Assembly: GCA_035461765.1 (NCBI GenBank)
Contig: DATHUY010000116.1
Coordinates: 1-38,359, forward strand
Direction of reading: 5' to 3'
Source: Longimicrobiales bacterium
Lineage (GTDB): Bacteria; Gemmatimonadota; Gemmatimonadetes; Longimicrobiales; RSA9
Length of the DNA stretch: 38,359 nucleotides
Part shown: in pieces, positions 1-38,359 of the stretch
Layout: every line of letters starts with the position of its first letter
Numbering within the stretch: position 1 is the first letter of the stretch
Position numbers and translations under genes: made by a program
Notes under the pieces: generated by a model
What the model saw: the letters and a program-made list of their open reading frames with translations, nothing else
What the model was told of the DNA's origin: nothing
The model's database searches: none

Positions 1-1131
1 GACGTGCCCGCTGACGCGCGCATCATCGATGTGGCCGGCCGCACCATCGTGCCGGGCTTCGTCGATACGCACGCACATCTGCGGGCGCGCGGCGTGCACC
101 GCGAGGAGCACTGGGCCTACGCCGCCAACCTCGCCTACGGCGTCACCACCACGCGTGATCCCCAGACAGGCACGACCGACGTGCTGTCGTACGAGGACAT
201 GGTGAAGAAGGGCGACGTCCTCGGGCCGCGCATCTATTCGACCGGACCGGGCGTGTTCAGCTCCGAGCGCATCGAGGATCTCGAGCATGCACGCCGTGTG
301 ATGCGGCGGTACGCGGAGTACTATGACACGAAGACGATCAAGCAGTACGTCGCCGGCAACCGCGAGCAGCGGCAGTGGATCATCCAGGCCGCACGCGAGC
401 TCCGTCTCATGCCGACGACCGAGGGCTCGCTCGACATCGAGATGGGTCTCACGGAGGCCATCGACGGCTATTCCGGCCACGAACACTCCTGGCCCGCGTT
501 CCCCCTGCACAGCGACATGATCCGGCTGTTCGCCGAGTCGGACATCGTCTACACGCCCACCATCCTCGTCGCGTACGGCGGTCCGTGGGCGGAGAACTAT
601 TTCTACGCAACCGAGAACGTCATTCACAACGAGAAGCTCGCGCGCTTCACACCCTACGACGAGATCGCCTCGAAGGGACGCCGCCGCGGCGCCGGCTGGT
701 TCCACGAGGATGAGCACGTGTTCACGAAGATCGGCGAAACGGTTGCGGACCTCGTCGCGGCCGGCGGCAAGGTCGGTGTCGGCAGCCACGGCCAGCTCCA
801 GGGTCTTGGCTACCACTGGGAGCTGTGGGCCATGCAGTCCGGTGGGCTCCCCACACACGACGCACTCCGCGCGGCCACCATCTTCGGCGCCCAGGCCATC
901 GGCCTCGGCACCGACCTTGGCTCCATCGAGCCGGGCAAGCTCGCGGACCTGGTGGTGCTCGACGCGAACCCGCTCGAGAACATCCGCAACTCCAACACCG
1001 TCCGCATGGTGATGAAGAACGGCCGGCTCTACAACGCCGACACGCTCGCCGAGATCTATCCGCGGGAGCGAGCGGCGCCGGAGTTCTACTGGCAGGAGTC
1101 GGCGCCGATGCCGCGGGCAGGGATCAGGTAG
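1..1131 (+). CDS. Amidohydrolase family protein, 3' part (5' end outside window)
   Basis: The frame is open from base 1, so this is the C-terminal part of a longer protein. The visible 375 or so residues form an amidohydrolase barrel. A strand ending in GFVDTHAH gives the HxH metal-binding pair, GHEHS supplies another candidate metal histidine, and the C-terminus has the usual composite-domain sequence around GSIEPGKLADLVVLD. The family hydrolyses C-N bonds in cyclic amides or peptides with a metal in the active site; the substrate here cannot be told. The place where many relatives have a GTD-type aspartate reads GSHGQLQG instead. From memory this is typical of a subfamily that carries an N-terminal WD40/TolB-like propeller, so the missing part may be a propeller. 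Next downstream is a large inverted repeat, then the convergent argJ-like gene. Confidence 0.85.
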   Translation, partial: DVPADARIIDVAGRTIVPGFVDTHAHLRARGVHREEHWAYAANLAYGVTTTRDPQTGTTDVLSYEDMVKKGDVLGPRIYSTGPGVFSSERIEDLEHARRVMRRYAEYYDTKTIKQYVAGNREQRQWIIQAARELRLMPTTEGSLDIEMGLTEAIDGYSGHEHSWPAFPLHSDMIRLFAESDIVYTPTILVAYGGPWAENYFYATENVIHNEKLARFTPYDEIASKGRRRGAGWFHEDEHVFTKIGETVADLVAAGGKVGVGSHGQLQGLGYHWELWAMQSGGLPTHDALRAATIFGAQAIGLGTDLGSIEPGKLADLVVLDANPLENIRNSNTVRMVMKNGRLYNADTLAEIYPRERAAPEFYWQESAPMPRAGIR

Positions 1132-1179
1132 GGGCCGGGGCGGCGCGTACAGGACGAAGCCGCTTATCAAAGCAGACGA

Positions 1180-1309
1180 ACGGATTCAATCGCGGAGGGC
1201 GCGGAGGTACGGAGGGCGCGGAGAACGATGAACGGATGCTGTGACCGGGTCCGATTCGTCCTCCTCCGCGCCCTCCGCACCTCATGGTTTTCTCCGCGGT
1301 TGAATCCGT
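1180..1309. repeat. Long imperfect palindrome between convergent genes
   Basis: The outer arms, 1180-1197 and 1292-1309, are complementary over 18 nt with one mismatch (left arm ACGGATTCAATCGCGGAG). The inner arms, 1204-1223 and 1264-1283, are complementary over about 19 of 20 nt and are rich in GGAGG/CGCGGAG units. The whole can fold into one long stem-loop. It fills most of the gap between the stops of the amidohydrolase and the argJ-like gene, so it could act as a bidirectional terminator. The repeated purine-rich units also resemble dispersed palindromic repeats found in some environmental genomes. No transposase or target-site duplication is evident. Confidence 0.65.
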
Positions 1310-1347
1310 TGCAGTTCCTTGTCCATGCAGCCTGCCGTGCCCGTACC

Positions 1348-2514
1348 TCAGCTCGAGTAGTACGCGGCGTTCTCCTCGACGTAGCCGGCCGTCAGATCGC
1401 AGCCGTAGGCAACCGCCTCGGCCGTGCCTGCGCCGAGGTCCACTTCCAGGTCCACCACTTCGGCGGTGAGCGTTTCGCGCACGTGCGCGTCCTCGAAGCC
1501 GGCGCGCATGCCGTTCTCGACGACAGGTATGCCGTTGATCGAGGCGAGGACGCTGTCGTTTGCGATCCTGACATCGAAGCACTTTCCGATTGCCATGAGG
1601 ATGCGGCCGACATTGGGATCGGCGCCGTGTGCCATCGTCTTGATGAGAGGTGAGTTGACGAGTGACTTGGCGACGCGGCGGGCCTCATCGATGGTGGCAG
1701 CGCCGCGCACGCTGACGCGCAGCAGCTTGGTCGCGCCTTCACCATCGCGCGCGAGGATCTCCGTCATGCGGATGCACGCCGCCTGGAGCGCGTCGCCGAA
1801 CGCCGCCTCATCGACCGGGCCGGCCAGGCCGTTGGCCATGATGACGCACGTGTCCGATGTGCTGGTATCGGTATCGACCGACAGCATGTTGAACGAGACG
1901 TACGCCGCATCGCGTAGCATCCGGTCCAGCGACGGCGCACTGATCCGGGCGTCCGTGAAGACATATGCGAGCATGGTCGCCATGTCCGGCTCGATCATGC
2001 CGGATCCCTTCGCGATGATCGTGATGGTGGCATCGCCGACGCGCGTCGAGATAGCCTTCGGGTGAGTGTCCGTCGTCATGATGCCTTCGGCGCCCACCAG
2101 CGGGTCCGCTACCAGGTCGGCCGCCATCCCGCGTACACCTGCCTCGATCAGGTCTATCGGAAGCGGAACGCCGATGACGCCCGTCGAGCTGACCAGCACG
2201 TGCGCCGCGCTGGTTCCGACCTCGGCTGCCGCGGCCGCTGCCATGCGCCGCGCATTCGCGATCCCTTCCTCCCCCGTCGCCACGTTGCTCACCCGGCTGT
2301 TCACCACGATCGCCCGCAGCACGCCGCCGCGGATGGTCTCACGCCCGAGGATGACGGGCGCGCCCGGGAACTGATTGCGCGTGAAGATGGCCGCGGCCGC
2401 GGCATCGACGTCCGACACGAACAGAGAGAGGTCGCGGCCGCTCTTCTTGATGCCGCAGTTGCGGCTCGCGCAGCGGAACCCCCTCGGAAACGCAGGAGTG
2501 CTATCGAAGTTCAT
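1348..2514 (-). CDS. argJ: ArgJ-like glutamate N-acetyltransferase / amino-acid acetyltransferase
   Basis: The 388-residue protein matches the ArgJ (OAT) family across its length. ArgJ transfers acetyl from N-acetylornithine to glutamate, and in bifunctional forms from acetyl-CoA, in arginine synthesis. The proenzyme cleaves itself before a threonine. Here that site is in KGSGMIEPDMAT, with Thr180 as the predicted new N-terminal nucleophile. The oxyanion pair Thr111-Gly112 (STGVIG), the DGEGATK segment and the late GADPNVGRI block are present. Two places are odd: the usual NSGNANA-type stretch reads NSRVSNVATG (72-81), and the C-terminus is ENAAYYSS where T is common near the end. No other arginine gene is nearby. 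A distant paralogue with another acyl substrate is possible. Confidence 0.88.
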   Translation of the reverse strand: MNFDSTPAFPRGFRCASRNCGIKKSGRDLSLFVSDVDAAAAAIFTRNQFPGAPVILGRETIRGGVLRAIVVNSRVSNVATGEEGIANARRMAAAAAAEVGTSAAHVLVSSTGVIGVPLPIDLIEAGVRGMAADLVADPLVGAEGIMTTDTHPKAISTRVGDATITIIAKGSGMIEPDMATMLAYVFTDARISAPSLDRMLRDAAYVSFNMLSVDTDTSTSDTCVIMANGLAGPVDEAAFGDALQAACIRMTEILARDGEGATKLLRVSVRGAATIDEARRVAKSLVNSPLIKTMAHGADPNVGRILMAIGKCFDVRIANDSVLASINGIPVVENGMRAGFEDAHVRETLTAEVVDLEVDLGAGTAEAVAYGCDLTAGYVEENAAYYSS

Positions 2515-2619
2515 GTTTCTGTTCGGTTGGAGCCGTCAGCGGTGAACGCAGCATTCTATGAGAGGGACGAGCGGCAGGACAGGGCGGGCACCGTGGGGCC
2601 GGTACCCGCCCTTCATCGC

Positions 2620-4137
2620 CTACTCGATCGCTTCGAGCGGCGCGGACGCCGGACCGTTCAGCACCTCGCCGGTGGGCGCGAATCGCGAGCCGTGGCACGG
2701 GCAGTCCCACGACTTCTCGAGGTCGTTCCAGTTGACAATGCACTTCAGGTGCGTGCACGCCGCGTTGCGCGGGTGCAGCTCACCGGCTTCGTCGCGATAG
2801 ACGGCGATCATGCGCGCACCATGCCGGATCACGCGGCCACTGCCACGCGGCACATCGTCTTCCGTGGGCGCATCGCCCGGCATCAGCCACGCCGCGTACT
2901 GTGCTGCAACGTTCAGGTTCTCACGCGCCAGATCGGGCGCAGCGCCGACGCGGACACGCTTCGGGTCGTAGAGCGCGGCCCACTCGTTGGTACGACCGAG
3001 GATCATGTCGGTCAGCAGCATGCCGCCCACGGTGCCATGCGTCATGCCATGGCCTGAATCACCCGTCACGATATACACGTTCTCCGCACCATCGGGATTG
3101 GGGCCGATGAAGGCGAGACCGTCGGATGTCTCCATGACCTGCCCGGACCAGCGGTGATCGATCGATTCGACGGCGGCAAAACGCTCGCGGGTCCACGCGA
3201 CCAGGCGATCGAGCCGGTCCGCGTCGTCATCCTTCTGACCCGTCTTGTAATCCTCACCGCCCACGATCACCCAGTCGTTCGACTCGCCGGGCTGCACGCG
3301 GATGTAGATGTAGGGATCCGCATCGTCCCAGTACAGCGCGTCGGGCACTGCGCCCTTCGGCACGCGTGCCGCAATGGCAAATGTGCGATACGGCGCCTGC
3401 TTGGTGTGCGTCACCACGTAGTCCGTGATGGGCGAGTTCGTCGCGACGACACACGCGCTGGCGAGGACGGTCTCCTCCGAATCGGTCTCGATGCGTACCG
3501 GCGCACCGCCGTGCACTGCCTTGACATGCGTCCCCGTGTGAATGCGGCCGCCATCCCGCTCGATGGCGCGCGCGAGGCCCTCCAGGAGCTTCAGCGAATG
3601 CACACGCCCCTGTCGCAGAAAGCGCAGGCATGCGCCCGTGCCGAATGGGTCGTACGGCGGGTCCTCCGCCATCTCGACCGCCACTCCTGCCCGGCGCGCT
3701 GCCTCCATCTCGTTCCAGAGACCGTTCGCATCCGTCTCCTGCGACGGGAACAGGTAGCCATCCACCCACGCGAAGTCACACGCGATCGACTCCTCCTGCA
3801 CGATCTCCGCTATCCGCTGGATCGCAGCCCGATGACTCGATGCCGCCAGCCGCGCACCGTCGGCGCCGTGCAGACGCTCCAGCTCGGTGTAACGGTCATC
3901 CAGTGCATCGGACAGATGCCCCGTCGTCCGGCCGGTCTCACCACCGCCGATCAGCCCATCATCCAGCACGATCACCCGCTTGCCCGCCTTCGTGAGCAGA
4001 TACGCCGTCATCATCCCCGCGATGCCCGCACCCACCACGCACACGTCAGCTCGCGCGTCACCCCGCAGCGGCGAACGCTTCAATTCGCCCACCGTCGCGT
4101 GCCATAACGACGTCGTCTGTCCTGATTCCGCTTTCAC
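2620..4137 (-). CDS. FAD-dependent oxidoreductase with C-terminal Rieske [2Fe-2S] domain
   Basis: The 505-residue protein begins with a dinucleotide-binding fold (VVGAGIAGMMTAYLL, about 30-45) typical of DAO/glycine-oxidase-like flavoenzymes. It ends with a Rieske domain whose cluster ligands are Cys461-x-His463 and Cys479-x2-His482. Cys466 and Cys481 sit where high-potential Rieske proteins form a disulfide. The family couples an FAD amine or small-molecule oxidation to a 2Fe-2S centre; substrate and electron acceptor are not known from sequence. No signal peptide is seen, so a cytoplasmic site is likely. The gene stands alone and diverges from the lipoprotein gene at 4662 across a long spacer. 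Annotated relatives are often called gamma-glutamylputrescine-oxidase-like with a Rieske extension, which does not fix the function. Confidence 0.9.
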   Translation of the reverse strand: MKAESGQTTSLWHATVGELKRSPLRGDARADVCVVGAGIAGMMTAYLLTKAGKRVIVLDDGLIGGGETGRTTGHLSDALDDRYTELERLHGADGARLAASSHRAAIQRIAEIVQEESIACDFAWVDGYLFPSQETDANGLWNEMEAARRAGVAVEMAEDPPYDPFGTGACLRFLRQGRVHSLKLLEGLARAIERDGGRIHTGTHVKAVHGGAPVRIETDSEETVLASACVVATNSPITDYVVTHTKQAPYRTFAIAARVPKGAVPDALYWDDADPYIYIRVQPGESNDWVIVGGEDYKTGQKDDDADRLDRLVAWTRERFAAVESIDHRWSGQVMETSDGLAFIGPNPDGAENVYIVTGDSGHGMTHGTVGGMLLTDMILGRTNEWAALYDPKRVRVGAAPDLARENLNVAAQYAAWLMPGDAPTEDDVPRGSGRVIRHGARMIAVYRDEAGELHPRNAACTHLKCIVNWNDLEKSWDCPCHGSRFAPTGEVLNGPASAPLEAIE

Positions 4138-4661
4138 GTTGCCACTCCGCGCCCGTGTCGTCCGCCAACCCGACGCCGGTAGCGGCAGAGGTCATGCCAC
4201 CTGAACCCCGCGTGCAACTTTTTCTGCGGCTGCCGCGTCTATACACATGAGCATGGTCGCGACTGCCTGAATGCAGCGCGCTTCACCGCCATGACCCGCG
4301 CACTGCGCGCATAGATCGCTGGATCCTGATTTTCGGGGGTGGAGGGACGAACGGTTCGGTTTTCGGGATGAGCTGCGGAACTTCGACAGGCAACCGGCAG
4401 TAAGAAACGCGTCGGGCACGTCCCTGGGGTGAATCCCACCTCAATTGCGCAACCCCAGGGGCGTGACCCGACGTCGTTGTATCCAATCCGCACCCCTACT
4501 ATGGCCTCCTCCCGCCCCCGAATCAATCCTCCTGTCCCGAGCTGTGCGGCCGGCCTGGACCGTTTTTGATTTTCCTCCTGCCCACCCAGGTGTTTCCGGA
4601 TCGGCACATCGGTTGCACTCCGGTCCTCCGGCGTCATCCGATACCCGTCCTGGAGAAACAC
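4138..4661. other. 524-bp spacer between divergent genes
   Basis: No open frame here looks coding: the frames present are short, overlapping and low in complexity. The only clear structure is the hairpin at 4406-4478. The stretch should hold promoters for the Rieske oxidoreductase (-) and the lipoprotein gene (+), but I could not pick them with confidence. A run of T near 4562 is not preceded by a convincing stem. Confidence 0.5.
4406..4478. repeat. Near-perfect 25-bp stem hairpin
   Basis: Left arm 4406-4430 pairs with right arm 4452-4478, with only two single-base bulges and one G-U-type mismatch. The core arms are CGTCGGGCACGTCCCTGGGG and its near complement. The 21-nt loop contains most of the palindrome TTGCGCAA (4445-4452). 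No T-run follows on either strand, so a simple intrinsic terminator is unlikely. It could be a structured RNA element, an mRNA-leader hairpin or a dispersed repeat. Confidence 0.65.
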
Positions 4662-5174
4662 ATGACACGTGGAACGTTCAGCACCCTGGCCTTCGTTTCG
4701 GCCCTCACCGTCTCACTCGGAAGCTGCGCGACGCTCAGCCAGATCGTGCAGCCGCCGCAGTTCACCGTGGCCGAGGGTCGGGAGGCGCAACTTCAGCTGG
4801 TCGGTCCATCCACCTCGCGGCCGCTCGGCGGCGCCACGCTCCGCATCTGGGCCCGTGTCCGGAACCCCAACGGGTTCGGCCTGACGCTGGCGGCTCTGCG
4901 CGGCAACGTCTTTCTCGAGGACACGCGTGCCGGCGAGGTCAATTTTCCGCTGGGGCTGCCACTGTCGGCGGCGGGGGACACGATCATCCCACTCGATGTG
5001 AATATCAGCTTCTCCGACCTGCCCGGCCTGGTGGATGTCGCGCAGCGCATCGTCACGCGCAACATGGTCGCGTATCGCCTGGACGGGACGCTGACGGTGG
5101 ATGCGGCGCCATTCGGCCAGCCGTCATTCGGTCCGAGCACGTGGATCAGCGGGGAGTCGCGCGTCATCCGGTAG
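4662..5174 (+). CDS. LEA14/WHy-like lipoprotein
   Basis: The product is 170 residues. It begins with a lipoprotein signal, with the lipobox LGSC at Cys22, so it should be anchored in the envelope. The rest resembles the WHy / LEA type-2 domain, a small beta-sandwich, with the usual phrase RNPNGFGLTLAAL followed by alternating strands. The start is the ATG at 4662, preceded by GGAGA at 4652-4656; an in-frame ATG upstream at 4566 would put the signal peptide inside the protein. The domain is often linked to stress tolerance or desiccation, but the role here is unknown. The next gene, at 5245, is in the same direction and may be co-transcribed. Confidence 0.8.
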   Translation: MTRGTFSTLAFVSALTVSLGSCATLSQIVQPPQFTVAEGREAQLQLVGPSTSRPLGGATLRIWARVRNPNGFGLTLAALRGNVFLEDTRAGEVNFPLGLPLSAAGDTIIPLDVNISFSDLPGLVDVAQRIVTRNMVAYRLDGTLTVDAAPFGQPSFGPSTWISGESRVIR

Positions 5175-5244
5175 CGAAACTCTGGCGTGCTCCGCCCGTA
5201 GGGTGATCCGGCGGTCTGGATCAACTGAGCTGGAGCACGGCGAG

Positions 5245-5598
5245 ATGTCGCATTCGAAGTCGGTATTGCTTAGAGACCTGATGATCTTTCAGGTGAAGCT
5301 GGTACTGGATGGACTGAAGGACGTGGTGCTGATGCCGCTCACGATCGGTGCGGCGGCGATCGACATCGTGTTTCCGGGTCGGCGACCGGGCCACCGGTTC
5401 TACCTGATCATGGCACTGGGTGAGCGATTCGACCGCTGGCTCAACCTGTTCAGTGCGTCGGACCATGCGGATGCGTCCAGGGACGGCCTGTTCGGCGATG
5501 GTCGCGCCGGCGGGAACACGATGCTGAGCGGGATCGAGGACCTGATCTTCGGGCGGGGTGCGCGTGCAGCGACGGAGGACGCCCGACAGACGCGCTGA
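5245..5598 (+). CDS. Small conserved protein of unknown function
   Basis: The 117-residue product starts MSHSKSVLLRDLMIFQ. The ATG at 5245 is preceded by a purine-rich GGAGCACGGCGAG, and the longer frame upstream has the composition of a shadow. Residues 10-45 are amphipathic to hydrophobic (FQVKLVLDGLKDVVLMPLT, then IGAAAIDIVF) and could associate with the membrane. A segment rich in Arg, Phe and Trp follows (GERFDRWLNLF). I recall similar short proteins with the pattern FQ-K-xLDGLKDxxLxPL in environmental bacteria, but no function. It lies 70 bp after the WHy lipoprotein, and a hairpin follows it. Confidence 0.7.
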   Translation: MSHSKSVLLRDLMIFQVKLVLDGLKDVVLMPLTIGAAAIDIVFPGRRPGHRFYLIMALGERFDRWLNLFSASDHADASRDGLFGDGRAGGNTMLSGIEDLIFGRGARAATEDARQTR

Positions 5599-5626
5599 CA
5601 GCCTGACGATACTCCGGCAGCACCTG

Positions 5627-5652
5627 CGCCGCCCTGCTCATGCACGGCGGCG
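5627..5652 (+). terminator. Candidate weak intrinsic terminator
   Basis: CGCCGCC (5627-5633) pairs with GGCGGCG (5646-5652) across a 12-nt loop, followed by only three T. It lies between the small conserved gene and the superoxide dismutase gene and could end the upstream transcript. Confidence 0.4.
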
Positions 5653-5735
5653 TTTCACTTGCATCCCTGCTCTCCCGCAACTAGATGAAGGAAAGCACGG
5701 CTTCATGAGCCTCCGTCAGGAAAGGGAACCCGACA

Positions 5736-6350
5736 ATGCCATATCCGTTCAAGCTGCCGGATCTGCCGTACGCGGCGAACGCGCTGGAACCGCATATCGA
5801 CGCGAAGACGATGGAGATCCATCACGACAAGCATCACGCAGCGTACACGAACAAGCTGAATGAAGCGCTCGAGAAGCATCCCGAGCTGCAGAGCAAGTCG
5901 ATAGACGAGCTGCTGCGGGGCATCGACTCCATACCGGAAGACATCCGCACGGCTGTACGGAACAATGGCGGCGGTTTTGCGAACCACGCCATGTTCTGGG
6001 AGATCATGGGTCCGAACGGCGGTGGCGAGCCGACGGGCGCGCTCGCGGATGCGATCACGAAGAAGTTCGGCTCGTTCAGTGACTTCAAGCAGAAGGTGAA
6101 CGCCGCCGGAGCCGGTCAGTTCGGCAGCGGCTGGTCATGGCTCGTCGCGGGCGCCAGCGGCATAGAAGTGTACTCGACGGCGAACCAGGACAGCCCGCTG
6201 ATGAAGGGTGACCGTCCGATCCTCGGCGTGGACGTCTGGGAGCACGCGTACTACCTGAAGTATCAGAACCGCCGTCCGGACTATCTCGAGGCGTGGTGGA
6301 ACACGCTGAACTGGGACGAGATCGGCAAGCGTTACAGCGAAGCGAAGTAA
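5736..6350 (+). CDS. sodA: Superoxide dismutase, Mn/Fe family, Mn-type
   Basis: The 204-residue product is a full-length Fe/Mn superoxide dismutase, which converts superoxide to peroxide and oxygen. Metal ligands are His29 (IHHDKHH), His84 (HAMFW), Asp166 and His170 (DVWEHAYYL). Gly80 and Gln151 (STANQDSPL) occupy the outer-sphere positions that mark manganese enzymes, as opposed to the Gln/Ala pair of iron enzymes. There is no signal peptide, so it is cytoplasmic. A Shine-Dalgarno-like AGGAAAGGGA lies just upstream of the ATG. A Mn-dependent enzyme fits with the Mn-type regulator and importer encoded further along, although the genes are not linked. A strong hairpin follows the stop. Confidence 0.96.
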
Positions 6351-6369
6351 CGGGTTCTTTTCGCGCGGA

Positions 6370-6423
6370 GGACGGAGCAGGCAAGGCTGGAGACAGGCGT
6401 GGTCTCCAGCGCCTCCTCCGTCC
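6370..6423. terminator. Long hairpin between convergent genes, probable bidirectional terminator
   Basis: The inner arms CTGGAGAC (6387-6394) and GTCTCCAG (6402-6409) pair perfectly around a 7-nt loop. The outer arms, GGACGGAGCAGGC (6370-6382) and 6411-6423, pair with one mismatch. It sits between the sodA stop and the stop of the two-TM protein gene. There is no clear T-run. The GGAGGACGGAG units resemble those in the palindrome at 1180-1309, so the two may be members of one repeat family. Confidence 0.6.
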
Positions 6424-6464
6424 CCTGCGTCAACCCACAGATCCTCCTCGTCGTCTCCGCGATC

Positions 6465-6656
6465 TCACGGCTGCACCCCACCCGGCGGGCCCATCCTCAC
6501 CATCTCGGGGCCGATGAAAAAGGCCAGAACGAGGAACCAGAGCACGAGCAGCGCGATGGCGGAGCCGAAGAGCAGCCAGATCCACTGGATGGCGCCGAAC
6601 TTCCGCCAGACGCCGAAGGCGACTGCGAGCAGGAAGAGGAGCAGGAACCAGAGCAT
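6465..6656 (-). CDS. Small two-TM membrane protein
   Basis: The 63-residue product has two clear hydrophobic segments. One is at about residues 1-16 (MLWFLLLFLLAVAFGVW); the other is at about 24-47 (WIWLLFGSAIALLVLWFLVL). They are joined by a short basic turn, WRKFG, and followed by a polar tail. Its ATG lies only 2 nt after the stop of the hybrid kinase gene, so translation is probably coupled to that gene. No family is recognised. Partnership with the soluble kinase or the TupA-like lipoprotein is possible but is inferred from position only. Confidence 0.72.
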   Translation of the reverse strand: MLWFLLLFLLAVAFGVWRKFGAIQWIWLLFGSAIALLVLWFLVLAFFIGPEMVRMGPPGGVQP

Positions 6657-6658
6657 GA

Positions 6659-9652
<2,994 letters not shown>

Positions 9653-9661
9653 GAACGATCG

Positions 9662-10519
9662 TCAGTTCGCGTGCAGACGGTACAGCGGCCGGTCGCTGTT
9701 CGGCGCACGGAAAGCTCCGATCAGACGGCGCGCCGATTCCCCCGTCAGCCAGGCCGCAAGCTCTCGCGCCGCCGGTGTCTGCCCGCCATGCGTCGTGATC
9801 AGCACGCTGTACTCGTTGATCAGATCGTCACCGCCCTCGCGCATGATGATGAGCGACAGGTCGTGACGCAGGACTTCGTAAGTAGCGATGTCGGACAGGA
9901 TGTAGGCGCCGCGCTGCGAGGCCAGCCTGAGCGCGTCCGCCATGCCCGTGCCGGCTTCCATGTAGCCGCTCCATCCGGGAACCACGCCGGCCTCACGCCA
10001 CAGCGCCAGCTCCCTGTGATGCGTGCCGCTGTCATCACCACGCGAGACGAACGGCTGACCTGCGGCGGCAATACGCTGCAGGGCATCGGCCGCCGACTCC
10101 GTCGATGCCGCGCCCGCCGGATCCGTCGGCGGGCCCGCGATGAGGAAGTCGCCCTGCATCAGTGGCTGGCGCGACACGGCCCCGCCCGCCTCGACCAGCG
10201 CGGCCTCGGCCGCCGGCGAGTGCGACAGTACGACATCGACATCGCCGCGTGCGGCCATTGCCAGGATCTCGCCGCTCCCCGCCACGACGACCGACAGCCG
10301 ATGGGACCGGTCGCCCTCATTGTCATATGCCTGCGTCAGGACGTCCAGCACGCCCGAATCCTCCAGAGTATGCGTCGTGCCGAGCACGACCCGCGGCGAA
10401 TCGTCGCCGCCACACGCGAGAACCCCGAGTACCATGCACAACCAGAGCCGCACGGACGCGCGCCGAGCCAGGTGCACTGGCCGTTCAGTATGTGTCCGCA
10501 AGCACACGCACGATGTCAT
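9662..10519 (-). CDS. TupA-like oxyanion (tungstate/molybdate-type) binding lipoprotein
   Basis: The 285-residue product has a lipobox (VLAC, Cys36) and matches the TupA tungstate-binding family in its ordered blocks. These are GTTHTLEDSGVLDVL near the N-terminus, a GDVDVVLSHSPAAE block, GDFLIAGPP, GDDSGTHHRELALW and RGAYILSDIATYE. TupA proteins capture tungstate in the periplasm for an ABC permease and ATPase, yet neither is encoded here; the partners are a PBP4-type peptidase upstream and a hybrid kinase downstream. The ATG at 10519 overlaps the end of the peptidase gene by 35 nt. A GTG at 10477 would avoid the overlap and give a shorter, standard signal peptide; neither start has a good ribosome site. 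Ligand specificity cannot be read from sequence. Confidence 0.82.
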   Translation of the reverse strand: MTSCVCLRTHTERPVHLARRASVRLWLCMVLGVLACGGDDSPRVVLGTTHTLEDSGVLDVLTQAYDNEGDRSHRLSVVVAGSGEILAMAARGDVDVVLSHSPAAEAALVEAGGAVSRQPLMQGDFLIAGPPTDPAGAASTESAADALQRIAAAGQPFVSRGDDSGTHHRELALWREAGVVPGWSGYMEAGTGMADALRLASQRGAYILSDIATYEVLRHDLSLIIMREGGDDLINEYSVLITTHGGQTPAARELAAWLTGESARRLIGAFRAPNSDRPLYRLHAN

Positions 10520-12059
10520 CGAGCACCGGCCGCATGGAGGAGGACGACTGACCGCTGTTGTTCGCCACGATGGCGAAGATCAGCATGCGGCCGCTGTCGG
10601 CCGTGAGGTAGCCGCTCAGAGAATCGACATTGTTGATCGAGCCGGTCTTTCCCGCCACACGGCCCGCCAGGTCCTCCAGCCGAAGCCGAAGGGAGCCCGT
10701 GCGCCCGCCCGATACCGGCAGCGCCGCCCGCGCGGGCGCCATCCGTGGCGTGCGATCCATGTACGCCAGGATCCTGACGAGCGCGGCCGGGGTGAGCAGG
10801 TTGCCCGAAGACAGGCCCGACGCATCACGCAGCCGGAACGCCGTGCTGTCCACACCGACGATGTCGATGAGGAACCGCCGCTCCGCATCGAGGCCGCTGC
10901 TCCAGCTGCCCTCGCCGGCAGTCTCGCGGCCGATCGTCTTGAGCAGCTGCTCCGCGAACCAGTTCTGGCTCGTCTGGAGTACCGGCGCAATCAGCCGCGG
11001 GAGCGGCACTGATCGGTGTGCTGCCAGAACTGTGTGCCGGGCGGCCTCGACGTCGCGCCGGTCCCCCATGATGGGTGACCGGCCGCGGACGACGCGCACG
11101 GTCCGGTCCGCGACGGCAATGCCGGCGCGCTCGAGCGCCTCGCGCAACACGGTGCCGGCGTACCGCGCAGGATCATCCACCGCGAAGTATTCCGTATGCC
11201 GGGATGCATCTGCGGCGATGTTGCCGTATGCGATGATGGTGTCGGTGCCGGCAATGCGGGTGAAGTCGAGCGTCGATCGGGTGCCGGGAGGAGTGGTAGT
11301 CGTGCGATTGACGAACGCGAAGAAGTCCGTCTGCGGCCGCCACGTGATGGTGGCGGGGCCCCCGGCTGAACCGGGTGCGATGGTGAAGTCGATGGCGTTG
11401 TCATTGAACCCGAGCGCGCTCACGGGGGCAGCATACCACCACAGCAGGTCGTATCCCTCCCAGTCCGGTCGGACGTAATCGCCATCCCAGTGGGACTCGT
11501 CCGCTACGACCGCGCCCTCGATGCGGCGGATACCGCGCGCGTGCAGTGAGTCGGCAAGCGCGTCCGGGATATCGAGCATGTCATCGGCGTAACGGCCGGA
11601 GATGGTGGGGTCGCCGGTACCGCGCAGGACGAGGTCACCGCGCAGCACGCCATCGACGATCTCGCCCGTGCTCTCGAGGGTCGTGGTGTAGCGGAAGTCC
11701 GGATCCAGGTAATGCGCGGCGGCCGCGGCAACCACCAGCTTGGTGTTGGATGCGGGAATGAACAGCCGGTCGGCATTGTGGCCGACGAGCGTCTCTCCGG
11801 TCGCGGCGTCACTGACGGCAATGCCCCAGTGCGCACGATCGTGCGGTGCGCGCTCGATGAGCTCCGCGACGCCGCGCGGCAGCGGAGTCTGCTGCGCGGC
11901 GAGTCCGGGCGCGGCTGCCGCCATGAGGGACAGGGCGGCGAAGGCAGAGGCGGCTGCGCGCGCGGCACTGTGGACCCGTGCTGCGGCTGCTGTCGGTGGC
12001 ACGGGGCAGGATCGGGCTGTGGCGTGTGGTGCGGGCCGGGTGGCGCGGACATGATTCAT
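10485..12059 (-). CDS. dacB: D-alanyl-D-alanine carboxypeptidase/endopeptidase (PBP4, peptidase S13)
   Basis: The 524-residue product is a full-length S13 penicillin-binding protein. The active-site serine motif is Ser104-x-x-Lys107 (ASNTK), the second motif is Ser364-x-Asn366 (SQN), and the third is Lys471-Thr-Gly473 (GKTGS). The large insert between the first and second motifs is the class-C PBP domain. A hydrophobic stretch at about 33-55 ending in LAAQQ is a signal peptide with an unusually long N-region of about 30 residues. It should act in the periplasm, trimming pentapeptides or opening peptide cross-links. The gene lies 75 bp downstream of the secretin-N lipoprotein gene on the same strand, so it may belong to the sigma-factor operon. 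Confidence 0.94.
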   Translation of the reverse strand: MNHVRATRPAPHATARSCPVPPTAAAARVHSAARAAASAFAALSLMAAAAPGLAAQQTPLPRGVAELIERAPHDRAHWGIAVSDAATGETLVGHNADRLFIPASNTKLVVAAAAAHYLDPDFRYTTTLESTGEIVDGVLRGDLVLRGTGDPTISGRYADDMLDIPDALADSLHARGIRRIEGAVVADESHWDGDYVRPDWEGYDLLWWYAAPVSALGFNDNAIDFTIAPGSAGGPATITWRPQTDFFAFVNRTTTTPPGTRSTLDFTRIAGTDTIIAYGNIAADASRHTEYFAVDDPARYAGTVLREALERAGIAVADRTVRVVRGRSPIMGDRRDVEAARHTVLAAHRSVPLPRLIAPVLQTSQNWFAEQLLKTIGRETAGEGSWSSGLDAERRFLIDIVGVDSTAFRLRDASGLSSGNLLTPAALVRILAYMDRTPRMAPARAALPVSGGRTGSLRLRLEDLAGRVAGKTGSINNVDSLSGYLTADSGRMLIFAIVANNSGQSSSSMRPVLDDIVRVLADTY

Positions 12060-12134
12060 GGGCGGCTCATTCTGGCCGCGCGTCCCGCGCCTGTCCGGGC
12101 CCGGGACGCGAGCGGCGGCGGCGTCGCCCGGATG

Positions 12135-12800
12135 TTACTGGATCTCGGGCCTCACGACCAGAATGAGCGCGCCGCGGTCCTCGAACGGCCGCGCAGTGCC
12201 CAGCACCACCGTCTGGCCCGCGGGGACAATGACGCGGGTCTTCAGGATGTCGCCGTCCGGGCCCCCCAGCCGCACGGAGACATCGACCGAAAACCCGCCC
12301 GACGCCGCTCCGCTGATCCGATCGACGAACACCTCCAGTGTGAGTGGCATGGCGCCCGTGCCGAGCAGTCTCTGGTTCGATACGCTGCCGGGCGTAGTGG
12401 CCACCAGCGCGTCCGCGGCCAGGCGATACCCGCCGAATCGGAACAGATCGCGCAGGACGGCCTCGACGTCGGCGATGGCGGGATCCACATCGGTGAAGCC
12501 GTCCGCCTCAATGAGCTGGAAGCGCAGACGCACATCGGGCGCTGCGACGTCGAGACGCTGCAGCATCTCCTCGATCTGGTCGAGCCGGTCGGCGGAGGCG
12601 GCTACCGTGAGGGCAGGCGGACTGGTGCTGACCCGCACGCTCGCACTCCCCGCCGGCACGTACGGCAGCACGAGCGACTGCGCGCTCTGCGGCGACATAT
12701 GCTCCAGCGCGAACGTGCGTGTGTCCGTGCCCCCCCCATCGCATGCAGCCACTGCCGCGATGCCCAGCATCGCACCCGTCTTCAGCAACCGGTGCCTCAT
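12135..12800 (-). CDS. Lipoprotein with secretin-N (NolW/N1-like) domain
   Basis: The 221-residue product has a lipobox (AVAAC, Cys20). Residues 28-86 look like the N1 domain of secretins: an FALEHMSPQSAQSLVLPYVP strand-helix, then VRVSTSPPALTVAAS, then ADRLDQIEEMLQRLD. The remaining 130 residues are beta-rich with alternating hydrophobics and no secretin pore signature, so this is a free N-domain and not a channel subunit. Its ATG lies one base after the anti-sigma stop. In FecA-type signalling a related small domain (STN) on the outer-membrane receptor contacts the anti-sigma factor, so this lipoprotein may be a sensor or partner for the adjacent anti-sigma protein. That role is inferred from context. 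Confidence 0.75.
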   Translation of the reverse strand: MRHRLLKTGAMLGIAAVAACDGGGTDTRTFALEHMSPQSAQSLVLPYVPAGSASVRVSTSPPALTVAASADRLDQIEEMLQRLDVAAPDVRLRFQLIEADGFTDVDPAIADVEAVLRDLFRFGGYRLAADALVATTPGSVSNQRLLGTGAMPLTLEVFVDRISGAASGGFSVDVSVRLGGPDGDILKTRVIVPAGQTVVLGTARPFEDRGALILVVRPEIQ

Positions 12801-12801
12801 G

Positions 12802-13302
12802 TCATCTCTCCCGTTTCAGGTACCACACGACGGTAATGTTCGGATCCGACGTTTTCATGATTGCGACGTCATGAGCGGTGCTGACGTTTACGACCGGCAC
12901 GTCACCCGCGACCGCGATCTGCTCGGAAACGGGTTCCAGGAGCGGCAGCTCATCACGATCCCGCTGCTGGACGAGGAGGAGCATGAGCACGGCCGCGGCG
13001 GCCAGCGGCGCTGCGCCCAGAATCAGCCTGCGGCGGGTGCGAGCCCGTGAACCCGATGCGGACCACGCGCGCGGCTCGGTTCGCCCGGGCGCATGCGGCG
13101 GAGCCGCGCTGGCGGTGAGGCCCGCGAGTGCGTCCGCCATGCGCTGTTGTGCGGCCAGCACTCGCTCTGCATCCGCCGCGCAGCGAGCGCAGTGGCGCAG
13201 ATGCAGGGCGAGCGGCGATTCACCGACGCCGCGCAGCTCTGACGGGTCCGCCTCGAGAAGCAGCTCGCGGCACCCGGCACACGAGCGTGGCTCACTCTTC
13301 AT
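12802..13302 (-). CDS. Zinc-finger anti-sigma factor, single TM
   Basis: The 166-residue product has an N-terminal zinc-binding motif, His34-x3-Cys38-x2-Cys41, with further cysteines at 8 and 11, as in ZAS anti-sigma domains that hold an ECF sigma factor at the membrane. A transmembrane helix spans about 92-112. A short periplasmic part of about 55 residues ends in DVAIMKTSDPNITVVWYLK. I recall this KTSDPxITVVW-type ending from similar small membrane proteins next to ECF genes. The start overlaps the sigma stop by four bases (ATGA), a sign of coupled expression. The pair with the upstream sigma gene makes the assignment strong. Confidence 0.88.
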   Translation of the reverse strand: MKSEPRSCAGCRELLLEADPSELRGVGESPLALHLRHCARCAADAERVLAAQQRMADALAGLTASAAPPHAPGRTEPRAWSASGSRARTRRRLILGAAPLAAAAVLMLLLVQQRDRDELPLLEPVSEQIAVAGDVPVVNVSTAHDVAIMKTSDPNITVVWYLKRER

Positions 13303-13862
13303 GTGACGTCCTCCACTATGTGTGGATGCATGGCGAGAATGGTCGTTCGTACGTGTCTGCGCGCGCGCAGCAGGTGGACGCGCACGGTCGTCGCATTCAT
13401 GCCGAGCACAGCGGCCGCTTCAGCGGGCGAGTAGCCCTGCAGGTCGACCAGATCGAACACCTCGCGCTGCCTCCCCGTCAATGCTCCGAGACTGTCGCCC
13501 ACCAGGTCCGTCAGTAGCGCGCGGGCCTCCGGCTGATGTGCGACTGCACCTGCTTCGCCGTGCTCGAGCAGCAGCGTGGCCCGCCGCCTCTGCGTGCGCC
13601 GCCAGTCTGCCGCCGTGCGACGCACAATCGCATGAAGCCACGTCGTGAACCGGGCGGCGAACGCAAAGTCGCCCAGTCCCCGCGTTGCGCGGAGCAGCGT
13701 CTCCTGCGTGAGATCCTCGGCTTCGTCGGGTGAGCCCGTTTGCACGAGTGCCCAGCGATAGACACGCGGACGCACGACCCCGAGCAGCCGCGACAGCGCC
13801 GCGGCGTCGCCGCGCTGCGCGCTGCGTACCAGCTCATCGGTGATCTCCTGCTCCAGCGCCAT
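13299..13862 (-). CDS. ECF RNA polymerase sigma factor
   Basis: With the ATG at 13862 the product is 187 residues, the normal size for the family; a longer frame upstream has the composition of a shadow. Region 2 runs from about YRWALVQTGSPDEAEDLTQE to RFTTWLHAIVRRTAADWRR. Region 4 is LTGRQREVFDLVDLQGYSPAEAAAVLG, followed by the recognition helix around NATTVRVHLLRARRHV. There is no region 3 and no C-terminal extension. It should direct polymerase to a small regulon that includes its own operon, and be held off by the overlapping anti-sigma gene. A promoter of ECF type lies just upstream at 13886-13917. Confidence 0.93.
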   Translation of the reverse strand: MALEQEITDELVRSAQRGDAAALSRLLGVVRPRVYRWALVQTGSPDEAEDLTQETLLRATRGLGDFAFAARFTTWLHAIVRRTAADWRRTQRRRATLLLEHGEAGAVAHQPEARALLTDLVGDSLGALTGRQREVFDLVDLQGYSPAEAAAVLGMNATTVRVHLLRARRHVRTTILAMHPHIVEDVT

Positions 13863-13885
13863 CGCCGATTCGTTCGAGGTTGCAT

Positions 13886-13917
13886 CGTAGACGTCACTAC
13901 CCGGCGTCCCGTTTACA
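13886..13917 (-). promoter_or_regulatory. Candidate ECF-type promoter of the sigma operon
   Basis: Read on the minus strand, TGTAAAC (13917-13911) is followed after 17 nt by CGTCTACG (13893-13886). This resembles the GTAAC ... CGTC(T) pattern used by many ECF sigma factors at their own promoters. The sigma start codon is about 24 nt downstream of the -10 element. The match is by eye and specific to no particular ECF group. Confidence 0.5.
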
Positions 13918-14053
13918 GGCCGCGGGCCCCGCGCTCCTCTGGCGTGCGCGGTGTTGCACGCGGGCTCGCAATGAGATACGCTCCTGCCGGGGCCGCGCTG
14001 CACACCCGGGCAACGGCGGGCATTTCAGCGCGCTTGCATCATTCTGGAGGAGC

Positions 14054-15082
14054 ATGAACGATCGTATTCTGCGCGCACTGCGTCGCGAGCCGGTGGACCG
14101 CACACCCGTCTGGATGATGCGCCAGGCGGGACGCTCCCTGCCGCGTTACAACGAAACGCGCGCGGAGCGCGGCATGTTCGACCTGTTGAAGGATCCGGTG
14201 GCCGCAGCCGAGATCACGGCCATGCCGCTCGAGTACTACGATGTTGACGCCGCGGTCCTGTACAACGACCTGTCCACGCCCTACTTCGGCGCCGGCTTCG
14301 ACGTGGAGATGCGCAAGGGCGTCGGCCCCGTGGTGCACAATCCGATCATGAAGCCGGAGGACGTCGAGCGTCTCACGCCGTTCGACCCGCGCGTCGAGCT
14401 CGACTACAACCTGGACCAGATCCGTGTGCTCGTCGAGCGGCTCGATGTGCCAGTGCTCGGCTTCGTCGGCGCGCCGTTCACCCTGTCATCCTACCTGATC
14501 ATGGGCCAGCGGTCGCGCGACCTGACCGAGATCAAGACGTTCATGTGGAGCGAGACGGCCGCCTGGAACCGCCTGGCTGGTTTCTGGGCCACGCACATGG
14601 CGGAATTCGCGATCGCGCAGCACGAGGCGGGAGCCGGCGCCGTGCAGATCTTCGACTCGTGGGCCGGCTCACTCGGACCGCAGGACTACGAGGAGTTCGT
14701 GCTGCCGCACATGCGCACTCTGTTCGAACGGCTGGAGAGTGCGAACGTGCCGACGATCAACTTCTACAACGGCAACCCCGCGCTGCTGGCGCTCGTGGCG
14801 CAGGGCGGTGGCGATGCCGTGAGCATCGACTGGCGCATGCCGATCGACGAGGCGTGGAAGATCATCGGCTACGATCGTGCCATCCAGGGCAACCTCGATC
14901 CGTGCGCACTGCTCGCCGGTGAGGAGTTCGCGCTTCGCCGCACGAGGGACATCCTGGACCGCGTCGGTGGACGCCCGGGCCATATCTTCAACCTCGGTCA
15001 CGGCATCCTGCCCGAAACGGACTGGAGAGTCGCCAGGGCCGTGGTCGATTTCGTGCACGAGTATACGGCGCGACCGCGGTGA
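14054..15082 (+). CDS. hemE: Uroporphyrinogen decarboxylase
   Basis: The 342-residue product is a full-length HemE, which removes four carboxyl groups from uroporphyrinogen III to give coproporphyrinogen III in cytoplasmic haem synthesis. The family signature PVWMMRQAGRSLPRY (18-32) supplies Arg23 and Arg27. Asp72 lies in YNDLSTP, the conserved catalytic aspartate region, and the blocks GFVGAPFTLSSYLIMG and FNLGHGILPET are present. The ATG at 14054 has GGAGG at 14046-14050; an open frame extends upstream, but its translation is not family-like. It diverges from the sigma operon. No other haem gene is in view. Confidence 0.97.
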   Translation: MNDRILRALRREPVDRTPVWMMRQAGRSLPRYNETRAERGMFDLLKDPVAAAEITAMPLEYYDVDAAVLYNDLSTPYFGAGFDVEMRKGVGPVVHNPIMKPEDVERLTPFDPRVELDYNLDQIRVLVERLDVPVLGFVGAPFTLSSYLIMGQRSRDLTEIKTFMWSETAAWNRLAGFWATHMAEFAIAQHEAGAGAVQIFDSWAGSLGPQDYEEFVLPHMRTLFERLESANVPTINFYNGNPALLALVAQGGGDAVSIDWRMPIDEAWKIIGYDRAIQGNLDPCALLAGEEFALRRTRDILDRVGGRPGHIFNLGHGILPETDWRVARAVVDFVHEYTARPR

Positions 15083-15115
15083 ACCGCCGACCTCGATAGT
15101 CGCGCTGACGAAGCG

Positions 15116-15135
15116 CTGAGCCACGGCCTGCTCAG
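15116..15135. terminator. Small hairpin between convergent hemE and DUF2254 genes
   Basis: CTGAGC (15116-15121) pairs with GCTCAG (15130-15135) across an 8-nt loop in the 75-bp gap between two convergent stops. No T-run follows on either strand, so termination is only suggested by position. Confidence 0.3.
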
Positions 15136-15157
15136 TTCACGCGAAACCTGAAACGGC

Positions 15158-16516
15158 TCAGCCGCCGCCGGCCTCGATGCGCGTCCGGTTCTCGCCGGCG
15201 GCTATGCGCAGCGCATCGTCTGCTGCGGCGTCGTAACGGCGCCGGTCGACTGCATCGGTGATCCTGGCCTCGGCTGTGGCCTTCACCTCGTACAACGCCT
15301 GGATGAATGCCGGCGTGGCCTGCGCGGGAGCGGTCGCGGCCAGGCGGCCGAGCAGACGCGTCAGGGCAATGGCCACGGTCGGGTTCTCTGCACCGTAGTG
15401 ACGCACCTGATCGAACGCGATTCCGAGCGTATCCTCGAGCTGCGGCCGCCGCGTGATCAGCAGGGGCCGCCCGCTTTCGTTCAGCTCGACCAGATCGCCG
15501 CGCCGACGCCACGCGAGCTCGAGCAGGATCTCACCCAGCCGGTCAATGGCGTTCAGCGCCGTGGTGGGATCGTTCACGCTCGGTGACAGCGCCTTGACTG
15601 CGATGTCCATCAGCTCGATCACACCGAGCTTCAGGTCCTGGTGCGGCGTGCGCTCAAAACCCAGCAGCAATGCGCCGCGCAGCTCCGCGGCCGTCCTGTC
15701 ATTCACATCGCCCGGCGGCCACACGGACATCACCGCGTCATTCGGGAGCACGTACTTGCCGATTTCCACGTCCATGCGTATGAGCAGCTGGTGCTGCCCG
15801 GCCGCCTCGCGCAGCGCCGCCATGTCCAGCTCCTGAATGTAGCCCGCCTTGCGACTGGTAACGAGAAACGGTTCCTCGGGCTGTCCGGCCGTGTACTCGT
15901 CAGCGTCCACCAGCGGATCGTCCTCCTCGCGCTCATCGAGTCGCTCCGGAAATACCTTGTCCAGCGCCACCAGCGTGTCGGCCGTCACCGACTCGATGAT
16001 GACAGATGCCTGGATCGACCGTGCCGCATGATTGATGAAGAAGATCAGGAAGCCGATGCTGACGAGGGCGAGCAGTACGGCGACGGTCACCGCAACGTTG
16101 GGGACGAACTCTTCACCGCCGTCGGCCGTGCGCAGCGTTCGCTGCACGAGCAGCGTGTAGGTGAACGTTCCGATGAAGACGCCGAGCACGATCTGGTTCG
16201 CTCGATCGGCCGTGAACTGTCGCAGTACGCGCGGCGTGAACTGGCTGGACGCGAGCTGAAGCGCGACGATCGTGACAGAGAAGACGACGCCCGTGACCGT
16301 GATAATGCTGCTGGCGATAGCGCCGAGAACGCCGGATGCGCCCTCGGCGGAACCGCCGAACGCCCACCAGCGAGTGGTCGGATCCAGCTCACCGATGAGA
16401 ACGTCATTGTAGTTGACCAGCAGCAGGGCTGAAGCGGCGCAGGCGAGCGTGAGGACGGCCGGTACGAACCAGAGGCTGTCCACTACATCCAGCCAGAACG
16501 CCTTCAGCCGGGCCAT
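15158..16516 (-). CDS. DUF2254 family membrane protein
   Basis: The 452-residue product matches DUF2254. The N-terminal 160 residues hold about four transmembrane helices (near 15-34, 62-90, 107-125 and 138-160) and the motif VALQLASSQFTPRVLRQF. This is followed by a large soluble domain that is probably cytoplasmic. Conserved phrases include RKAGYIQELDM and ALSPSVNDPTTALNAIDRL. The function of the family is not known; transport or signalling roles have been guessed. Its ATG overlaps the stop of the acyl-CoA synthetase gene by one base (TGATG), so the two are translationally coupled, which is not a pairing I can explain. Confidence 0.9.
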   Translation of the reverse strand: MARLKAFWLDVVDSLWFVPAVLTLACAASALLLVNYNDVLIGELDPTTRWWAFGGSAEGASGVLGAIASSIITVTGVVFSVTIVALQLASSQFTPRVLRQFTADRANQIVLGVFIGTFTYTLLVQRTLRTADGGEEFVPNVAVTVAVLLALVSIGFLIFFINHAARSIQASVIIESVTADTLVALDKVFPERLDEREEDDPLVDADEYTAGQPEEPFLVTSRKAGYIQELDMAALREAAGQHQLLIRMDVEIGKYVLPNDAVMSVWPPGDVNDRTAAELRGALLLGFERTPHQDLKLGVIELMDIAVKALSPSVNDPTTALNAIDRLGEILLELAWRRRGDLVELNESGRPLLITRRPQLEDTLGIAFDQVRHYGAENPTVAIALTRLLGRLAATAPAQATPAFIQALYEVKATAEARITDAVDRRRYDAAADDALRIAAGENRTRIEAGGG

Positions 16517-18666
16517 CAGGTGTCCTTCCGCAGGGCGTGCCTGTCGGCCGTGTCGGTACGGCTGATTCGAATGCGTGCGTCCACGGCGATGCCTCCATGC
16601 TCCAGGACGAGGAACGGGTTGATGTCCATCTCGCTGATTGCCGGATTGGCACCGACGAGCTGCGACACGCGCTGAATCGCGTCCTCGATCGCTGCCATGT
16701 CCGACGGCGCTTCTCCTCTCATGCCCTCCAGCAGCCTGACGCCGCGGATGGAGCGCACCATCTCGTGCGCGTCGATGTCGGAGACGGGCTGCACGCGGAA
16801 GGCCACGTCCTTGAGCGCTTCGACGTAGATGCCGCCCAGACCGAACATGAGGACCGGGCCGAACGACGGGTCCTGGCTCATGCCGATTATCGTCTCGCGT
16901 CCGCCCTTCACGAACTTCTCGACGATCACGCCATCGATATGTGCGTCCGGCATACGCTCGCGCACGCGCGTCAGCATGACGTTGAATCCCGTGCGAACCT
17001 CGTCCTCGGAGCGGATGTCGAGCATCACGCCGCCGACATCGGTCTTGTGGACGACATCGGGCGAGTCGATCTTGAGGACCACGGGCAGGCCGAGCGCATG
17101 CGCTGCGCTCGCCGCTTCGTCCGCCGTTGCGGCGTTTGCCGATTTCAGGGTGGCGATGCCGTACGCCTCCAGGATCGCCAGCACGTCGTCACGCTCGAGG
17201 TAATCGACGCCGGCTTCCATGGCAGCCGTGACGATGCGCTCGACCACCTGCTGATTCACTTCGTACTCGCGTACCACGCCGGTCGGCCGCTCGAGCCACC
17301 GCCGGTAGCGGTACATGCCCGCCAGCGCGCGCGCCGCCGATTCCGGGAAGATGTATGCCGGGATCCCCGCCTTGCGCAGATCCGCTCTTCCTTCCGGCAG
17401 GCCGGCGCGACCCATCAGCACGGCGAGCATCGGCTTGTCCGGCTGTGCACTTCGCGCTTCGACTATGCTGCTCGCGACATCCTGCTGCCGCACACGCAAC
17501 GGCGGGACGAACGCGGCGATCGCCGCGTCGACATTCGGGTCCGCGAGCACGGCCTCGAGAGCCAGACGGTAGCTCTCCGGTGTCGCCGTGGCGATCATGT
17601 CGACGGGGTTCCGGACGCTCGCCTCTTCCGGCAGGTTCTGTCGCAGGCGCGCCTGCGTCTCCGCGGAGAGCTCGGCGACCGACAGGCCGAGCGACTCGCA
17701 CGCGTCCGTGATGATGATGCCGGGGCCGCCCGCGTTCGTCACGACCGCCACCCGGTTGCCCTGCGGGACGGGCAGCTGGCCGAACGCCATCGCCATGTCG
17801 AACAGCTCCTCCACCGAGTCGACCCGGATCACACCGCACTGCGCAAGCAGCGCATCGGTCGCCGAGTCGACACCCGCCAGCGCACCCGTGTGCGAGGATG
17901 CCGCCCTCGCACCCGCCGCCGTGCGCCCGGCCTTCACCGCAATGATCGGCTTGTGTCGCGTCACCTCGCGCGCCAGACGCGTGAACTTCCGCGGGTTACC
18001 GAAGTTCTCCAGGTACATCAGGATGACCCGCGTCGTCTCGTCCGCCGCCCAGTACTCGATCAGGTCGTTACCGGAGACGTCCGCCTTGTTACCGACCGAC
18101 ACGAAGTGATGAACCCCGATGCCGTACTCCGCCGCGTAGTCGAGGATCGTCACTCCCATCGCACCTGACTGGCTCATGAAGCTGACCGGACCGGCGGGCG
18201 GCATGATCGGCGCGAACGTCGCATTCATGCTCACGTCCGCTGCCGTGCTCAGCACGCCCAGGCAGTTCGGACCCACCATCCGCATGCCGTGACGCTGCGC
18301 GATCGTCAACAGCTCCTGCTCCCGCTCCCGCCCCGCCGGCCCCACCTCGCGGAATCCGGCCGTGATCACGACCAGCGCACGCACTCCCTTCACTCCGCAC
18401 GCCTCCGCCGCCGCCAGCACCCGTTCCTTCGGTACCGCAATCACAGCCAGGTCGACATCGCCCGGGACGTCCGCGATACCGGGGTACGCCGGCACGGAGT
18501 GGACGGCGATGGCGTTCGGATTCACCGGGTAGATCGCACCGGTGAATCCATCAGCCAGAAGGTTGTCTACGATCTCGTAGCCGACCGTGCCCGGTGTGCG
18601 GCTGGCGCCGATCACGGCTATTGAGCGCGGTCGGAAGAACATGTCGAGCTCTGCAGGATTTCTCAT
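16516..18666 (-). CDS. Acetate/acyl-CoA ligase (ADP-forming), fused alpha-beta
   Basis: The 716-residue protein combines both subunits of ADP-forming acetyl-CoA synthetase. Residues 1-140 form a CoA-binding Rossmann domain (SIAVIGASRTPGTVGYEIV). Two succinyl-CoA-synthetase-like flavodoxin domains follow, with the phospho-histidine expected at His259 in SSHTGALAG. From about 480 to the end there is an ATP-grasp domain (LPVVLKIDSPDVVHKTDVGG and VIVEKFVKGGRETIIGM). The enzyme interconverts acyl-CoA + ADP + phosphate with acid + ATP + CoA. A protein-acetyltransferase (Pat) fusion would add a GNAT domain, which is absent here. The gene follows the TonB receptor gene by 58 bp on the same strand; a hairpin lies between them. 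Confidence 0.94.
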   Translation of the reverse strand: MRNPAELDMFFRPRSIAVIGASRTPGTVGYEIVDNLLADGFTGAIYPVNPNAIAVHSVPAYPGIADVPGDVDLAVIAVPKERVLAAAEACGVKGVRALVVITAGFREVGPAGREREQELLTIAQRHGMRMVGPNCLGVLSTAADVSMNATFAPIMPPAGPVSFMSQSGAMGVTILDYAAEYGIGVHHFVSVGNKADVSGNDLIEYWAADETTRVILMYLENFGNPRKFTRLAREVTRHKPIIAVKAGRTAAGARAASSHTGALAGVDSATDALLAQCGVIRVDSVEELFDMAMAFGQLPVPQGNRVAVVTNAGGPGIIITDACESLGLSVAELSAETQARLRQNLPEEASVRNPVDMIATATPESYRLALEAVLADPNVDAAIAAFVPPLRVRQQDVASSIVEARSAQPDKPMLAVLMGRAGLPEGRADLRKAGIPAYIFPESAARALAGMYRYRRWLERPTGVVREYEVNQQVVERIVTAAMEAGVDYLERDDVLAILEAYGIATLKSANAATADEAASAAHALGLPVVLKIDSPDVVHKTDVGGVMLDIRSEDEVRTGFNVMLTRVRERMPDAHIDGVIVEKFVKGGRETIIGMSQDPSFGPVLMFGLGGIYVEALKDVAFRVQPVSDIDAHEMVRSIRGVRLLEGMRGEAPSDMAAIEDAIQRVSQLVGANPAISEMDINPFLVLEHGGIAVDARIRISRTDTADRHALRKDT

Positions 18667-18675
18667 GGCCGCAAC

Positions 18676-18703
18676 GTAGCGAGGGGCCCCGCGCCTTCGC
18701 TAC
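18676..18703. other. Hairpin between TonB receptor and acyl-CoA ligase genes
   Basis: GTAGCGA (18676-18682) and TCGCTAC (18697-18703) are perfectly complementary around a 14-nt GC-rich loop. It lies just before the ligase start on the minus strand. It lacks a T-run, so it may be an mRNA-processing or stabilising hairpin, or a weak terminator separating the metal-regulated receptor from the ligase. Confidence 0.35.
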
Positions 18704-18724
18704 CGATGCGGCATGCCGACCCTC

Positions 18725-20971
18725 CTACAGGTGGACACGATAGGCAACCGCGATATTGCGTCCTGCCGACGGCGCAAAGTCCTTGATTCGGCTCGTGGCT
18801 TCGCGATGCAGCGCGTTCGTCAGGTTGTCCATGCGCACAGTCATCGAATGCAGCCGCCCGAACAGGCGCACGCGTGCGCTCGCGTCGAGGCGCAGAATCG
18901 TGTGGGCGTGCGTCGGTGACTCGTCGGCCGACCCGATCCGGTGCTGCGCCATCTCATGATGCACGTCACCGCCGAGCGACAGGGTACCATTGTCCCAGCG
19001 TGCACTCACGCCCAGGCGCGCGGGCGGCATGAACGAGAGTGGTGTTCCGTCAGCCTGCTCACCCTTCAGGTAGTCACCGCGCACGGCGACGGCCACGGTG
19101 CGGCTCACCGCGGCCTCGATCGACCCCTCCAGACCACTCAGCCGCGCCGGCGCCTGAGCGTATACGAACACGGGCAGCGTGACATCCCCGACGACTGTAT
19201 CCCCTCTCAGGACGGGCTGGATGTAGTCACTGATCCGGTTCGTGAAGGCGGCGACCTGTCCATTGATACGCTGGGTGCGCACGTGGAGGACCGCCTCCAG
19301 TCCGGTGCCACGCTCCTCGCGCAGCGCTGCATCACCGAATTCGACCGAGCCCGTACCCGCATGCGGTGCGCCCGAGAACAGCTCCTCCACGGTCGGCGCG
19401 CGGAACGACCGCGACCCCGTGATACTGGCCGTCACCGCGTCGGACAGCGGTGCGCTCACTCCGATGGAGCCGGAGAACGCGTGGAATGTGCGACGCACCG
19501 CGGCACCGAACTTGGGGCTCTGCCGGGAGTCGATGGCGTACCGGTCATAGCGGGCGCCCGCCTGCAGCGTCGTCTCCGCAACGCCGAGCCCCAGCTCCTG
19601 AAACCCGAATACGCCCCATGTGCGTGAGTCCGCTTCCGGCGTGAGCGCCGCCGGGCCGGCAGCCTCATAGTGCTTCACCAGCGCAGACACACCCCACGCT
19701 CCCTCGCGCAGCGCGCCGACACCGGCCTGCCGCACGAGCACGTTCACCGTCCGCGTCGCCAGCACGAAGCGCTGCTGGACCACGCCGGCGTCATCGATCT
19801 CGTCGTGATCGTAATCCTGCACCGTGAAATCGAGACGCGCCGACGGCAGGATGGCCATCCCCGTGCTCACATCCCCCCGCCCTGCCAGCTCGCGGCGTCC
19901 ACCACGCAGGTCCACCGGCTCCGAGCCCGGTGGCACAGGAAGACCATATGTGAACCCGTACGCGCGCACGGCTGCGGATCCGCTCCAGCGGCGCCCCGTC
20001 CGCGAGAACGCAATGGCTCCGTTCAGACTGCTCACATCCGTGTTCTCCAGACGATCGCCCAGCTCGGGATCGTCACCGATCCGCATGTCGTCCGCCGTGC
20101 GCGCGCCCGCACGGACCGTTACCGACCATGCATCCCCGAGAGGTGCGGCCGCGCGCGCGCTGACCGCGCCTCCCGGGTAGGCGCTCTCCGTCTGCAACGC
20201 GAGCGCCGCCTGCGGACGCAGCGGCATGCCGCCGGACACGTCCCCGGAAATCACATTCACCACGCCGCCAAGCGCATTGTTGCCGTACAGCAGTGTCGCT
20301 GGCCCCCGCACCACTTCCACCCGCTGCGCGCTCAGGGGATCGATCGTCACGCCGTGGTCGCTCGCCGACCCGGCCAGATCGGACGCGCGCTGGCCATCCT
20401 GCAGCACCAGCACACGATCGCCCGTCAATCCGCGCATCACCGGCATGGCCGCCGCCGGGCCATTGGAACGGACGGCGATTCCCGGCTGGTACCTGAGCGT
20501 CTGCGCCAGCGTGCCGCTCAACTCACGGTCGAGCGCCTTGCCCGACAGCTGCGACGTGGCCTGCATCACTGCGGCCGGCACCCGACCCGTCCCGCTCGCC
20601 GTTACCTCGATTCCGCCCAGCGTCAGCGGTGTCGCCTTCAGCCGCAGTTCCAACGGCTCCAGTCCGCCTCCTCCCACATCCACTGCCAGCGAGACCGGCG
20701 CATACCCGATCAGGGATACCTCGACGCGGTATCGGCCGGCGGCGATGCCCGGCAGGCGAAACCGGCCCTCCGCATCCGTCAGTGCGCTCCGCGCCCCGGG
20801 CAGCGCCAGCACCTGCGCCTGCGCGAGGGGTCGTCCCTCGACGTCCCGTACCACGCCCCGGATCTCCTGCGCGGCCAGCGGAGCACTCGAGAGAACTGCG
20901 AGCAGGCCGCACAGCACCGCGCGTCCCGGTCTCCACGGTACCAGGCCGTGCGCGTCCCGGTTTTTAGTCAA
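18725..20971 (-). CDS. TonB-dependent outer-membrane receptor (putative metal receptor)
   Basis: The product is about 748 residues. A signal peptide ends near APLAAQE. Then come a carboxypeptidase-regulatory-like domain (EIRGVVRDVEGRPLAQAQV), a TonB-box-like LGGIEVTAS, a plug domain (with VLVLQDGQRASDL and VEVVRGPATLLYGNNALGG) and a beta-barrel ending in a C-terminal hydrophobic strand. I place the start at the TTG (20971) because AGGAGG lies 5 nt before it; an ATG eight codons upstream (20995) has no such site. The gene diverges from the troABCD-type genes across a shared DtxR-type operator, so the likely cargo is a metal ion or complex, comparable in role to the ZnuD zinc receptor. Substrate choice is inferred. 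Confidence 0.9.
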   Translation of the reverse strand: MTKNRDAHGLVPWRPGRAVLCGLLAVLSSAPLAAQEIRGVVRDVEGRPLAQAQVLALPGARSALTDAEGRFRLPGIAAGRYRVEVSLIGYAPVSLAVDVGGGGLEPLELRLKATPLTLGGIEVTASGTGRVPAAVMQATSQLSGKALDRELSGTLAQTLRYQPGIAVRSNGPAAAMPVMRGLTGDRVLVLQDGQRASDLAGSASDHGVTIDPLSAQRVEVVRGPATLLYGNNALGGVVNVISGDVSGGMPLRPQAALALQTESAYPGGAVSARAAAPLGDAWSVTVRAGARTADDMRIGDDPELGDRLENTDVSSLNGAIAFSRTGRRWSGSAAVRAYGFTYGLPVPPGSEPVDLRGGRRELAGRGDVSTGMAILPSARLDFTVQDYDHDEIDDAGVVQQRFVLATRTVNVLVRQAGVGALREGAWGVSALVKHYEAAGPAALTPEADSRTWGVFGFQELGLGVAETTLQAGARYDRYAIDSRQSPKFGAAVRRTFHAFSGSIGVSAPLSDAVTASITGSRSFRAPTVEELFSGAPHAGTGSVEFGDAALREERGTGLEAVLHVRTQRINGQVAAFTNRISDYIQPVLRGDTVVGDVTLPVFVYAQAPARLSGLEGSIEAAVSRTVAVAVRGDYLKGEQADGTPLSFMPPARLGVSARWDNGTLSLGGDVHHEMAQHRIGSADESPTHAHTILRLDASARVRLFGRLHSMTVRMDNLTNALHREATSRIKDFAPSAGRNIAVAYRVHL

Positions 20972-20976
20972 AAGCC

Positions 20977-20982
20977 CCTCCT
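20977..20982 (-). promoter_or_regulatory. Shine-Dalgarno deciding a TTG start
   Basis: AGGAGG lies on the minus strand 5 nt before a TTG codon at 20971-20969, in frame with the receptor. It favours that codon over the ATG at 20995. Confidence 0.6.
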
Positions 20983-20985
20983 GTC

Positions 20986-20991
20986 TTGACG
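20986..20991 (+). promoter_or_regulatory. Candidate -35 element for troA
   Basis: TTGACG matches the sigma-70 -35 consensus at five of six positions. A spacing of 16-18 nt puts the -10 region inside the DtxR-type box at 21008-21023, where a metal-loaded repressor would block polymerase. No strong -10 hexamer stands out. Confidence 0.45.
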
Positions 20992-21007
20992 CCATCCGAA
21001 CTCAGGG

Positions 21008-21023
21008 TTTAGGTTAGGCTAAA
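21008..21023. promoter_or_regulatory. DtxR/IdeR/MntR-type operator
   Basis: TTTAGGTTAGGCTAAA has inverted ends TTTAG and CTAAA. Its overlapping 14 bases TTAGGTTAGGCTAA are identical to the left part of the classical IdeR/DtxR consensus TTAGGTTAGGCTAACCTAA. It lies in the divergent gap between the TonB receptor and troA, one base before the troA ATG, and a DtxR-family regulator is encoded at the end of the same cluster. Binding with metal should repress both directions. I saw no second copy in the window, though my scan was by eye. Confidence 0.82.
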
Positions 21024-21024
21024 T

Positions 21025-22035
21025 ATGAGAGCCCGGCAAGACTCTGACTCCATGACGGCCCGATTCCGCGCCTGCGTCCCGGCGCGGTCTCTCCATCTCA
21101 TCGCTGCCGCAGCGCTTGCGCTGGCGGGTTGCAGCGGCGACTCCATCCGCCGCGCCGATGACACGCGACTGCGTGTCGTAGCGACGACGGGCATGATCGC
21201 TGATGTCGCCGAACGTGTCGGTGGCCGGCGCGTGCTGATGGAGTCGCTGATGGGTCCGGGAGTGGACCCGCATCTGTACAAGGCGAGTGCGGGCGATGTA
21301 CGGCGTCTGGCGCGTGCGGACCTGGTGCTGTACAACGGGCTGCATCTCGAGGCGGCGATGGGCGAGGTGCTGGAGGAGATGGGGAAGCGGAAGCACACGG
21401 TGGCGGTGACCGACTGGATCGATCGCGGATCGCTGGCTGCGCCGCCGGAGTTTCAGGGCAGCTACGATCCGCACGTGTGGTTCGACGTGCGGCTGTGGAT
21501 GCGTGTGGTACAGCGGATCGAGGCGGCTTATGTGGCGGCGGACTCTGCACACGCGGATGAATATCGCGAGCGGAGTGCGGCGCTGCTGCGCGAAATGGCG
21601 ACGCTGGACGAGTGGGTGCGTGCGCGCGCGGCTGAGGTTCCGCCGGACCGTCGTGTGCTGGTGACCGCGCACGACGCGTTCGGCTATTTCGGCAGGGCAT
21701 ACGGCTTCGAGGTGAAGGGATTGCAGGGCATCAGCACCGCCTCGGAGGCGGGGACGGCGGATGTGCAGCAGCTGGCGGCCGAGATCGCGCGACGCCGGAT
21801 CCCGGCGATCTTCGTGGAGACATCGATCCCGCGGCGCACGATCGAGGCGGTGCAGGCGGCCGTGCGGTCACGCGGCTTCGAGGTAGCGATCGGCGGCGCA
21901 CTGTACTCGGACGCACTAGGCAGCCCGAACACACCTGCGAGCACCTACATGGGGATGGTGCGGAGCAACGTGGAGACGATCGTCGGCGCATTGACGGCGG
22001 GCGGGATCATGGCAGGCGCAATGGAGCGCGAATGA
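21025..22035 (+). CDS. troA: Metal-binding lipoprotein of a Mn/Zn/Fe ABC importer (TroA/ZnuA family)
   Basis: The 336-residue product has a lipobox (LAGC, Cys36) and is a cluster-9 metal-binding protein. The predicted ligands are His83 (GVDPHLY), His150 (SYDPHVWFD), His216 ([10 protein letters not shown]) and Asp296 (YSDALG). The set His-His-His-Asp is that of TroA; PsaA and MntC have Glu at the third position. Transported metal is therefore not fixed by this protein alone. There is no His-rich loop as in ZnuA. The ATG follows the operator by one base, leaving no room for a Shine-Dalgarno site. The message may be leaderless, or the in-frame ATG at 21052 may be used. The stop overlaps the ATPase start by four bases. 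Confidence 0.94.
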
Positions 22036-22829
22036 CGGACGAGACGGCAATCGAAGTGAACGATCTCACGGTCGCGTACCGCGAGCATCCGGTTCTCTGG
22101 GATATCGATCTGACGGTGCCTGCGGGCGTGCTGATGGCGATCGTGGGACCGAACGGGGCGGGCAAGACGACACTGATCAAGGCGATGCTCGGCCTGTTGA
22201 AGCCCGCGGCGGGACAGGTCCTGATTCACGGTCGGCCATATGACGAGCAGCGTCGGCTGATCGCGTACGTCCCGCAGCGCGGCAGTGTGGACTGGGACTT
22301 CCCGACGTCGGTGCTCGATGTCGTGCAGATGGGGCGTTACGGCGCGCTCGGCTGGCTGCGCAGGGTCGGGCGTCGCGAGCGGGACCTGGCGATGACCGCG
22401 CTCGAGAAGGTGGGCATGGAGGATTTTGCGCATCGCCAGATCAGCCAGCTTTCCGGCGGTCAGCAGCAGCGCGTCTTCCTGGCGCGCGCGCTCGTGCAGG
22501 ATGCCCGGGTCTATCTGATGGACGAGCCGTTCCAGGGTGTGGACGCGAAGACCGAGCGGGCGATCGTGACAGTGCTTCAGGCACTGCGTGAAGCGGGCGA
22601 CACCGTCGTGGTAGTACATCACGCGTTGCAGACGGTGCCCGAATACTTCGACTGGGTGACGCTGCTCAACGTGCGCAAGATCGCGGCAGGTCCCGTCGAC
22701 GATGTGTTCACTGCGGAGAATCTGCGCGTGACGTACGGCGGCCGCGTGCCGTTCCACGGCTCCGCATCGCCGCTGCGGGACACGCCGCGCACGGGCGGAA
22801 GCGCGTGGGCTGGCGTGGGCGGAGACTGA
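22032..22829 (+). CDS. troB: Metal ABC transporter ATP-binding protein
   Basis: The 265-residue product has a Walker A motif GPNGAGKT (39-46), Q-loop Gln82, ABC signature LSGGQQQR (140-147), Walker B VYLMDEP (160-166) and H-loop His196. The phrase [19 protein letters not shown] is typical of Mn/Zn/Fe-type importers. It powers transport through the two permeases encoded next. It overlaps troA by ATGA and precedes the first permease by 13 nt, in an operon. The C-terminal 35 residues are variable and Gly/Arg-rich. Confidence 0.95.
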
Positions 22830-22842
22830 GCGCAGCCACCGG

Positions 22843-24012
22843 ATGAATCCGCTCCGCGAGCTGTTCTTCGATTATACGCTGCGCACCGTTGCGCTCGGTG
22901 CGGGCACGCTCGGCATCGTGGCCGGTGCACTCGGCACGTATGCGGTGCTGCGGCGACAGAGCCTGCTGGGTGATGCGATCTCCCACGCCGCTCTTCCCGG
23001 CATCGTGCTCGCCTTCATCCTGACTGGTACGCGGAGCACGCTCGTTCTCGTGCTGGGTGCCGCGCTCGCCGGGTGGCTCGGCACGCTCGTCGTGATGACG
23101 GTGGTGCGGCACAGCCGCTTACCGGAGGACAGTGCGCTGGGGATCGTGCTGTCCGTGTTCTTCGGCGCGGGTCTGGTACTGCTGACGTACGTGCAGAAGC
23201 TGCCTGATGCGTCACAGGCCGGCCTCGACCGCTTTCTTTTCGGCCAGGCCGCAACCATGCTCGAGCGTGATGTCATTGTCATTGCGGCGCTCGGCGCGCT
23301 GGCCCTGCTCGCGGTCTTCGTATTCTGGAAGGAATTCAAGCTCCTCAGCTTCGACCCGGAGTTCGGCGCGTCGCTCGGGATGCCGATGCGGACGATCGAC
23401 ATTCTCCTCACGACGTTTCTCGTCATTGCAATCGTGATCGGGCTGCAGACTGTCGGCGTGGTGCTGATGAGCGCGATGGTGATCGCGCCCGCCGCCGCCG
23501 CGCGCCAGTGGACCAATTCCCTGTCCGTCATGGTGCTTCTTTCGGCGCTTTTCGGCGCCATCGCGGGCGTGACCGGTGCGGTGATCAGCAGCTCGGCCGC
23601 GCACGTCCCGACGGGTCCCACGATCGTCCTCGCGGCAACCACGCTGGTACTCATCTCCATGGCCGTGGCTCCCGAGCGCGGCCTGCTGTGGGCGTCAGTT
23701 CAGCGCAGGAGGCAGCGCCATCAGATCCGCGCGGACGCCGTGCTCGGCGACCTGTACGCACTCGCCGGTCAGCACGAGGGCGAGCACGCGCACGACCTCA
23801 CGGTGCTCGAGGCGATGCGTCTCGGGCGTACCGACGTGCGCCGGGCGCTCGGCGTGCTCGAGGAGCGCGGTCTGGCCCGGCGCGAAGGCGCGAGCGGATG
23901 GACGATCACGCCTGCAGGCCGCGCGGAAGCCGAGCAGGGGACGCGGGACGATCCGGAGGATGGCACGCCGCCGGACCGGGCCGCCCCATCCGGCAGGCGC
24001 GACGGCGTATGA
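22843..24012 (+). CDS. troC: Metal ABC permease with C-terminal winged-helix-like tail (1)
   Basis: The first 290 residues of this 389-residue product are an ABC-3 family permease with about eight transmembrane helices. Conserved blocks are LLGDAISHAALPGI, SFDPEFGASLGMP and GVVLMSAMVIAPAAAARQW. Residues about 299-365 form a soluble domain that resembles the DtxR winged helix: helix VLGDLYALAG, helix-turn-helix with RTDVRRALGVLEERGL, and a wing with GWTITPAGRAEAE. A charged tail follows. Permeases of this family normally end soon after the last helix, so the extension is notable. It may bind DNA, bind a partner or sense metal in the cytoplasm. The gene overlaps the next permease by ATGA. Confidence 0.92.
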   Translation: MNPLRELFFDYTLRTVALGAGTLGIVAGALGTYAVLRRQSLLGDAISHAALPGIVLAFILTGTRSTLVLVLGAALAGWLGTLVVMTVVRHSRLPEDSALGIVLSVFFGAGLVLLTYVQKLPDASQAGLDRFLFGQAATMLERDVIVIAALGALALLAVFVFWKEFKLLSFDPEFGASLGMPMRTIDILLTTFLVIAIVIGLQTVGVVLMSAMVIAPAAAARQWTNSLSVMVLLSALFGAIAGVTGAVISSSAAHVPTGPTIVLAATTLVLISMAVAPERGLLWASVQRRRQRHQIRADAVLGDLYALAGQHEGEHAHDLTVLEAMRLGRTDVRRALGVLEERGLARREGASGWTITPAGRAEAEQGTRDDPEDGTPPDRAAPSGRRDGV

Positions 24013-25118
24013 GCATCGAGCTCGAGATCCAGCTCGTGGCGGTGGTCGTATCCGTCGCGTGCTCACTGGCCGGCGTGTTCCTGGTGCTGCGCCGCATGGC
24101 GCTCATGAGCGACGCGATCAGCCACACGGTGCTGCTCGGCATCGTGCTGGTGTTCTTCATCACGCGTGACATCGCATCACCGTTCCTCGTCCTCGGTGCT
24201 GCGGCGATGGGAGTCGCCACGGTGGGGCTGGTCGAGCTGTTGCGACGCACGCGGCTGGTGCGTGAGGATGCATCGATCGGACTGGTGTTCCCCGCCCTGT
24301 TCAGCATTGCCGTCATTCTGATCACGCGCTACGCGGGCGCCGTGCATCTCGATACCGACGCCGTTCTGCTCGGCGAAATTGCGTTCGCGCCGTTCCGGCG
24401 GCTGGAGGTGGGCGGTCGGGACCTGGGGCCGCGCTCCCTGTGGGTGATGGGCGGCGTGCTGGTATTGAACATTCTCTTCATAACGGCGCTCTACAAGGAG
24501 CTGAAGCTCTCGACGTTCGATCCCGGCCTGGCCGCAGCGCTCGGCTTCGCACCCGGCGTGCTCCATTACGCGTTCATGACGCTGGTATCGATTACGGCAG
24601 TCGGTGCGTTCGACGCGGTCGGTTCAATCCTCGTCGTTGCACTGATGATCACGCCACCCGCTACTGCGTACCTCCTCTCGGACAGTCTGCCGCGGGTGCT
24701 GATCCTGAGCGCGGTCATCGCCGCGGCCGCGGCTCTGGGCGGCTTCTGGACCGCATGGCTCGTCGATGCCTCCATCGCCGGGTGCATGGCGGCCGTGGCG
24801 GGACTGCTGTTCATGCTCGCGTTCCTGCTGGCACCCGAGCGCGGCGTCGTTGCGGTCGCGCGCAGGCGTGAGCGGCAGCGCTGGGAGTTCGCGCGCCTGA
24901 TGCTCGCGATCCACCTGCTGCACCACGAGGGCGCACCCGAGGCCGCCGACGAGAGCCGGGAGACACATCTCGGCGAGCACCTGCGCTGGAAGCCGGCGTT
25001 CGCGCGGCGCGTGGTCGACGAGGCGGAGGAGGATGATCTGCTGCTGCGGCTGCCGGACGGTCGGCTCGAGCTGACGGACGCGGGCAGGGACTCCGCACGG
25101 AAGGCGATGCTGGTCTGA
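24009..25118 (+). CDS. troD: Metal ABC permease with C-terminal winged-helix-like tail (2)
   Basis: With the ATG at 24009, overlapping the preceding stop, the product is 369 residues. Residues 1-285 are a second ABC-3 permease (MSDAISHTVLLGIVL, STFDPGLAAALGF, GSILVVALMITPPATAYLL), so the membrane part is probably a heterodimer as in TroCD. Residues about 289-369 form a soluble extension. Its helix (FARLMLAIHLLHHEG) and HLRWKPAFARRVVDEAEEDDLLL followed by LPDGRLELTDAGRDSA resemble a winged-helix fold, similar in place and type to that of the first permease though weakly alike in sequence. The stop lies 9 nt from the convergent stop of the regulator gene. Confidence 0.92.
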   Translation: MSIELEIQLVAVVVSVACSLAGVFLVLRRMALMSDAISHTVLLGIVLVFFITRDIASPFLVLGAAAMGVATVGLVELLRRTRLVREDASIGLVFPALFSIAVILITRYAGAVHLDTDAVLLGEIAFAPFRRLEVGGRDLGPRSLWVMGGVLVLNILFITALYKELKLSTFDPGLAAALGFAPGVLHYAFMTLVSITAVGAFDAVGSILVVALMITPPATAYLLSDSLPRVLILSAVIAAAAALGGFWTAWLVDASIAGCMAAVAGLLFMLAFLLAPERGVVAVARRRERQRWEFARLMLAIHLLHHEGAPEAADESRETHLGEHLRWKPAFARRVVDEAEEDDLLLRLPDGRLELTDAGRDSARKAMLV

Positions 25119-25127
25119 GCAGCCGCT

Positions 25128-25799
25128 TCAGCGCTGCGGCGTGCCTTCCTTCGGCTCGACCTTGATCTGCTTCGCCAGGTCACGCCCGACGATCTGTTCC
25201 GTACCGTTGATACGGACGCGGAGCGGGCCGTTGAACGGCGCGACCTCGAGAACTTCGAGCTCGGCGCCCGGTCGCAGCTGGAGCTGGGCGAGGTAGCGAA
25301 GCGCGGCCGCGTCCTCATCGGGCACGCGCCGCAGTGTTGCGCCATCACCCGCACACAGCTCGGCCAGCGTGGGGAACGGGTGCTCGTGGAACTCGCCTTC
25401 AGCGGCGGGTATGGGGGCGCCGTGCGGATCGGCGTCCGGCTGGCCGAGCACACCCGCCATGCGATCGATCAGCTCGTCGGTTACGACGTGCTCCAGTCGT
25501 TCCGCCTCCTCGTGAACACGATCCCACGTGTAGCCGAGTACATCGACGAGGAACAGCTCCAGAATGCGATGGCGGCGAATGGTACGGATCGCGTTGTTCG
25601 CGCCGTCCTCGGTGAGCCGCGCGCCGTAATAGCGGGTATGCTCGACGAGGCCGGCCTCCGCGAGTCGCTTGAGCATGCCCGTTACGGAGCCGGCGGCAAT
25701 GCCCAGGCGTTCCGCGATGGCCGACGTGCTCACGGGCGCGCCCGCTTCGGAGAGCTGATAAATCGCCTTGAGATAGTCCTCGACTGCGGGCGTCGTCAT
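25128..25799 (-). CDS. mntR: DtxR/MntR-family metal-dependent repressor, Mn-type ligands
   Basis: With ATG 25799 the product is 223 residues, with an N-terminal winged helix (MTTPAVEDYLKAIYQL to GARLTEDG), a dimerisation/metal domain, and a C-terminal FeoA/SH3-like domain as in DtxR and IdeR. Ligand positions are Asp8, Glu100, Glu103 and His104 for the main site, and His77, Glu81 and His96 for the ancillary site. Asp8 and Glu100 stand where DtxR has Met10 and Cys102, the change known to favour manganese over iron. Residue 11 is Lys where Bacillus MntR has Glu11. It probably binds the box at 21008-21023 when loaded with metal. It is convergent with the permease gene and diverges from the channel gene. 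Confidence 0.93.
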   Translation of the reverse strand: MTTPAVEDYLKAIYQLSEAGAPVSTSAIAERLGIAAGSVTGMLKRLAEAGLVEHTRYYGARLTEDGANNAIRTIRRHRILELFLVDVLGYTWDRVHEEAERLEHVVTDELIDRMAGVLGQPDADPHGAPIPAAEGEFHEHPFPTLAELCAGDGATLRRVPDEDAAALRYLAQLQLRPGAELEVLEVAPFNGPLRVRINGTEQIVGRDLAKQIKVEPKEGTPQR

Positions 25800-25954
25800 G
25801 CTGGAAATTGCAGTGGTGACCCACCTGCGACAAGGCTGGCCGACGTGGTCCGGCCGACGCGGCGGGCGGCGGCCTCCGCGAGGTACGCACGATGATCGCC
25901 GGCCGGGACGTATGAGAAGCTTGCTGCGCGGCTGCGCACGGCTCAGGTTGGCGC

Positions 25955-27892
25955 ATGCCACAGCGTCTGCCCAACCTGCTGATGTTCCGCGTCGAGCGAG
26001 TCATGCTCCGCGGCCCGCAGTACCGGCTGCTCGTGATCGCTGCCCTCATCGGCCTCATCTCGATCGTGGGCGGAGCCATCATCCACTACTTCAATGCCGG
26101 ATCGGACCTCGGCTTCGCCGGTGCCGTGTGGTGGGCCTTTCTGCGCCTGACGGACCCGGGCTATCTCGGCGACGACACCGGCACCGTCGAGCGTACGGTA
26201 TCCACTGTACTGACGGTGCTCGGTTACGTGCTGTTCCTCGGTGCACTCGTGGCCATCATGACGCAGTGGCTGCACGAGCGCATGAGCGAGCTGGAAGCGG
26301 GGCTCACGCCGATCGCGCAGCGCGATCACATCCTGATCATCGGCTGGAACAACCGCACGACGACAATCGTGCGCGAGCTGGTCATGTCGAGTGAGCGCGT
26401 TCGACGTTTCCTGCAGCGCCGCAACGCCCGCTCACTCCGTCTCGCGATCCTCGCCGATGAGGTCACGACGGCTCTCAGCGTCGAGCTGCGCGAGCGCCTC
26501 GGCAGCCTCTGGAACGAGCGACAGGTCATTCTGCGCACCGGCTCGCCGCTGCGGCTCGAACACCTGCGACGTGTCGACTTCATTCGCGCGGCTGCCGTCA
26601 TCATGCCGGCCGCCGATTTCGGACCGGGCGGTCCCGACCAGGCGGACACGCGCACGATCAAGACACTGCTCACGATGACCAACCATCCGGCCTCCGAAGG
26701 GCGTGAGCTGCCGCTCGCCGTCGCAGAGATCTTCGATTCGCGCAAGCTCGGTATCGCGGAGCGGGCATACGGCGGACCGATCGAAATCCTCGCGAGCGAT
26801 TCCATCATCAGCCGTCTGCTCGCACAGAATGTCCGGCACCCGGGTCTGTCCCACATTTTCGGCGAGCTCCTGACCCATGGTCACGGCAACGAGATATACC
26901 TTCGTGCTGCCAGCGACCACGTCGGCCGGTCCGTCTTCGACGTGGCACGTGCCTATCCTCGCGCCGTGCTGCTCGGCATCGTCCGCACCGACGGTCGCAA
27001 TCTCACGCCCATGCTGAACCCGGCATCGGACACGGTCCTCGAGCGCGACGACCGCCTCGTGCTGCTGGCCCACAGCTTCAAGGCAACCGCTGCGGCGCCT
27101 GCTGATGGACCATCGCCGCAACCAGCACCGGTCAGACGCATACGTCCCGGCACCTCGGGCGGAACGCTGCGCGTGCTGGTCCTGGGCTGGAGCCACAAGG
27201 TGCCGGCACTGCTCCGCGAATTCGACAGCTACGATGATGAGCAATTCGAGATCGACATCATCTCGACTGTATCCGTCGAACGACGCGAGGCCGCTCTGCA
27301 GCGGCACGACTTCACACCGCGCCATGTCGCCGTCACGCACGTGGACGGCGACTTCACCACGCCGTCGGTTCTGCAGCGCGCCGACGTGAACGGCTACGAC
27401 AGCATCGTGCTGCTCGGCAGCGATCGGCTCGGATCCGGCGAGGAGTCCGATGCACGCTCGATCCTGGGTTACCTGCTGCTCAGGGACATCCTGCCGGAGA
27501 ACGCGCGGCCGAACATTCTGGTCGAGCTGCTCGATCCGGGGAACGTCGCGCTGTTCCGGCGCCGCCGCGGTGAGGTGATCGTAAGTCCCGTGATCCTGAG
27601 CCACATGCTGGCGCAGGTGGCGCTACGGCGCGAGCTGCGCGCCGTGTTCGATGAGCTGTTCGGGCCGGGCGGCCCGGAGATCATCTTCCGACCGCCCGCC
27701 GATTACGGCCTCGAGCAGCGTGACGTCACGTTCCAGCAGATCGAGGACGCAGCGACCGCGCATGGCGAGGTGGCGCTCGGCGTGCGACCCCACGACAGCC
27801 ACAGCGCCGGCGGCACAGCACTCAATCCCTCCCGCGATCGTACGTTCTCACTGACCGCGGATGACGAGATCGTGGTGCTGACGACGTACTGA
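25955..27892 (+). CDS. CASTOR/POLLUX-related ion channel with two RCK-like domains
   Basis: The 645-residue product has one helix at about 23-45, a pore loop with a filter-like LTDPGYLG (65-72) and a second helix at about 82-105. Two large nucleotide-binding RCK-like domains follow, starting near 124 (HILIIGWNNRTTTIVREL) and 398 (LRVLVLGWSHKVPALLREF). This is the plan of CASTOR, POLLUX and SYM8 channels. The filter is not the TVGYG of potassium channels; plant members are reported to conduct cations, including calcium. The ion passed here is unknown. A 155-bp gap separates it from the divergent mntR-like gene, and no metal operator is obvious there. Its stop abuts the convergent M56 stop with no gap. 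Confidence 0.9.
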   Translation: MPQRLPNLLMFRVERVMLRGPQYRLLVIAALIGLISIVGGAIIHYFNAGSDLGFAGAVWWAFLRLTDPGYLGDDTGTVERTVSTVLTVLGYVLFLGALVAIMTQWLHERMSELEAGLTPIAQRDHILIIGWNNRTTTIVRELVMSSERVRRFLQRRNARSLRLAILADEVTTALSVELRERLGSLWNERQVILRTGSPLRLEHLRRVDFIRAAAVIMPAADFGPGGPDQADTRTIKTLLTMTNHPASEGRELPLAVAEIFDSRKLGIAERAYGGPIEILASDSIISRLLAQNVRHPGLSHIFGELLTHGHGNEIYLRAASDHVGRSVFDVARAYPRAVLLGIVRTDGRNLTPMLNPASDTVLERDDRLVLLAHSFKATAAAPADGPSPQPAPVRRIRPGTSGGTLRVLVLGWSHKVPALLREFDSYDDEQFEIDIISTVSVERREAALQRHDFTPRHVAVTHVDGDFTTPSVLQRADVNGYDSIVLLGSDRLGSGEESDARSILGYLLLRDILPENARPNILVELLDPGNVALFRRRRGEVIVSPVILSHMLAQVALRRELRAVFDELFGPGGPEIIFRPPADYGLEQRDVTFQQIEDAATAHGEVALGVRPHDSHSAGGTALNPSRDRTFSLTADDEIVVLTTY

Positions 27893-29686
27893 CTACCTCC
27901 GCGGCTTCGCCCTGACCTCGAACCTGTCGTGCTTCCGGTTGTACTTCACTTCGACACCGGCCGCCGCTTCCAGTACCAGCGCAACCTCGGCCCGGCTCAG
28001 CCCGGCGTGTGACAGCAGCTCCGCCAGGGACTCGGCCTCGCCCGGATTCGCACTCCTGCCTTCTGCCACGCGCATGAGCCCCTCGCGCACTGCCCGGGCG
28101 AGCTCGACATCGGCCGCGGCAGTGATCGCGGATGCCCGCTCCTCGCTCATCAGACCGAGACGCCGGGACAGATAAAGCACCGCCGAGTGCAGCCATTCAC
28201 GGTCGGCGACATCGATTTCGAAGGCGAGATCGTCAGGCATGGCAACCGCATCGACCTCGACAGTCACCCCACCGGCGGCCGCGGCTGAGGCAGGCGCGCC
28301 CATCGGTGCCGGTACAACGGGGCTCCGTGCCGGGACGGCCTTCAGCGGCAGCACATCCGGAGCGGCCACCGGTAGCGGGCCCCGCCGGGCCACCTTCGCA
28401 GGGGCATGCGACACACTGGCGCGGTGCTCCGACACCACCCGCCCGCCGGCGTCCGGCACGAGTGATGACAGCGGCGTGACAAGCATGAACGCGCCGAGCC
28501 ACGCAGGCACCAGGAGCTTCACCGACGCACGGTCACGGCGCCGCCCCGCATCGAGCAGACACGCAACCCGCGCACGGAGGTGAGACGGTCCTGCCATCGC
28601 GATCGCCGCGACACCCAGTGCGCGCTGCGACCTGAGCGCTCGCGCAATGTCCAGCAGGTCGGCCGCGTACTCGGACGGCCGTAACCCCGATGCCAGCACT
28701 GCATCGTCGCACGCGTGCTCGCGCTCGATCCGCAGCCGACGCGACGCATACCACATCAGCGGATTGAACCAGTAGAGCGCGCAGCCGAGCTCCGCGATCA
28801 GCTGCGTCAGTGAATCGTAGCGTCGCACGTGCTCCAGCTCATGCCGCAGTACCGCATTCTGCCGCGCTCGCGTCCAGTCACGCGCACTCGATGGCAGCAG
28901 CAGTGTCGGCCGCAGCAGACCGAACGTGATCGGCATCGCCGCCGCGTCACCCTCCAGCAGTCGCAACTGCCGGCGGACACCGATGTCCGTCGCAATCCCG
29001 TGTGCCCGCACTCTCAGTGACAGGTCCTGGAGCGGGCGCGCCAGCCGCGTCACGGCGCGCAGTCGCATGAAACCCACCAGAACGCGCGCGCCGATCACCA
29101 CCGTGCCGGCCAGCCATACGACCAGGAACAACAGCGGCAGCCGCGGCAGCATCGAACGCAGCGGATCAGTCTGTCCCTCCGGCGCGCGGGCACGCACCCC
29201 GGGCGCTACCACCGCTCCCGCCGGTGCGACCTCCACCGTGGCTTCATTCGACGGCACGGCACCCGCTCGTACCGGTGCAGGCACCGCCTCGAGTGTCGCG
29301 GGCGGTGTCACGCGCACCACTGCGCCTGGTGCCCGAGCCGGCGCCAGCGCCGGCGTGCCGAGCGCACGGGAGATACGCTCGCGACGGACCTCCCGCGAAA
29401 CCGTGATCTCAACTGCAGGCAACGGCACTGGCTCCACCGCCGCAGGCGCGGGTGCTTCGTTGAACGCGCTCAGCCATGCGGACGGGATGACAACGCGCCA
29501 CGACGGGCCCGCAAGCGAGAGCACCGGCAGGGCGAGCACGCACGCCGACGCAACCACCCACACGAGATGCCGCTCAGCGGACGACCTCCGATGCATCAGA
29601 CGCGTCACAAACAGCGCAGCGCCCAGCACCACGAGCACCTTTGCGGACAGGAACAGTGCGAACAGCAGCCATTCGATCGGTGTCAT
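27893..29686 (-). CDS. M56 (BlaR1/MecR1-like) membrane metallopeptidase
   Basis: The 597-residue product has the zinc motif His282-Glu283-x-x-His286 (RHELEH) and a downstream IEREHACDDAV block that supplies the third ligand. Membrane helices lie near 5-28, 39-60, 183-205 and 392-410. BlaR1-type proteases cut a BlaI-type repressor when a signal is sensed. Residues 75-180 are a low-complexity Pro/Ala-rich linker. After the last helix there is no penicillin-binding sensor. Instead a Pro/Ala-rich stretch leads to a short acidic helical domain of about 130 residues (ADREWLHSAVLYLSRR onward) that I do not recognise. The ligand is thus unknown. The gene starts 1 nt after the BlaI-like stop, clearly one operon. 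Confidence 0.9.
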   Translation of the reverse strand: MTPIEWLLFALFLSAKVLVVLGAALFVTRLMHRRSSAERHLVWVVASACVLALPVLSLAGPSWRVVIPSAWLSAFNEAPAPAAVEPVPLPAVEITVSREVRRERISRALGTPALAPARAPGAVVRVTPPATLEAVPAPVRAGAVPSNEATVEVAPAGAVVAPGVRARAPEGQTDPLRSMLPRLPLLFLVVWLAGTVVIGARVLVGFMRLRAVTRLARPLQDLSLRVRAHGIATDIGVRRQLRLLEGDAAAMPITFGLLRPTLLLPSSARDWTRARQNAVLRHELEHVRRYDSLTQLIAELGCALYWFNPLMWYASRRLRIEREHACDDAVLASGLRPSEYAADLLDIARALRSQRALGVAAIAMAGPSHLRARVACLLDAGRRRDRASVKLLVPAWLGAFMLVTPLSSLVPDAGGRVVSEHRASVSHAPAKVARRGPLPVAAPDVLPLKAVPARSPVVPAPMGAPASAAAAGGVTVEVDAVAMPDDLAFEIDVADREWLHSAVLYLSRRLGLMSEERASAITAAADVELARAVREGLMRVAEGRSANPGEAESLAELLSHAGLSRAEVALVLEAAAGVEVKYNRKHDRFEVRAKPRR

Positions 29687-29687
29687 C

Positions 29688-30077
29688 TCACTGCCCCCTT
29701 CCGCGCGCGTCCGCGATCAGTCGCTCCAGATCGTCCAGCTCCGTCTTCGTCAGCTCCTCCGCCTTCAGGTCCAGCAGCGCCGCCACCGTCTTCGACGGCG
29801 AACCGTCGAAGAACGTGCGCACCAGACGCTCCAGCGCACCTTCGCGCGCCTCCTCGCGCGGCACCGTCGCCTCGTATACGTAGCGGGCTCCCTGCGCGTC
29901 GTGCTTCAGATGGCCCTTCTCCTCCAGCTTCCGCAGCAGCGCACGCACGGCCGAGTAGCTGGGTGCCTGCGGCAGCTCCGCCAGCACCTCAGACACTGTC
30001 ACCTGCCCGTGCCGGTAGACGACGTCCATGATCTGACGCTCCCGTCGCGTCAGGTTCTGGTGCGACCCCCTGCTCAT
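29688..30077 (-). CDS. BlaI/MecI/CopY-family transcriptional repressor
   Basis: With ATG 30077, preceded on the minus strand by GGAGGAGG, the product is 129 residues, the standard length for the family. The winged helix begins at LTRRERQIMDVVYRHGQVT and continues through YSAVRALLRKLEEKGHLKH to a YVYEATV wing. A C-terminal dimerisation domain follows, with FDGSPSKTVAALL, the region after which BlaR1 partners normally cleave. It represses its own operon from the palindrome at 30119-30134 and is presumably relieved when the adjacent M56 protease cuts it. No beta-lactamase gene is nearby, so the wider regulon is unknown. Confidence 0.93.
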   Translation of the reverse strand: MSRGSHQNLTRRERQIMDVVYRHGQVTVSEVLAELPQAPSYSAVRALLRKLEEKGHLKHDAQGARYVYEATVPREEAREGALERLVRTFFDGSPSKTVAALLDLKAEELTKTELDDLERLIADARGRGQ

Positions 30078-30108
30078 GCCCGGCCTCCTCCTGTCGGCGT
30101 GCTGCTTT

Positions 30109-30134
30109 TGTAGCATCCTGCTACGAGCGTAGCA
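30109..30134. promoter_or_regulatory. BlaI-type operator, three half-sites
   Basis: The core is a perfect palindrome, TGCTACGAGCGTAGCA (30119-30134), with halves TGCTACG and CGTAGCA. An extra half TGTAGCA (30109-30115) lies 3 nt away. BlaI boxes have the TACA/TGTA pattern; this one has TACG/CGTA. It is about 30 nt upstream of the repressor start and also faces the MATE gene on the other side. Confidence 0.65.
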
Positions 30135-30154
30135 TCCAGGGACGTGGAGGGCAA
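30126..30154 (-). promoter_or_regulatory. Candidate sigma-70-like promoter of the BlaI-M56 operon
   Basis: On the minus strand TTGCCC (30154-30149) and TACGCT (30131-30126) are 17 nt apart. The -10 falls inside the operator palindrome, which would explain repression. Matches to consensus are modest. Confidence 0.35.
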
Positions 30155-30238
30155 GCGCCATGGGACGGGGTGGTGGCTCGGCGAGCCGGAAGCGATTATC
30201 CATGGGACGCGGGGTAGAAATCGAGGTGCGGAGCCCAT

Positions 30239-30265
30239 ACGCCGCCCGGCCGGGTGGCGTTTTTT
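30239..30265 (+). terminator. Intrinsic terminator in the leader of the MATE gene
   Basis: ACGCCGCCC (30239-30247) pairs with GGGTGGCGT (30252-30260, one G-T pair) around a GGCC loop. Six T follow from 30260 to 30265. The MATE start codon is only 11 nt beyond. There is no plus-strand gene upstream to be terminated, because the BlaI gene runs the other way. The hairpin is therefore a candidate attenuator. Confidence 0.75.
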
Positions 30266-30276
30266 CGTGAGAGCTG

Positions 30277-31656
30277 ATGAGTCGACGAGGGCGACTTTTC
30301 GCGCGTGAGCTGCGCGGACTGCTGACGCTGTCGGTGCCGATCGTGGTGAACCAGCTGGGGCAGGTGGGGATGAACACGGCGGACACCATCATGGTGGGTC
30401 CGCTGGGGGCAGCCCCGCTGGCCGCGGCGGGACTGGGCAGCGCGCTGCATTTTTTCGGGCTCATCCTGATGACGGGCGTGGTGATGGGGATGGCGCCGCT
30501 GGTGAGCCAGGCGTTCGGGCGCGGCGACGTGGAGGAGTGCGGCCGGGTGCTGGTTCAGGGATCATGGCTGGCGGTGGTGGTGAGCGTGCCGGTGGTGATC
30601 TCGTGCCTGTATGGTCGCGAGCTGTCCCTGGTGCTGGGTCAGGACCCCGAGGTGGCGGCGTTGACGGGTGGGTACATGCGGGCGCTGGCGCTCGGCGTTC
30701 CGCCCGCGCTGCTGTTCGTGGCCGCGCGTCAGTACCTGGAAGGAATGGGTCACGCGACGGCGCCCATGATGGTGACGTTCATGGGGCTGGGCGTGAACAT
30801 CGTGGCGAACCGTGCGCTCATCTATGGCGTCGCGGACTGGATCCCGGCTCTGGGCGTGGTCGGCAGCGGCTGGGCGACGACGATCGTGCGGTGTGCGATG
30901 CTCGTGGCGATCGGAGGCTTCCTGGTGATGCATCGCACGCACCGTGTGCACGGCATGGCGCTCCGGCCGCGGCTGGCCGCGATGCGTCGCATCTTCGTAG
31001 TGGGCGGGCCGATCGGTGCGCAGTTCGGCATGGAGGTGGGTCTGTTCTCGTTCGCCGCGGTGATGATGGGCTGGCTGGGCGCCGTTCAGCTCGCGGCACA
31101 TCAGGTGACGATCAACATCGCGTCGACGACGTTCATGATCGCGCTGGGCACATCGATGGCGGGGTCGATCCGCGTGGGCCAGCACATTGGCGGGCGGCGG
31201 CCACGTGCCGTGCGTGACGCGGTGGTGGGCACGTACCTGCTGTCGACCGGATTCATGCTGTGCTGCGCGATCGTGTTCCTGATCGCTCCGCGTACACTGA
31301 TCGGGCTGTACACACCTCACGTGGACATCGTCGACCTGGGTGCCCAGCTGCTGCTGATGGCTGCCGCGTTCCAGCTCTTCGACGGTGCGCAGGTAGCGGG
31401 CGTGTCGGTGTTGCGCGGTGCGGCGGATACGCGGGCCCCGATGTACATCGCGGCGATCGGCTACTGGGGTGTGGGGCTGCCGATCGCCTACCTGTTCGCG
31501 TTCCGGTACGGCTGGGGTCCGCTCGGTGTATGGACGGGTCTGTCGATCGGCCTCGCCGCAGTCGCTCTGCTTCTGCTGGAACGGGTGAGGCGAGTGTTCT
31601 GGCTGCGGCCGGTCGGACGGGTCGGACGGGTCGGACGCGGCACCCACTCTGCATAA
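30277..31656 (+). CDS. MATE family multidrug/toxin efflux transporter
   Basis: The 459-residue product has about twelve transmembrane helices in two homologous halves. The N-terminal half starts LTLSVPIVVNQLGQVGMNTADTIMVG, with the conserved DTIMVGPLG. The second half begins around VGGPIGAQFGMEVGLFSF, with AAHQVTINIAS. MATE proteins export cationic drugs or metabolites in exchange for sodium or protons. The last codons include three copies of a 9-bp repeat (31612-31638) giving VGRVGRVGRG. Start 30277 fits the family length, but the ribosome site is weak (GAGAG). The operator at 30109-30134 lies upstream and might also affect this gene. Confidence 0.94.
   Translation: MSRRGRLFARELRGLLTLSVPIVVNQLGQVGMNTADTIMVGPLGAAPLAAAGLGSALHFFGLILMTGVVMGMAPLVSQAFGRGDVEECGRVLVQGSWLAVVVSVPVVISCLYGRELSLVLGQDPEVAALTGGYMRALALGVPPALLFVAARQYLEGMGHATAPMMVTFMGLGVNIVANRALIYGVADWIPALGVVGSGWATTIVRCAMLVAIGGFLVMHRTHRVHGMALRPRLAAMRRIFVVGGPIGAQFGMEVGLFSFAAVMMGWLGAVQLAAHQVTINIASTTFMIALGTSMAGSIRVGQHIGGRRPRAVRDAVVGTYLLSTGFMLCCAIVFLIAPRTLIGLYTPHVDIVDLGAQLLLMAAAFQLFDGAQVAGVSVLRGAADTRAPMYIAAIGYWGVGLPIAYLFAFRYGWGPLGVWTGLSIGLAAVALLLLERVRRVFWLRPVGRVGRVGRGTHSA
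31612..31638 (+). repeat. Three tandem 9-bp repeats at the 3' end of the MATE gene
   Basis: The unit GTCGGACGG occurs three times in a row, the last with one change. It is in frame and encodes VGR repeats just before the MATE stop. Copy-number slippage would change tail length without a frameshift. Confidence 0.7.
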
Positions 31657-31795
31657 CGGCCCGGGCGCGAATCGGTCTGGCCCGCCCGCAGCCATCCGCC
31701 TGGGCCGCCGGGGCGTGGCCATGCTGTGACCGGCCACGGTGCAGAACGGGTGCCGCGTCCGGGTGGCTCCGCAGTGCAGAACGGGTGCCGCGTCC
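31633..31795. repeat. Three copies of a 21-bp repeat, one inverted
   Basis: Two direct copies at 31740-31760 and 31775-31795 are identical over 21 nt (and over 23 nt counting flanks). An inverted copy at 31633-31653 matches 19 of 21 and overlaps the MATE stop. All contain the core GGTGCCGCGTCC or its complement. The inverted and direct copies can form a long hairpin after the MATE gene. The remainder of the 248-bp spacer to the ADOP gene shows nothing else clear. Confidence 0.75.
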
Positions 31796-31904
31796 GACTC
31801 CGCGAGCCAACCATCCCGCCGCTCTACCCATCGAAACTCCCGCCATGCATATCCGTACGCTCACGCATTAGCGAAGCCGACCGCCGCCCCTTCCGGAGGT
31901 GCGC

Positions 31905-34349
31905 ATGTCCGAGTTGTACGCCGATATCCGCTATGCCCTGCGTTCACTGGCACGGGCGCCGGGCTTCGCACTCGTCGCGATCCTCACCCTGGCACTAGGG
32001 ATTGGCGCGAACAGCGCGATCTTCAGCGTACTGAACGGTGTGGTGCTGCGCCCGCTGCCCTACGATTCGCCCGGGGAGCTGGTCCGGGTGGCGAGCAGGT
32101 TCCCGACGCTCGGCTTCGACAAGTTCTGGATATCGCCACCGGAGTTCATGGAGCTGCGGGAGCGGACGCGCTCGTTCTCATCCTTTGGTGCCTACCGCAC
32201 GGGCATGTCGAGCGTTGGCGGCGGGGATGCTCCGATGCGGGCGGTCTCGGCGATTGCGACGGCCGACCTGTTCGAGACACTCGGCGTTCCCGCGCGGCTG
32301 GGGCGCCCGTTCAACGCAGAGGAGGATCTGCCGGGCGGAGGCAATGTCGCCACGATCTCGTGGGAGCTGTGGCAGCGCGCGTTCGGCGGCGATCAGGGCA
32401 TTCTCGACCGGACGATCATCGTGAACGGGAATGAGACGCGAGTGACGGGTGTGATGCCGCCCGGCTTCGATGTGGCGGACGCCCGCGTCGAGATCTGGGT
32501 GCCGGCCCAGCTGGACCCTGCGAACCGGCAGAACCGTGGCTCGCACTTTCTGGACGTAGTCGCACGTCTCAATCCGAATACGACGCTGGAGCAGGCGCGC
32601 TCGGAGCTGGCCGTGCTCCTGGAGGGCTGGGCTGAAGCGAATCCCGACACACACGTTCCGTCGCCGGAGAATCATCCGATCTTCCTGACGGGGCTGCAGG
32701 AGGACCTGATCGGCGGCACGCGTCCGGCGCTGCTGCTGCTGTTCGGGGCGGTAGGGTTCGTGCTCCTGATCGCATGCGCCAACGTCGCGAATCTCCTGCT
32801 TGCACGGGCCGAATCGCGACAGAAGGAGATCGCGGTGCGCGCCGCACTCGGCGCCGGACGCGGCCGGCTGATGCGCCAGTTTCTGACGGAAGGCGTCGTG
32901 CTGTCGCTGCTCGGCGGCATGCTGGGTCTGTTCATTGGGTACGCGGGCCTGCGCGTTCTGCTGGCGACGAATCCGCGCGGGATCCCGCGCTCGCTCGGAA
33001 TCGGTCTGGATGAGAACGTCCTGCTGTTCACCCTGCTGGTATCGGTCCTGACCGGGCTGATCTTCGGACTGGCGCCGGCACTGCATCTGACGCGACGGAC
33101 GGTGACGCAGTCGCTGCGTGATGGAACGGGGCGCACGACGGCCGGCGGCGCCCGACAGCAGGTGCGGCGGCTCCTCGTGGTGTCCGAGGTGGCGCTCGCG
33201 GTCGTGCTGGTCGTCGGCTCGAGTCTCATGCTGCGCAGCTTCGCGGAGCTGCAGAAGGTGGATCCCGGCTTTGATCCGGACGGCCTCCTGTCCTTCCAGA
33301 TATTCCTGCCAGCAGCGTCGTATCCCGATCCGACGGATCAAGTGGCGTTCCTGGACCGTCTCATCGATCGTCTGAGCGCCCTGCCCGGCGTCACGTCGGC
33401 ATCCGCGATGAGCGGGCTGCCGCCGCGCCGGGATGTCAACGCCAATGACACGGAGTTCGAGGGGCTGGCGCAGACACCGGACGGCCCCGCGTTCAACACG
33501 GACTACTGGCAGTTCGTGACCCGGGATTATCTCGCGACGATGGACATTCCGCTCCGTGACGGCCGGCTCTTCACGTATGCCGATGAGGGCGGTGCGCCGG
33601 TCGTCCTCATCAACGAGCGCCTGGCCGAGGTGTTCTACCCGGACATGAATCCGCTGGGGCGGCGCCTGCGCCCGCCGGGTGATGGTGTGCCATGGCTCAC
33701 GATCGTGGGCGTGGTCAAGGACGTGAAGCAGGGTGGGCTCGAGCAGCCGACCGGCACGGAGATCTACTTCCTCTATCCACAGGTCGCTCGCGCAGTCGGC
33801 TTCGCACCGCGAACCATGAACATCGTCGTGCGCACCAGCGGCGATCCGGACGCGCTCGCGAGCGCCGTGCGGTCCGAAGTGCGCTCGCTCGATCCCCAGA
33901 TGCCGGTCGCCGACCTGGCCAGCATGAACGACGTGCTGCATCGGGCCGTGGCCGGCCCCCGCTTCATTACGGTACTGCTCGCCGTGTTTGCCGGCGTGGC
34001 ACTCGCGCTCGCGGCCATCGGCACATATGGCGTCATGGCATATTCCGTCGCGCAGCGCCGGCAGGAGATCGGCATACGCATGGCGCTCGGCGCACAGGCT
34101 TCCGCGGTGCTGGGCATGATCCTCGGCCAGGGTATCGCGGTGGCTGCGCTCGGCCTGGCCCTCGGAATCGCCGGTGCTCTCGCTCTCACGCGCCTGATGA
34201 CGGCACTGCTGTTCAACGTCAGTGCGACCGATCCGCTCGCGTTCGTGAGTGCGCCGCTCCTGCTCGGACTCGTTGCACTCGCGGCCTGCTACATTCCAGC
34301 CGTGCGTGCGACCCGCGTGGATCCGGCCCGTGTCCTGAAGCAGGACTGA
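31905..34349 (+). CDS. ADOP-type ABC permease (MacB/FtsX family), first of two
   Basis: The 814-residue product starts at ATG 31905 with GGAGG 5 nt before it. It opens with the signature of ADOP permeases, DIRYALRSLARAPGF, and a first helix (ALVAILTLALGIGANSAIF). A MacB-like periplasmic domain follows, then an FtsX block with CANVANLLLARAESRQKE, then a second periplasmic domain and a second FtsX block (VMAYSVAQRRQEIGIRMALGAQ) ending RATRVDPARVLKQD. Such proteins belong to ABC systems that act on lipoproteins or peptides in the envelope, but most ADOP genes stand without an ATPase. None is adjacent here either. Substrate unknown. Confidence 0.92.
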   Translation: MSELYADIRYALRSLARAPGFALVAILTLALGIGANSAIFSVLNGVVLRPLPYDSPGELVRVASRFPTLGFDKFWISPPEFMELRERTRSFSSFGAYRTGMSSVGGGDAPMRAVSAIATADLFETLGVPARLGRPFNAEEDLPGGGNVATISWELWQRAFGGDQGILDRTIIVNGNETRVTGVMPPGFDVADARVEIWVPAQLDPANRQNRGSHFLDVVARLNPNTTLEQARSELAVLLEGWAEANPDTHVPSPENHPIFLTGLQEDLIGGTRPALLLLFGAVGFVLLIACANVANLLLARAESRQKEIAVRAALGAGRGRLMRQFLTEGVVLSLLGGMLGLFIGYAGLRVLLATNPRGIPRSLGIGLDENVLLFTLLVSVLTGLIFGLAPALHLTRRTVTQSLRDGTGRTTAGGARQQVRRLLVVSEVALAVVLVVGSSLMLRSFAELQKVDPGFDPDGLLSFQIFLPAASYPDPTDQVAFLDRLIDRLSALPGVTSASAMSGLPPRRDVNANDTEFEGLAQTPDGPAFNTDYWQFVTRDYLATMDIPLRDGRLFTYADEGGAPVVLINERLAEVFYPDMNPLGRRLRPPGDGVPWLTIVGVVKDVKQGGLEQPTGTEIYFLYPQVARAVGFAPRTMNIVVRTSGDPDALASAVRSEVRSLDPQMPVADLASMNDVLHRAVAGPRFITVLLAVFAGVALALAAIGTYGVMAYSVAQRRQEIGIRMALGAQASAVLGMILGQGIAVAALGLALGIAGALALTRLMTALLFNVSATDPLAFVSAPLLLGLVALAACYIPAVRATRVDPARVLKQD

Positions 34350-34520
34350 TCCGCCCGTATTCATCTTCCGGCCCCCGGGATGCGGGTCGACGTGCGCCCA
34401 CCCGCCGCGCCTCGATCAACCCCGTCCCGGGCTCTGAGCAACCCCGCACTGAAACCGCCCCGGCAACCGTTCCGTAGGAACGTCACCAGGTCAGCGGACC
34501 TCCACACATGGAACTGTCCT

Positions 34521-36944
34521 ATGGAAACGCTTGTGAAGGACGTGCGCTTCGGCGCACGCATGCTGCTGCGCAGTCGCGGATCCACGAGCATATCCGTGCT
34601 GGCGCTCGCACTCGGCATCGGTCTCACGACCATGATGTTCAGCATTGTGTGGGGGGCGATGCTGCGTGGCCTGCCCATGGAGCGGTCGGATCAGCTGGTC
34701 AGCATCCGACGCACCAATCTGAGCGAGGGCCAGGACCGCATGGCGGCCACGCTCCACGACTACGAGGACTGGCGCGCGCAGCAGCAGTCGTTCTCGGGCC
34801 TGGGTGCGTTCTTCACCGGCACGGTCAACGTCAGTGGCACGGACCGTCCCGAACGCTACGACGGCGGCTTCATCTCCGCGGAGACGTTCGACGTTCTCGG
34901 TGTGAAGCCGATCATCGGCCGGGGTTTCACTGCCGATGACGACCGGCCGGGCGCGGACCCGGTGATGCTGCTGAGCCACGCGACGTGGCGCGACCGGTTT
35001 GGCGCAGACCCTGGCATCGTGGGGCGCGTCGTGCGGGCCAATGCAAAGCCGACGACGATCGTCGGCGTGATGCCAGAGGGATTTGCGTTCCCTACCACCG
35101 AACAGCTGTGGGTGCCGCTGGCGCGCGATGCGGCCTCGCTCCAGCGGGGCGAGGGCCAGTGGGTGAATGTGTTCGGCCGGCTGCGTGATGGCGTGACGGT
35201 CGATGAGGCGGGCGTCGAGATGGCCGCGATTGCCAGGCGCCTGGAGGCTGCGTACCCGGAGACGAACGAGGGCATCTCGACGCGGGTCGAGCCCTATATC
35301 AAGGGGTTTCTGGGCGATGAGCCCGTCACGATGCTGTTCACGATGCTCGGCGCCGTGTTCATGGTGCTGCTGATCGCATGCGCCAACGTCGCGAATCTGC
35401 TGATATCGCGCGCGGCCGCGCGCAGCCGCGAAGTAGGAATCCGTTCGGCCATGGGTGCATCCCGCATCCGTGTCGTGCGGCAGTTCCTGACCGAATCGCT
35501 CATCCTGTCGTTCGCCGGCGCCGCGCTCGGATTGATGATCGCGATGGTCGGGATACGGCTCTTCAACAACGCGATCGCTCCCACGGACCCGCCGTTCTGG
35601 ATCGACATCCGGCTGGACGGCGGCGTATTGCTGTTCGTGCTCGCGATCACGGCGCTGAGCACGTTTCTGTCGGGCGCGATCCCGGCGTGGCAGGCAGCGC
35701 GCGCGAACGTCGCCGACGTGTTGAAGGATGAGAGCCGCGGCGGCTCGAGCTTCCGCCTCGGCCGCATCAGCCGCGCACTCGTCATCACCGAGATCGCACT
35801 CTCGGCCGGCCTGCTCGTCGGCGCCGGCCTCATCATCAAGAGCGTGACGAAGCTGCGCTCGGTGGACTTCCCGTTCGCGACCGAGCAGGTGTTCACGGCT
35901 CGCATCGGTCTGCCCGAAGCGGACTACGCCGACGCGGCCGCACAGCAGCAGTTCTTCGAGCAGCTCATGCCGCGTCTTCAGCAGCTGCCGGGCACGGAGG
36001 GCGCGGGCCTGATCCAGGCCCTGCCGGCACTCGGCTCGCCGACGTCCCGATTCGCCGTCGAGGGCGCCACATACACGGAAGATCGGGACTACCCTACCGC
36101 GCGGAGCATTCTTGCAAGTCCCGGAGCATTCGAGGCGCTGGATGTAGAGCTGCGCCAGGGACGTGGCTTCACGCCGCAGGACCGTCCAGGCGGGCTGCCT
36201 GTAGCGATCGTCAACGACGAGTTCGTGCGTCGCTACTTTGCGGATGCGGATCCGATCGGCAGACGGATCAGACTCGGCGCAAGTGGGTCCACGGAGGAAT
36301 GGCGCACGATTGTGGGTGTGGTCCCCGACATGTACGCGGGCGGCCTCAGCGGCGATTCCGACCAGCAGGCCGTGTACATCCCGCTGGCACAGGGGGGTGC
36401 GCGGTTCATGAGCGTAGTTGCACGTGTGCGCGGCGGCGACCCGATGCTGCTGTCACAGAACGTTCGTGACGCCGTCCTCGCGGTCGATGCGGATCTCCCT
36501 ATCTACTTCGTAGAGACGCTGCAGAAGGCGATCAACGACAACAACTGGTTCTACATGGTCTTTGGATCGCTCTTCATGGTCTTCGGCGGCGCGGCCCTGT
36601 TCCTCGCAGCCGTGGGACTCTACGGTGTCATGTCCACGTCGGTGCGGCAGCGCACGCGCGAGATGGGCGTGCGGATGGCGCTGGGCGCACAGGTGCGCGA
36701 TGTGCGCGGGCTGGTCATGAAGCAGGGCCTGTTGCAGCTCGCGATCGGACTCCTGCTCGGCCTCGCGCTCGCAGTCGGTGTGTCGAGCCTGCTCCAGATG
36801 CTGCTCTTCGAGGTGAACCCGCGCGACCCGGCGATCTTCCTCGCCATTGGAGCCGTGCTCAGCATCACAGCTGCTACGGCGTGTCTGATACCGGCGGTGC
36901 GCGCTACACGCGTGGACCCGATGCACGCATTGCGTTACGACTGA
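34521..36944 (+). CDS. ADOP-type ABC permease (MacB/FtsX family), second of two
   Basis: The 807-residue product is a paralogue of the preceding gene, with the same duplicated MacB-FtsX architecture: KDVRFGARMLLRSRGSTSIS with a first helix, CANVANLLISRAAARSREVG, and a closing block of RQRTREMGVRMALGAQVRDVRG and RATRVDPMHALRYD. I chose ATG 34521 because it matches the start of other family members; the frame upstream is low-complexity. The 171-bp gap after the first ADOP gene has no clear terminator, so both may be co-transcribed. The final ten bases overlap the convergent kinase gene. No ATPase is encoded nearby. Confidence 0.92.
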   Translation: METLVKDVRFGARMLLRSRGSTSISVLALALGIGLTTMMFSIVWGAMLRGLPMERSDQLVSIRRTNLSEGQDRMAATLHDYEDWRAQQQSFSGLGAFFTGTVNVSGTDRPERYDGGFISAETFDVLGVKPIIGRGFTADDDRPGADPVMLLSHATWRDRFGADPGIVGRVVRANAKPTTIVGVMPEGFAFPTTEQLWVPLARDAASLQRGEGQWVNVFGRLRDGVTVDEAGVEMAAIARRLEAAYPETNEGISTRVEPYIKGFLGDEPVTMLFTMLGAVFMVLLIACANVANLLISRAAARSREVGIRSAMGASRIRVVRQFLTESLILSFAGAALGLMIAMVGIRLFNNAIAPTDPPFWIDIRLDGGVLLFVLAITALSTFLSGAIPAWQAARANVADVLKDESRGGSSFRLGRISRALVITEIALSAGLLVGAGLIIKSVTKLRSVDFPFATEQVFTARIGLPEADYADAAAQQQFFEQLMPRLQQLPGTEGAGLIQALPALGSPTSRFAVEGATYTEDRDYPTARSILASPGAFEALDVELRQGRGFTPQDRPGGLPVAIVNDEFVRRYFADADPIGRRIRLGASGSTEEWRTIVGVVPDMYAGGLSGDSDQQAVYIPLAQGGARFMSVVARVRGGDPMLLSQNVRDAVLAVDADLPIYFVETLQKAINDNNWFYMVFGSLFMVFGGAALFLAAVGLYGVMSTSVRQRTREMGVRMALGAQVRDVRGLVMKQGLLQLAIGLLLGLALAVGVSSLLQMLLFEVNPRDPAIFLAIGAVLSITAATACLIPAVRATRVDPMHALRYD

Positions 36945-38359
36945 CGCAGCGAAGCGTCCGCGGCCGCATCGAACGCCGACGCGACGGGAATGGTGAACCA
37001 GAACTCCGTTCCCTCTCCCGGCCGGCTGTCCGCCCCGATGTGGCCGCCGTGCGCCTCGACGATGGACTTCGCGATCGTCAGTCCGAGGCCCAGCCCGCGG
37101 CGGTCGCTCGGCCGGGCCTGCCAGAAGCGCCCGAAGATGCGCTGCATCTGGTCGGGTTTGATGCCGGGGCCGGTATCACTGACGGCAAACCGCACCGCAT
37201 CCCTTTCCTGCCGCGCATCCAGCGTGATCTGACCGCCATCCGGTGTGAACTTGATGGCGTTGCCGACCAGATTCGACATGACCTGCAGAATGCGGCCGCG
37301 ATCGACGTATATGACCGGCAGGTCGGACGCGACCACTGCTGAGAGTGCTATCCCCTTCTCCGCCGCGAGCGGGCCCAGCATCTCGACGGTCTCATCGATG
37401 AGGCTGCCCACGCCCGTCTCCTCCGCTTCAATACCGAGCCGTCCCGTCTCGAGCTTGGCGACATCGAGCAGGTCCTGAACCATGCGGTTCATCCGTTCGC
37501 TCGAGCGGCGGATAATGCTCACGCCGCGTGCCTGAGCGGCCTGATCATTCGTCTCAAGGATCAGTTCTGCCGCCATGCCGATGGTGCTGAGCGGATTCCG
37601 CAGGTCGTGCGACACGATCTTCAGTACTTCCTCACGTGCGTCCGCGGCCTCGCGTGCGTCGTCGTACAGCCGGGCAAGCTGCACCCGGGCGATCTCGTTC
37701 GTGATGACGCGGCGGATGACACGCGTGAGCCGGCTGCTGAGGAGGCCTGTCACCAGCACGGCGGCACCGAGGAAGGTTGCGGGCAGGAGACGCATTCCTG
37801 CAGCCACTGCGACCACAAGAGCCGCACCAACGGCGAGCGTCGTGGTGAACTGCGCCGCGGTTCTGGAGAGACGCAGTGATCCCGAGAATGCGATGAGTGC
37901 ACAGGCTGTCACGGCGACCATGATCGCACCAAGGGGCGCACCGCCTGCGAGGCTCAGACTGTAATTCAGCAGAAGCACGGTGATGACCACGCCCGCAGCA
38001 TCGGCCGCTGGCACCAGCCGGCGCAGCTGCCGGTGATAGAAGCCTCGTCGCAGAGCGATCATCAGTACAGCTGCCGCGGCGAACCAGACCAGTGCCAACA
38101 TCACATTGATGAACGGCATCGCCGGCAGGGTGACCAGGCCCGGATTCACGAAGGCAACGATTGTGAAGAGCAGATACAGCCCCAGGATCAGCGTACGTCC
38201 GGCGGCCAGTGTCTGCTCACTCGTTCGCGCCTCCGCGAGCAATGCAGCCTCCACCGCATGCGCTATGTCCACGGGGTGCTGCGGCACCGCGAGATCGAGC
38301 TGCACTGCTCGCGCAATCGATGCCGCGAGCAGCTCCTGCGAGTCGGCGTGTCGTACCAT
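36935..38359 (-). CDS. Sensor histidine kinase, six TM helices (N-terminus at window edge)
   Basis: At least 474 residues are encoded. An N-terminal soluble part of about 50 residues is followed by about six hydrophobic helices between 53 and 208, then a short coiled segment. The HisKA domain has His251 in VSHDLRNPLSTIG. The HATPase domain has the N box NLVGNAIKFTPDGG, G1 DTGPGI and G2 GLGLGLTIAKS. There is no receiver domain. The multi-TM input has no large periplasmic loop, suggesting the signal is in or near the membrane. An ATG occupies the very last bases of the window, so the real start may lie beyond it. A cognate regulator is not visible. Confidence 0.88.
   Translation of the reverse strand: MVRHADSQELLAASIARAVQLDLAVPQHPVDIAHAVEAALLAEARTSEQTLAAGRTLILGLYLLFTIVAFVNPGLVTLPAMPFINVMLALVWFAAAAVLMIALRRGFYHRQLRRLVPAADAAGVVITVLLLNYSLSLAGGAPLGAIMVAVTACALIAFSGSLRLSRTAAQFTTTLAVGAALVVAVAAGMRLLPATFLGAAVLVTGLLSSRLTRVIRRVITNEIARVQLARLYDDAREAADAREEVLKIVSHDLRNPLSTIGMAAELILETNDQAAQARGVSIIRRSSERMNRMVQDLLDVAKLETGRLGIEAEETGVGSLIDETVEMLGPLAAEKGIALSAVVASDLPVIYVDRGRILQVMSNLVGNAIKFTPDGGQITLDARQERDAVRFAVSDTGPGIKPDQMQRIFGRFWQARPSDRRGLGLGLTIAKSIVEAHGGHIGADSRPGEGTEFWFTIPVASAFDAAADASLRQS

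What the first reader, a model, noticed from the sequence alone, without database searches (positions are those of the whole stretch)
6465..10519. Orphan TupA-like lipoprotein coupled to a soluble hybrid kinase and a two-TM peptide
The oxyanion-binding lipoprotein has no permease or ATPase beside it. It is followed, 9 nt later, by a kinase with receivers at both ends, and, 2 nt after that, by a 63-residue two-TM protein. Binding proteins of ABC type can serve as ligand sensors for kinases. The kinase here has no membrane part, so the small protein could be the bridge across the membrane. This could be a tungstate/molybdate-type sensing relay.
Basis: inference. Interest (0 to 1): 0.6.

Follow-up and report, generated by a model that had tools for sequence, protein, structure and literature searches.

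The report
Spare tungstate-type binding protein beside kinase
A bacterium of the Gemmatimonadetes group carries a spare copy of a tungstate/molybdate-binding surface protein next to a signalling kinase, but relatives keep the binding protein without the kinase, so the proposed metal-sensing relay is unproven and the arrangement looks mostly like an ordinary gene neighbourhood.

Summary
The three genes exist as described (minus strand): TupA-like lipoprotein 10519/10477-9662, hybrid kinase 9652-6659, two-TM protein 6656-6465, with gaps of 9 and 2 nt. The lipoprotein has the TupA fold (best match 3lr1, Z 27.4) and keeps pocket residues H59, R118, T124 and D170; the TTTS motif reads T-T-H-T. It is a second copy: contig C22 of the same genome holds a complete tupABC with molybdenum-cofactor genes. 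Two sister genera keep the lipoprotein in the same hemE-SOD slot (one with that run) without kinase or small protein. Kinase and small protein occur together only in the window's genus, whose second genome is broken where the lipoprotein would lie. In this phylum tupA is often apart from tupBC (58 of 100 loci; 20 of 20 tupB loci checked lack tupA), so lacking a permease neighbour is ordinary. The small protein has almost no periplasmic part. A relay like GlnH-GlnX-PknG is not excluded, but nothing specific supports it. Side finding: one clade of unlinked tupA genes has a membrane-anchored receiver protein directly upstream (7 of 11 loci).

The parts
9662..10519 (-). TupA-like oxyanion-binding lipoprotein (285 aa from ATG 10519; likelier start GTG 10477, 271 aa); lipobox-like VLAC, C36
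   Evidence: Pfam PBP_like_2 1.1e-25; NCBIfam TupA only hit, 116.9 bits; PDB 3muq/3lr1/5my5; model vs 3lr1 Z 27.4, rmsd 2.1, 227 residues
10367..10378 (-). T48-T49-H50-T51, the place of the TTTS tungstate motif (T9-T10-T11-S12)
   Evidence: alignment to 5my5/3lr1; PMC5517513 (passages); comparison over 114 copies
6659..9652 (-). soluble hybrid histidine kinase, 997 aa: receiver, several PAS, HisKA, HATPase_c, receiver
   Evidence: Pfam; hydropathy
7094..7456 (-). HATPase_c domain of the kinase
6686..7024 (-). C-terminal receiver domain of the kinase (residues 877-989)
6465..6656 (-). 63-aa two-TM protein, no family; conserved in the sister species next to the kinase
   Evidence: no Pfam or NCBIfam hit; L021 7000-7197, dN/dS 0.14; strong hits in 2 of 394 genomes
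10485..12059 (-). dacB-type D-Ala-D-Ala carboxypeptidase (S13), directly upstream, same strand
   Evidence: Pfam 9.7e-103; counterpart beside the lipoprotein in G006
12135..12800 (-). secretin-N-like lipoprotein of the same gene run
   Evidence: Pfam Secretin_N, below cut-off; counterpart in G006
12802..13302 (-). 166-aa protein, anti-sigma-like by place and by an HxxxCxxC pattern (recalled)
   Evidence: no Pfam hit; counterpart in G006
13299..13862 (-). ECF sigma factor, first gene of the run
   Evidence: Pfam Sigma70_r2 / r4_2; counterparts in G006 and, cut by the contig end, G001
14054..15082 (+). hemE, one border of the conserved slot (name from sequence by eye)
5736..6350 (+). Fe/Mn superoxide dismutase, other border of the slot
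   Evidence: Pfam

Best explanation
The lipoprotein is a TupA paralog, a periplasmic binder of a tungstate/molybdate-type oxyanion. It is an older member of an envelope gene run (ECF sigma, anti-sigma-like, secretin-N-like lipoprotein, dacB, TupA) that lies between hemE and SOD in this family. Most likely it binds oxyanion and hands it to the TupBC transporter encoded elsewhere, as a second binding protein, or buffers it in the periplasm. In the window's genus a soluble hybrid kinase and a small membrane protein were added behind it and are probably co-transcribed. The kinase most likely takes its input in the cytosol, through its N-terminal receiver and PAS domains. Shown: gene order, domains, fold, conserved pocket residues, a second complete tupABC, absence of kinase and small protein beside the lipoprotein in two sister genera. 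Inferred: ligand, use in trans, co-transcription, kinase input.
For: Complete tupABC on C22. Counterparts in G005 and G006 in the hemE-SOD slot, without kinase or small protein; in G006 the sigma-to-dacB run is kept. Small protein: strong hits only in G000 and G001 (2 of 394; 2 of 99). tupA apart from tupBC is common: of 100 loci from outside the family 58 have no tupB beside tupA, 37 do, 5 end too soon; 43 of 45 genomes with such copies hold a tupB somewhere; 20 of 20 tupB loci fetched show no tupA. A second TupA-like protein with the same T-H-T change sits directly before tupBC in Burkholderiales (L084, L085). Pocket residues kept.
Against: The window's genome already has its own tupA beside tupBC, so a helper is not needed there. 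G006 has the lipoprotein but no tupB was found (85% complete). Regulator genes recur near tupA-like genes in this phylum, which fits signalling too. No experiment exists on any of these proteins.
Confidence: 0.5

Rival explanations
1. Sensing relay: the oxyanion-loaded lipoprotein touches the small two-TM protein, which passes the signal to the soluble hybrid kinase, as GlnH, GlnX and PknG do in Actinobacteria.
For: Tight spacing of the three genes. Kinase and small protein stay together in the sister species and are under purifying selection (dN/dS 0.12-0.22 and 0.14). Precedent for lipoprotein + membrane protein + soluble kinase in one operon (PMC6069109 abstract; PMC9769921 passages). In 10 of 11 characterised SBP-kinase couples the genes are neighbours (PMC11113362 introduction). 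Receiver or ModE-like regulator genes recur near tupA-like genes.
Against: No kinase beside the lipoprotein in G005 and G006. The small protein offers at most about 15 residues outside the membrane. Two P. aeruginosa neighbouring SBP-kinase sets showed no interaction (PMC11113362 abstract). Kinases are abundant in this genome (75 HATPase_c matches). The N-terminal receiver suggests input from another kinase.
Confidence: 0.2
2. Envelope role: the lipoprotein acts with the ECF sigma / secretin-N-like / dacB genes, for example as a periplasmic sink or cue for oxyanion stress, with no transport and no kinase contact.
For: The conserved neighbours across genera are dacB, the secretin-N-like gene and the sigma factor, not the kinase (G000 and G006). 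T11 of the TTTS motif is T in 45 of 45 readable tupB-linked copies of the phylum, but H, Y or F in 17 of 67 others.
Against: In G005 the lipoprotein is kept without the sigma-dacB run. I know of no mechanism that joins a TupA-type protein to this sigma group.
Confidence: 0.2
3. Mere neighbours: kinase and small protein were inserted behind the lipoprotein by chance and only share a transcript.
For: Genus-limited kinase-small pair; same slot without it in two genera; many hybrid kinases in the family.
Against: 9-nt and 2-nt gaps suggest coordinated expression; the kinase-small pair is kept in G001.
Confidence: 0.1

Closest known systems
TupA of TupABC (Desulfovibrio alaskensis, PDB 5my5; Geobacter sulfurreducens, 3lr1)
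   Same: Fold, 37% identity to 3lr1 over 227 residues, pocket residues H59, R118, T124, D170 and T10 kept
   Different: TTTS reads T-T-H-T; no tupBC beside it; a second TupA with tupBC exists in the genome
GlnH-GlnX-PknG (Actinobacteria; PMC6069109, PMC9769921)
   Same: Lipoprotein SBP, membrane protein and soluble kinase in one gene run
   Different: Ser/Thr kinase there, histidine kinase here; GlnX has 501 residues with two periplasmic domains, here 63 residues with almost none; conserved set there, genus-limited here
CuaD-CuaS-CuaR (Ruminiclostridium cellulolyticum; PMC10384115)
   Same: A second SBP beside two-component genes while the transporter has its own SBP
   Different: CuaS binds CuaD through extracellular domains; the kinase here has none
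Burkholderiales tandem TupA plus TupA-like T-H-T protein with tupBC (L084, L085)
   Same: Second TupA-like copy with the same His substitution
   Different: There directly followed by tupBC; the tree places it apart, so the change looks independent

Membership tests
TupA (tungstate-binding protein) | TupA fold and best family model | tested here: met
   Z 27.4 to 3lr1; NCBIfam TupA only hit
TupA (tungstate-binding protein) | NCBIfam equivalog cut-off (400 bits) | tested here: inconclusive
   116.9 bits; but the C22 TupA with tupBC scores 180.2 and the Burkholderiales TTTS copy 217.7, so the cut-off does not discriminate here
TupA (tungstate-binding protein) | TTTS motif | tested here: not met
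   T-T-H-T
TupA (tungstate-binding protein) | R118, T124, D170, H59 | tested here: met
   R160, T166, D210, H100
TupA (tungstate-binding protein) | binds tungstate with high affinity | not testable with these tools
   needs ITC
TupABC transporter | tupB and tupC beside tupA | tested here: not met
   none in the window; complete set on C22
GlnH-GlnX-PknG type relay | lipoprotein SBP and soluble kinase in one gene run | tested here: met
GlnH-GlnX-PknG type relay | membrane protein with sizeable periplasmic docking domains | tested here: not met
   63 aa, two TM, tail of about 15 aa
GlnH-GlnX-PknG type relay | three genes conserved together in relatives | tested here: not met
   lipoprotein without the others in G005, G006; G001 unreadable at the contig gap
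SBP-dependent sensor kinase (LuxPQ, TorTS, CuaDS type; first two names recalled) | kinase with extracytoplasmic domain that binds the SBP | tested here: not met
   no clear TM helix in the kinase
SBP-dependent sensor kinase (LuxPQ, TorTS, CuaDS type; first two names recalled) | SBP alters kinase activity | not testable with these tools
   needs an assay

The most novel reading that the evidence does not exclude
A three-part oxyanion relay of a new build: a TupA-type lipoprotein with a T-H-T pocket talks through a 63-residue two-TM protein, whose short Pro-containing outer tail would be the contact, to a soluble phosphorelay kinase. A related design would use membrane-anchored receivers with Pro-rich tails beside other unlinked TupA proteins of the phylum.
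Probability: 0.1. Interest if true: 0.7.

Novelty: new variant of a known kind. Interest (0 to 1): 0.3.

Why it matters
If the relay were real, it would be a TupA-type sensor (my searches, listed no report of one) and a histidine-kinase counterpart of GlnH-GlnX-PknG with a minimal bridge. As it stands, the useful results are that tupA and tupBC are commonly split in this phylum, that TupA paralogs repeatedly change T11 of the TTTS motif to His, Tyr or Phe, and that regulator genes recur beside unlinked tupA genes. These give testable groups for ligand-binding work.

Tried and rejected
Rfam on the whole window: no match, so no Moco-type riboswitch at gathering thresholds. Promoter and terminator scan: uninformative, no promoter-like site. 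PADLOC: only weak hits to the kinase. Single-protein scan of genome contigs with the lipoprotein: nothing confirmed. The second scan, with the three-row alignment, gave 5 loci. Codon-model gene calling failed on some loci of other composition, so those were read as six-frame ORFs. Literature: searches listed nothing on a TupA protein acting on a histidine kinase. I read the listings, and opened six papers: PMC5517513, PMC9769921 and PMC6829864 (passages), PMC11113362 (abstract and introduction), PMC10384115 and PMC6069109 (abstracts). The structure model (mean pLDDT 72, 5 alignment rows) was used for the fold only.

Considered and dropped: that the H50 pocket marks one orphan family. The tree puts T-[HYF]-T copies in three separate places, and the G005 copy is not firmly joined to the window copy. 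Also dropped: that the G001 kinase is dead. Its fragment lacks about 169 codons (HisKA to HATPase_c), but it lies at a contig end, so a misassembly is as likely.

Full report
What is there. On the minus strand lie a TupA-like lipoprotein (10519-9662), a 997-residue hybrid kinase (9652-6659) and a 63-residue two-TM protein (6656-6465), with gaps of 9 and 2 nt. The lipoprotein matches PBP_like_2, has TupA as its only NCBIfam hit, and aligns to the solved TupA-type proteins 3muq, 3lr1 and 5my5. Its predicted model matches 3lr1 with Z 27.4, rmsd 2.1 over 227 residues. The kinase has two receiver stretches, PAS domains, HisKA and HATPase_c, and no hydrophobic stretch of clear TM strength. The small protein has no family, two hydrophobic stretches and about 15 residues after the second. 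An R-K pair in its loop suggests, by the positive-inside rule (recalled), that both ends face outward. The phylum is Gemmatimonadetes: the contig of relative G006 and the named contig L083 have the same length and the same match.

The pocket. PMC5517513 (passages) names T9-T10-T11-S12, H59, R118, T124 and D170 as the site, with R118 tested by mutants. In the lipoprotein these are T48-T49-H50-T51, H100, R160, T166 and D210. So T11 became His and S12 became Thr. In the phylum T11 is T in 45 of 45 readable tupB-linked copies and H, Y or F in 17 of 67 readable others; H59, R118 and T124 are kept in all that could be read (114 copies, the Burkholderiales rows left out). In a quick tree of 105 of 120 copies the T-[HYF]-T change appears in at least three separate places. 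The window copy groups with the G006 copy (SH-aLRT 96); the G005 copy is unresolved. Binding of a tungstate/molybdate-type oxyanion is therefore likely, but the exact ligand is open.

A second copy. The same genome has tupA-tupB-tupC on contig C22, followed by fdhD-, mobA- and moeA-type genes. Its TupA has the S-T-T-S form.

The neighbourhood. Upstream on the same strand lie dacB (10485-12059), a secretin-N-like lipoprotein (12135-12800), an anti-sigma-like protein (12802-13302) and an ECF sigma factor (13299-13862). The run is bordered by hemE and SOD. In G006 the slot reads hemE, sigma, anti-sigma-like, secretin-N-like, dacB, lipoprotein, SOD; in G005 it reads SOD, lipoprotein, hemE. Neither has the kinase or the small protein there. 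G001, the only other genome of the genus held, has SOD, small protein and kinase on one contig that ends inside the kinase, and hemE plus the start of the sigma factor on another contig that ends there. The part where the lipoprotein would lie is missing, so the three-gene order is seen in one genome only. The family search covered 12 genomes; in the other 8 the SOD gene has different neighbours and no TupA-like gene beside it.

Are the kinase and small protein a real unit? The small protein gave strong hits only in G000 and G001 (2 of 99; 2 of 394, where the other 18 genomes listed score 23 bits or less). Between G000 and G001 dN/dS is 0.14 for the small protein and 0.12-0.22 for the kinase parts, against 0.04 for SOD and 0.08 for hemE. 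So the pair is a kept, genus-level unit. The G001 kinase fragment lacks about 169 codons from HisKA to HATPase_c, which may be real or a contig-end error.

Is the orphan state special? No. Of 100 tupA-like loci from outside the family, 58 have no tupB beside them, 37 do, and 5 end too soon. Of 45 genomes with unlinked copies, 43 hold a tupB somewhere (G006 and G359 do not, both under 90% complete). In 20 of 20 tupB loci fetched, no tupA was found within the fetched 4.6-8.7 kb; tupC was found in 18. In Burkholderiales a second TupA-like protein with the T-H-T change is directly followed by tupBC (L084, L085). Use in trans is thus the plainest reading for an unlinked copy, though the window's genome also has a linked one.

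Regulators near tupA. Among 117 loci with a tupA-like gene, a histidine kinase was detected within 6.5 kb in five (window, L032, L128, L159, L179). Only in the window is it directly behind and on the same strand. L032, of the same family, has a membrane-type kinase and an NtrC-type regulator upstream of a complete tupABC. ModE-like HTH genes are near many copies of family f4, and in L124 a phosphate-selective-porin-type gene lies directly upstream of tupA. In one clade 7 of 11 loci have a receiver protein with a C-terminal TM helix and a Pro-rich tail directly upstream. These facts keep a signalling reading open for the group, but none ties this lipoprotein to this kinase. Chance adjacency is not negligible: the genome has 75 HATPase_c matches.

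Compared with what is known. GlnH-GlnX-PknG is the closest precedent for lipoprotein, membrane protein and soluble kinase (PMC6069109 abstract; PMC9769921 passages). GlnX has 501 residues and two periplasmic domains of about 155 residues; the small protein here has almost none. CuaD is a second SBP serving a two-component system (PMC10384115 abstract), but it binds the kinase's extracellular domains. PMC11113362 reports that 10 of 11 characterised couples are neighbours (introduction) and that further neighbouring sets in P. aeruginosa did not interact (abstract).

Verdict. The lipoprotein is a TupA paralog with a changed pocket in an older envelope gene run; the kinase and small protein are a genus-level addition behind it. 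The relay is possible (about 0.2) but unsupported by conservation or by the anatomy of the small protein.

Noticed in passing
L167, L169, L172, L175, L176, L177, L189 (upstream of tupA, gaps 78-199 nt): A receiver-domain protein with one C-terminal TM helix and a short Pro-rich tail (PIPVP-like) lies directly upstream of an unlinked tupA-like gene in 7 of 11 loci of one clade: a membrane-anchored receiver beside a binding protein.
   Followed up: partly
L118, L125, L128, L129, L133, L134, L138, L139, L141, L143, L144, L149, L178, L187, L193 and others: ModE-like HTH genes near unlinked tupA-like genes; in L124 a phosphate-selective-porin-type gene (Pfam Porin_O_P) is directly upstream of tupA.
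   Followed up: partly
L084 9169-12079, L085 5762-8672: Burkholderiales loci with two tandem TupA-type proteins, one TTTS and one T-H-T, before tupBC.
   Followed up: partly
L032 3080-5814: Membrane-type histidine kinase and NtrC-type regulator directly upstream of a complete tupABC in a genome of the same family.
   Followed up: partly
L021 7200-8186: Kinase fragment of the sister species lacks about 169 codons in frame, HisKA to HATPase_c, at the contig end: deletion or misassembly.
   Followed up: partly
window 21052-25799: ZnuA-type binding protein, ABC ATPase, two permease genes and a small regulator-like gene: a metal-uptake locus, not Tup.
   Followed up: no

Follow-up and report, generated by a model that had tools for sequence, protein, structure and literature searches.

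The importer operon and its neighbourhood

The window, the whole stretch of 38,359 nucleotides that was analysed, comes from a Longimicrobiales genome of 4.68 Mb and contains an operon for an ABC-3 metal importer. The first gene encodes a metal-binding lipoprotein of the ZnuA/MntC type (21025..22035, + strand; PF01297, E 7.8e-78), which has AztC- and MntC-like NCBIfam matches below cut-off and may start instead at an alternative ATG at 21049. The second encodes an ABC ATPase of the Mn/Fe type (22032..22829, +; PF00005, E 2.3e-32), whose top NCBIfam matches are Mn/Fe ABC ATPases, likewise below cut-off. Two permease genes that overlap by ATGA follow, permease 1 (22843..24012, +; 389 residues) and the TroD-type permease 2 (24009..25118, +; 369 residues), and a short winged-helix tail is predicted at the end of each product. 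The ABC-3 family PF00950 covers residues 12-275 of permease 1 (E 2.1e-69, 234 bits) and residues 9-274 of permease 2 (E 1.4e-44, 153 bits); both scores exceed the curated cut-off of 20.1 and place the two proteins in the ABC-3 family. The gene order, substrate-binding protein (SBP), ATPase, permease and permease, with ZnuA and ABC_tran partners, is that of an ABC-3 metal importer.

Convergent with the operon lies the gene of a stand-alone DtxR/MntR-family regulator (25128..25799, -) containing PF01325 (wHTH), PF02742 (metal-binding/dimerisation) and PF04023 (FeoA, SH3-like), so the separate regulator reported for this cluster in the first-pass annotation is indeed present. Divergent from the operon is a TonB-dependent receptor (18725..20995, -; PF00593, E 3.4e-31; PF07715, E 1.9e-20), possibly the outer-membrane partner for the importer's metal or for a metal chelate. 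Adjoining the regulator, positions 25955-27892 (+) encode a protein of 645 residues that has a membrane segment at its N terminus and is otherwise largely a long soluble portion; judged by eye only, it looks like a CASTOR/POLLUX-type ion channel.

Fold and DtxR likeness of the permease tails

Beyond the Pfam ABC-3 body, 114 residues are left in permease 1 and 95 in permease 2. They include a tail of about 90 residues on each permease, given as cytoplasmic: tail 1 (23683..23952, +) spans residues 281-370 of permease 1 and tail 2 (24849..25115, +) residues 281-369 of permease 2. HTH families in Pfam match tail 1 weakly, and PF01325 matches neither tail directly. Tail 2 has no match in Pfam or NCBIfam, so family profiles and structure prediction were needed; the models were made from alignments of 43 permease-1 tails and 39 permease-2 tails from related loci. 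AlphaFold2 predicts a winged helix for tail 1 (pLDDT 91.9, pTM 0.82) and for tail 2 (pLDDT 95.8, pTM 0.85), with the element order H1-H2-H3-strand-wing-strand-H4 in both.

Structure comparison places tail 2 firmly with the DtxR family. Its leading Foldseek matches all belong to that family (IdeR 7b24, E 6.4e-4, MntR and DtxR), and in VIA comparison E. coli MntR 2h09 comes first (Z 13.3, rmsd 2.0 over 85 residues). For tail 1, 2h09 is again the first VIA match (Z 10.7, rmsd 2.9 over 89 residues), tied with unrelated MarR and PadR winged helices, so its DtxR assignment rests mainly on profiles. Against the PDB, the tail 2 family profile is led by IdeR and DtxR (E 0.013), and that of tail 1 finds ScaR, IdeR and DtxR together with ribosomal winged helices. 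Using hhalign, the tails align to MntR-N with probabilities of 95.1% (tail 1) and 93.6% (tail 2), and to the wHTH of full permease-DtxR fusions with 98.7% (E 1.6e-16) and 96.2%; column-shuffled controls reach about 2% at most. These profile-profile and fold comparisons make the winged helix of the tails homologous to Fe_dep_repress, and an alignment of tail 1 with tail 2 at 95.7% indicates that the tails are homologous to each other. A Pfam scan finds PF02742, the metal-binding/dimerisation domain, in neither tail.

A DtxR-type winged-helix fold and a DtxR ancestry for both tails are thus almost certain, and the first-pass annotation was right in proposing a C-terminal winged-helix-like domain of DtxR type on each permease. 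The extents it gave, about residues 299-365 and 289-369, start too late, since helix 1 is long and begins at about residue 282. This helix is probably continuous with the last membrane helix.

Distribution of the tails

ABC-3 permeases had been assumed to end normally after their last helix. ZnuB-like permeases of the same phylum (L067-L075) end 0-4 residues past the body, and the solved permease PsaC, which has 282-290 residues, is also tailless, so the tail is not the rule for ABC-3. Within the phylum, about 20 of 298 sampled genomes encode a permease 2 with a tail, at 63-72% identity (92% in the congener). A further sample, the best 80 loci from a species-level genome collection, consists of nearest relatives and does not sample ABC-3 permeases at random. 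Of its 80 permease-1 proteins, 57 have a short tail, 13 are untailed and 10 have a long tail, and about 72 of the 80 permease-2 proteins have a short tail; five permease-2 tails binned as long are short tails with a misplaced body end. The occurrence of tails on both permeases, singled out as striking in the annotation, is real, but it is common in this subfamily.

Among the hosts of the sampled loci are Flavobacteriia, Rhodothermaceae, Anaerolineales, Acidobacteriota, Dadabacteria, Tissierella and Spirochaetes. More broadly, short tails on one or both of two tandem permeases are found in Gemmatimonadota, Bacteroidota, Chloroflexota, Acidobacteriota, Spirochaetota (TroD-type), Tissierella and others. 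The possibility that the tails are confined to this genome or phylum was rejected, as they are found across many phyla. The tail-2 profile has one match per genome in 26 of 247 Bacteroidota genomes, in frames long enough for a permease, and the five matches retrieved are all permeases. When a single tail is lost, it is nearly always tail 1, not tail 2. In spirochaete genomes (2.7-2.8 Mb, and one of 1.1 Mb), the first permease is untailed and the second tailed.

Several loci depart from the common arrangement. A spirochaete locus (L164) encodes a permease 2 that is 54% identical to the present one, yet both of its permeases are untailed, so tail 2 can be lost. In an Anaerolineae locus (L116; PWVB01000240.1, 1471-3723), both permeases carry permease-2-type tails (IHLLNHE..HLQQHLQW) while the body of the first is of permease-1 type, a tail swap or duplication; this genome has two matches to the tail-2 profile, not one. 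Most permease-2 tails of Flavobacteriia (L104-L144) run past the winged helix into a conserved ..MK.DFFLFRG ending.

Descent from permease-repressor fusions

A complete DtxR repressor occupies the position of the tail in L063, L064 and L065, from the same phylum, and in L148, L150, L151, L153 and L155, from Bacteroidota and allies. These full fusions combine the winged helix with the metal-binding/dimerisation domain, to which L063 adds FeoA; an Anoxybacillus locus (L149) has a long tail that diverges in its second half. The partner permease is untailed in the Bacteroidota-type and Anoxybacillus long-fusion loci (that of L148 is off the contig). In Chloroflexi loci L140, L143, L147 and L154, permease 1 has a winged helix and a shrunken second domain that keeps an LWxLY remnant and lacks the usual HVHEDA..EH ligand motif, alongside a short-tailed permease 2. 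Such a permease 1 apparently carries a decayed DtxR tail and would be an evolutionary intermediate.

In a quick tree of permease bodies with a distant outgroup, some full-DtxR permeases branch basally in the permease-1 clade and others fall outside both clades. The tailed permease 2 sequences form one clade in it (98% SH-aLRT), next to the partner permeases of full fusions, which are untailed. That tail 1 shares W353 with most full fusions supports descent. The simplest reading would be that an ancestral permease-DtxR fusion was truncated; its order of events is one we infer, the direction being taken from the quick tree.

Selection and conserved residues

Comparison of this genome with its congener gives a dN/dS of 0.045 for the body of permease 1 and 0.049 for that of permease 2, 0.086 for tail 1 and 0.137 for tail 2. 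The last residues of permease 1, an internal control, give 0.66. The tails are under purifying selection. Together with conservation, this rules out that they are ordinary variable C-termini, except for the last ~20 residues of permease 1.

Conservation is concentrated in a few residues. Among permease-1 tails H311 is present in 73/74 and H317 in 72/74, and W353 is also near invariant; among permease-2 tails H302, H306, E315 and W327 are each present in 89/90, H324 in 84/90 and H320 in 71/90. H311, H317 and W353 in tail 1 and H302, H306 and W327 in tail 2 reach 5-6 bits, and near-invariant positions lie around the helix 1-helix 2 junction. Histidine at position 311 is found in none of the nine long fusions, in 73 of the 74 short tails and in all four intermediates.

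The DNA-reading parts show a different picture. Conservation in 56 MntR proteins taken from the same loci is highest in the recognition helix and wing, at 2.6 bits per site, whereas in both tails these parts reach 1.7-1.8; the tails thus lack the conservation of the recognition helix that marks the DtxR/MntR family (1.7 vs 2.6 bits per site). The marker [STA][VAT][TSN].M occurs in 54/56 MntR and in 0/82 tail sequences, and the long fusions are without it too. The mean net charge of the winged-helix domain is -0.6 for tail 1 and -2.1 for tail 2, against +3.5 for MntR-N, and tail 2 of this operon has a net charge of -6.

Transcriptional control of the operon

A DtxR/MntR-type palindrome, TTTAGGTTAGGCTAAA, lies between the TonB receptor and the importer operon (21008..21023, no strand assigned) and is a probable operator. 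It is imperfect: a palindrome scan of 20941-21080 missed it, and it was spotted by eye and then checked as a pattern. The relaxed pattern TTTAGGYNNRSCTAAA has a single match in the 4.68 Mb genome, at this site, and none are expected from shuffles. Another 17 loci have a similar palindrome close to the start of the SBP gene, among them L058 and L059, where tail 1 is lost. Being unique in the genome, the site at 21008-21023 may serve both the TonB receptor and the importer.

The stand-alone regulator is the one PF02742 protein of this genome, and a PF02742 protein is present in 23/23 genomes searched. It is encoded beside the permeases in many loci and elsewhere in the genome in most Gemmatimonadota. 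The regulator and the palindrome look sufficient for gene control of the importer.

Proposed role of the tails

The annotation had offered three functional ideas, namely membrane-tethered DNA-binding units, docking sites for the regulator, and cytoplasmic gates sensing metal. Of these, a metal-sensing or gating role in the cytoplasm appears to fit the sequence data best. A DtxR-family repressor would once have been fused to a permease of this type, and the tails would descend from its DNA-binding head, the metal-binding/dimerisation half having been lost and the winged helix kept on one or both permeases. The tail would have given up its repressor role and would be held in the cytoplasm, next to the ATPases, on a helix that extends the last membrane helix, where it would control the importer itself and not genes. 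Most likely, incoming or cytosolic metal would be bound by the His/Glu set at the helix 1-helix 2 junction, and with plentiful metal the tail would slow transport. Transcription would be handled by the stand-alone DtxR/MntR protein on the palindrome at 21008.

From these patterns we infer metal binding, transport control and the loss of DNA binding. The reading as a whole, that a former repressor's winged helix is no longer a repressor and regulates the importer, most likely through a metal-binding His/Glu set, has in our judgement slightly less than an even chance of being right. Its fullest form is more tentative, and we would sooner expect part of it to fail than all of it to hold: a self-regulating importer in many phyla, TroD-type permeases included, in which a DtxR head with neither its metal half nor its DNA role has gained a new His/Glu metal site and acts as a metal-responsive gate. 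The conserved His/Glu/Trp residues can instead be structural or part of an interface, and H320 and H324 vary among permease-2 tails. The repeated losses of tail 1, together with L164, where both tails are missing, indicate that the domain is not essential for transport.

An interface is what would be expected if the tails were an assembly module, in which each of the two paralogous tails binds the other or the ATPase dimer and stabilises the permease-1/permease-2 complex with no sensing. The tails are homologous, the two subunits that carry them are expected to pair, and conservation is strongest at W327 and on the helix 1-helix 2 face, as it would be at an interface. But at least 13 of the 80 loci have lost tail 1 and kept tail 2, so tail-tail pairing is not obligatory, and near-invariant His/Glu residues are unusual for a purely structural interface. 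This explanation is unlikely, though it deserves serious weight.

That the tails are DNA-binding units, membrane-tethered as first suggested or cleaved like a reduced YtgC-YtgR, is improbable. The DtxR-family fold and the precedent of a released DtxR domain, YtgR, speak for it, a neutral surface is compatible with DNA binding, and the full fusions are also without the MntR recognition marker. Against it, the tails have no dimerisation/metal domain, their recognition helix is weakly conserved, the domain is neutral to acidic (-6 in tail 2 here), and a free regulator with a probable operator is already present. A transport-regulating domain is favoured over tethered DNA binding because regulator and unique palindrome seem sufficient, the recognition helix is weakly conserved and the His/Glu/Trp set is near invariant.

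We give an equally small chance to docking, by which a tail would bind the stand-alone DtxR/MntR protein at the membrane and couple import to repression. Tail and regulator are homologous and their genes are neighbours in many loci, but most Gemmatimonadota encode the regulator at another place in the genome, and the tails lack the dimerisation domain by which DtxR proteins pair. A functionless remnant of the former fusion, which the repeated loss of tail 1 might suggest, is hardly credible given tail dN/dS values of 0.086 and 0.137, near-invariant residues across phyla and a tail 2 that is almost never lost.

Comparison with known systems

The nearest known kind is the chlamydial permease-repressor fusion YtgC-YtgR (CT069), whose DtxR part is freed by cleavage, binds promoter DNA and represses genes (PMC5599777, PMC7755916). 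The earlier remark that ABC-3-DtxR fusions have no described function therefore has to be withdrawn. Orthologous fusions are reported from 11 phyla (as cited in PMC5599777). Like the importer described here, YtgC-YtgR joins an ABC-3 permease to a C-terminal DtxR-family winged helix and has its partner permease in a separate gene. YtgR, however, keeps the metal-binding/dimerisation domain, whereas the present tails are a winged helix only, on both permeases, and stand beside a separate DtxR/MntR regulator. A complete DtxR repressor continuous with the ABC-3 permease, which defines the YtgC-YtgR kind, is absent here, where only the winged helix is found; the tailed permeases are therefore a reduced variant of that kind and not members of it. 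No description of the reduced, short-tailed form was found in the literature searched, which covered a minority of the subscription journals. Permease-repressor fusions are thus known, and what is added is that the reduced form is widespread and has its own near-invariant His/Glu/Trp set.

The N-terminal domain of DtxR, IdeR and MntR resembles the tails in fold and profile. The tails differ from these proteins in having no PF02742, in the loss of the recognition-helix signature, in new conserved histidines and in being membrane-anchored. The solved importers PsaBC (7kyo/7kyp, E ~1e-72) and ZnuB (9oko, E 1.2e-32) have the same transmembrane body and, unlike these permeases, no C-terminal domain. 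In the MetNI and ModBC importers, a C-terminal cytoplasmic domain slows import when cytosolic substrate is high. These regulatory domains sit on the ATPase and have folds other than the winged-helix tails, and MetNI and ModBC may serve as a working analogy for control of transport by a tail. If the tails sense metal, they would provide a fast, built-in brake on the importer beside the slow control of transcription, and what was once a DNA-binding domain would have been taken over to control transport.

The TroABCD-TroR system of Treponema is also like the present one, in that a two-permease metal importer is accompanied by a stand-alone DtxR-family regulator. In spirochaetes with genomes of 1.1 and 2.8 Mb, the second permease has the HHE...W winged-helix tail of permease 2, and the TroC-type first permease, unlike permease 1 here, has no tail. 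This pattern, with a tail on the second permease only, fits the published Treponema lengths of 298-304 residues for TroC and 366-367 for TroD (PMC2628430 Table 1). By these lengths and by homology, the tailed spirochaete permeases are probably TroD, and the prediction of metal-responsive control extends to the TroD-type permeases of spirochaetes.
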